A DNA stretch of 44,775 nucleotides from Bacteroidaceae bacterium (GTDB lineage: Bacteria; Bacteroidota; Bacteroidia; Bacteroidales; Bacteroidaceae). The translations under genes were made by a program, and so were the position numbers. Under the pieces are notes generated by a model, which worked only from the letters and a program-made list of their open reading frames with translations, searched no databases and was not told the origin of the DNA. The first letter of the stretch is position 1. Every line of letters starts with the position of its first letter. The stretch covers positions 1 through 44,775 of the forward strand of contig JAKSIQ010000011.1 in NCBI GenBank assembly GCA_024398755.1. The letters are read 5' to 3'. This document shows, piece by piece, positions 1 to 44,775 of this stretch.

Positions 1-325
1 GAATACGTTTTTCCGCGTGCTACCCCCTACGATAGGGAAGGAATGCGCCCTACAGTGCCACTTTCGTCCCTATCCTGCGCCCAAGAATACGTTTTTCCGC
101 GTGCTACCCCCTACGATAGGGAAGGAATGCGCCCTACAGTGCCACTTTCGTCCCTATCCTGCGCCCAAGAATACGTTTTTCCGCGTGCTACCCCCTACGA
201 TAGGGAAGGAATGCGCCCTACAGCACCACTTTCGTCCCTATCCCCACTACTCCGCCGCGATATCGCCATTTTACTATGTACGATAGGGAAGGAATGCGCC
301 CCACAGTGCCACTTTCGTCCCTATC
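1..325. repeat. Left hairpin-repeat array (four copies, about 84 bp period)
   Basis: Four copies of a 44 bp element lie at 31-74, 115-158, 199-242 and 282-325, spaced 84, 84 and 83 bp. Each begins GATAGGGA and ends TCCCTATC, so each can fold into a hairpin whose stem extends inward (AGGAA against TTTCG, imperfect) around a loop of about 18 nt. The spacer is the same between copies 1, 2 and 3 (GAATACGTTTTTCCGCG...), but between copies 3 and 4 it is replaced by sequence like that of the right array (CGCGATATCGCCATTT). The array runs into the window edge and may continue. Open frames across it exist because 84 is a multiple of 3, and they are not believed to be genes. Confidence 0.93.
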
Positions 326-373
326 CTTACTGCGTCATTCAATAAATACATCATCCGATGAAAAGTTTTGTGA

Positions 374-389
374 AAATCATTAATGATTT
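374..389. repeat. 16 bp perfect palindrome upstream of the RAYT gene
   Basis: AAATCATTAATGATTT reads the same on both strands and lies 63 bp before the transposase start, in the 127 bp gap after the left array. It could be a dimeric repressor site or a processing site. No function can be assigned from sequence. No TAnnTTTG box was found in this gap. Confidence 0.5.
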
Positions 390-452
390 GTGGATTAGCA
401 TTGTACATTCGCCCTGGAAAACTATTAATCATGAAATGAAATACTTGAAACC

Positions 453-1448
453 ATGAATGATTTTTATCACATTTGTCTTACCGCACATAGTGAAGTGTTG
501 CTGCGCTGTCCAGAAGATTATCGGGATATCACAAATCTGGTTGCATTGTCTGCCTACAGATCCGGTGTTCAAATATTAGTTGACGCCATCATGTCAAATC
601 ATATGCACTTCATAGTACTATCGGAAAACCCGGGCAAGTTTGCTCTATCGTTGCGAATTTCCATTACAAAACACTTCAACTCCAAATACTTTAGGAACAA
701 AAGATTGTTTGACAGGAAAGTCTTCATTTGTAAATTGGAAGGTGCACGTCACATAATTATGGCTATAAACTATGTACTAAAAAATCCTGTACATCATGGG
801 CAGGCAAGCACACCTTATTCATACCCTTGCAGCACCGCTAATTTCCTGTTTGCAAAAGACAGAGGTGTTCCTGAGCATATACAGGAAAACTATATAACCT
901 ATAACAACAGAAGAAAACAGTCTGGTATATACTGTCCAAAGAACGCAAAGATTCCTAACGATATCAGCATCGATCCAAATGGTATGATGTATCGGTCGTC
1001 TTTTGAGGAAATACGGTTGGTCGAATCATTCTACATGACTCCTAATTCGTTCATTTACAATATGAACCGACGCACATCCGATGAGTGGATAAAGGAGCAG
1101 GAACAAGATCAGGTCAAATCGGCTCCAATTACGCTCGAACTGATTGAAAGGGGAGTAAAATTCAATACAGTCAACGAAATGCTGAAGAACGAAAATGCGA
1201 CAAGGACAGGCCGTCAGTTGAAGAGTGATACTGAAGTGTGCCAACTGATTGACAATGAAATACGTGGTCGATACAAAGCTGATTCAATCTATAAAATCGG
1301 CATAAAACAAAGATTGCAAATTGCCATGTCTTTGGTAAAGGAACCGGACATATCATTGCAAATTGCATCGCGTGCTGCGGTCGTGCCTTTCCAACTTCTG
1401 CAGAATGAATACGATTCGTATTATGGAGTGCGGAAAAACCGGTTCTGA
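453..1448 (+). CDS. REP-associated tyrosine transposase (RAYT, Y1 HUH family)
   Basis: This 331-residue protein resembles the IS200-like Y1 transposase superfamily in its first 115 residues. The HUH metal-binding motif is seen as NHMHF (His50, His52). The candidate nucleophile is Tyr107 in INYVLKNP, the usual context in REP-associated transposases. Such enzymes nick and join single-stranded DNA at hairpins. Residues about 120-331 exceed a minimal IS200 enzyme (about 150 residues) and end in a helical, possibly helix-turn-helix part. The gene sits between two arrays of palindromic repeats, the expected arrangement for a RAYT with its REP elements. No IS-type terminal structure was seen around it. 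The start at 453 is the first ATG in frame. The family call is firm; activity is inferred from intact motifs. Confidence 0.88.
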   Translation: MNDFYHICLTAHSEVLLRCPEDYRDITNLVALSAYRSGVQILVDAIMSNHMHFIVLSENPGKFALSLRISITKHFNSKYFRNKRLFDRKVFICKLEGARHIIMAINYVLKNPVHHGQASTPYSYPCSTANFLFAKDRGVPEHIQENYITYNNRRKQSGIYCPKNAKIPNDISIDPNGMMYRSSFEEIRLVESFYMTPNSFIYNMNRRTSDEWIKEQEQDQVKSAPITLELIERGVKFNTVNEMLKNENATRTGRQLKSDTEVCQLIDNEIRGRYKADSIYKIGIKQRLQIAMSLVKEPDISLQIASRAAVVPFQLLQNEYDSYYGVRKNRF

Positions 1449-1451
1449 AGT

Positions 1452-1742
1452 TCACAATATTATAGGGACCGATACTACCCTGTCGGGCCAAAACGGATAA
1501 TAAACCAATTCGTGTGGAATGCCGCCTGTTCCGTCCCAACAGACGCGTTGCAATTTGCTGAAATCGGGTGCCCCGAAATCAAAAGAGCGTCCGAATAGCA
1601 TAATGCAACCGTTATCCGGATTGATGTCCCACAATCCGCCACCGTGACAATCATTCTGCCCATATTCAAGCAAATCCAGGTGACGGCTCACAAGGCCGAA
1701 TTTGAGAACGCCATTGTTCGTTATGATAAACTTTCTGCACAT
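1452..1742 (-). CDS. Small uncharacterised protein in the RAYT island
   Basis: This 96-residue protein is read on the minus strand, with its stop 3 bp from the RAYT stop (convergent). It is rich in Gly, Asp and aromatic residues (for example LKFG, CHGGGLWD, LFGRSFDFGAPDF and YYPFWPD), with no signal peptide or membrane segment. Its composition is protein-like, unlike the repeat-driven frames nearby. It resembles small hypothetical proteins I recall from Bacteroides and Prevotella, but I cannot name a family. A TAnnTTTG box lies at 1775-1782 on the same strand, 33 bp before the start. Function is unknown, and a link to the transposase is only positional. Confidence 0.6.
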   Translation of the reverse strand: MCRKFIITNNGVLKFGLVSRHLDLLEYGQNDCHGGGLWDINPDNGCIMLFGRSFDFGAPDFSKLQRVCWDGTGGIPHELVYYPFWPDRVVSVPIIL

Positions 1743-1774
1743 TGGTATGGATAGTAAATGGTAGGGAAGAGTGC

Positions 1775-1782
1775 CAAAAATA
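1775..1782 (-). promoter_or_regulatory. Putative -7 element for the small minus-strand gene
   Basis: Read on the minus strand this is TATTTTTG, matching the Bacteroidetes -7 consensus TAnnTTTG. It lies 33 bp upstream of the ATG at 1742. No convincing -33 TTTG is seen, since that place is taken by the first hairpin of the right array. Confidence 0.4.
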
Positions 1783-1807
1783 CGCTATTCTCGCCGATTA
1801 CATAAAT

Positions 1808-2104
1808 GGATAGGGATGGAATCGCGCCCACAGCACCACTTTCGTCCCTATCCTCACTACTCCGCCCGCGATATCGCCATTTCCCCATACAGGATAGGGA
1901 TGGAATCGCGCCCACAGTGCCACTTTCGTCCCTATCCTCACTGCTCCGCCCGCGATATCGCCATTTCCCCATACAGGATAGGGATGGAATCGCGCCCACA
2001 GTGCCACTTTCGTCCCTATCCTCACTGCTCCGCCCGCGATATCGCCATTTCCCCATACAGGATAGGGATGGAATCGCGCCCACAGTGCCACTTTCGTCCC
2101 TATC
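1808..2104. repeat. Right hairpin-repeat array (four copies, exactly 84 bp period)
   Basis: Hairpin elements start at 1808, 1892, 1976 and 2060. A full copy is 46 bp, with GGATAGGGATGGAA pairing TTTCGTCCCTATCC (14 bp, two G-T pairs) around an 18 nt loop. Spacers are near identical and contain the palindrome GCGATATCGC (first at 1868-1877). The elements are related to those of the left array and in the same orientation, but differ in stem, loop and spacer. Copy 1 has loop variant CAGCACCAC; copies 2-4 have CAGTGCCAC. Wobble pairs make the plus-strand hairpin more stable than the minus-strand one. Frames spanning the array on both strands are rejected as genes. Confidence 0.94.
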
Positions 2105-2177
2105 ATGGATGATGCGTGGAGTGGTGGGGATGGGGAAGTTCTTTCAGGTGTTTGTCAATGGTCGGACGGACCGATTA

Positions 2178-2205
2178 ATTTTGTAACTTTAATTTTGTAA
2201 CTTTG
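2178..2205 (+). promoter_or_regulatory. Putative ahcY promoter, with a duplicated element
   Basis: AATTTTGTAACTTT occurs twice in tandem. The second copy gives TAACTTTG (2198-2205), a match to the -7 consensus TAnnTTTG; the first ends TAACTTTA. The upstream TTTTG is nearer than the usual 19-21 bp spacing. Transcription from here would leave a leader of about 125 nt before ahcY. Confidence 0.5.
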
Positions 2206-2338
2206 CGGCATGAACAACAAGCAGCTGCAGCATAATGTGAATAGCTGGCAACAAGTTGCGAATAGCAAAATACGAACAGCAAGCTGCGTATAGCGAATAA
2301 TAGCGAATGATAGCGAATAAGAATAAACAATAGATACA
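2206..2338 (+). other. ahcY leader with short degenerate repeats
   Basis: The 133 bp between promoter and ahcY hold repeated variants of GCGAATA and ATAGCGAAT (densest at 2285-2325), with little secondary structure visible. I see no known SAM or SAH riboswitch core and no upstream ORF that I trust. Confidence 0.4.
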
Positions 2339-3757
<1,419 letters not shown>

Positions 3758-3766
3758 AAGATTTCC

Positions 3767-4369
3767 ATGGATTGCCCGAAGCGTAGCACAATAGTCATTT
3801 ATGGCGCATCGAGCCCGCATGTTGGTGACATCTTCAAGAGTCAGGCATTCGAACTTGGTGCCATTCTGGCAAAGAACGGCCGCAGAATCGTTACCGGGGC
3901 CGGCTTAACCGGACTCATGGCATCGGTCGAAGACGGCGCGCTGTCGCAGGGCGGACATGTTACCGGCGTCATTCCCCAGTTTATGGTTGACAACGGCTGG
4001 CTTCACGGCGGACTGACTGAGGTAATCGTCACGAAGGACATGCAGGAACGCAAGGCCACCATGGCACGTATGGCCGATGCCTGCGTAGCGCTGCCAGGAG
4101 GCACTGGCACCTTCGAGGAACTCTTCGAGGTAATAACATGGAAAATGCTGGGCCTGTTCACAAGACCGATAATAATACTGAATACCGATTCATATTATGA
4201 GCCCCTGCTCGACATGCTTGACCGCACTGTAGAACGCCAGTTCATGAGTCCTTACTTCAAACAGCTGTGGGCTGTGGCCAAGACACCCGCGCAGGCGTTG
4301 GAACTCATCGACTCCATCCCGGACTGGTTGTCTCCCCACAGCAAGATTTCAAAGGCTGACTTAAAATGA
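3767..4369 (+). CDS. LOG-family (TIGR00730) Rossmann-fold protein
   Basis: This 200-residue protein belongs to the lysine-decarboxylase-like or LOG family. It carries the signature PGGTGTFEELFEV, with the catalytic Arg and Glu region ahead of it (MQERKATM). Plant and some bacterial members remove ribose phosphate from cytokinin nucleotides; in most bacteria the role is probably nucleotide monophosphate hydrolysis and is not settled. No signal peptide is present. The stop overlaps the next start by 4 bp (ATGA), which suggests translational coupling with the DUF4271 gene. Confidence 0.93.
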   Translation: MDCPKRSTIVIYGASSPHVGDIFKSQAFELGAILAKNGRRIVTGAGLTGLMASVEDGALSQGGHVTGVIPQFMVDNGWLHGGLTEVIVTKDMQERKATMARMADACVALPGGTGTFEELFEVITWKMLGLFTRPIIILNTDSYYEPLLDMLDRTVERQFMSPYFKQLWAVAKTPAQALELIDSIPDWLSPHSKISKADLK

Positions 4370-5052
4370 AAGATTTGGAGCGATTCCTTTCCACTCAGCC
4401 GGCCGACGACTGGACTTTGCTGACATTCCTTGTCCTGCTCATAGTGACCAGTCTGCTGCTTGGCCCTTATCTGAATCAACTCAGGATATCACTCGTCTAC
4501 GTATATAAGATCAGGAATTCAAACGGGGAGTTCAAAACCCTGATATTGCCCCCTGCAATTTCATTTGCACTTGCGGTGGTGTCGGTGTCATCAATTTCGT
4601 TCGCATCGGCCCTTGCCGGTATAGTGGCCGATGTGGCTGGAACGCATGTGCTGGTATCGGCCCTGCATGCGTTCGTGTATCTTTTCCCATGTTTCCTGCT
4701 CAGGCAGATACTTTTCAGACTGGTTAATTCAAGACTGTACAAGTCGCAATACATTGTTGTGAAACCGCTCCGATGGAATGCCCTGAATCTGACCATGCTG
4801 TCATTCATGGGCACCATATCGCTGATAATATGCAGTCTGGAACTTTTTGTGCCATTACCGCATCTTGCCTTTCATATTCTTCTGGCATTTTTTGTGCTGG
4901 CATGCCTGTATGGCGAAATCATCAAGTCCAAATCGTCCTTATTTTCAGTTCGGTGCAAATTATTGGGAATTATTTGTTACCTTTGCGCCCTTGAAATTGG
5001 ACCGGTGGTTCTGGCCCTCTTTCTTTTGGGAACTAATCCATTATTTCTGTAA
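4366..5052 (+). CDS. DUF4271 membrane protein
   Basis: This 228-residue protein has about six hydrophobic spans (near residues 17-33, 63-85, 95-112, 140-160, 166-184 and 198-224) and a conserved LEIGPVVLALFLL segment near the end. It matches the Bacteroidetes-specific DUF4271 family, which commonly sits directly before uroporphyrinogen-III synthase, as here (5 bp gap). The role is unknown. A link to heme or siroheme synthesis, or to the envelope, is suggested only by conserved neighbours. The start is fixed by the 4 bp overlap with the preceding stop. Confidence 0.85.
   Translation: MKDLERFLSTQPADDWTLLTFLVLLIVTSLLLGPYLNQLRISLVYVYKIRNSNGEFKTLILPPAISFALAVVSVSSISFASALAGIVADVAGTHVLVSALHAFVYLFPCFLLRQILFRLVNSRLYKSQYIVVKPLRWNALNLTMLSFMGTISLIICSLELFVPLPHLAFHILLAFFVLACLYGEIIKSKSSLFSVRCKLLGIICYLCALEIGPVVLALFLLGTNPLFL
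4978..4985 (+). promoter_or_regulatory. Possible internal -7 element before hemD
   Basis: TACCTTTG fits TAnnTTTG and lies 72 bp before the hemD start, inside the DUF4271 coding sequence. No well-placed -33 element was found, so it may be a chance match. Confidence 0.25.
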
Positions 5053-5057
5053 CACAG

Positions 5058-5810
5058 ATGACATTGAAAATCAAAAGGGTGCTCATTTCGCAGCCACAGC
5101 CCACAACGGCTAAATCGCCTTATTTCGATCTTGCCGGCAAGTATGGAATTGAATTCATATTCAAACCGTTCATCAGAGTCGATCCGATTCTGGCCAAGGA
5201 CTTCAGACAGCAGAAGGTCAACATCCTGGACCATACTGCCGTCATATTCACATCACGTCATGCAGTGGATCACTTTTTCAGGCTCTGTCAGGAACTCAGA
5301 ATCACAATTCCTGAAGACATGAAGTATTTCTGCATTACGGAAACTGTAGCACTTTACATCCAGAAGTACGTCCAGTACCGCAAACGCAAGGTATTCTTCG
5401 GTACAACCGGAAAGGTTGACGGCCTGATGGCTCCTATTCTCAAGCATAAGACCGAGAAGTTCCTTCAGCCAATGTCGAACGTACATTCTGGCGAGCTTAC
5501 CAGAATGCTTGATGAAAACGGAATAAGTCATACGGAAGCTGTCATGTATCTGACAGTGAGCAACGAATTCTCAAAGGATGAAATTGACACCTATGACATG
5601 CTGGTATTCTTCAGCCCGGCTGGAATTGAATCGCTCCAGAAGAACTGGCCTGACTTTGTCCAGGGCGACAAAATCATAGGCTGCTTCGGCGCTCCAACAG
5701 CCAAGGCAATACGTGATGCCGGACTCAGACTTGACATTGAAGCTCCGGTCGAGGGCATAACATCAATGTCAGCAGCCATTGACGTATGGCTGGCTGCACA
5801 GGCAAAGTAA
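5058..5810 (+). CDS. hemD: Uroporphyrinogen-III synthase
   Basis: This 250-residue protein would cyclise hydroxymethylbilane to uroporphyrinogen III in tetrapyrrole synthesis. The family is poorly conserved, but the pattern fits: an N-terminal ISQPQP and FDLAGKYG part, VIFTSRHAVDHFF, then the second lobe with DMLVFFSPAGIESL and IIGCFGAPTAKAIRDAGL, both typical of HemD. No signal peptide is seen. The stop overlaps the rnpA start by one base (TAATG), so RNase P protein synthesis may be coupled to it. Confidence 0.92.
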   Translation: MTLKIKRVLISQPQPTTAKSPYFDLAGKYGIEFIFKPFIRVDPILAKDFRQQKVNILDHTAVIFTSRHAVDHFFRLCQELRITIPEDMKYFCITETVALYIQKYVQYRKRKVFFGTTGKVDGLMAPILKHKTEKFLQPMSNVHSGELTRMLDENGISHTEAVMYLTVSNEFSKDEIDTYDMLVFFSPAGIESLQKNWPDFVQGDKIIGCFGAPTAKAIRDAGLRLDIEAPVEGITSMSAAIDVWLAAQAK

Positions 5811-6262
5811 TGTCCGGATTCACTTTCCACAAGGCAGAACGTCTTTGTGGCAATCATTTGACAGACAGACTGTTCTCTCAGGGAAACCGCTCCATAGGCT
5901 GTTTCCCTGTACGTCTTGTATGGCTTGTCCTCAAAGCCGGTGATTCCGATTATGACATGCCGGGTGGTGTGCGTCTTCTGATAAGTGCTCCAAAAAGACA
6001 TTTCAAACATGCCGTTGACCGTAACCGTGTGAAACGGCAGGTTCGCGAATACTATCGCACACACTCTCATGGCTTGAAGCAGGTGCTTGCTGATAAGAAA
6101 CAGTGCATGCTTCTGGCAGTCCTGTTTACAGATCACAGACTATGGGACAGCAGTGGCCTTCATGCCAGGCTGGATCAGGCTTTTGGCAGGCTGGCAGAAG
6201 AATTTGAGGGTGGGGAAATAGTAAGATCCGCAAAGGAAACAGAACCGGGGACAGCTTTGTAA
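5810..6262 (+). CDS. rnpA: Ribonuclease P protein component
   Basis: This 150-residue protein assists the RNase P ribozyme in maturing tRNA 5' ends. The signature region contains [13 protein letters not shown], preceded by [14 protein letters not shown]. The start chosen is the ATG at 5810, overlapping the hemD stop, because the conserved N-terminal FTFHKAERL begins there; an in-frame ATG at 5786 would add eight unrelated residues. It lies one base before yidD, the usual rnpA-yidD order, but rpmH is not next to it as in many bacteria. Confidence 0.95.
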
Positions 6263-6263
6263 T

Positions 6264-6497
6264 ATGTCAAATAAAATTACCAGGTCAATTGTCTGGCTCA
6301 TGGTTCAGCCGGTACGTTTCTACCGTCGGTTCATAACACCTTTCACTCCTCCAACCTGCCGGTTTACGCCTACATGCTCACAGTACGCCTTGGAGGCATT
6401 GCAGAAATACGGGCCGCTCAAGGGCAGCTGGCTTGCCATAAAACGTGTTCTGCGCTGTCGTCCCGGAGGTGGCAGCGGCTATGATCCGGTACCCTGA
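6264..6497 (+). CDS. yidD: Membrane protein insertion efficiency factor
   Basis: This 77-residue protein has the conserved YidD features: an N-terminal amphipathic region ([14 protein letters not shown]), the cysteine-bearing [15 protein letters not shown], and the C-terminal [14 protein letters not shown]. YidD helps YidC insert inner-membrane proteins. It begins one base after the rnpA stop and is followed 5 bp later by the TatD-family gene, so the three are almost certainly co-transcribed. Confidence 0.96.
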
Positions 6498-6502
6498 CTG
6501 CC

Positions 6503-7135
6503 ATGTCGGTATTCGATATCCATACACATTCCAGAACTGCTCCTGACCGTGAGTCGGTGCTTTGCATCGGCACCGACAGGAACCTTGTCAGTTCTGAAGG
6601 CCTATATTCTGCGGGAGTCCACCCCTGGTATCTTGATGCCGCCGGTTTTGCCGCCCGGATGTCGTGCCTTGAAGAACTGCTTGCACTTGACAATGTTGTG
6701 GCGCTTGGAGAATGCGGACTTGACTCACTTCGCGGGCCTTCAATTGAATTCCAGCGCCAGGCGCTTCTTGCACAGTTGGATCTTGCATCGGCCGTCCATA
6801 AACCTGTGGTGCTGCATGTGGTCAGGCGGTTTGACATGCTTCTGCCAATACGCAGGCAGTTTGGCGCTGACGGCCGATGGCTGATTCACGGATTCCGTGG
6901 AGGTGTAATACAGATGAAGCAGCTGCTTGATGCCGGATTTTTCCTGTCGTTCGGCCCTGGTGCCAGGCAGGAGACGCTGGCGGCGGTGCCCGAGTACAGC
7001 CTGATACTGGAGACCGACGGCAAGTGTCCCATTTCAGAAGTACAGACGCTGGCAGCATCGGCCCGCAACTGTACGGTGCAGGAAATCAGCCGGACAAGCG
7101 CCGCTGCGGCAGACCACTTTTTGGGCATGCAGTAG
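6503..7135 (+). CDS. TatD-family metal-dependent hydrolase
   Basis: This 210-residue TIM-barrel hydrolase keeps the TatD metal ligands: FDIHTHS at the N-terminus, GECGLD, VLHVV, LIHGFRG and a late LETDGK. It is shorter than typical TatD deoxyribonucleases (about 255-265 residues), as in a branch common in Bacteroidetes. It probably acts on DNA ends or other phosphoesters in the cytoplasm; the substrate is not predictable. It ends the compact ahcY-to-TatD gene run. Confidence 0.88.
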   Translation: MSVFDIHTHSRTAPDRESVLCIGTDRNLVSSEGLYSAGVHPWYLDAAGFAARMSCLEELLALDNVVALGECGLDSLRGPSIEFQRQALLAQLDLASAVHKPVVLHVVRRFDMLLPIRRQFGADGRWLIHGFRGGVIQMKQLLDAGFFLSFGPGARQETLAAVPEYSLILETDGKCPISEVQTLAASARNCTVQEISRTSAAAADHFLGMQ

Positions 7136-7155
7136 TTTTGTACGGAAAGATTTGG

Positions 7156-7163
7156 TATATTTG
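7156..7163 (+). promoter_or_regulatory. tyrS promoter -7 element
   Basis: TATATTTG matches TAnnTTTG and lies in the 81 bp gap before tyrS, 53 bp from the ATG. A TTTG at 7137-7140 is the nearest -33 candidate, with a 15 bp spacing shorter than usual. Confidence 0.55.
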
Positions 7164-7216
7164 CGTCCGTTTGCCTGAAAAACGGTTATAACCTGACAAT
7201 TCAAATACTCTATACA

Positions 7217-8515
7217 ATGACAAATTTTGTAGAAGAACTGACCTGGCGCGGCATGATTCACCAGATGATGCCGGGCACCGACGAACTCCTGTCAAAGGAG
7301 CAGGTCACCGCTTACGTGGGTTTCGACCCGACGGCCGATTCCCTTCATATTGGCCATTTGTGCAGCATAATGATACTGCGTCATTTCCAGCGTTGCGGAC
7401 ACAAGCCGCTGGCACTCATCGGAGGTGCAACCGGAATGATCGGTGACCCGAGCGGAAAATCTCAGGAGCGCAATCTTCTGAACGAGGAGACCCTGCGCCA
7501 CAATGTTGAATGCATCAGAAAGCAGTTGTCAAAGTTCCTTGACTTTGAGAGCGATGCTCCTAACAAGGCCGAACTGGTCAACAATTACGATTGGATGAAG
7601 GACATAACGTTCCTTGATTTCTCACGTGACATAGGAAAGCACATCACAGTCAACTACATGATGGCCAAAGATTCTGTAAAGAAACGTCTGAACGGCGAAG
7701 CCCGTGACGGCCTTTCTTTCACGGAATTCACATACCAGCTGCTCCAAGGCTATGATTTCATGTACCTTAACGAGCACAAGAACTGCAAACTCCAGATGGG
7801 TGGAGCCGATCAGTGGGGCAACATAACCACGGGTGCGGAACTTATACGCCGTGTCCATGGCACAGAATGTTTCGCTCTGACATGTCCTCTTATAACCAAG
7901 TCTGACGGAACCAAATTCGGCAAAACCGAAGGCGGCAACATCTGGTTGAATCCGGAGTACACTTCACCATACAAGTTCTATCAGTTCTGGCTGAACGTAA
8001 GTGACGAGGATGCCAAGCGATACATAAAAATCTTTACAAATATAGAGAAAGAAGAATGCGAGGCTCTGATAGCTGAACATGATGCGGCTCCTCATTTGCG
8101 TCTTGTCCAGAAGCGTCTTGCAAAGGACGTCACATGCATGGTTCACAGTCAGGCTGATTACGAAGCTGCCGCCAGTGCCTCTGAAATACTGTTCGGCAAC
8201 AGCGCTTCATCGCAGGAACTCAAGACCATTGACGAGTCAATGCTTCTTTCCGTTTTTGAAGGAGTACCTCAGTTCCGCTTCCAGCGTTCAAAGCTCGAAG
8301 AGAACATCAAAGCATCAGATTTCCTTACAGATGTATGTCCTGTATTCTTCTCGAAGAGCGAGGCCCGCAAGATGATGCAGGGCGGCGGTGTTTCCATCAA
8401 CAAGGAAAAGACGTATGACCATTCAAGGGCCATTACATCGGCCGATCTTGTCGATGACCGCTACATAGTTCTGCAACGCGGAAAGAAGAACTACTATCTG
8501 CTTATTGCGGAGTAA
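7217..8515 (+). CDS. tyrS: Tyrosyl-tRNA synthetase
   Basis: This 432-residue class I synthetase charges tRNA-Tyr. It shows the HIGH-type motif in SLHIGHL, the tyrosine-pocket QLLQGYDF and [11 protein letters not shown] segments, a KMSKS-type loop as KFGKTEGG, and a C-terminal S4 RNA-binding domain (about residues 360-432, including [11 protein letters not shown]). Length is normal. It has its own promoter at 7156 and no T-box-like leader. Confidence 0.98.
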
Positions 8516-8525
8516 AATTTTTGAG

Positions 8526-8533
8526 TAACTTTG
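8526..8533 (+). promoter_or_regulatory. tRNA-Gln promoter -7 element
   Basis: TAACTTTG matches TAnnTTTG just 11 bp past the tyrS stop. Transcription would start near 8540, at the foot of the leader hairpin (8538-8573) that precedes the tRNA. Confidence 0.55.
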
Positions 8534-8537
8534 CCCT

Positions 8538-8573
8538 GTCTTGAGGCTTGGACCCTGACGGGTCTTTCAAGAC
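8538..8573 (+). other. Hairpin in the pre-tRNA-Gln leader
   Basis: GTCTTGA (8538-8544) pairs with TCAAGAC (8567-8573), enclosing an inner hairpin GACCC-TGAC-GGGTC (8551-8564). It ends five bases before the mature tRNA 5' end, so it would sit directly beside the RNase P cleavage site. Confidence 0.6.
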
Positions 8574-8577
8574 GTAC

Positions 8578-8648
8578 TGTCGTATGGTGTAATGGCAGCA
8601 CAAGACATTTTGGTCGTCTTTGTCCTGGTTCGAATCCGGGTACGACAG
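8578..8648 (+). tRNA. tRNA-Gln (anticodon TTG)
   Basis: All arms fold by eye. Acceptor is TGTCGTA/TACGACA, D arm GTGT/GCAC with loop AATGGCA, anticodon stem with loop TTTTGGT (anticodon TTG, reading CAA), four-base variable loop TTGT, and T arm CCTGG/CCGGG with TTCGAAT. The closing pair of the anticodon stem is A-C. G8648 is the discriminator, and CCA is not encoded. Confidence 0.94.
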
Positions 8649-8651
8649 CAT

Positions 8652-8679
8652 GGGGAGGTCATACGGCCTCCCCTTTTTT
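8652..8679 (+). terminator. Terminator of tRNA-Gln
   Basis: GGGGAGG pairs perfectly with CCTCCCC around an 8 nt loop, followed by six T. It begins four bases after the tRNA. Confidence 0.92.
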
Positions 8680-8704
8680 GCTGCCCTTCCTCCCCTTTTC
8701 CCCC

Positions 8705-8785
8705 CAGTGTGACTCGGCAATCTGCCGAGTCACACTGCGTTTTCTGCGCTTTTCCCGCGTGTGACTCGGCAATCTGCCGAGTCAC
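8705..8785. repeat. Pair of GTGACTCGGC palindromes
   Basis: The first palindrome (8705-8737) has perfect 15 bp arms around ATC, with core GTGACTCGGCA. The second (8761-8785) repeats the same 25 bp core with 11 bp arms. T-rich stretches follow the first. The same half-site recurs four times at 34485-34556, so this is an interspersed repeat family of the genome and possibly a bidirectional terminator. It is unrelated to the 84 bp-period hairpins of 1-2104. Confidence 0.85.
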
Positions 8786-8872
8786 GTGAAGGGAGTGGAA
8801 TGTGTAAGGAAAATTCGTACTGAATCCAACATAATCCGTACTGTTTCAAAGGCCGATGCTAACCATTCCGCG

Positions 8873-9012
8873 TATTTTTGCAAATGTTTTGTTTCATACT
8901 TAGCCGACGACCGTGACTTTCAGCAGTTGTCCTGCATGTCTGTGAAGATGTGAAAGGGTGGCCCAGGGGACATGATTATGTCCCTTTTTTTATGCCCTTT
9001 CACATTTTTTTT
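8873..9012 (+). ncRNA. Candidate small RNA with nested terminator hairpins
   Basis: The 342 bp between the second palindrome and the first GH43 gene holds a -7-like box TATTTTTG (8873-8880) and two nested hairpins. The inner one is GGGACAT-GATT-ATGTCCC followed by seven T (8967-8991). The outer one is ATGTGAAAGGG pairing CCCTTTCACAT (8948-8958 with 8995-9005), followed by more T to 9012. A transcript starting near 8888 would be about 105-125 nt. I find no credible ORF inside and do not recognise a known RNA family. It could also be a leader or attenuator for the PUL, but a separate PUL promoter follows at 9045-9074. Confidence 0.45.
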
Positions 9013-9044
9013 GTGTTTAATCAAAAATAATTGTTAAAATATGA

Positions 9045-9074
9045 TTTGTTTTCAACAGACATTTGTTATCTTTG
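9045..9074 (+). promoter_or_regulatory. PUL promoter upstream of the first GH43 gene
   Basis: TTTG (9045-9048), an 18 bp gap and TATCTTTG (9067-9074) fit the Bacteroidetes -33/-7 pattern. It lies 53 bp before the ATG at 9128, after the nested terminator, and is the best candidate to drive the plus-strand run up to 25182 or 29469. Confidence 0.65.
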
Positions 9075-9127
9075 ACCGCTTTAGTGCGAGAATAATATAA
9101 TACGCGTATAAAATATTAACCAAACTT

Positions 9128-10123
9128 ATGAAGAAACGTTACCTATTCCCCGCCGATTACATGGCCGATCCTTCGGTTCACGTTTTCAATGGAAGAGTGT
9201 ACATTTACCCGTCTCATGACTGGGAGTGCGAGAATGTAGAAAATGACACCGGCGACCAGTATGTCATGAAGGACTATCATGTTCTGTCAACTGATGACGT
9301 CATGAACGGCGAAGTGAAAGATCATGGAAAGGTTCTCGGTCTTGAAGACATAGCATGGGCCGGACGCCAGCTCTGGGACTGCGATGTTGCAGAAAAGGAC
9401 GGCAAGTACTACATGTATTTCCCAATGAAGGACAAGAACGATGTTTTCCGTCAGGGCGTTGCCATTGCTGACAATCCTGCCGGTCCGTTCATTCCCGAGC
9501 CGGAGCCGATACATGGCAGTTACAGCATAGACATGGCCGTACTCAAGGATGAAGACGGCAGCTATTACATGTATTTCGGCGGCCTCTGGGGTGGTCAGCT
9601 CCAGTGCTACCGCGACAACATAGGCATTGAAGATCCCGCAATAAACAATACTCCTGACAGCAAGAATCTTCCTCACGGAAATCAGCCGGCTCTGCCGAGC
9701 CGTGTGGTCCGCCTTTCCGGCGACATGCTGCAGTATGCCGAAGAACCCAAGCCGGTTCTCGTGGTTGACGCTCAGGGAAAGCCTCTTGCAGCCGATGACC
9801 CGCACCGTTTCTTCGAAGCATCATGGGTTCACAAGTATAACGGCAAATACTATTTCTCATATTCCACCGGTGACACTCACATGCTGTGCTATGCAATCGG
9901 TGACAACCCATACGGCCCATTCACATATCAGGGTGTCATTCTGACTCCTGTTGTAGGCTGGACAACCCATCATTCAATTGTCGAATACAAAGGCAAGTGG
10001 TATCTTTTCCATCACGACAGCGTTCCATCAGGCGGAAAGTCATGGCTGCGCAGCCTCAAGGTATGCGAACTTGAATATGACGAACAGGGTCATATCAAGT
10101 CCATTGAAGGCATGGATAAATAA
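9128..10123 (+). CDS. GH43 bifunctional beta-xylosidase/alpha-L-arabinofuranosidase (Xsa-like)
   Basis: This 331-residue single-domain GH43 enzyme has no signal peptide, so it is predicted cytoplasmic. It would release xylose and arabinose from imported oligosaccharides. Five-bladed propeller catalytic positions are visible: the base Asp in YMADPSV, the pKa-setting Asp in SIDMAVLKDEDG, and the acid Glu in FFEASWVHKYNGKYY. From memory the sequence is very close to Bacteroides ovatus Xsa (same length, shared segments such as YLxPxDYMADP and AGRQLWDCDV). The change of the usual DP to DM at the second Asp is a small oddity. It is first in the PUL, 33 bp before the FAS1 lipoprotein gene. Confidence 0.92.
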   Translation: MKKRYLFPADYMADPSVHVFNGRVYIYPSHDWECENVENDTGDQYVMKDYHVLSTDDVMNGEVKDHGKVLGLEDIAWAGRQLWDCDVAEKDGKYYMYFPMKDKNDVFRQGVAIADNPAGPFIPEPEPIHGSYSIDMAVLKDEDGSYYMYFGGLWGGQLQCYRDNIGIEDPAINNTPDSKNLPHGNQPALPSRVVRLSGDMLQYAEEPKPVLVVDAQGKPLAADDPHRFFEASWVHKYNGKYYFSYSTGDTHMLCYAIGDNPYGPFTYQGVILTPVVGWTTHHSIVEYKGKWYLFHHDSVPSGGKSWLRSLKVCELEYDEQGHIKSIEGMDK

Positions 10124-10156
10124 GTAAATAATAATAATCAAAAAATAACCAATTTA

Positions 10157-13100
10157 ATGAAAAAGAACAATTCTATTTTGGGCCGGTCCGGCTTATTGGG
10201 ATTGTCCCTTGCAGTCATGGCGACGGTTTTCGGAGTCACATCATGTAAAACCGATTTTGACCTTGACACAAAGACACCTGAATGGCTCGGCACAAGCATC
10301 TTTGAAACTCTTGACCAGGGTTTCCAAGCTGTCAATGTGGACAGTATCACAAAAACTTACAAATTCAAGACCTACATCAGACTGATTCGTGATCTTGGTC
10401 AGGAAGGCATTCTTTCAAGAACCGGTTCACGAACCATGTTTGTAGCTGATGACGAGGCATTTGAACGCTTCTTTGCAGACTGCCCGTTCAAAAAGGTTGA
10501 CGGCACACCTGTAACCTGTTATGATGAGCTCAGCAAGGCCCAGAAGAACATGATTCTTAAAGGTTCAATGCTGAACAATGTTTATCAGGTAGCAATGCTT
10601 TCCAGCACCCAGGGCCCTGTTCTCGGTGACTGTATGAGAAGGCTTTCAACATTTTCACCTTATGATTCCATTACAATCGTAAGGAAGAACACCATTAACA
10701 AAGCTGAATCACTTGACAATTTGCCTGATACAAAGTATTGGCAGCGTTTCAAGACCGATGGCTCATGGTCAAACGGAATGCTTCTTCTCAAGGATGGTAC
10801 AACACATTCCATGATTTTCTTTGTCAACAAGTTCCTGCAGACAAAGAAGATTTATGACGACGATTACGATTTCCTTTTCAATCAGGGTGTACACAGCAAA
10901 GTTGGCAAGCCTGGTAGAAAACCCGGTGACGCAACTGTGAATGGTGTCAGAATTGAAGTTCAGAACAAGAAGTGCTTCAACGGCTTCATTCATGTTATGG
11001 CCGACGTCATCTACCTGCTTCCAAGTATGGCTGAATATCTTGAGGATGACAATGTTGCAACAATCTACAGTCACATTCTGGAACGCTTTTCAGCTCCTTA
11101 CCCCAGCACATACCAGCGTCAGCAGATTGTTGATCGTATAGGTCAGGGCAAGATTGTCCTGCCTGATGGCGTAAGAACAGACACGGTCTTCGTAAAGAAA
11201 TACCTTTCACGTTGGAGAAGTCAGAGCACGGAGTCTGATGCGTTGTCCGGACTTCTCGCCAACAACACCACCAATCCTGTTCTGGCACCTGGCGTTACCA
11301 ATGCCTTGCTCAGACTTGATGAAGCCACACTGCTTCTGTATGATCCGGGTTGGAATTCGTACTACTCGAATACGAACAGCAACGAGGCTGACGTTGAAAT
11401 ACAGAGAAATATAGGTGTAATGTTCGTTCCTACCGACAAGGCTCTGAAAGCATGGTGGATGAGTTCCGCAATGCGTGAGCGTTACGGCTGGATAACCAAG
11501 GATGATGCCCAATTTGATTATCATGATGTTGCTATTGATATGGACAGCATTCCTTTGAATGTTATTGTCAAGCTGATAAACAACAACATGCAGTATTCTC
11601 TCACATCGACCATTCCGAGCCAGTTCTCAGGCGTTTTGAACGATGCAAGAGATCCTATGTTTGATGGTATTGACGATCCTGTGGGTACTTTTGATTCAGT
11701 TGTCATGTGCTGCAACGGTGCTGTGTATTATACCAATACGGTATATGCTCCTACATCGTACCGTTCAGTCGCATATCCGGCTCTTGTAAACGAAGGTCTT
11801 CAGATTATCAACTGGGCAATCAATGATACAGAACTTGCTTACAGTGCTTATCTGAATTCAATGGTAACCAGTTACAGCGTATTCATGCCTACGGTTTCAG
11901 AATCAATAGATCCTGAAATCAAGGGCAAACTCATCTGGATTGACCCTGTATCGTTCGCTTTGAACAAATACGGTGACCAGGTCAACCCCGAGGATGATAT
12001 AATGTATGCTTGGGTATTCAGTTATAACGGATCAAGAGTTGTGGCAGATCTTTATACCTATGACTATAAAACAAAGACAGTCATGGATAAGGTTGGAGAA
12101 ACAGTTGATGATACCGGCGGCGACGGAGGTGTAATCCGCAACCGTCTTATGGAACTTATGGACTACCATATTGTATTAGGTGATGTTGAGCCCGATGCTA
12201 TCTCAACTCTTGTACCTGATCAGAACGGTTATACCTATTTCAAGACAAAGGGAAATGGTGAAGTCCGTTTCAAGAATGCTGTAACTTCAGTTGACGATCC
12301 GGAGCATCCGGGCCAGACCATGCCTAACATTGCAGAAATGAGTGTCGCTGGCGGTTACCAGATTGAAAGAGATGAAGAATTCGCTGTCACAAAGCGTTAT
12401 GACCAGTATCTCATGAACGGTAACGGACGCGTTTACCTGATAGATGAACCGCTCATGTCATCAAGAAGATCTGTTTATGACGTCCTTTCCGATTCTATAA
12501 CTTATCCGGAATTCAAGTCGTTCTATCAGCTGATGAAGTCTCTTGAAATGTTCGGAGACTCGCACAACAAGCATGCAATCGGATCAAGACAGTGCGTTAA
12601 CTCGTTCAATACGTACCATTATACGGTATACGTTCCGTCTAATGCCGCAATTCAGGCATTGTTTGATAATGGCACATATTATTCACTTGCTGCAATTGAT
12701 TCAATAAACAATTATTGCTACCAGCTCAGGCAGGACCTTATTAACAATGATCCATTGGCAGGCCCGCTGATGTGGCAGGATTCTCTGATTGACATTTCAA
12801 GACGTCTGCGTCATGCCGCGCCTGGTGATACCACCGATGCTGACCGCAGTTTTGACTATACCAAATGGGTTGATGCAAAAAAGCAGGACCTGAGAAACTT
12901 TGTAAACTATCACATTCAGGATAATTCAGTTTATCAGAATGCTGAGTTCAAGGTAGGTAAGGACGAGTTTGGTAACGTTGCAACATCTGCAAAGTACGAG
13001 ACGGCATTCATGAATGATGGCCAGTATGAAAAACTGACAGTATCCGGCGGCAATAACCTTTCAGTAAAGGATGCCAACGGCAATGTCCGGTTTATTGACA

Positions 13101-13276
13101 AGACAAAGGGCAACAAGTATTACAACATAATGTGCCGTGAATACGAGATAGATACAAAAGACAGTAATTCGCAGACAAAAGTCACATCAATTAGAAGTTC
13201 GTTAATTGAGACTTCATCGTTTGCTGTTATTCATCTTATTGACGGTGCCCTTTGCAATGGTGACATTATTTTCTAA
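10157..13276 (+). CDS. Large FAS1 (fasciclin)-domain lipoprotein, SusCD-linked
   Basis: This 1039-residue protein has a lipoprotein signal (TSC, Cys30) followed by KTDFD, a tail compatible with surface export in Bacteroidetes. Several FAS1-like units are suggested by repeated patterns such as TMFVADDEAFERFF (about 90), MFVPTDKALKAW (about 420) and YTVYVPSNAAIQALF (about 825), each followed later by a hydrophobic H-x-x-D or N-G strand. FAS1 domains mediate adhesion. Beside SusC/SusD such lipoproteins take the place where SusE/F-type surface glycan-binding proteins usually sit, so a glycan-capture role is inferred. It lies 12 bp before SusC. Domain count is approximate. Confidence 0.8.
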   Translation: MKKNNSILGRSGLLGLSLAVMATVFGVTSCKTDFDLDTKTPEWLGTSIFETLDQGFQAVNVDSITKTYKFKTYIRLIRDLGQEGILSRTGSRTMFVADDEAFERFFADCPFKKVDGTPVTCYDELSKAQKNMILKGSMLNNVYQVAMLSSTQGPVLGDCMRRLSTFSPYDSITIVRKNTINKAESLDNLPDTKYWQRFKTDGSWSNGMLLLKDGTTHSMIFFVNKFLQTKKIYDDDYDFLFNQGVHSKVGKPGRKPGDATVNGVRIEVQNKKCFNGFIHVMADVIYLLPSMAEYLEDDNVATIYSHILERFSAPYPSTYQRQQIVDRIGQGKIVLPDGVRTDTVFVKKYLSRWRSQSTESDALSGLLANNTTNPVLAPGVTNALLRLDEATLLLYDPGWNSYYSNTNSNEADVEIQRNIGVMFVPTDKALKAWWMSSAMRERYGWITKDDAQFDYHDVAIDMDSIPLNVIVKLINNNMQYSLTSTIPSQFSGVLNDARDPMFDGIDDPVGTFDSVVMCCNGAVYYTNTVYAPTSYRSVAYPALVNEGLQIINWAINDTELAYSAYLNSMVTSYSVFMPTVSESIDPEIKGKLIWIDPVSFALNKYGDQVNPEDDIMYAWVFSYNGSRVVADLYTYDYKTKTVMDKVGETVDDTGGDGGVIRNRLMELMDYHIVLGDVEPDAISTLVPDQNGYTYFKTKGNGEVRFKNAVTSVDDPEHPGQTMPNIAEMSVAGGYQIERDEEFAVTKRYDQYLMNGNGRVYLIDEPLMSSRRSVYDVLSDSITYPEFKSFYQLMKSLEMFGDSHNKHAIGSRQCVNSFNTYHYTVYVPSNAAIQALFDNGTYYSLAAIDSINNYCYQLRQDLINNDPLAGPLMWQDSLIDISRRLRHAAPGDTTDADRSFDYTKWVDAKKQDLRNFVNYHIQDNSVYQNAEFKVGKDEFGNVATSAKYETAFMNDGQYEKLTVSGGNNLSVKDANGNVRFIDKTKGNKYYNIMCREYEIDTKDSNSQTKVTSIRSSLIETSSFAVIHLIDGALCNGDIIF

Positions 13277-13288
13277 CCAGCTAACTGA

Positions 13289-16200
13289 ATGACAATGAAT
13301 AATATTAATAAGATATACGGAACAGTCATTGCACTTGCTGCATTGGCTTTGCCAGGGCAAATGTCAGCCCAGAAGGCCGGAGATCTGATAAGCGGTATCG
13401 TTGAAGATGAATTTGGACCGATGATGGCTGTAAACGTTACCGAAAGGGACGCTGCTGACCGAATCATAAATCACGCCGTTACTGACATGAACGGTGAATT
13501 CTCATTCCGACTTGTCAACCCGAAGGATAGAATCCAGATTTCGTACGTAGGTTTGGAAACCGTTGACATTCCGATTGACAAGACCTATTTTGAAATCAAG
13601 ATGAAGGAAGCCGGTGATCTTCCTGAAGTTGAAATTACAGCCCAGGCTGTATCTAACACTGAAGGTCTGCCTATTCCTATGCGTGAAATGCCTAGCGCAC
13701 GTCAGACACTTGATATGACTGAGTTGGAAGGTCTTGGTATTACTACCGTTGATGAGGCTCTTGCCGGACGTTTCTCAGGTCTTGACATAGCATTCACTTC
13801 GGGTGACCTTGGTGCCCGTTCAACAATGCACCTTCGTGGTGTGTCAACCATGACCGGTGACCAGAACCCGCTGATTGTCGTTGATGGTATGATTTGGGAA
13901 ATTGACAGCAACTTGAAGAATAACTTCGACTATCAGAACGAGTCTCAGAATACCGAGAAGGTCTCGGAGCTGCTCAACATCAATCCTGAAGATATTGCCA
14001 CCATTACTGTTCTGAAGGATGCCGCAGCTACGGCAATCTGGGGTTCACGTGGTGCTAACGGTGTTATGGAAATCAAGACCAAGCGTGGTGCCCGCGGTCA
14101 GACCCGTGTCAACTATTCATATCGTATGAACGGTACATGGCAGCCCGAAGGTTACAAGCTTCTTAACGGTGACCAGTACACAATGTATCTGAAGGAAGCG
14201 TTCTTCAATCCTGAATTGAAAGATGCCGCTGCCGATATTGATGAAATCAACTACGATGACATGTTCTCTGAGTACGAGATGTTCAATGACAACACCGATT
14301 GGGTTGATGCAGTAAAACAGTTCGGTGTCCAGCACTCGCATAACCTGTCAGTAAGCGGTGGTGGTGACAAGGCCAACTTCCGTATATCAGCCGGTTTCGA
14401 CAACCAGCAGGGTTCTGTTATCGGTCAGAAGATGAACCGATTCACAACCCGTGTGGCATTTGACTATTTCGTATCAGACCGTATCAAGGTTACTACCAAC
14501 TTCTCAATGACATACTCAAAGAACAAGCAGAATTCAGCTGCCATCAGTACTGCCATGAAGATGATGCCTAACCTTGCAATCTATTACGAAGATCCTCTTA
14601 CAGGTGTTTCGACAGGCGAATTCTACCACATGCGTGCAGATGCCAGCGATGCTCTGCCTAAGAACACCAATCCTGTTGCCGAGGCTGCAGAGAAACAGCA
14701 GTTCAGCACTTCGTTGAATGTCAGCCCTGACTTCTCGCTGACCTATAACCTGCTCGGCATTGAAGATGATCAGCATAAACTGACATATGAGGGACGTGTC
14801 AATTTCGGTGTCACAAACAGCGGAAGCGACAACTATACTCCTGTAACTCTGTCAAGAGAAGGATGGAAGGACGGCAATGCCAATTCAGTTTCTTCAAACT
14901 CAAGCAAGAGCTCACAGATTACCACCAACCATTCACTTACGTTCATTCCTCATCTGAAGAACCCTAACCATTCGTTTATGGCAATGGTAAGATATCAGTT
15001 GAGCAACAGTTACAACAAAGGACAGAATGCCAGCATTTCCGGACTGCCTTCAGGTACATTCCAGTCAATCGGTCTTGACGGTAAGATTGGAAACATTTCA
15101 ACCAGCGCCAGTCAGAACCGTAGCATGAACGTTACATTCACTGCCCACTACTCATATAAGAGTAAGTATTCATTTGATGTAACAACCCGTTCCGATGGTA
15201 GCACCCGTTTCGGCGATGCAAAGCGTTGGGGTACATTCCCTGCATTCTCTGGCCGTTGGAACATCAGTGATGAAAAATGGTTTGACGCCCTGCGTAACAC
15301 AGGTCTTCTGACTATGATGGCAACTCGTGTCAGCTGGGGTCTTCAGGGTAATGCTCCTGGTGGAGACGGTATGTTCTACAGCAAGTATTCAAGCGGTACC
15401 GCATATCTGGGTACTTCGACCATCTATCCGTCAAATATCAGACTCAGCAATCTTCAGTGGGAAGAGACGGTTTCATGGAACCTCGGTTTCGATTTCGGAC
15501 TGTTCAAAGACAGACTCAGTGCAAATATTGATCTGTACACCCGTACCACTGAAAAAATGTTGAATCAAGGTTATGCGATTCCTACCTCTTCGGGTTTCTC
15601 TTCACTCGATGTTGTGAATGAGGGATCAATGAAGAATGCAGGTTGGGAGTTCTCACTGAGTGCCAACCGTATATACGAAACCAAGATTCTTGGCAAGCAG
15701 TTCAGCGTTAACGGTAATATCAACTTTGCCGACAACACCAACCAGATTCTTGAAATGAATCCTACCATGCTGGCCAAGATGAACAAGGACTTTGACTTCA
15801 ACAATGGAAGCTACCTTTCATACGTGGCTCTGAAGAATTCATTCGGTTCAATTTACGGCTTCAAGTATCTGGGCGTATATCAGTACAGTGACTATAGTGA
15901 AGTTGAGATTCCGGGTGTAAGTGGCCCTAACGCTCCTGTCGTTAAAGATGAAAATGGAGTTGCTGTCAAGGACAAGAACGGACAGTATAAGCCTGTCATG
16001 TTCGCTTATGGTTCAGAAGACGATGCCAACGCCAAGAATTATGAGTTTGTAGGTGGTGACGCCATTTATGAAGATATAAATCATGATGGTAACATCAACG
16101 AACTTGATATTGTATATCTGGGTAGTTCACTTCCAAAACTGAACGGTGGTTTCGGTGTCCGTATGTCATGGGGACGCCTTTCGTGGAACAACCAGTTCAA

Positions 16201-16621
16201 CTTCCGTTGGGGTAACAGGATTGTAAACGGCTCCAGAATGAATGCTGAATGTATGTACAACACCGACAACACTTCGGCTGCCATTAACTGGCGTTGGAGA
16301 GTTGAAGGTGACAAGACCGTCATGCCTCGTGCCCTTTACCAGTATGGTTACAACTACCTCGGTTCTGACCGTTATGTTGAGGACGGATCATTCCTGCGTT
16401 GGAACTATACGGCTTTAAGCTACTCACTTGATCCTACGCTTACAAAGAAAATAGGTCTTGGTAACGTAAGTTTCAACTTGAACCTGAATAATGTTCATTG
16501 CTGGACCAAGTACTCAGGTATGGACCCGGAAGTCGGTTCAGGTCAGGGAAGTGTCGCAATGGACAATGCGCAGACCCCAAGATCAAAGCAGGTTACCTTC
16601 GGTCTATCAGTTCAGTTCTAA
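13289..16621 (+). CDS. SusC/RagA-family TonB-dependent outer-membrane transporter (pair 1)
   Basis: This 1110-residue protein imports glycan oligosaccharides across the outer membrane, using TonB energy, with SusD as the lid. A signal peptide ends near residue 27 (MSAQ). Then come a carboxypeptidase-like regulatory domain (about 32-110), the plug (about 125-265: VDEALAGRFSGLD, STMHLRGVST, PLIVVDG and the SusC signature AATAIWGSRGANGVMEIKT) and the beta barrel, ending in aromatic VTFGLSVQF. No N-terminal STN or FecR-interacting domain is seen, so sigma/anti-sigma signalling through this protein is unlikely. An in-frame second ATG is at 13295. SusD follows after 19 bp. Confidence 0.96.
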   Translation: MTMNNINKIYGTVIALAALALPGQMSAQKAGDLISGIVEDEFGPMMAVNVTERDAADRIINHAVTDMNGEFSFRLVNPKDRIQISYVGLETVDIPIDKTYFEIKMKEAGDLPEVEITAQAVSNTEGLPIPMREMPSARQTLDMTELEGLGITTVDEALAGRFSGLDIAFTSGDLGARSTMHLRGVSTMTGDQNPLIVVDGMIWEIDSNLKNNFDYQNESQNTEKVSELLNINPEDIATITVLKDAAATAIWGSRGANGVMEIKTKRGARGQTRVNYSYRMNGTWQPEGYKLLNGDQYTMYLKEAFFNPELKDAAADIDEINYDDMFSEYEMFNDNTDWVDAVKQFGVQHSHNLSVSGGGDKANFRISAGFDNQQGSVIGQKMNRFTTRVAFDYFVSDRIKVTTNFSMTYSKNKQNSAAISTAMKMMPNLAIYYEDPLTGVSTGEFYHMRADASDALPKNTNPVAEAAEKQQFSTSLNVSPDFSLTYNLLGIEDDQHKLTYEGRVNFGVTNSGSDNYTPVTLSREGWKDGNANSVSSNSSKSSQITTNHSLTFIPHLKNPNHSFMAMVRYQLSNSYNKGQNASISGLPSGTFQSIGLDGKIGNISTSASQNRSMNVTFTAHYSYKSKYSFDVTTRSDGSTRFGDAKRWGTFPAFSGRWNISDEKWFDALRNTGLLTMMATRVSWGLQGNAPGGDGMFYSKYSSGTAYLGTSTIYPSNIRLSNLQWEETVSWNLGFDFGLFKDRLSANIDLYTRTTEKMLNQGYAIPTSSGFSSLDVVNEGSMKNAGWEFSLSANRIYETKILGKQFSVNGNINFADNTNQILEMNPTMLAKMNKDFDFNNGSYLSYVALKNSFGSIYGFKYLGVYQYSDYSEVEIPGVSGPNAPVVKDENGVAVKDKNGQYKPVMFAYGSEDDANAKNYEFVGGDAIYEDINHDGNINELDIVYLGSSLPKLNGGFGVRMSWGRLSWNNQFNFRWGNRIVNGSRMNAECMYNTDNTSAAINWRWRVEGDKTVMPRALYQYGYNYLGSDRYVEDGSFLRWNYTALSYSLDPTLTKKIGLGNVSFNLNLNNVHCWTKYSGMDPEVGSGQGSVAMDNAQTPRSKQVTFGLSVQF

Positions 16622-16640
16622 TATTTAAAGGTACAATCGT

Positions 16641-18338
16641 ATGAAAAAGATAAAATCGTTTATTTTCATGGCATTGGCCGGTCTTTCGTTTGCGTCTTGC
16701 GAAGACTTCCTTACACTGATGCCGCTCAATGACATTGTTCTTGAGAACTTCTGGACTGACAAGTCTGACGTAGAGAGTGTCCTGCTTGGAGCATACGCAG
16801 CTCTTGAAACAGGAGACTGTGTTACCCGTATGTCAGTCTGGGGCGAAATGCGCGCCGACAATATGGTATATGAATCTACCAGTCAGAATACCAGCGATGA
16901 TATACGTCAGGTTGTAAAGGAAAATCTGATGTCATCAAACGGTTATACTACCTACAAGTGTTTTTACGATGTGATTAACCGTGCCAACACCGTTCTTCAC
17001 TTTGCACCTCAGGTAGCCGCGCAGGATCCTAACTATACTGCTGATATTTTGAATTCTGACATAGCCGAGGCTATAGCCATCAGGTCACTCAGTTACTGGT
17101 ATCTGATACGTGCTTTCAGGGATGTTCCTTACACAACCATTCCTTCAATTGATGATACGAATGACTTCTTCATCGGTCAGACTCCGTTCAATCAGATTCT
17201 TGACTCACTCATCAGCGATCTGGAAGCTGTCAAGGATTATGCGACCAAGAAGTTTACATCTAAAAGTGCGAATACAGGCCGTTTCACCCGTGTCGGCATA
17301 TATGCTTTGCTTGTTGACATGTACTTGTGGAAAGGCAACTGGGACAAGTGCATCGAGTATTCTGAGTATATTACTTCAGAGAAGATGAAGGAATACAAGG
17401 AACTTAAGGAAGAGGAAGGTACGTCATGTAATGTACAACTTTTCAATGACAAGTATCCTCTTATATATGATGCATCAAACACCAATCCTTCTGCCGGTAA
17501 TTCATATAACAAGATATTCGGATCAGGTTCTTCTTTTGAAACATTGTTTGAACTGCCTTATGACCAGACTGTTTCAAATCCGTTCGTATCTACATATTAT
17601 AATGACAACAATTCACAAACCGGTGCGCTCAAGGCCATTGAATCAATCAGTGGCGGCGTAAAGAGCGGAAACCTGTTCTCTCAGCAGACAGACGGCCGTT
17701 TCCTTCAGGATGTTAACGAAAACGGGGGTATTGTCAAGTATGTGTACGAAAGTCTTACATATAATATGAAGTCAAATTCTGAATTCACGGCAATCCAAAG
17801 TTCGACAAAGCGTAATTTCACTCAGCCTAACTGGATTATCTACCGTTATACTGACGTTCTTCTTATGGAGGCTGAAGCCAAGGTCATGAAGGCTATGCAG
17901 TTGAGTGGACAGGATTCCACCGAATTGTGCAATGATGCATTCGTATTGGTTGATGCGGTGAACAGTCGCGCAATCTGCAGGAACTCATACGAAAATGCAA
18001 CAGCTCTTAAGCAGGCTAATTACTCAGATGCAAGCCTGCTTGAAACTCTTGTGTTTGACGAGCGTCGTCGTGAGCTCCTTTTTGAGGGCAAACGCTGGTT
18101 TGACCTTGTGAGAATGGCTCTTCGTGATACCCAGAAGCCGAACGGAAGTACAAGAAGGCTTATAGATGCAGTACAGGAGAAGCATCAGAAACTGCAGACA
18201 TACAGTGCCGTTGAAATCAAGTTGAGAAATGTTGATGCCCTTTTCTTCCCCATCAACAAGGAGGAAATCAAAATCAACAGTCTTTTGAAACAGAATCCGG
18301 CCTATGTTGATAATGAGTATATTAACAAAGCCCAATAA
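16641..18338 (+). CDS. SusD/RagB-family surface glycan-binding lipoprotein (pair 1)
   Basis: This 565-residue protein has a lipoprotein signal ASC (Cys20) followed by EDFL, the common SusD start, then PLNDIVLENFWTDKSDVESVLLGAYA, a recognisable SusD N-terminus. The C-terminal SusD pattern LLFEGKRWFDLVRMA, preceded by VFDERRRE, is present. It caps the preceding SusC and binds substrate at the cell surface. It is 44 bp before the next FAS1 lipoprotein. Confidence 0.95.
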   Translation: MKKIKSFIFMALAGLSFASCEDFLTLMPLNDIVLENFWTDKSDVESVLLGAYAALETGDCVTRMSVWGEMRADNMVYESTSQNTSDDIRQVVKENLMSSNGYTTYKCFYDVINRANTVLHFAPQVAAQDPNYTADILNSDIAEAIAIRSLSYWYLIRAFRDVPYTTIPSIDDTNDFFIGQTPFNQILDSLISDLEAVKDYATKKFTSKSANTGRFTRVGIYALLVDMYLWKGNWDKCIEYSEYITSEKMKEYKELKEEEGTSCNVQLFNDKYPLIYDASNTNPSAGNSYNKIFGSGSSFETLFELPYDQTVSNPFVSTYYNDNNSQTGALKAIESISGGVKSGNLFSQQTDGRFLQDVNENGGIVKYVYESLTYNMKSNSEFTAIQSSTKRNFTQPNWIIYRYTDVLLMEAEAKVMKAMQLSGQDSTELCNDAFVLVDAVNSRAICRNSYENATALKQANYSDASLLETLVFDERRRELLFEGKRWFDLVRMALRDTQKPNGSTRRLIDAVQEKHQKLQTYSAVEIKLRNVDALFFPINKEEIKINSLLKQNPAYVDNEYINKAQ

Positions 18339-18382
18339 TATGCTCTCATAAGTAATATCAGTTATAAATTACTACAGTCAAT

Positions 18383-20053
18383 ATGAAAACTATAAATAAC
18401 ATAATCAGGAAGACCGTTTGGGCAGCATCAGCCGTCCTGGTAATGGCATCATGCAACGATGCATGGAATGACCATTACTCAATCAATCCGGACGTTCCTT
18501 CAAAGACTATTGCGGAAGCCATAGAGGGTGACGATAATTACAGCAAGTTTGTGGAGGTATTGTCTTCGACTTTGGTCTACGATGGAAACAAGAAACTTGC
18601 CAAGACATATCTGGATCTGCTGAATGAAAGCCAGTTCTTTACTATTTGGCTTCCATCTGACAATTCCATATCACCTGAAAGATGGGAAGAGTACACCATG
18701 GACATTGATGATCCTAAAAAAGACCACAAGAAGATTGGTGAAGAGTTCATAAAGAACCACATTGCCCATTTCAAGCATGATGTCAGCGCCGTTACAAATG
18801 AGAAGATTGTCATGCTCAGCAACAAAGCTTTCAGGTCAGGACATGACAATATTGATGACGTCCAGTATCTCAAGACAAACATACGTTGTGTGAACGGTAT
18901 TATCCATGAAATTGATGGAGAACTGGAATATCGTCCTAATATATATGAGGTCCTGACAAAGGGTGAATCAACCTGGGAAAATTTCAGGAAGTGGTTTGCA
19001 AAATATACGAAAATGGAGATTGATACTGAGAAGAGTATCGCTTCAGGTATCAATCAGGAAGGCAAGATGGAATATGTCGATTCAGTCTTGGTTGAGAAGA
19101 GTATTCTGCTTGACTATTTTGGAAAGGTGAACGGTGAAGACAGTGACTTTGTAGTCATTCTTCCTTCTCCTGCACTTTTCAAAGAAATGTACGATTCAAT
19201 AAGCGGTTTCTTTGAATACGGTTCACAGATTGAATCAAGAGACTCCCTTCAGGAATACTGGACCTTCAGAGCAATGATGACCGACATGTTCTTCAACATG
19301 AATCCGGTTATCAATGTGGCACCGAATGATTCAGTGGTTTCAACACGCTTCTCAATCAGAGAGCGTCGCACTGAACCTGTTCCGTATCATGTCTATTACA
19401 AACCCAAAGATGCAGGTGGTCTGTTTGCAAACATCATTGATACAATCAGGTGCAGTAACGGTTCCATATATGTTGTTGATCAGTGGCCTTTTGAAGACAG
19501 CCTGACTTTCCGCCGTCCGATCAAGCTCGAAGCTGAGAATCAGCGTTATGACAGTAAAGTGGTTTTACAGGACAAACGTATTATTTCTTCAAATGTTTCT
19601 GTAATGGATGTCACTGTAACCGGTAAGAATGATTGGTCAATCACATATTACATGCAAGACAATTTGAAGGGTTGGTACAACGTGAAGATTGTCTTCTATG
19701 CTCAGAATATGACCGCTGCCTCCAAACCTTATAGTGTGGCACCTACCGTTTCATACAGGCCTGACAAAGAACTTGTGGAACTTTTTAATAGCATACAATA
19801 TGTGAATATCCGTGGTAGACTTGTTCCAACCCTTGTGCCATTTGATGTTTGTACCAACAATCAGAAGATAGACACTTTGACCGTGGGTCCTGTCAATTTT
19901 GGGACATGCAACTATATGACAAACAGCAACCGGGTTGAAATCGCTTTAAAGTGCGGTGCGAGCCTTAAACCAAACCCAGATGATTATAGTTGGAAAATAG
20001 GTATTGACTGCATAATTTTGGAGCCTGCCAGTGAGCCCGCTGTAAGTGAATGA
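18383..20053 (+). CDS. FAS1-domain lipoprotein (second)
   Basis: This 556-residue protein has a lipoprotein signal MASC (Cys24) followed by NDAWNDHY, a tail shared in pattern with the third FAS1 lipoprotein (CSDLWSEQH). The first FAS1-like unit spans about 40-180 (FTIWLPSDNSI, then CVNGIIHEID) and a second about 185-370 (FVVILPSPALF, then CSNGSIYVVD). The last 180 residues look like a beta-sandwich (YDSKVVLQDK to KIGIDCIILEP). Placement directly before SusC pair 2 repeats the FAS1-SusC-SusD order of pair 1. A role as accessory glycan-binding or adhesion lipoprotein is inferred. Confidence 0.82.
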   Translation: MKTINNIIRKTVWAASAVLVMASCNDAWNDHYSINPDVPSKTIAEAIEGDDNYSKFVEVLSSTLVYDGNKKLAKTYLDLLNESQFFTIWLPSDNSISPERWEEYTMDIDDPKKDHKKIGEEFIKNHIAHFKHDVSAVTNEKIVMLSNKAFRSGHDNIDDVQYLKTNIRCVNGIIHEIDGELEYRPNIYEVLTKGESTWENFRKWFAKYTKMEIDTEKSIASGINQEGKMEYVDSVLVEKSILLDYFGKVNGEDSDFVVILPSPALFKEMYDSISGFFEYGSQIESRDSLQEYWTFRAMMTDMFFNMNPVINVAPNDSVVSTRFSIRERRTEPVPYHVYYKPKDAGGLFANIIDTIRCSNGSIYVVDQWPFEDSLTFRRPIKLEAENQRYDSKVVLQDKRIISSNVSVMDVTVTGKNDWSITYYMQDNLKGWYNVKIVFYAQNMTAASKPYSVAPTVSYRPDKELVELFNSIQYVNIRGRLVPTLVPFDVCTNNQKIDTLTVGPVNFGTCNYMTNSNRVEIALKCGASLKPNPDDYSWKIGIDCIILEPASEPAVSE

Positions 20054-20073
20054 TAAAATAAAAGAAAAGATAT

Positions 20074-23000
20074 ATGAAAACATCTATTTTTAGCAGGCTT
20101 CTGCCATTGGGACTCTTCAGCATTGTGCTGGCAGTTTCAACTCCGGCTTATTCGCAGAACGAGGCCGATGAAAATTCAGTTGTTGTTTCAGGTGTCGTAA
20201 GGGACGCAGCTTTGGGTACTCCCATGGCAGGTGTCAGAATTACAGCATATAACAACTCTCTGCATTCAGCCATGTCACATCAGGACGGTTCTTTTACAAT
20301 TAAAGTTCCTGATTATGTTTCTTCACTGACGTTTGCCGTTGACGGATGCAACACGGTTGTGTGCGCCATAGGTGGCAAAACTGACAATCTTGATGTGAAG
20401 ATGTATTCCGATGCTTTTTCGGAAATTTATTCAAGCAGTACCGCAGCTTCAAATGTCGCATCGGCCAACATTTCAGCAAACAATGCCGATCTTTCAATTG
20501 ACCAGCAGATACAGCGTTCACTGCAGGGAAACGTTTTTTCTACAATGCGCAGCGGACAACTTGCTATAGGAGCTGCACTTCAGATTGACGGTATCAGTTC
20601 TTTGAATATCTCTTCGCAGCCTCTGGTAGTACTTGACGGTGTCATTCTTGACATGGGTTATGACAACCAGACCATGCATGACGGGTTCTACAGCAATCTT
20701 CTTGCCAATATTCCCGTTGAGGACATTGCTTCTGTCAAGGTGCTCAAGAACGGTGTCGGCATATATGGTGCCAAGGGTGCCAACGGTGTCATTCTGATTA
20801 ACACCAACCGTAACCGCAGCATGGCTACCAAGATTGATGTGAATCTGTCGGGAAATTTCCAGACCATGCCAAAGTTCCCATCAATGATGGATGCTTCACA
20901 GTATAGGACATACGCTTCAGAACTTCTTGGAACCGTAGGAACCAACCTCAACAAGTTCATGTTCCTTGATTCGGATTCCAAAGTGTATTATAACATGTAT
21001 CACCAGGAAACAGATTGGACCGATGTGGCTTATCGCAGTGCTTTTGTCCAGAACTACAATGTCAATGTTCAGGGCGGTGATGATATAGCCAATTACAATC
21101 TTTCTGTTGGATATGCCCTTGGCGACGGTGTTCTTGAAGAGAGTGACTATTCGCGTTTCAGTCTTCGTCTGAATTCCGACATTGATCTTTCTGACAAGTT
21201 GAAGCTGCGTTTTGACGCTTCATACAGTGACATTACTCGTGACCTGCGTGACGATGGTGCCAATGACGACATTGACAACAGCATTATCAGTTCTCCAGGA
21301 TTCCTTGCACTTGCAAAGTCGCCTTTCCTTTCTCCATACGCATTCGATTATGAGGGAAGGGTATCACACTACCTTGCCAACGAAGATGATTATCTTGCCG
21401 ATGTACTTGGTGACGAGGTTGCCCTATCCAATCCGCTTGCAATACTTGAATATGGCGACGGACTTAACAAGAACTATTTCGGAAGCCGTTTCATCAGCCT
21501 GTCAATGACTCCGAAGTGGCTTATCAACCGTTACTGGTCTTTGAGCGAGCATTTCTCTTATACTCTTGCCAATGCTGACGAAAACTACTATTTCCCTCTT
21601 GGAGGAACTCCAAGTTATCAGATTGACGGTATAGGACTTGTTGAGAACAGGGCTGCAGCAATGAACGCCAAGCAGGACGGTTTTATGAGCAACACCTATG
21701 TTGATTACAGCCGTCGTTTCGGTAAACATGATGTAGATTTCCAGGCTGGTGTACGTTATATCAACAACGCATTGTATCAGACCTCAATGACCGGTTATAA
21801 TTCGGGTAATGACAAGACTCCTAACATGAGCAGTTCCCTCAAGTACAAGAAGACTGAAGGTGTTGACATGAAGGACATAGGCATAACCTGGTGGGCTCAG
21901 GGCAATTATAATCTTGCCGAAAAGTATTATCTTTCAGCAAGTTTGGGCCTTTCAGCCTCTTCAAGATTCGGTGACGAGATGTCTGGAGCAATGAACATGT
22001 TCGGCACTCCTTGGGGACTCTTCCCGTCAGTCAGTGGGGCATGGGTGGTTTCAAACGAAGACTGGTTCAATGTTGACTTTGTCGATTACCTGAAACTGAA
22101 TGCCGGCTTTGACATTACCGGTAATGACAATTTTGACGCATCGGCATCAAAGACTTATTTCTCGCCTGTCAAGGTCCTGCAGATTAACGGTACTACACTT
22201 GCCAATATAGGAAACAAGTCGTTGCAGTGGGAGACCACAAAGAAATTCACTGCCGGACTCAGCATGGTCCTTTTTGATAACCGTTTGAGTTTGAATGCTA
22301 ATGTGTTCAAGAGCAATACTGATAATCTTCTGTCAGTCAGTGAACTTTCATATCTGTCAGGCCTTCGTGAAACCTGGACTAATGACGGTTCACTTGAAAA
22401 CACCGGTTTCGATGCAGGCTTCGGTGTAAAGATTATGAACTCCGATCTTGTAAAGTGGGAAGCCGGTGCAACTGTAGGTCACTATAAGAACAAAATCACC
22501 TCTCTGCCACAGAATTGTATAGACAACACCTATTATGGTGCTACCGTAAGAACTATGGTCGGAGGCCCGGTTGGTCAGTTCTATGGTTACAGGACCAACG
22601 GAGTCTTTTCAACTGCTAAGCAGGCTGAGGACTCCGGTCTGTATTTCATTGACGAAACCGGTAAGGAAGTTCACTTTGAGGCTGGCGACGTGATATTCAA
22701 TGACAAGGATGGCCTCAAGGTCATAGATGAAAACGATATGGAGATAATAGGTGACCCGAATCCGGACCTTTACGGCCGTCTGTTCACCAATTTGAACATC
22801 AAGAACTTCACTCTCAGTGCAACTATGACATTCTCTGTTGGAGGTGACGTTTACAATTATCAGCGCATGCTGCTTGAAAGCGGTTCGCGTTTCATGAACC
22901 AGACCGTTGCTATCTGCAACCGCTGGACAGCCGAAGGTCAGGTGACTGACATTCCAAAGTCAGTATATCAGGATCCTCATGGAAATTCACGTTTCAGTGA

Positions 23001-23262
23001 CCGTTGGATAGAGGACGGTTCGTATCTGAGACTGCAGAATGTGACATTGGGTTATAAGATTCCAATCACCAACCAGCATATCAATCAATATCTGCAGGGA
23101 CTGACTGTTTGGGGTTCTGTAAACAATCTGTTCACAATCACGAATTATTTGGGCTCCGACCCTGAATTCTCATGCAGCAACAATGTTCTGACTCGTGGTA
23201 TTGACCGTGGACTTGTTCCGCAGACTACCAATTTCTCATTAGGTCTGAAGATTAATCTCTAA
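20074..23262 (+). CDS. SusC/RagA-family TonB-dependent outer-membrane transporter (pair 2)
   Basis: This 1062-residue transporter has a signal peptide ending near AYSQ (residue 27), a regulatory beta-sandwich (about 38-115: VVSGVVRDAALGTPMAGVRI), and a plug with PLVVLDGVI and the SusC signature GIYGAKGANGVILINT. The barrel ends FSLGLKINL. The plug start is divergent, with a Ser/Ala-rich linker (about 120-145) in place of the usual plug opening. It is clearly different from pair 1, so the two may take different oligosaccharides. SusD starts 12 bp later. Confidence 0.95.
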   Translation: MKTSIFSRLLPLGLFSIVLAVSTPAYSQNEADENSVVVSGVVRDAALGTPMAGVRITAYNNSLHSAMSHQDGSFTIKVPDYVSSLTFAVDGCNTVVCAIGGKTDNLDVKMYSDAFSEIYSSSTAASNVASANISANNADLSIDQQIQRSLQGNVFSTMRSGQLAIGAALQIDGISSLNISSQPLVVLDGVILDMGYDNQTMHDGFYSNLLANIPVEDIASVKVLKNGVGIYGAKGANGVILINTNRNRSMATKIDVNLSGNFQTMPKFPSMMDASQYRTYASELLGTVGTNLNKFMFLDSDSKVYYNMYHQETDWTDVAYRSAFVQNYNVNVQGGDDIANYNLSVGYALGDGVLEESDYSRFSLRLNSDIDLSDKLKLRFDASYSDITRDLRDDGANDDIDNSIISSPGFLALAKSPFLSPYAFDYEGRVSHYLANEDDYLADVLGDEVALSNPLAILEYGDGLNKNYFGSRFISLSMTPKWLINRYWSLSEHFSYTLANADENYYFPLGGTPSYQIDGIGLVENRAAAMNAKQDGFMSNTYVDYSRRFGKHDVDFQAGVRYINNALYQTSMTGYNSGNDKTPNMSSSLKYKKTEGVDMKDIGITWWAQGNYNLAEKYYLSASLGLSASSRFGDEMSGAMNMFGTPWGLFPSVSGAWVVSNEDWFNVDFVDYLKLNAGFDITGNDNFDASASKTYFSPVKVLQINGTTLANIGNKSLQWETTKKFTAGLSMVLFDNRLSLNANVFKSNTDNLLSVSELSYLSGLRETWTNDGSLENTGFDAGFGVKIMNSDLVKWEAGATVGHYKNKITSLPQNCIDNTYYGATVRTMVGGPVGQFYGYRTNGVFSTAKQAEDSGLYFIDETGKEVHFEAGDVIFNDKDGLKVIDENDMEIIGDPNPDLYGRLFTNLNIKNFTLSATMTFSVGGDVYNYQRMLLESGSRFMNQTVAICNRWTAEGQVTDIPKSVYQDPHGNSRFSDRWIEDGSYLRLQNVTLGYKIPITNQHINQYLQGLTVWGSVNNLFTITNYLGSDPEFSCSNNVLTRGIDRGLVPQTTNFSLGLKINL

Positions 23263-23274
23263 TTCTCAGGAATC

Positions 23275-25182
23275 ATGAAACTGAAAACAATAATTACAGC
23301 CGTTGCCGCAATTGCGGTTGCCGGAATAGTCACTTCATGCGAGGACATGCTGAAGGTGGACTCTAAAATGGTCATGTATGACTATGAGAACAATATTGAC
23401 AACCCTTCTGACACGGTTTATTCCGTTATGGGTATTGTCAGCGGACTGCAGAAAATAGCAGACCGGACAGTTCTTATCAACGAATTGCGAGGTGACCTTG
23501 TCAGATTGACTGACAAGGCAGCAAAGAAGTTGTCAGACATATACAATTACAGATTCGATCAGTTGGACGATAACAACAATCTGGCCAATGCTGCCGATTA
23601 TTATGCCATTATTAACAACTGCAATTTCTATCTGGCAAAAGCCGATACCGCCAAAGTGCGTAATGGCAAGTATGTCTTCCTTGACGAGTATGTAGCTGTT
23701 CTGTCATATAGAGCCTGGACCTATTTGCAGCTTGCGCAGGTTTATGGTAAAGTCAAATTTGTAAACAAGCCAATTCTGAGTTCTGACGTATCAGCAAACC
23801 AGTTCGAAGAAATGGATATCAAACAGCTTGCAGATACATTGCTGCAGGATTTCGAAGACAGATTCCTTAACGTTCCTCTTCCAGACTACGGAAGTCTTGG
23901 CGGTGAGACCAGTGGTGACGGTACCGAAACTTCAACTCATGAGACAAGAGACATGTTCATACCTGTCAGAGTCATTATGGGCGACTTGTATCTTTGGGCC
24001 GAAGACTATGTAAATGCAGCAAAGATGTACTTTGACTATCTTTACAATGTGAAGGGAAGCGAGCGTCCCACCACAACTGCCAACGTTTCATGGTTTGAAA
24101 CCAAGTTCATTGATCTTGCTGACAATGACGATTCTTATTCCGGATTGTTCGGCAATAACATGAAATCGGACAATTTCATAGCCTATATACCTATGGAGTA
24201 TGACGATTACAACGGCACTGTCAGTGAACTTCCCATTATCTTCAATTCTGATAAGAAGAAGAACAATAACTGGTATCAGTTGTCTTATTCAAAGTATCTG
24301 GCATGGTTGAGCAGTGAGAAGTACAACTACTGCTATCATACTTTTGACAAACAGTCTCAGAATGTCAAGCAGAAGGCTGTATATCCGAACAAACTTGACC
24401 AGGCCAACATACTGCGTCGTGGTGACCTGCGTTTGCAGTCGGTACTGAAAATAAAGAACGTTGATGTTGACGATGAAGTGGCCAATGTCAGCAACGAGCA
24501 GCAGACTCTTGCAAAAATTAATGCTGAAAAAATTAGCATATATAGAAATGATGTAATATATTTGAGGCTTGCTGAAGCGTTGAACCGTTGTGGATTGCCA
24601 CAGACAGCATTTGCCATTTTGAAATATGGCCTCAGTTATGACGTTGTGAATGATGAGTCATATATTGATGTTGATGAAATGGTGAAAGCATATAATCTTG
24701 GCCTGGGAAGCATTTTTGATATCAGTTCAGCGTCTTTCAGAAAAGGACAGCTTACAGCAAAGGATGACAGCCGTACGTTTAGTGATTTGAGTTATTCAAT
24801 GTATTATTCATATTATGCATCGACCGATTTGTACAACACCATTGGAATACATTCCAGAGGTTGTGGTGATGCGTCATATGATACCACCTATGTCATTCCA
24901 GCATTGCCTACGCTTACTGATTCAATACGTAAGGTCGAAGAATTCATCATTGATGAAATGGCTCTTGAAACCTGCTTTGAAGGATACCGTTTCGGCGACC
25001 TTATGCGTATTTCAATGCACCGTGCAGCGGAGGATGGCGGATTTGCCGACAATGCTTTCCTTGCCGAAAGAGTTGCTGCAAGAGAATCGGCCGATGGTAC
25101 ATATTCATCATCTCCGTTGTATTATGAGTTGCTTGGTGACGGTACATCATACAATGAAAAGTGGTTCCTTGAGTTGAAATGA
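23275..25182 (+). CDS. SusD/RagB-family surface glycan-binding lipoprotein (pair 2)
   Basis: This 635-residue protein has lipobox TSC (Cys22) followed by EDMLKVDS. SusD features are an early YSVMGIVSGLQKIADR helix, TPR-like helices (AVLSYRAWTYLQLAQVYG), and the C-terminal ALETCFEGYRFGDLMRIS, the family pattern. It is longer than pair 1 and only distantly similar. It closes the tandem SusCD block and is followed by a 114 bp gap with a strong hairpin. Confidence 0.93.
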   Translation: MKLKTIITAVAAIAVAGIVTSCEDMLKVDSKMVMYDYENNIDNPSDTVYSVMGIVSGLQKIADRTVLINELRGDLVRLTDKAAKKLSDIYNYRFDQLDDNNNLANAADYYAIINNCNFYLAKADTAKVRNGKYVFLDEYVAVLSYRAWTYLQLAQVYGKVKFVNKPILSSDVSANQFEEMDIKQLADTLLQDFEDRFLNVPLPDYGSLGGETSGDGTETSTHETRDMFIPVRVIMGDLYLWAEDYVNAAKMYFDYLYNVKGSERPTTTANVSWFETKFIDLADNDDSYSGLFGNNMKSDNFIAYIPMEYDDYNGTVSELPIIFNSDKKKNNNWYQLSYSKYLAWLSSEKYNYCYHTFDKQSQNVKQKAVYPNKLDQANILRRGDLRLQSVLKIKNVDVDDEVANVSNEQQTLAKINAEKISIYRNDVIYLRLAEALNRCGLPQTAFAILKYGLSYDVVNDESYIDVDEMVKAYNLGLGSIFDISSASFRKGQLTAKDDSRTFSDLSYSMYYSYYASTDLYNTIGIHSRGCGDASYDTTYVIPALPTLTDSIRKVEEFIIDEMALETCFEGYRFGDLMRISMHRAAEDGGFADNAFLAERVAARESADGTYSSSPLYYELLGDGTSYNEKWFLELK

Positions 25183-25190
25183 TTTTAATA

Positions 25191-25234
25191 CGTCTTATCT
25201 GCAAGGGGTTTTACCGTTCTTTGCAGATAAGACG
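25191..25234. other. Strong intergenic hairpin after SusD pair 2
   Basis: CGTCTTATCTGCAA pairs perfectly with TTGCAGATAAGACG (14 bp) across a 16 nt loop. No T tract follows on either strand, so it is not a classic terminator. It could stabilise or process the SusCD message before the highly expressed-looking gene downstream. A weak TACTTTTT box lies at 25255-25262. Confidence 0.65.
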
Positions 25235-25296
25235 GTTAAATATGATTTGTGAGATACTTTTTTATTAACCCTATTTATTAATTAAATTTTTCTATT

Positions 25297-28200
25297 ATGA
25301 AGAAAAACTTACTATTTGCTAGCCTTCTTCTGGTGGCTTCTGCGGCTTATGCCCAAGAAGAGCCTCAGTTGGTCAGAAGCGCTTCTGATCCGAAGGTAAT
25401 CTTTGAGCAGACTTTTGAGCCTGCTGCAGGCGCAGAGCAGTTTGATTATGAAACTTGGAGCACTACTCCAGTTGATTCAATCAAGAAGGTTCGTTTTTAC
25501 AATGTAGTTGGTCCCGAAAGCACCAATGACGGTAATTTCAATGACGGTCGTTACATAAGCGATCCTGTGAAATGGAATGTGAATAATTATGTTGAAAGAG
25601 ACTCTTCCATTCTTATGTACAATGGTGTGGTGGCCACCGATGATAAAGGTGAACTTGCTAACAATGCATTCCGTGATGATGTATATGCGATTGTTAAAGA
25701 TGGCGATGGTGAAGAACAAAGAAAACGCGCTGAAGCTTTCGAAGCATTCGGAGAAGATGGCGGAGATTTTTATTTCCACTATAAGACAGGTGATACTGTA
25801 TACACAAGTGTAAGTGACTATGGCTCATACCACTCAGATAAGTCTGTAGCCAATTATCGTCGTAATCTGATGGTTCGTGGTCTTGATATTAATGAGAATT
25901 CATCATATCGTCTGACTTTGTATGTCAAGACCAAGAAAATGGGTTCAACATATCCAAGATTCTATGCTGACTTGATGCGTGGATATTTCCATTCGGAAAA
26001 GCCTTTCTCAATGACTCCGTATGCTGAGAAAAAGTTTGATTATAGTACTTGGAGTATGAAAGACGGCTGGTCGGCAAAATCTTTCGCATTTGGCACAAAG
26101 GCTGAAAGTGATGAAGAGGGTTTCGAACTGGAAAACGATACCTGGCAGAAGGTGACCATGATGAGTTACTACATTAACGACTCAATTGCCCAGAAGTTCG
26201 TTTCTATTGACGGTTACTGGTGGAGCAGTGACTGGACATGGAACGTTATTGAAGGTGAAGACACTTTGGATTACCACTACGTAATTCAGCCTGACAAGTA
26301 TTTCGTAAGACTGAGTTTCGCTTCTGATGCTACCGATTTTTGCGTTGATAACATTTCACTGACAAAGTCATACATTGGTGGTGCTGAATTTGCAGGTACC
26401 GGTCTGCGTATTGACTTCGGATATGAAACCAATCTTGGCGAACTTGCCCAGGCTGCAAAGGATAAGAATAAAATCGATGCTGTAGAACTTCCGGGTGATT
26501 ACTTCATAGTTTGGGGTAAGGATAAAACAGACCACACCTGGTATCCGATTCCAATCAAGTCGGCTGAATATCATGGTGATGGTTATATGTACATGTGGAC
26601 AAAGGGATTTGATGTTGGTGGAATGATTTATCCTGATGAATTCGAAAACTATGATTCTGTACTTGTATCTTTCATCAACCCGGTTGAAGACAAGAACTTG
26701 GCCCTTTATTACAATGGTGATCTTTATCCAATGTCAGAAGACACTCTTTGGGTAAAGGAAGGCAAGTATGTTCCAAATTTCGTAAACGAAATTGCCAGAC
26801 CTAATTCAAGGTGTATGGATGGTGTGTATTCAATGTATGAACTGCCTCCAGTTCTTCAGGAAGGTATAACTGCCGAACTCGGTTCTTTCCAGCTTCCTGA
26901 CACCACTAGAACAATGACGTTCCAGATTTCTCGCTTGTGCGAATTTGATGGCGATCCTGACGGAGAATTGGCTCAGATTCATGTCATGAAGGGTGGAGTC
27001 AGCGAATTCTGGCCTGCAATAGCTGCCACTGATTCAACTATTACATTCCAGCGCCCGGCTATATATACCACTGCTCTTGCTGGAGACTATCAGTTCAATT
27101 TCATTCACCTGAAGGGTGCTCAGACTGCTGAAGCTAACCCTTATGTAGAAAGCTATTCATTTGGTCCTGCTGTTGTTGACGCAGGTGTAGTTGGATGGTA
27201 TGTATTTGACAAGATGGCTACTGATGCTGCTGCAAAGATGACAATTGACATTGACGGTTTCTCACTTGAAAAGTGTGCCGTTCAGGTTGTCAAGATGGCT
27301 GCTGACGGTCTGCGTACAAGAGGTCTGACATTCGGTATCCTTAACCAGAAAACTGGTGTAGGTGAAAAGCCGTCTGCAACCAATTGCGCAAAGCTTATCT
27401 ACACATTTAATATTCAGGCAGCTGGAAACTATGACTTTGAAGCACAGTTCGCACGTTGGGGTGGCTCTAACAGACCTCTTTACATGACTCTTTACCAGGT
27501 TGGTCAGAGCGAAGCAATAGAGGCTGCATTTAAGAACGAACACAGTGGAAATGGCGAGCGTTATAATGTCGGCAACAAGGTTGAATATGTTGATACTATC
27601 AAGTTCACTACAGCAATAGCAGCAGCGGGTCAGTATCAGCTTGTTCTGTCCCAGCCTGAGTCACCTGAAACCAGTAATGGTAGTGCCCAGAGAGACGGTT
27701 TCATCCTGTTCACTCTTGGTGTCAAGACTTCTGAAGCTGCCGTTCCTTCATACATCTCATATCCTTACATGAGTCAGTTCGACTTCGATAAGAATATGCT
27801 TGATAAGGTAATCCAGTTCGCAGAAAAGGATGCTGACAATGAGGCTCAGTATAAGGGTGGCGCATACGAAGAAGGAGTTCGGATTTTCGCAAAGTATGCA
27901 AAATTCAATTCAGACCAGAATGAAACAGCTCCAAGCGTATGGAATGCTGTTATCGATTCTCTGCAGAAGGCCACTACCAACATCAACGCACGTGTTGCAG
28001 TGGTAGATGCATTCTGGAAAGCTTACGATCAGTCAGTTGACTCTCTGGGTAAGGTTGACGCTCTGTCTACAAGAACTGGAGTCAATTATAAGGGCATTGC
28101 TACTTACAGTGTTGCCAAGTCACGTGTTGACGACTACGAGTCATTTGCCGCATCTGGTGCAACTGACGATTCAATTAAGGCTCTTACCACTACATTCGGT

Positions 28201-29469
28201 AACGACCTGAAGAGCATAGCTGACCAGATTTCAAAGATTGACGCTTATCTTCAGCAGCTTGCTAAGACCAAGGCTTATGTTGACGCAGCAGAAAGACCTG
28301 CATATGCTGAGTATTCTTCAATGAAGGAATATTACGAAGCCAACTGTGATTTCGATTACATTGCCGCACCTGCTGATACAACTGTCAGCAAGACAACTGC
28401 TATGGCTGAAGCCACTAAGAGCTATGCTGCTAAGGTTTCTACAGATAATGCACTCCTTGCCCGTAACAAACAGCTTGCAAGTGCAGCTCAGTCTCTTGGC
28501 GTTAATTTCGGAGAGAATGCTGATGCTATTGAAGCTCGTCTGAAGGAAGTTGCAGATGACGATGATCTTGCTGAAATTTACAAGACTGCCATCAAGATTG
28601 CTCTTTATAAAGCAACTGCTCCTAAGGATATTGACCTGCAGGGCTTCATTAAGAACTTCAACCTGTATGCTACTGTAACAGGTGTTGATGATCGCTCAGA
28701 CAAGCAGATTGCTGGTATGCAAGCTAATGCAGGAAACTTCAAATCACGTGGTGCCAACGGTGAAAATATCCTGAAAGGCTGGCACGGTTGGAATAATGCT
28801 GCTGTTTGGCTCCTGCCAATTGACGTAGAAGAAGATGACGTGTTCCCAGGTTGGACTGTAAAGGCATTCGAAGGCGGTAACAACATTAACACTCTGACCT
28901 CCGAAAGTGAAGGCTATCAGGCATTCAAGGATGAATTGCAGTTGTTTGACGCTGTTCTTGCAATGGACTGGAACGGTAAGGCTAGTTTGAACCAGAAGCT
29001 CAATGACCTGCCTGTTGGTCTGTACAAGATTGGTGCTGAATTCAACAATGGTAATGCTTCTTCCAAGTTCGAGACCAAGTCACTGATTGACGGTGTTGCA
29101 GATTCTTTGCTGACCACCAGCATTCCTACTGGTAAGGCTACTGTAATGACCGATACCATCAAGGCTGAAGACGGTGTAATTGATCTTACTCTTACACTGC
29201 AGTCAGGCAACAACTGGTCACAGGCTGACAACTTCAAGCTGATTTATCTTGGTAAGGACGGCAAGTTCAACTATGCTGATGAGATTACAGCACTTGAGGG
29301 TGAACTCGAAGCAAAGCTTGGTACGTTGACATTTGTTGGTGGAATTGAAGGAGTAGCCGAGTATGAATACTGGACTCTTGGCGGTTTCAGAACATTCAAT
29401 CCTCAGAATGGTCAGACAGTTATTGCGGTAGATCAGTTTGGTAACAGCCAGAAGATGATATTCGAATAA
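25297..29469 (+). CDS. Large secreted multidomain PUL protein with possible sorting tail
   Basis: This 1390-residue protein has a clear signal peptide (MKKNLLFASLLLVASAAYAQ) and no lipobox. It reads as beta-sandwich or CBM-like segments about 30-360 (ending FCVDNISLTKSYIGG), Ig-like strands about 370-640, another beta-rich unit about 650-790, a long Ala/Lys/Asp-rich helical region about 830-1110, and a final jelly-roll about 1125-1340. The last 35 residues (YWTLGGFRTFNPQNGQ, then IAVDQFGN and KMI) follow the layout of type IX secretion A-type tails, though degenerate. No glycoside hydrolase motif is recognised. Position after two SusCD pairs suggests a surface glycan-binding or scaffold role. 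A terminator follows. Confidence 0.75.
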   Translation: MKKNLLFASLLLVASAAYAQEEPQLVRSASDPKVIFEQTFEPAAGAEQFDYETWSTTPVDSIKKVRFYNVVGPESTNDGNFNDGRYISDPVKWNVNNYVERDSSILMYNGVVATDDKGELANNAFRDDVYAIVKDGDGEEQRKRAEAFEAFGEDGGDFYFHYKTGDTVYTSVSDYGSYHSDKSVANYRRNLMVRGLDINENSSYRLTLYVKTKKMGSTYPRFYADLMRGYFHSEKPFSMTPYAEKKFDYSTWSMKDGWSAKSFAFGTKAESDEEGFELENDTWQKVTMMSYYINDSIAQKFVSIDGYWWSSDWTWNVIEGEDTLDYHYVIQPDKYFVRLSFASDATDFCVDNISLTKSYIGGAEFAGTGLRIDFGYETNLGELAQAAKDKNKIDAVELPGDYFIVWGKDKTDHTWYPIPIKSAEYHGDGYMYMWTKGFDVGGMIYPDEFENYDSVLVSFINPVEDKNLALYYNGDLYPMSEDTLWVKEGKYVPNFVNEIARPNSRCMDGVYSMYELPPVLQEGITAELGSFQLPDTTRTMTFQISRLCEFDGDPDGELAQIHVMKGGVSEFWPAIAATDSTITFQRPAIYTTALAGDYQFNFIHLKGAQTAEANPYVESYSFGPAVVDAGVVGWYVFDKMATDAAAKMTIDIDGFSLEKCAVQVVKMAADGLRTRGLTFGILNQKTGVGEKPSATNCAKLIYTFNIQAAGNYDFEAQFARWGGSNRPLYMTLYQVGQSEAIEAAFKNEHSGNGERYNVGNKVEYVDTIKFTTAIAAAGQYQLVLSQPESPETSNGSAQRDGFILFTLGVKTSEAAVPSYISYPYMSQFDFDKNMLDKVIQFAEKDADNEAQYKGGAYEEGVRIFAKYAKFNSDQNETAPSVWNAVIDSLQKATTNINARVAVVDAFWKAYDQSVDSLGKVDALSTRTGVNYKGIATYSVAKSRVDDYESFAASGATDDSIKALTTTFGNDLKSIADQISKIDAYLQQLAKTKAYVDAAERPAYAEYSSMKEYYEANCDFDYIAAPADTTVSKTTAMAEATKSYAAKVSTDNALLARNKQLASAAQSLGVNFGENADAIEARLKEVADDDDLAEIYKTAIKIALYKATAPKDIDLQGFIKNFNLYATVTGVDDRSDKQIAGMQANAGNFKSRGANGENILKGWHGWNNAAVWLLPIDVEEDDVFPGWTVKAFEGGNNINTLTSESEGYQAFKDELQLFDAVLAMDWNGKASLNQKLNDLPVGLYKIGAEFNNGNASSKFETKSLIDGVADSLLTTSIPTGKATVMTDTIKAEDGVIDLTLTLQSGNNWSQADNFKLIYLGKDGKFNYADEITALEGELEAKLGTLTFVGGIEGVAEYEYWTLGGFRTFNPQNGQTVIAVDQFGNSQKMIFE

Positions 29470-29492
29470 TTGATATTTGACTTAACCTAATT

Positions 29493-29532
29493 ATTGGCGG
29501 GGCCCCATTTGGGTGCCCCGCCAATTTGTTTT
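29493..29532 (+). terminator. Terminator of the SusCD operon
   Basis: ATTGGCGGGGC pairs with GCCCCGCCAAT (11 bp), with a further CCC/GGG inside. It is followed by TTTGTTTTT and lies 23 bp after the 1390-residue gene. Its tail overlaps the -33 of the next promoter. Confidence 0.88.
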
Positions 29533-29556
29533 TACCGAAAAAAGCCGATATCTTTG
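29525..29556 (+). promoter_or_regulatory. Promoter of the exported GH43 gene pair
   Basis: TTTG (29525-29528), 20 bp and TATCTTTG (29549-29556) match the Bacteroidetes promoter consensus with ideal spacing. It lies 51 bp before the GH43 start at 29608. Confidence 0.72.
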
Positions 29557-29607
29557 GCGGTGATAACAGATGCGTGTTCAATTACTAACTTTATCATAAT
29601 CATTTCT

Positions 29608-30945
29608 ATGAAATCCAGATTTATTCTTATGACAGCAGCCCTTCTGGGCAGCGCTCTGGCTACAGCACAGAACCCGATAATCAGAGACCAGTTCTCGGCA
29701 GACCCATCGGCTCTTGTAGTAGGTGACCGCGTTTACGTTTTCCCGTCACATGACATAAAGGCTCCGGCAGACTACGCCCGCAAGGACTGGTTCTGCATGG
29801 CTGACTATCACGTGTTCTCAAGTGACAATCTGACTGACTGGACCGACCACGGTATGATTGTTGACCAGTGGTCTGCACCTTGGGTAAACGAAAAGGGCTA
29901 TTCCATGTGGGCTCCTGACTGCAAGGAACATAACGGCAAGTATTATTTCTTCTTCCCTGCAGGTGCAAAACCGCAGCCCGGTCAGCGCTTTGGTGGCGGT
30001 AACCGTGTTGGTGTGGCCATTGCTGACAATCCGGAAGGTCCGTACATTCCACAGGAGACTCCGCTTGAAGGTGTAGGTGGCATTGACCCGTGCATCTTTG
30101 TTGATGATGACGGTCAGGGTTATCTTGTCATGCCGGGCATTACAATCACCAAGATGAACGATGACTGGCTGTCAGTATCGACCGATCCGGCCGACCGTCA
30201 CCGCGTTGAGGAAGTTCCTACCAAGGGTCTTGTTGAAGGTCCGTATCTGTTCAAGCACAACGGCAAGTACTACATGACTTTCCCGTGGGCCCGTGATGTG
30301 GAAGAGGTCCTTGCATATTGCATGGCCGACAATATTTTCGGCCCGTACAAGTTCATGGGTGTCTTCTTCGAGGAGCATGCCAACAAGTGCTGGACAAACC
30401 ATCATTCCATCATTGAGTACAAGGGACAGACTTATCTGTTCTATCATCACAATGAGTTCTCACCTGAATTCGACAAGAACCGTTCAGTCTGCGCTGACTC
30501 TATCTTCTTTGAAGAAGACGGTACAATCCGCATGGTCAAGCCTACCCTTCGCGGTATTGGCGTGACACAGTCAGACAGCAAGATACAGCTTGACCGTTAC
30601 AGTGCTCTCAGCAACAGCGGTGACTCAATCGCTTATCTGGAACCCAGCAACTATTTTGCAGGCTGGAAGACAGTGTTCTTTGAGGAGGGTGCATGGGCAC
30701 AGTACAACACTGTGAACTTCAAGAAGGCTCCAAAGAGCGTTACCGTAAAGATTGTTCCTCCAAGTGCAGGTACTCTTGAAATTCTGCAGGATGACAAGGT
30801 GATTGCTTCTGTCAATGTTCCGGCTGACCGTCAGGTCATCGAAGCAAAGGCCAAGGTAAGCGGCGCTTCAAAGGGCATACATCATTTGAAGGTACGCATG
30901 GCAACCCAGGGCAAGATTCAGGTTGACTGGCTGTCATTCGAATAA
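29608..30945 (+). CDS. Exported GH43 glycosidase with C-terminal CBM6-like domain
   Basis: This 445-residue enzyme starts at the ATG at 29608, which gives a proper signal peptide (MKSRFILMTAALLGSALATAQ); an upstream in-frame start would add 38 unrelated residues across the terminator and promoter. The GH43 propeller spans about 25-330, with base Asp in SADPSAL, second Asp in GGIDPCIFVDDDG and acid Glu in LVEGPYLFKHNGKYY. The last 110 residues resemble a CBM6 beta-sandwich (ending KIQVDWLSFE). A role as periplasmic or surface arabinofuranosidase or xylosidase on arabinoxylan fragments is likely; substrate is not decided by sequence. The next GH43 gene begins 23 bp on. Confidence 0.9.
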   Translation: MKSRFILMTAALLGSALATAQNPIIRDQFSADPSALVVGDRVYVFPSHDIKAPADYARKDWFCMADYHVFSSDNLTDWTDHGMIVDQWSAPWVNEKGYSMWAPDCKEHNGKYYFFFPAGAKPQPGQRFGGGNRVGVAIADNPEGPYIPQETPLEGVGGIDPCIFVDDDGQGYLVMPGITITKMNDDWLSVSTDPADRHRVEEVPTKGLVEGPYLFKHNGKYYMTFPWARDVEEVLAYCMADNIFGPYKFMGVFFEEHANKCWTNHHSIIEYKGQTYLFYHHNEFSPEFDKNRSVCADSIFFEEDGTIRMVKPTLRGIGVTQSDSKIQLDRYSALSNSGDSIAYLEPSNYFAGWKTVFFEEGAWAQYNTVNFKKAPKSVTVKIVPPSAGTLEILQDDKVIASVNVPADRQVIEAKAKVSGASKGIHHLKVRMATQGKIQVDWLSFE

Positions 30946-30968
30946 CTGACAATACATACTTGGCAGGA

Positions 30969-32594
30969 ATGAAACTGTTCAAGCTGTTTTCGGCATGTCT
31001 GCTTGCCGTATTGGCATGCAGCCCGGTTATGTCAAAGGGAAAGACCACGCAGTGTGTCAATCCCTTGACATATACTGATATTCCTGACAATGACTGGATA
31101 CGCGTGGGCAATGACTATTACATGGTAAGCACTACCATGTATTTCTGCCCGGGCGCTCCTATCATGCATTCCAGGGATCTGGTCCATTGGGAAATAATAA
31201 GCTATGTCTATGATGTTCTCAATGACGATGACATATACAATCTGCGTGGTGGCAGGAACGCATACGGCAAAGGCCAGTGGGCTACATCGCTGCGTTATGT
31301 TGACGGAACGTTCTATGCTCTGTTCATTGCCAATGACCAGTCAAAGACATACATTTACCGTACCGACAACATTTACAGCAGCAATTGGGAGCGCTCTGTC
31401 ATAGACCGTCCGTTCCACGATGCTTCCATGCTGTTTGAAGACGGACATCTGTATGTAGTATGGGGCAACGGAGAACTTCGTATAATTGAACTGGAACCCG
31501 ACGGCTCAGCCATAAAGGAGGGCGCTCAGGAACAGATTCTCATTGATTCACCGCGCCAGGGCTTCAATCTTCGTGCCGAAGGTGCCCATATCTATCATAT
31601 TGGTGACTATTACTACATTCTTGAAATTGACTGGCCGAGTGGGGGCGTGCGTACTGAAACCTGCTGGCGTTCAAAGCAGCTGTTCGGCCCTTACGAAAGC
31701 AAGGTCATTCTGAGCGCAGCGTTTGACGGACGTGGAGACGGCGTGGCTCAGGGCGGCATAATTGAGACTCAGAACGGAGACTGGTATGCCATTATGTTCC
31801 AGGATCATGGAGCTGTAGGCCGTATTCCGACGTTGCAACCTGTTACCTGGACTGACGGTTGGCCCATACTTGGTGACAACACCGTGCCACTCAAGGAATT
31901 CACAGTCAATTTGCCTGAAAGCGGCAAGAACCGCACTTGGGCAAACGATGAGTTCAAATACCGCAAGAACAGTCTTGACCTGGTATGGCAGTGGAACCAC
32001 AAACCCGATGACAGTGCATGGTCAGTTACCGAGCGCAAGGGCTGGTTGCGTCTGAAGACCGGTCAGATTGCCACCAACGTAATGGATGCACGCAATACTC
32101 TTACCCAACGTACTGTAGGACCGCGCTGCTACAGCGAGGTGCTGCTTGACGCATCGGGAATGAAAGCAGGTGACCGTGCCGGTATCGTGGCTTTCCAGAG
32201 CAATTACTGCACCATTGGTGTTGAGGCCGATGCCGAAGGCACCAAGAGCCTTGTGGCCATGACTCACCGCAATATGGGACGCCGTTTCGGCCGCCAGGAC
32301 CAGACACCTCAGAGTCCGGACACTGAAGTTCTCAGATTGCCTTTGTCTCAGGATAAGGTATGGCTTAGAATAAAGTATGTCTTCACTCCCCAGCCTGACG
32401 ATACCGCCGGTGCAGACCAGGCCTTTATGAGTTATTCTCTTGACGGCAAGAACTGGGTCGATGTCGATGCCATGCTTCAGATGAGTTTCTCACTTGACTA
32501 CTTTACCGGCTATCGTACCGGACTGTACAGCTATGCAACCCGGCAGGCTGGCGGTTGGGCCGATTTTGACTATTTCCATCAGGCAGAATATTGA
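30969..32594 (+). CDS. Exported GH43 beta-xylosidase-like enzyme with C-terminal beta-sandwich
   Basis: This 541-residue enzyme starts at the ATG at 30969, right after AGGA; the frame also opens at a TTG three codons earlier. The N-terminus is hydrophobic, with VLAC as a possible but non-ideal lipobox or a plain signal peptide. The GH43 propeller covers about 30-310, with base Asp in IPDNDWIRVGNDYYM, second Asp in FHDASMLFEDG and acid Glu in LRAEGAHIYHIGDYY. About 330-541 is a concanavalin-like sandwich typical of GH43 beta-xylosidases. It would cleave xylo-oligosaccharides outside the cytoplasm. It is co-transcribed with the preceding GH43. Confidence 0.9.
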   Translation: MKLFKLFSACLLAVLACSPVMSKGKTTQCVNPLTYTDIPDNDWIRVGNDYYMVSTTMYFCPGAPIMHSRDLVHWEIISYVYDVLNDDDIYNLRGGRNAYGKGQWATSLRYVDGTFYALFIANDQSKTYIYRTDNIYSSNWERSVIDRPFHDASMLFEDGHLYVVWGNGELRIIELEPDGSAIKEGAQEQILIDSPRQGFNLRAEGAHIYHIGDYYYILEIDWPSGGVRTETCWRSKQLFGPYESKVILSAAFDGRGDGVAQGGIIETQNGDWYAIMFQDHGAVGRIPTLQPVTWTDGWPILGDNTVPLKEFTVNLPESGKNRTWANDEFKYRKNSLDLVWQWNHKPDDSAWSVTERKGWLRLKTGQIATNVMDARNTLTQRTVGPRCYSEVLLDASGMKAGDRAGIVAFQSNYCTIGVEADAEGTKSLVAMTHRNMGRRFGRQDQTPQSPDTEVLRLPLSQDKVWLRIKYVFTPQPDDTAGADQAFMSYSLDGKNWVDVDAMLQMSFSLDYFTGYRTGLYSYATRQAGGWADFDYFHQAEY

Positions 32595-32706
32595 TGCCAG
32601 TTGAATCAAAGATTGCATCGGGCCGTATGATCTATGTAGGTCCGTTGCAATTTTTGGTTTCAGATTATCCGTTCGTTTTTAACCTTTTTCAATTGAATAT
32701 ATAATA

Positions 32707-33300
32707 ATGTCGAAGCGTGACCCGAAGGACAGCATGAATAGCCAGGCAACTCTTTCAGTGAGCGATGATTCCATTGCCCAGATGCTGTGTGACGACAGTC
32801 GCGTGGAGCAGGCGGTGCGCCTGATTATGAAGAAATACGGCGAACAGCTGTATTGGCATATAAGACGCATGGTGGTGGCGCATGACGATGCCCAGGATGT
32901 GCTGCAGGAAACAATGATTAATGTGTACAAGTATCGTAGCACGTATTCGAATGAGTTTCCGCTTTCATCTTGGATCTATAAGATAGCCACGAACGAAAGT
33001 CTCAAGCTGCTGAAGAGCAAGTCAGTGGGGATGGTTTCGGTTGATGATTTGGGCGATGCTCTAAAGGAAACGGTTCGTGATGAAGCCGGTCCTGATGCTG
33101 ACGAGACGCTGGTGCTTCTGCAGGAGGCCATAGCGCTTCTTCCAACAAAGCAGAAAATGGTGTTCAACCTTCGTTATTATGATGAGAAGAGCTACGAGGA
33201 GATTCACCAGATAGTTGGCGACAGCGTCAATACGCTTAAAACCAATTATCATTACGCAGTAGAAAAGATTAAGAATTATATAACAGAACATCAGCTATGA
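32707..33300 (+). CDS. ECF-type RNA polymerase sigma factor
   Basis: This 197-residue protein has sigma region 2 (about 55-110: DDAQDVLQETMINVYKY and FPLSSWIYKIATN) and region 4 (about 140-190: LLPTKQKMVFNLRYYDEKSYEEI, then a recognition helix with VNTLKTNYHYA). It would direct transcription of an envelope or PUL regulon. The last codon overlaps the next start by 4 bp (ATGA), so the short membrane protein behind it is probably its partner. The 112 bp upstream has no clear TAnnTTTG box, so it may use its own sigma. Confidence 0.95.
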   Translation: MSKRDPKDSMNSQATLSVSDDSIAQMLCDDSRVEQAVRLIMKKYGEQLYWHIRRMVVAHDDAQDVLQETMINVYKYRSTYSNEFPLSSWIYKIATNESLKLLKSKSVGMVSVDDLGDALKETVRDEAGPDADETLVLLQEAIALLPTKQKMVFNLRYYDEKSYEEIHQIVGDSVNTLKTNYHYAVEKIKNYITEHQL

Positions 33301-33623
33301 AAGAGTTCGATCTGGATTCATTGAGCCGCGAAATGCCGTACAAAATGCCCGAGCATTTCATGGATGAAATGACTGAGAGAGTCATTTCCCAGATAAGCCG
33401 CGAGCGTAAACGTCATAGCGAGCACCGTCTTTATGCGTGGTTCGCCGGCGCCGCAAGCGTTGCTGCCGTGGCAGTTCTTCTGCTCCATCCGTTTGGAGGC
33501 AGTTTGAATGTGCCTGACTATGACTCAATCTCACAGTGTGCAAGCATTGATGAAGTATTCCAAAACATGTCAAGTGATGAACTTGGCCTGTATTCAATGA
33601 TGACCAATTATTACGGAGATTGA
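33297..33623 (+). CDS. Short single-TM protein, candidate anti-sigma factor
   Basis: This 108-residue protein has a soluble N-terminus of about 45 residues, one membrane helix (about 46-66: WFAGAASVAAVAVLLLHPF) and about 40 residues outside. The position, coupled to the sigma gene, and the topology (cytoplasmic tail, TM, periplasmic tail) suggest an anti-sigma factor. It is not FecR-like and lacks the zinc-finger HxxxCxxC of ZAS domains. The next gene starts 4 bp later. Confidence 0.7.
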   Translation: MKEFDLDSLSREMPYKMPEHFMDEMTERVISQISRERKRHSEHRLYAWFAGAASVAAVAVLLLHPFGGSLNVPDYDSISQCASIDEVFQNMSSDELGLYSMMTNYYGD

Positions 33624-33627
33624 GCAA

Positions 33628-34446
33628 ATGAAGAAACTTCCTTCAATATTGTGCTATCTTATGCTCGCCATGTCTGTGAGTGGCCCTGCTGTGGCCCAGT
33701 CTCAGAATGACAGGGATGAGCAGATGATTAACGCGTCTCTGCGTTTTATCAAAGAGAAGGCAACACTCAATAAGAAGGAATATCAGAAGTTTGCAAAGAT
33801 CTACAGCGACTATAACGAGGAGCTTGCACTGTTGAACAGAGAGCTCAAGCCTGATAATCCTGAGTACATGAAGCGCTGGAACTCCATAAACGGAGATTAT
33901 ACCGGCAAGCTGGAAAAGGAATTGGCCGATACTACGCGCCGTAAGATTGGAATGGCCCAATGGGAACTGAGTCAGAAAATCTTCAGGCAATGGTCACAGC
34001 AGAACCGTCAGGAGATGGATGACCAGACCCGCATGTGGATGATTTCCGCTCAGGTCAATCATCCTTTTATGATGATGCAGCCCCAGGTAATGGATGCACG
34101 TCGCAGACAGATGGAAAATATGGAACAGTTTTCAGAACAGCAGCGTCAGTGGATGGAGAATTTCAGGCGTTACTGGAATCTTCCTGACTCTGTTCCCAAT
34201 CATGATACCCTTCGTTCTATGATGCAGAATCACATGCCTGTAGGACCTCAGGGCATGATTCCTTCGTGGCAAGGTGGACACGGGTACGTTCCGAGACCTT
34301 TCTTTGGCCATGGCCCTGCTCAAAATGGTTCTCGTGCTTTCAATCCAATGTTTCATCAGTCACCTGTCCCAGGTGGACATTGGCCCACGGTACCGCAATC
34401 GTTACCGTCTCCTTCCAGTCCTAACCATTCACAGAACAATAAGTAA
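33628..34446 (+). CDS. Periplasmic CpxP/Spy-like protein
   Basis: This 272-residue protein has a signal peptide (ending AVAQ, about residue 24), then a charged helical stretch about 30-185 rich in Glu, Lys, Gln, Met and Trp (for example LNKKEYQKFAKIYSDYNEE). This is reminiscent of the helical CpxP/Spy stress proteins found behind ECF sigma genes in Bacteroidetes. The last 90 residues are Pro/Gly/His/Gln-rich and look disordered. It probably senses or buffers envelope stress for the sigma/anti-sigma pair. The family name is an inference from layout and composition. A strong terminator follows at once. Confidence 0.65.
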   Translation: MKKLPSILCYLMLAMSVSGPAVAQSQNDRDEQMINASLRFIKEKATLNKKEYQKFAKIYSDYNEELALLNRELKPDNPEYMKRWNSINGDYTGKLEKELADTTRRKIGMAQWELSQKIFRQWSQQNRQEMDDQTRMWMISAQVNHPFMMMQPQVMDARRRQMENMEQFSEQQRQWMENFRRYWNLPDSVPNHDTLRSMMQNHMPVGPQGMIPSWQGGHGYVPRPFFGHGPAQNGSRAFNPMFHQSPVPGGHWPTVPQSLPSPSSPNHSQNNK

Positions 34447-34480
34447 AACAAGCAGCATTCGTGTTGCTTGTTTTGCTTTT
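34446..34480 (+). terminator. Terminator of the sigma-factor operon
   Basis: AAACAAGCAGCA pairs with TGTTGCTTGTTT around a TTCG loop (one G-T pair), followed by TGCTTTT. It overlaps the stop codon of the CpxP-like gene. Confidence 0.9.
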
Positions 34481-34484
34481 AGCT

Positions 34485-34556
34485 GAGTCACGCATAGGTT
34501 GGCCCGGTGTGACTCGCCCTTTTGCCGAGTCACGCGAGGGTGGGGGCGGTGTGACT
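34485..34556. repeat. GTGACTCG half-sites between convergent operons
   Basis: Four alternating half-sites are present: GAGTCAC (34485), GTGTGACTCG (34507), CGAGTCAC (34526) and GTGTGACT (34549). The middle pair can form a hairpin like the palindromes at 8705-8785. The region separates two convergent terminators. Confidence 0.75.
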
Positions 34557-34562
34557 GGAAAC

Positions 34563-34593
34563 AATGAAGGCCCGAAAGAATCGGGCCTTCATT
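34563..34593. terminator. Terminator hairpin for the minus-strand FAS1 gene (possibly bidirectional)
   Basis: AATGAAGGCCCGA pairs perfectly with TCGGGCCTTCATT (13 bp) around AAGAA. It lies 20 bp past the stop of the FAS1 gene on the minus strand. T tracts are weak on both sides. Confidence 0.7.
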
Positions 34594-34612
34594 TATGATA
34601 TTGTTCGTCAGA

Positions 34613-36805
34613 TTAATATCTGTCTTCAGGCTTTTCGCCTGCGTAGACACTCTTAGGAACAATTTCTATGAATGCGAACGGTACGTCAGCGCTTGCCATA
34701 TCTGCTACCTGTCTCAAGCGGAGGTAGTAATCGTTGTTCGGGCTCATGTAATTGTTGCAGACAATCTTTCTGTTACAAGCCTGATCATCGCGAAGTACGG
34801 TTCCGTTTGCTGCGTATGATGACATTGCCTTCATGTATCCGCGGTTACGCATAGACTTTTCAAGCAATTCAATTGCCTCTTCATCTGCAAGATCGCTGTC
34901 CTTGATGTTACCGATTCTTGCATCGGTTCCTTTAATACGAAGATCTACAGGTATACCACATGCGGTCCAAGCCTTGTTGTTGCCGTGATAGTCACCCTCG
35001 CAGAAATAGAACTGTACAATACCGCGCGGGTTCTTGTTCATTGCATAACCATCCATTGAGTTTTCCCAAATACGTATTTCATAGATACCTTCACTTGGTA
35101 CTGGCGGCAGTTTGATGGCAAGGTCATAAAGTCCTCGTATTGTCATTTCATAGCCCATGAATGTACCGTAGGTCTTGTTGGCATAACGAATCCAGAATTC
35201 GGTGTTGCCGTTCAGAGCTTCAAAGTTTTCGCAATAACCTCTCAGGAATCCTACTGTATAGTGGCTGAGGTTTCCATCGTCCCAACGGTGTGTGGCTCCG
35301 CTGTTTGTGAAGTCAGGTGACAGCGAATTTGCCATAACGCGGATTCTGGTGTTCAGGACTTTGGTCCTGGTATAGTCGTCATATTTGAGAACTCCATTTA
35401 TGAAATGATAATATCCGTTACGTGCATTGTTGTCATATGCACCATACTCTTCAGCTCTGTGGTCACTCTTTTCCATTGTCTGGTTGTTTACTCTGATACC
35501 AGGTGCAAAGAGTCCGTCAGTAGCGGTGCCCTTGCGGTTGATATAGACTTCACCAGGTGTGCCGTCTTTTGAATAAGGTGTGCTTATTCTCATGAGTGAG
35601 TGGGGCAACAGGGTCTCATAGAAATCTTCAACGTCATAATGCTCGAACTCTTTTCTGTTGGTGGCGATAAGAGCATATGATTCTTTTGTATCAGTCGATT
35701 CCTCATCTCTCAGGTTCAACTGGTTGTATTTGAGACCATGTCTGAGGATATGGTACGACATCAGTTTGTTCAGAGAATTGGTTCTGTCTGTCGGATCTGC
35801 GCTTCCAACACCGTATATCTTGTCGGCCAGTTCCTTCAAGCCTTCAAGGCCGGTTGTCTGAATGTTTTCGCGTGCGAATTCTTCAGCAAGGACGGAGTCA
35901 CTTACGACAAACAATGTGTATTTCTTGTATCTCTGTGCCGGAATGGTTCCGTTGTCCTTACTGCTTTCACTTGTTTCAGCACCTGTTGCGTATCTGAGCG
36001 TGTTAGTTGACCTGCCATGTGCCATGTAATAGTCAAGTGTGGAGTCGTATGAAACGCCAGGATAGGCTTCGTCCTTGAACTGGTCAAGAGTATCGCTCAA
36101 TCCGGTTGCTACAAGAGCCTCGTAGAATATGCTTGCATGCGGATTCTCCTTGAGAAGTCCAGGCACAAATGCGTTACTGGGCCTGAGTACATCAGATATT
36201 ATGTGTACAACACCGTTCTGGACAGAGTCATCGGGCTCTATGATTTCTGACATGCGGTTAATCTTGAAGACAGCTTTTATTATAGTGTCTCCTGTAACTT
36301 TATCTGTGGTCGTATCTGCGTATGAGAAATAGGAGAGGTAACGGTCCAACATGTTAGGATACTGGAAAACACCGTCTCCTGCGAACTGTGAGCAGTAGAA
36401 AGTCTTTTTACAAAGGTGGGTACATGCAATTGAGTCTATGATTTCGTCAGGCAGGGACTCAACACTTTCAAAGAAGCTTGCATTTGCGGGATCTTCTGTA
36501 GCTCTCAACTCAAGATATCTGTCAAATGCGGCATTATCCGGAGCAAAACAGGTGTAGCCACCATATGTTTTGAGCTCAGTCCAAAGGTTTGCCTTTTTCA
36601 ATACGTAAACAAAGTCGCTGAAATTGCCGCCAAATTCCTCTTTTTCCAGGAATGAAGCAATGGTCTCTCCGGAATTGATGTAATAAGTGCCGGGGTGCTG
36701 TTCGCTCCAAAGGTCGCTACACGATGTTTGTGTGAAGACTGCTGCAAGCATGAGACCTGTAGCAGGCAGGGCACTAAGCGCTTTCTTAAGGTTGAATCTC
36801 TTCAT
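34613..36805 (-). CDS. FAS1-domain lipoprotein (third)
   Basis: This 730-residue protein has lipobox TSC (Cys29) followed by SDLWSEQH, the tail pattern shared with the second FAS1 lipoprotein. FAS1 unit 1 spans about 45-215 (YTCFAPDNAAFDRYL, then VVHIISDVLRPSN) and unit 2 about 215-465 (YTLFVVSDSVLAEEF, LMSYHIL, then YHFINGVLKYDD). A C-terminal beta-sandwich follows (about 475-730). Unlike the other two it has no SusCD beside it and is on the opposite strand, near the GH8 and xylB genes. It is probably another surface adhesion or glycan-binding lipoprotein of the same PUL. Confidence 0.82.
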   Translation of the reverse strand: MKRFNLKKALSALPATGLMLAAVFTQTSCSDLWSEQHPGTYYINSGETIASFLEKEEFGGNFSDFVYVLKKANLWTELKTYGGYTCFAPDNAAFDRYLELRATEDPANASFFESVESLPDEIIDSIACTHLCKKTFYCSQFAGDGVFQYPNMLDRYLSYFSYADTTTDKVTGDTIIKAVFKINRMSEIIEPDDSVQNGVVHIISDVLRPSNAFVPGLLKENPHASIFYEALVATGLSDTLDQFKDEAYPGVSYDSTLDYYMAHGRSTNTLRYATGAETSESSKDNGTIPAQRYKKYTLFVVSDSVLAEEFARENIQTTGLEGLKELADKIYGVGSADPTDRTNSLNKLMSYHILRHGLKYNQLNLRDEESTDTKESYALIATNRKEFEHYDVEDFYETLLPHSLMRISTPYSKDGTPGEVYINRKGTATDGLFAPGIRVNNQTMEKSDHRAEEYGAYDNNARNGYYHFINGVLKYDDYTRTKVLNTRIRVMANSLSPDFTNSGATHRWDDGNLSHYTVGFLRGYCENFEALNGNTEFWIRYANKTYGTFMGYEMTIRGLYDLAIKLPPVPSEGIYEIRIWENSMDGYAMNKNPRGIVQFYFCEGDYHGNNKAWTACGIPVDLRIKGTDARIGNIKDSDLADEEAIELLEKSMRNRGYMKAMSSYAANGTVLRDDQACNRKIVCNNYMSPNNDYYLRLRQVADMASADVPFAFIEIVPKSVYAGEKPEDRY

Positions 36806-36921
36806 TTTAATTGGTTATTTTTTGATTATTATTTGTCAATTGTTGCTGTACTACACGTACTTAAGCGCGTAAAGTTAAGAACATTTTTCCATTTTATAAC
36901 ATAATATTAAGAAATAATTAC

Positions 36922-36956
36922 AAAAAAAATGGGCCCTACGCTTAAACGTAAGGCCC
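36922..36956 (-). terminator. Terminator of the xylB-GH8 operon (minus strand)
   Basis: On the minus strand GGGCCTTACG pairs with CGTAGGGCCC (one mismatch) around TTTAAG, followed by a run of eight T. It begins 26 bp past the GH8 stop. Confidence 0.85.
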
Positions 36957-36981
36957 TATTATTTGGCGCTGTAAAATAAAT

Positions 36982-38286
36982 TTACCAACTCATCCTGTAG
37001 TTGCCGCTCAGGTGCAACAATGCGAACAGATAAATGAGTCCGTCATAATAGACATCATAGTATCCGTCTTCGTACGGCTCCAGAACCTGGTCGAACATGT
37101 GGCGTACAAGTTCCTGGCTGTATTGGCCGTCAATCATGAGACTGGTGGTTGCCATGGTGCCTACGAAACCTATGGAGTGACGCAGGTTGGGTTTCCATCG
37201 GCCGCCGCCCATGGGACGCTTCGCTTCGTCGCCGTTAAGTTCGAACTGGTCGGGGAATTCCTTTACGCCGTACCGGCCTACAATGGCTTCCTGCATGCGG
37301 CTTGCATAGTCTGACTGCCACTCGGCATCCTTGTGGTACCAGGTGAAGTCCATTGCAATGTTCATGGGCACGCGCCATGAGTCATAGTGGAAGACGCTGC
37401 CGCGGTTTGGTGTTCCGTCAAACTGGCCCTGGTCGGGGTTGATGCCTGTTACGGGATCGGTAGCGCGGTGCAGGTATGCGCGTGCGCTGTCGGCGAGTTC
37501 GCGGTATATGTCTTCACGACCGTCTTTGGCGCTTTCGGCCCATATTTCATAGAATGCGGGCAGGTGGTATGAAGGATCGGTCCACTGGTTTGAACGTGTG
37601 TCGGGACAGAAGTTGATAAGCTTCTTCTCCATGTTGATGATGTTGGTCACACCACCTGTGCCATCCTTTGAGAACAGCTGGTTGAGCAGGGTCTGGGCCT
37701 CTTCAAGGTAGTTGAATTCTTCGAAGCTTCCCCAACGGCGTGATGCCAGCAGCAGGTCGGTCACGTAATAGAGTTCACCGTCACTGGCGCTACCGCTTGC
37801 TGTGCGGCGTCCGTCTGTGCGGCATGACCATGCGAACAGTCCGTGTGAAGGACCGTCTTCGTTATGGCGCATGTAGTAGTTTGACCAGCGCCACAGCTTG
37901 TTGAAGAGTTCCGGTTTGTCCATCTGGACGGCAACCATCATGCCGTAAGACATTCCTTCGGTGCGGACGTCGTTGTTCTTGACATCGCTTACATAACCCA
38001 TGTGGACTGTCTTGCCGTCAATTTCCACGTCGACATCTTTGTATGCTCCACGTTCGGGATTTTCAAAAATCTCTGCGTAAACGTCAGCAATTTTCTTATC
38101 TATATCGGCCTGCGGAATTCCAAGTTCCTTGAAATAGTTGCGGTACTTTCCGGTTTCGGCATAGCCTTTTTTTGCAGGTGTCATTTTTTTCTGTCCCTGT
38201 GCGTTCTTTGAAGCGCCGCATGATGCCAATGTCCCAGCCATGCAAACTGTTGCCATGAACAGGGCAATTGTCTTGATAGTTTTCAT
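36982..38286 (-). CDS. GH8 reducing-end xylose-releasing exo-oligoxylanase-like lipoprotein
   Basis: This 434-residue enzyme starts at the ATG at 38286, which places a lipobox ASC at Cys23; an upstream in-frame start would add 13 residues and overlap xylB. Family 8 features are the acid Glu in RTEGMSYGMM, ASDGELYYVTDLLLA, and WTDPSYHLPAFYEIWA with the base-side Asp. Similar GH8 enzymes in xylan gene clusters remove xylose from the reducing end of xylo-oligosaccharides or cut xylan internally; the xylB neighbour favours xylo-oligosaccharides. A lipid anchor places it in the envelope. It lies 20 bp downstream of xylB. Confidence 0.9.
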   Translation of the reverse strand: MKTIKTIALFMATVCMAGTLASCGASKNAQGQKKMTPAKKGYAETGKYRNYFKELGIPQADIDKKIADVYAEIFENPERGAYKDVDVEIDGKTVHMGYVSDVKNNDVRTEGMSYGMMVAVQMDKPELFNKLWRWSNYYMRHNEDGPSHGLFAWSCRTDGRRTASGSASDGELYYVTDLLLASRRWGSFEEFNYLEEAQTLLNQLFSKDGTGGVTNIINMEKKLINFCPDTRSNQWTDPSYHLPAFYEIWAESAKDGREDIYRELADSARAYLHRATDPVTGINPDQGQFDGTPNRGSVFHYDSWRVPMNIAMDFTWYHKDAEWQSDYASRMQEAIVGRYGVKEFPDQFELNGDEAKRPMGGGRWKPNLRHSIGFVGTMATTSLMIDGQYSQELVRHMFDQVLEPYEDGYYDVYYDGLIYLFALLHLSGNYRMSW

Positions 38287-38306
38287 TTTGGTCAGTAAAG
38301 TAAGGG

Positions 38307-39779
38307 TTAGATGTAAGATTTCCACTGCTGATATGCTTCGCTGTATGCAGGCATGTCGCTGGCTTTCGGCTCAATGACACGGATTTTCTGCAGTGAAGCG
38401 AAGGCTTCGTTGTGGTCAATGTAAATATGTGCGCCCATACCTGCACCCTTGGCGGCACCTATAGAGCCGTCGGTGTCATACAGTTCGATGGTGGCACCGG
38501 TAACACCGGCAAGGGTGTCGCGGAACAGCGGACTCAGGAACATATTTGCGTTGCCGGCATGAATCCTGTTGACAGGCATACCCATGTCTTCCATTATCTC
38601 GATGCCGTACTTGAATGAGAATACAATGCCTTCCTGTGCTGCGCGCATAAGGTGCTCGCGTTTGTGGATGTTGAAATTGACTCCGTTGAAGCTGCAGCCG
38701 CGTTCCTGATTCTCGAGTACGCGTTCTGCACCGTTACCGAAAGGAAGTACCGATACGCCACCTGCTCCGATAGGTGCCTGGGCGGCAATTTCGTTCATAT
38801 CGGAATAACTTATGCCTTCAAGCATTACGGTACGTTTCATCCATGCGTTCAGAATACCTGTGCCGTTGATGCAGAGCAGAATGCCAAGGCGGTTGAATCC
38901 GGTCTTGTGGTTTACATGAGCAAAGGTGTTGACTCTTGATTTGGGGTCATAGCTGATTTCTCCGTTCACGCCATACACAACGCCCGATGTGCCTGCGGTC
39001 GATGCTATTTCACCAGGTTCGAACACGTTCAGTGACAGAGCGTTGTTTGGCTGGTCGCCGGCACGGTATGTGACAGGTGTACCCTGTGCAAGACCGAGTT
39101 CTGCTGCGGCCGATGCTGTAAGTCGTCCCTGTTCTGAGAATGTGGGTACAATCTTTGGGATGAATGAGCGTGGAATGCCGTAGAAATCAAGCAGGAAGGT
39201 GGCAATGTCTCCGGTCTGGAAGTCCCAGAACATGCCTTCTGACAGGCCTGATATGGTAGTTGAGATTTCTCCTGTGAGACGCATTGCGATGTAGTCTCCA
39301 GGCAGCATTATGCGGTCAATCTTTTCAAAAATCTGCGGCTCGTTGCGCTTTACCCATGCAAGTTTTGATGCTGTGAAGTTGCCAGGGGTGTTGAGCAGAT
39401 GTGTCAGGCACTGTGAACGTCCAAGCTGTGTGAAGGCGTCTTCACCGATGCCGACTGCGCGTGAATCGCACCAGATGATGGCGGGGCGCAGGACCTTCTG
39501 GTTCTTGTCAACGCAGACAAGACCGTGCATCTGGTATGATATACCTATAGCGGCTATATCTTTGACATCGATTGCCGATTGCGAAAGAACGTCGGCGGTA
39601 GCTTCCTTGAGGTATTTCCACCAGTCATCGGGGTTCTGCTCGGCCCAACCGGGATTGACGGCCTTGATGGGTGCTTCACTTTTTGGTGCAAAGGCTGTTG
39701 CCTTGCATGCTCCGCTCTGTGCGTCTACCAGGCTGCACTTCACTGAAGAGCTGCCTATGTCATAACCTAATAGATACAT
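38307..39779 (-). CDS. xylB: Xylulokinase
   Basis: This 490-residue FGGY-family sugar kinase phosphorylates D-xylulose to xylulose 5-phosphate for the pentose phosphate pathway. The N-terminal phosphate loop (DIGSSSVKCSLVD), the xylulokinase-type GISYQMHGLV motif, and the C-terminal ADP-binding part (GAAKGAGMGAHIY) are present. It is cytoplasmic. It leads a minus-strand operon with GH8. No xylose isomerase gene is in the window, so the step before it must be encoded elsewhere. Confidence 0.95.
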   Translation of the reverse strand: MYLLGYDIGSSSVKCSLVDAQSGACKATAFAPKSEAPIKAVNPGWAEQNPDDWWKYLKEATADVLSQSAIDVKDIAAIGISYQMHGLVCVDKNQKVLRPAIIWCDSRAVGIGEDAFTQLGRSQCLTHLLNTPGNFTASKLAWVKRNEPQIFEKIDRIMLPGDYIAMRLTGEISTTISGLSEGMFWDFQTGDIATFLLDFYGIPRSFIPKIVPTFSEQGRLTASAAAELGLAQGTPVTYRAGDQPNNALSLNVFEPGEIASTAGTSGVVYGVNGEISYDPKSRVNTFAHVNHKTGFNRLGILLCINGTGILNAWMKRTVMLEGISYSDMNEIAAQAPIGAGGVSVLPFGNGAERVLENQERGCSFNGVNFNIHKREHLMRAAQEGIVFSFKYGIEIMEDMGMPVNRIHAGNANMFLSPLFRDTLAGVTGATIELYDTDGSIGAAKGAGMGAHIYIDHNEAFASLQKIRVIEPKASDMPAYSEAYQQWKSYI

Positions 39780-39823
39780 GTTATGTTATATTTAGTGTTT
39801 GATATATTTTGTTTCCGATTAGG

Positions 39824-39831
39824 CAAAAGTA
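39824..39831 (-). promoter_or_regulatory. xylB promoter -7 element
   Basis: TACTTTTG on the minus strand fits TAnnTTTG, 44 bp before the xylB start, in the divergent gap between xylB and the GH95 gene. No clear -33 is seen. Confidence 0.5.
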
Positions 39832-39865
39832 TCAATTTTATATGGAATAATATATATAAAAGGAG

Positions 39866-39873
39866 TAATTTCG
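39866..39873 (+). promoter_or_regulatory. Possible GH95 promoter -7 element
   Basis: TAATTTCG is one base off TAnnTTTG, 19 bp before the first ATG of the GH95 gene, which would leave a very short leader. It overlaps the upstream region of the divergent xylB promoter, so both may be controlled together. Confidence 0.35.
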
Positions 39874-39892
39874 CAACCGCAACCCGAATCAA

Positions 39893-42292
39893 ATGAAAAT
39901 TACTATGAAAAGAAGTCTGACATTAGCCTTTTCTGTAATGTTGTCAATGTCATGCATTGCACAGACAGGCAGTGATTTGAAACTTTGGTATGAGCAGCCG
40001 GCAAAGCAGTGGACCGATGCCCTTCCGCTTGGAAACGGTCGTCTGGGTGCCATGGTTTTCGGTACTCCGGAACAAGAGCGCATTCAGATAAATGAAGAGA
40101 CAATCTGGGGTGGCGGTCCGCACAACAATGTGAACAATAAGGCCAAGGATGGTCTTGATGAGATACGTCAGGCGTTGTTCGAGAATCGTCGCAAGGATGC
40201 ACAGGCATTGTGTGACGAATACATCAACACTCCGGGACCTCATGGCATGCCTTATCAGACAGCCGGTTCGCTGATGCTTGATTTTGAGGGCTTGGACGGG
40301 TATTCCGATTATTATCGCGAACTTGATCTGGAACGTGCCGTAGCAACCACGACATTCAAGGTTGACGGTGTCAGATATACGCGTCAGGCTTTCGTTTCGT
40401 TTGCCGATCAGGTGGTGGCGCTGCGCTTTACTGCCGATGCTCCGGGTAAGCTGTCATTCACTGCCCGTTATGACCTGCCATACAAGGAGGACAGGATAAC
40501 GGCACGCGATGTGCAGCTTTTGAAAGTGGGCGGCACGGAAGTGGGTCTGATGTCCATTTCGGCCAGAGGCGATGACCACGAAGGCATTGAGGGCAAGATA
40601 CGTTTCATGGACCGTTCGCTCATTGTTCCGCAGGGCGGTGCCATGTCACAGAACGATTACAACATTAAGGTTGATGGAGCCGATGCTGTGACGATATACA
40701 TATCGGTCGGCACCAATTTCGTGAATTATACCGACGTGAGCGGTGACGAGTGCGCTCAGGCCGAAAAGTGGCTCAAGCCTTTCATGCTGGAAAAGAATCT
40801 GGATGCCTTTGACCGGAAGCTTGAAGCCAATGTCGCTGAATTCCAGAAGCAGTTCGGTACCGTTACGCTTGATCTTGGTGAACCGTCGGCCCAGCAGGCC
40901 GCTCTGCCTACAGACAAGCGTCTGGCACAGTTTGACAATGTTACCGATCCGCAGTTCGTGGAACTGTATTTCCAGTTCGGCCGTTATCTGCTTATAAGCT
41001 GTTCACAGCCGGGAGGTCAGGCCGCCAATCTGCAGGGCATCTGGAATGAGAGCCGTCAGGCTCCGTGGGACGGCAAATATACCACCAACATCAATGTTGA
41101 AATGAATTACTGGCCGGCATTCGTGTGCGGCCTTGAAGGGAATTTCGAACCGTTCCTGCAGCTTGCAAAAGACTGCGCCGAGCACGGCCGTGAGACGGCT
41201 GCCATGTACGGCTGCCGCGGCTGGACTCTGCATCACAACACTGACATCTGGCGTTCTACCGGTATGGTTGACGGCGCTTATAACGGCATGTGGCCTACCG
41301 GTGCCGCATGGTTCTGCCAGGCCATCTGGGATGGTTACCTGTTCAATCAGGACAGAGAATATCTGGAAGAGATTTATCCGCTCATGAAGAGTGCATGCCA
41401 GTTCTTCATTGACTTCCTGGTCGAGGAGCCTGTATCGGGTAACGGATATCTTGTGGCCGCCCCTTCGTATTCACCGGAGAACGCGCCTCAGATGGATCCT
41501 GAAAACCGCAACATCACGACATCGTTCGGCGTGACAATGGATAACCAGATGCTGGCCGACCTGTTCGGGAACACCATTCAGGCTGCCGCCCTGATGAAGG
41601 ATGACAAACTGTTCGTTGATACGCTGAAGAACATTCAGAGCCGTCTGGCTCCTATGAAGATAGGCAGCTGGGGGCAGCTGCAGGAGTGGTTCCAGGATTG
41701 GGACAACCCCGATGACCATCACCGTCATGTTTCACATCTGTGGGGCATGTTCCCGGGCCGTCAGATTACGGCCGACGGCACTCCGGAACTGTTCAAGGCA
41801 GTACGCACCAGTCTGGAGGCGCGCGGCGATGAATCGACCGGCTGGTCAATGGGCTGGAAGGTCTGTCTGTGGGCACGTCTGCTTGACGGTAACCATGCAT
41901 ACAAACTTATTCTTGACCAGCTGAAGCCTGTTGCAGGCGGTCGCGGATTCGGCGGCAGTGGCGGTACTTACACCAATCTGTTCGATGCGCATCCGCCATT
42001 CCAGATTGACGGCAACTTCGGCTGCACTGCAGGTATTGCCGAGATGCTGCTCCAGAGCCACACCGGCGTCATAGAGCTTCTGCCGGCTCTGCCTGATGTA
42101 TGGAAGGACGGCAGCGTGAAGGGTCTGCGCGCACGTGGCGGATTCATTGTTGAGGAACTTTCCTGGAAGGACGGGAAACCGGTCACTGTGAAGATACAGT
42201 CCGCGGTCAAAGGTAAACTGACAGTTCGTTGGAATGGGGTTACAAAGACCATGAAGGTACGGAAGGGAAAAACTTATTCAATAACATTCTAA
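39893..42292 (+). CDS. GH95 alpha-L-fucosidase/alpha-L-galactosidase
   Basis: This 799-residue exported enzyme (signal peptide after MKRSLTLAF; a second ATG at 39905 gives 795 residues) has the GH95 layout: N-terminal beta domain ([26 protein letters not shown]), an alpha/alpha barrel with [25 protein letters not shown] as its landmark, HHNTDIW and GMWPTGAAW, and a C-terminal sandwich. Family members cleave alpha-1,2-linked L-fucose or L-galactose. In xylan loci of Bacteroides a GH95 has been shown to remove alpha-L-galactose from complex glucuronoarabinoxylan, so that specificity is favoured by context but not by any residue I can verify. Confidence 0.92.
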
Positions 42293-42382
42293 ACTTTATT
42301 TACACACATTTTTCAGTAATCGTTGAAGATAGCCGGATATGGCTTCTTTGCCGGTTGCTGAATGGATTGCCATTATTTTATC

Positions 42383-43618
42383 ATGATGAGACAGAAAAAG
42401 AATCTGCTGTTTGCGGTTGCCCTGACGGGGCTTGTCTGGTGTTCGGGAGTGTCAGCTCAGAAAAAAGGTGATTTCACGTTGAGCGGTTACGGCTTTGTTG
42501 ATGTACGCAGTTACATGGATACAAGGAAGAGTGTAGCTGGAGCTGACGATTATCTGTACCTGTACCCGTTGAACGAGGCCATGATTAACGGTACCGATGT
42601 GAATGACACAAAAGCTGCTTCGATGTTAGGATCGACTGTACGTTTCGGTTTCAATATGACCGGTCCAAAGGTCTTGGGCGCCGATTCGCGTGCCAATGTT
42701 GAGTTTGATGTGTTCAACTATAACTCAAATGCATTCTTCCTTTTCCGTCATTGCTACACGGCTTTTGACTGGGAGAATTCATCGGTCACACTTGGCCATA
42801 CATGGCATCCTATGGGTAAACTGATGCCGGGTGTAGGCAGCATTGCCGTCGGTTCACCATTCAATTCCCTGAACCGTTCGGGCCAGCTGCGTTACGACTA
42901 CAAGGCAGGTGACGTGACTTTCGAGGCTGCCGGCATTTTCCAGTCGCTGAACAATTCGACCGGACCTCTTGGCAGATCATACGCATACCAGCGCCGTTCA
43001 ATGATTCCGGAATTGTACGTGGGTCTGGAATGGAACGGAGAGTATCTTTCGCTTGCTGCCGGTGCCGAATGGCAGAAAATCAGTCCTGCCGATTCCATTG
43101 CAGGTACCGATGTGAAGAACCGTAACCAGTATGTTGAGAGTGTTGCCGGTATGGCTCAGGCTGTATATAAGAACGGTAAGTTCCAGGCTATGGCCAAGAC
43201 ATATTACGGCCAGAACATGTCACAGCTTGGCATATGCACAGGTTACGGCCTGAAGGCAGGTACTGACGACGAGTGGTCACCTCTGACTGCCAGTTCGTCG
43301 TGGGTGTTTGTCGATTACGGATCGGACTTCAAGGTGGGCTGTTTTGCCGGCTACATGAAGAATCTTGGTGCCGATGACAATCTGGATGCTTCAAAGATTT
43401 GCGCTGCCGGCAGTGATGGACACGGTACAGGCATTGACCGCATGTACCGCATTGCTCCGAATATCAAGTACAAGGCGGGCAACACACAGTTCTGCATTGA
43501 GGACGACATTACCGGCGTTTCATACGGCGAAGTTGAAGCCAAGGGTACTGTCAAGGGCGGTGACTTTGTAGTGAACAACCGCATTCTGCTGGCTGTCACC
43601 TACCTGTTCAGCCTGTAA
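42383..43618 (+). CDS. Porin-like outer-membrane beta-barrel protein
   Basis: This protein of about 411 residues has a signal peptide (MMRQKKNLLFAVALTGLVWCSGVSA, cleaved before QKK), and the start at 42383 or 42386 is chosen for it. The mature part alternates short polar turns with amphipathic strands (FTLSGYGFVDVRSYMD, VRFGFNMTGP, HCYTAFDWENSSVTLGHTW) and ends in the aromatic YLFSL, as outer-membrane barrels do. It resembles DcaP-like porins of Bacteroidetes. The solute is unknown. It is 90 bp after the GH95 gene and 24 bp before the phosphoesterase, and is probably co-transcribed with the latter. Confidence 0.8.
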   Translation: MMRQKKNLLFAVALTGLVWCSGVSAQKKGDFTLSGYGFVDVRSYMDTRKSVAGADDYLYLYPLNEAMINGTDVNDTKAASMLGSTVRFGFNMTGPKVLGADSRANVEFDVFNYNSNAFFLFRHCYTAFDWENSSVTLGHTWHPMGKLMPGVGSIAVGSPFNSLNRSGQLRYDYKAGDVTFEAAGIFQSLNNSTGPLGRSYAYQRRSMIPELYVGLEWNGEYLSLAAGAEWQKISPADSIAGTDVKNRNQYVESVAGMAQAVYKNGKFQAMAKTYYGQNMSQLGICTGYGLKAGTDDEWSPLTASSSWVFVDYGSDFKVGCFAGYMKNLGADDNLDASKICAAGSDGHGTGIDRMYRIAPNIKYKAGNTQFCIEDDITGVSYGEVEAKGTVKGGDFVVNNRILLAVTYLFSL

Positions 43619-43642
43619 TTTCGTGCGTTGTACCTGATAACG

Positions 43643-44578
43643 ATGAAAAAGATTCTGTTCCTGCCGCTGCTTCTGTTTGCATCGGCCGCGGTGTGTCAGG
43701 CCAAGGGTCCCAAGTCTCCCAAAAAGGAGATAGTGTTTGTGTTTGAGAACGATGCGCACAGCACATTGTCGGGTTATGCGAAGATTGTCACTCTGAAGGA
43801 CAGTATTCTGGCCGAAACAAAGAACGTGATTACGGCATCGGGTGGCGATTTTTCGGCCGATTTCATGTCACGTTCAACTCTCGGCACCAAGACCGAAGGC
43901 GCAGGTATAATTCAGATTATGAACAAGGTGGGCTATGACTACGTTGTTCCCGGCAACCACGATTTTGATTTCGGCGTTCCGGTCATGGAAGATAATTTCA
44001 AGTCGCTTGAAGCCGTTACAGTGTGCTGTAATTTTCAGGAAACGGGTGTCGATGAATCTGTCTTTGCAGGTTACTCGATTCGTAAAATCGGTGGCGTGAA
44101 GGTGGCTGTTGTCGGAGTGGCTACACCTAAGACCATTTCCAGCCGCAATGCGAAGTTGTTCAGTGACGATGACGGAAACTTGCGGTACACCTTCAATGAA
44201 GACCGGTTGGCAGATCTTGTCCAGCAGAATGTGGATGAGGCCCGTAGTGTTGGGAAAGCGGACTATGTGATAGTTCTGTCACACCTTGGCGACAAGAAGA
44301 ACGGCTCGGTCACGTCGCTGGACCTGATAACCGGCACGTCGGGCATTGACGCCGTTCTTGACGCCCATGCGCATTCCGTCATTCCAGAACGCTTTGTCGA
44401 AAATAAGAATGGTGAAGATGTGCTTCTGATGTCGACCGGCCTCAAATTCGCGAACATCGGTCTGCTGACAATAGGTTCCGACGGTTCAGTCAGTTCAAAA
44501 CTGATACCAACTCAGGATCTTGAGCCCGATGCCGACACTCAGGCTTTCATTGACGCTTTGGAAGCTGCACACGAATAA
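43643..44578 (+). CDS. Short periplasmic 5'-nucleotidase-family metallophosphatase
   Basis: This 311-residue protein starts at the ATG at 43643 (an upstream TTG is ignored), giving signal peptide MKKILFLPLLLFASAAVCQA. Calcineurin-like metal motifs are visible: ENDAHS (D-x-H), GGDFSAD, GNHDFDFG, LSHLGDKK and DAHAHS. It matches the catalytic half of UshA-type 5'-nucleotidases but lacks the C-terminal substrate-binding domain, a known shorter form. It would hydrolyse nucleotides or other phosphomonoesters in the periplasm. No link to xylan is evident. Confidence 0.92.
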   Translation: MKKILFLPLLLFASAAVCQAKGPKSPKKEIVFVFENDAHSTLSGYAKIVTLKDSILAETKNVITASGGDFSADFMSRSTLGTKTEGAGIIQIMNKVGYDYVVPGNHDFDFGVPVMEDNFKSLEAVTVCCNFQETGVDESVFAGYSIRKIGGVKVAVVGVATPKTISSRNAKLFSDDDGNLRYTFNEDRLADLVQQNVDEARSVGKADYVIVLSHLGDKKNGSVTSLDLITGTSGIDAVLDAHAHSVIPERFVENKNGEDVLLMSTGLKFANIGLLTIGSDGSVSSKLIPTQDLEPDADTQAFIDALEAAHE

Positions 44579-44775
44579 TTGCTTTTTCGGCGTTTTTGCT
44601 GGTTGTCAGTCACTGCTGCACCCGCGAAGCCTGGCCTCACCCGAAATTTAGTGGGGGTAAGCGTAAATAGAACGTTAATCTGCATTCGCGAGCTATTATT
44701 TCTCCAGCGGTGAGTGATTTGGGCTGTTTTGCTCACGGACTAGCCATTTTCCAGACCGCGGTAAGTGAATACGCC
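44579..44775. other. Gene-free window end
   Basis: These 197 bp after the phosphoesterase show no ORF that I trust, no TAnnTTTG box before a start, and no strong terminator stem. A 65-residue minus-strand frame here has basic, low-quality composition and overlaps the preceding gene. Confidence 0.5.

Follow-up and report, generated by a model that had tools for sequence, protein, structure and literature searches.

A RAYT-like transposase gene between arrays of a likely cognate hairpin in a Bacteroidaceae genome

Introduction

A standing question about RAYTs (REP-associated tyrosine transposases) and REPs is how the two come together and what determines REP spacing. REPINs are hairpin doublets linked to a RAYT. 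The locus described here, from a Bacteroidaceae bacterium that is likely a gut bacterium, poses the question for a RAYT-like gene lying between two arrays of regularly spaced hairpins: do enzyme and repeat form a pair, and what sets the spacing? The window is the whole stretch of DNA analysed, 44,775 nucleotides of contig JAKSIQ010000011.1 (C3), from an assembly of 1.97 Mb in 86 contigs that is 87% complete (G000). A search of titles and abstract openings, with most subscription papers outside its reach, returned no prior account of these arrays.

Arrangement of the locus

The features are listed below.

1..30, + strand: 3' remainder of a linker truncated at the contig end
31..74, + strand: hairpin 1, left array
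75..114, + strand: linker, 40 nt
115..158, + strand: hairpin 2, left array
159..198, + strand: linker, 40 nt
199..242, + strand: hairpin 3, left array
243..281, + strand: linker, 39 nt, of a different sequence type
282..325, + strand: hairpin 4, left array
453..1448, + strand: RAYT-like Y1/HUH protein, 331 aa, with H50, H52 and Y107 and a C-terminal extension (about residues 140-331)
1452..1742, - strand: 96-aa ORF, convergent with the RAYT gene
1809..1852, + strand: hairpin 1, right array
1853..1892, + strand: linker, 40 nt
1893..1936, + strand: hairpin 2, right array
1937..1976, + strand: linker, 40 nt
1977..2020, + strand: hairpin 3, right array
2021..2060, + strand: linker, 40 nt
2061..2104, + strand: hairpin 4, right array
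2339..3757, + strand: ahcY (adenosylhomocysteinase), context gene 3' of the right array

Eight palindromic hairpins thus lie on the + strand of the window, four on either side of the RAYT ORF. The search pattern, GATAGGGA-N20-36-TCCCTATC, has eight matches in the window against a mean of 0.00 in 100 shuffles, and each hairpin is 44 nt long (GATAGGGA-28 nt-TCCCTATC). Start-to-start steps are 84, 84 and 83 in the left array and 84, 84 and 84 in the right, the hairpins being joined by linkers of 39-40 nt that are part of the repeating unit. The coordinates and the shuffle test bear out the first-pass annotation, which had described two flanking arrays of four related palindromes in one orientation, with two adjustments. 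Four is the count on the right and a minimum on the left, where the window begins at the first base of the contig, inside a linker. The element, first put at 44-46 bp, is refined to 44 nt plus an A/T foot two bases outside, A standing two bases before the hairpin in 78/79 copies and T two bases after it in 75/79.

The stem was analysed on the 63 distinct sequences among the 79 copies, the eight outer pairs being the search condition. Position 9/36 is unpaired in 49 of the 63; with G-T allowed, 10/35 pairs in 46 and 11/34 in 60; 12/33 and 13/32 are paired in 63 and 60, and 14/31 is unpaired in all 63. On folding as ssDNA, nine strands of seven elements beat the means of their shuffles (z -1.7 to -4.6). 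Between GATAGGGA and a sister element, TTAGGGA, an A-T pair is swapped for T-A with pairing retained; within the sister, one outer pair is C-G in 54/80 copies and G-C in 11/80. Judged from sequence, such pairing-preserving arm changes fit a hairpin, and a dyad read by a dimer would look the same. In the TTAGGGA arrays of two loci (L072, L074), a part of the loop, ACCTGCGTT, is complementary to the linker sequence AACGCAGGT, which yields a second, interleaved palindrome.

The RAYT-like protein

ORF 453-1448 is open and carries H50-M-H52 and Y107, so that the intact HUH and Tyr motifs first ascribed to it hold; these columns are kept in 100 of 101 distinct RAYT loci (assembled as described below). 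In structural comparison the REP-associated transposase 4er8 scores best, well ahead of the IS200/IS605 enzymes IS608 and ISDra2, and the protein is predicted to have a Y1/HUH fold closest to TnpAREP. A grouping with the IS200/IS605 enzymes, which the first-pass annotation had set against its own reading, was not seen. The protein stays below the cut-offs of curated models, with 14.4 of 23 bits for Y1_Tnp (Pfam) and 30.9 of 80 for NF047646 (NCBIfam). Over the 101 loci the family has the motifs [NT]HxH and Y-L-[RK]-N, a median length of 309 aa, and a W in the columns of residues 80-100 at one locus; the window RAYT has YVLKNP at its Tyr motif and a C-terminal extension of about 190 residues. 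Since the 87%-complete genome yielded one copy of the gene, along with one 37% relative on another contig, domestication is the most likely status of the gene, ahead of an insertion sequence.

The adjoining 96-aa ORF has a 68% identical counterpart next to the RAYT gene of the nearest relative (G017) and none in the other RAYT loci compared. It gave a weak Ocnus match below the cut-off in Pfam and no match in NCBIfam.

Comparison with known systems

In the part available of a published account (PMC8266576), GTAG and stem mismatches steer TnpAREP, and REPs often occur in inverted BIME pairs. The window system resembles the E. coli-type group 2 REPtron described there, to which 4er8 belongs, in its Y1/HUH fold, in flanking palindromes dispersed genome-wide and in the retention of stem mismatches. 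It differs in having neither the GTAG foot nor the W motif, in its C-terminal extension, and in arrays that run head-to-tail at a fixed step rather than in inverted pairs. A canonical REP of the GTAG type was ruled out: GT[AG]G within 6 nt of the 5' foot of the hairpin occurs in 0/79 copies on the + strand and 12/79 on the - strand.

As given in the accessible text of a main survey (PMC6006769), TnpAY1 subclass 2.6 (RAYT group 5) of Bacteroidetes is flanked by atypical secondary structures, carries NH[LIV]H, WQ and YIH[QN]NP, and has a median of 179 aa. The window system shares with it the phylum and non-canonical flanking hairpins that have copies elsewhere; its family differs in having [NT]HxH, no W, Y-L-[RK]-N and a far greater median length. 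Membership of the window RAYT in subclass 2.6 was ruled out, as it lacks WQ, has YVLKNP in place of YIH[QN]NP and is 331 aa long. The first-pass reading is qualified accordingly: these hairpins are not canonical REPs, and Bacteroidetes RAYTs with atypical structures are already in print as subclass 2.6. Subclasses 2.1 and 2.3 combine, like the window RAYT, a Y1 core with a long C-terminal part (HTH-like in 2.1), and the same text reports no REP association for them; here the long C-terminus is joined with flanking hairpins.

Doublets and arrays also differ from REPINs in being mostly direct, although the two hairpins on a given side of the second RAYT-like gene of this genome (contig C33, below) look inverted by eye.

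The repeat in its own genome

A count across the whole genome, a check proposed at the outset, gave 36 exact copies of the GATAGGGA hairpin and none of the reversed control pattern. The copies are dispersed, 28 of the 36 standing away from the RAYT gene. When up to two arm mismatches are allowed there are 38 copies in 14 arrays. Thirteen of these lie at contig ends, with no intervening ORF, so that the counts underestimate copy number, and the repeats seem to break the assembly.

All ten multi-copy arrays in this genome run head-to-tail, as do 5/6 in G017 and 1/1 in a further relative, G029; the sixth array of G017, the exception, begins with a degenerate copy. Over the three genomes, 48 of 51 neighbour steps are 84 and three are 83. 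Units are more alike within an array than between arrays, and linker similarity is 80% within against 49% between.

Distribution among relatives

Sixty-one genomes were compared: the window's own, 36 of its genus and 24 from elsewhere in the order. Three contain GATAGGGA hairpins, namely the own genome (36), G017 (40) and G029 (7). RAYTs at least 50% identical occur in ten genomes of the genus, the own included, and eight of these ten carry, in place of GATAGGGA, TTAGGGA hairpins (6-87 copies); no genome of the 61 has both. Within the genus, hairpins are present in 10/10 genomes with a clade-A RAYT versus 11/27 without (Fisher p 0.0017).

An element found in many genomes that lack a RAYT, the other outcome named against a cognate pair, is not what is seen for GATAGGGA, two of whose three genomes have the RAYT. 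For the sister element it is partly seen: TTAGGGA occurs in 18/61 genomes, ten of them without a clade-A RAYT, where it reaches 1-19 copies against 6-87 in genomes with the RAYT, and counts of 1-4 are near noise, as reversed-pattern controls reach 1-4 copies in some genomes. A linker motif, AAWACGYNNNNNCGCGGG, was found in 28/61 genomes, all 28 of the genus, and also in RAYT flanks with different hairpin arms (9/101 loci).

G029 (79% complete) has GATAGGGA hairpins and no detected RAYT, and contigs of it end in array sequence at the corresponding rpsO-ahcY locus. Thirty ahcY loci were examined. In 16, rpsO lies 84-272 bp upstream (two rpsO partial), a gap that leaves no room for a RAYT gene; in the other 14, rpsO was not found in the stretch covered. 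The ahcY of G029 is 99% identical to that of the window; its rpsO contig ends in a hairpin plus linker and its ahcY contig in array linker sequence. In G017, hairpins follow rpsO at a contig end and ahcY is 4.9 kb away, and the own genome's rpsO contig stops 175 bp beyond rpsO, without a hairpin. The simple reading of these sequences is an island between rpsO and ahcY in this lineage, which the assemblies leave unjoined. The RAYT missing from G029 may lie in its rpsO-ahcY assembly gap.

Many enzyme-hairpin pairs

A profile scan of the genomes of 84,980 species gave 119 RAYT loci. Eighty were retrieved, all labelled as Bacteroidia or a group within it, many with labels naming samples of horse, cattle, deer or other herbivores; with loci fetched from genomes they make 122 loci, 101 of them distinct. 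Among 393 genomes sampled evenly across the order, the own genome alone gave a full-length family match, and nine gave partial matches.

Left and right flanks are alike in 53/98 RAYT loci versus 12/267 other genes, some of which adjoin the same arrays; 45 of the 98 are under the 40-score threshold, and three of the 101 fell outside the test. One palindrome occurs on both sides of the gene in 40/101 loci versus 0/505 shuffles, and is missing in 61/101, including the whole L091-L100 clade. Proteins of that clade are for the most part longer, at about 375 aa, and their HxH and Tyr motifs stand further apart. In G017 the distance from the gene to the right array is about 970 bp, which is why this locus fails both flank tests.

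In a quick 53-row tree, which gave a warning of long branches in other parts, the hairpin arms follow the enzyme clades (xxTAGGGA, GGACGCT or GGACACTA, GCCG[CT]GTT, AGGTG and GCCAA). Enzyme distance and hairpin distance are correlated (rho 0.21, reached in 0/2000 permutations), mainly among the closer pairs, the correlation being weak beyond a distance of 0.35 (rho 0.08). The own genome holds a second RAYT-like gene on contig C33 (4132-5553, L027), 37% identical over the N-terminal part. It is flanked on each side by two GCCAAAC…GTTTGGC hairpins, four in all, at steps of 82 and 83 bp; this hairpin has no exact match elsewhere in the genome. One genome thus contains two RAYT-hairpin pairs whose hairpins are unrelated. 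It is likely, on these comparisons, that each enzyme recognises its own repeats.

Spacing between neighbouring hairpins

Arms were typed by hand in 33 RAYT loci, of which 26 gave neighbouring hairpins. Steps are 82-84 bp in 24 of the 26, across four arm families; the exceptions are L160, with a step of 93, and L084, a fifth-family locus with steps of 57, 72 and 73. Where the hairpin is 43-46 nt long the linker is 38-41, and where it is 51-53 the linker is 31 (42 in L160). Over the 24 loci, hairpin and linker length are correlated at r = -0.99, and 0/5000 linker permutations are as tight in their sum, although the four families may represent only two or three independent hairpin/linker changes. 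A near-constant step despite varying hairpin and linker lengths is the new point of this analysis.

An arm-blind scan of the 101 loci gave neighbour pairs in 29, and one value was taken per enzyme cluster and distinct step. The 15 values, several of which rest on a single pair, are 52, 63, 72 (four), 82-84 (five), 93, 95, 126 and 140, and all except 140 fall no more than 1.6 bp from an integer multiple of 10.45 bp. At 10.5 bp the Rayleigh R is 0.79, which 2/20,000 random sets reach; the free-fit period is 10.95, not 10.5 (R 0.85; 1/5000). When reduced to seven distinct classes the test fails at 5%, with 1324/20,000 random sets (6.6%) and, for the free period, 173/5000; with 140 left out afterwards the figure is 20/20,000. 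Nine hand-picked other tandem periods of the same flanks have no helical phase (R 0.03-0.07). Helical phasing of the hairpin spacings is thus likely, not proven. In two distant RAYT relatives, L102 and L103, the hairpins follow one another at 63 and 52 bp, or about six and five helical turns.

Discussion

As far as sequence and comparison go, the locus has arrays on both sides of the gene, dispersed copies, one orientation within arrays, a fixed step, clade-linked hairpins and another pair elsewhere in its genome. We consider it probable, at roughly three in four, that the RAYT-like gene lies between arrays of its cognate hairpin and encodes a predicted single-strand nickase that spreads and maintains the 84-nt unit. 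The REPtron-like island with a likely cognate pair proposed by the first-pass annotation draws support from the dispersed copies, the change of arms with enzyme clade and the match to 4er8.

For the window RAYT we infer binding, nicking and mobility as follows. The hairpin would form in single strands, probably those of the replication fork, where the enzyme would bind and cut it, H50/H52 and Y107 nicking near the hairpin foot, and so spread and maintain the hairpin-plus-linker unit. If adjacent units were cut at corresponding positions, complete units could be freed or linked together, which would account for the head-to-tail order, the fixed step and the likeness of units within an array. 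A geometric limit may lie behind the near-constant step of 82-84 bp, the simplest being that hairpins lie on one face of the duplex and are bound by pairs of enzymes, perhaps via the helical C-terminal domain.

Local tandem duplication could also produce similar units within arrays. One may suppose, with some but clearly lesser plausibility, that the enzyme disperses single hairpins only and that arrays grow by replication slippage or recombination, the step being inherited from founder doublets and not selected. The greater likeness of units within arrays than between them is what local duplication predicts, and inside one family the step would be trivially inherited; against this, four families with different hairpins and linkers all hold to 82-84 bp. 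More speculative is an elaboration of the cognate-pair reading in which the enzymes build arrays against a ruler: the single-stranded hairpin would be read by the HUH domain while the helical C-terminal domain holds neighbours on one duplex face, at whole turns (about 5, 6, 7, 8 or 9) whatever the sequence or length of the hairpin. If so, the system would read the single-stranded and double-stranded forms of one repeat.

Gyrase or a nucleoid protein would be a candidate host binder of such arrays, and sites set whole helical turns apart would fit a protein that binds duplex DNA. That the arrays are host-protein binding sites, or terminators or mRNA ends, with the RAYT as a passenger, is nonetheless improbable: the arms track RAYT clade and not simply host, and one genome has two RAYTs with two hairpin families, even though such roles have been given to REPs in print (PMC8266576, in the part available). 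An IS200/IS605-type insertion sequence with hairpins as its ends would have the same Y1/HUH fold, and is very improbable given a single gene copy that the hairpins far outnumber, most of them away from it, and the much lower scores of IS608 and ISDra2 than of 4er8. A CRISPR-like array without Cas genes would account for a palindromic repeat with regular spacer length and can be dismissed, as the linkers are themselves repeats and not unrelated spacers, with no PADLOC match for two proteins and no Rfam match in 1-2400.

The system, read as a cognate RAYT-hairpin pair, works like a RAYT/REP pair, a known kind with a differing foot, motifs and C-terminus. It unites a long C-terminal domain and flanking hairpins, which stand apart in the main survey as far as its accessible text goes (PMC6006769). 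A narrow set of Bacteroidales holds dozens of diverged enzyme-hairpin pairs, which for the most part obey one geometric rule, and a single genome has two of them; with such pairs side by side, specificity swaps and tests of orthogonality and spacing become direct.
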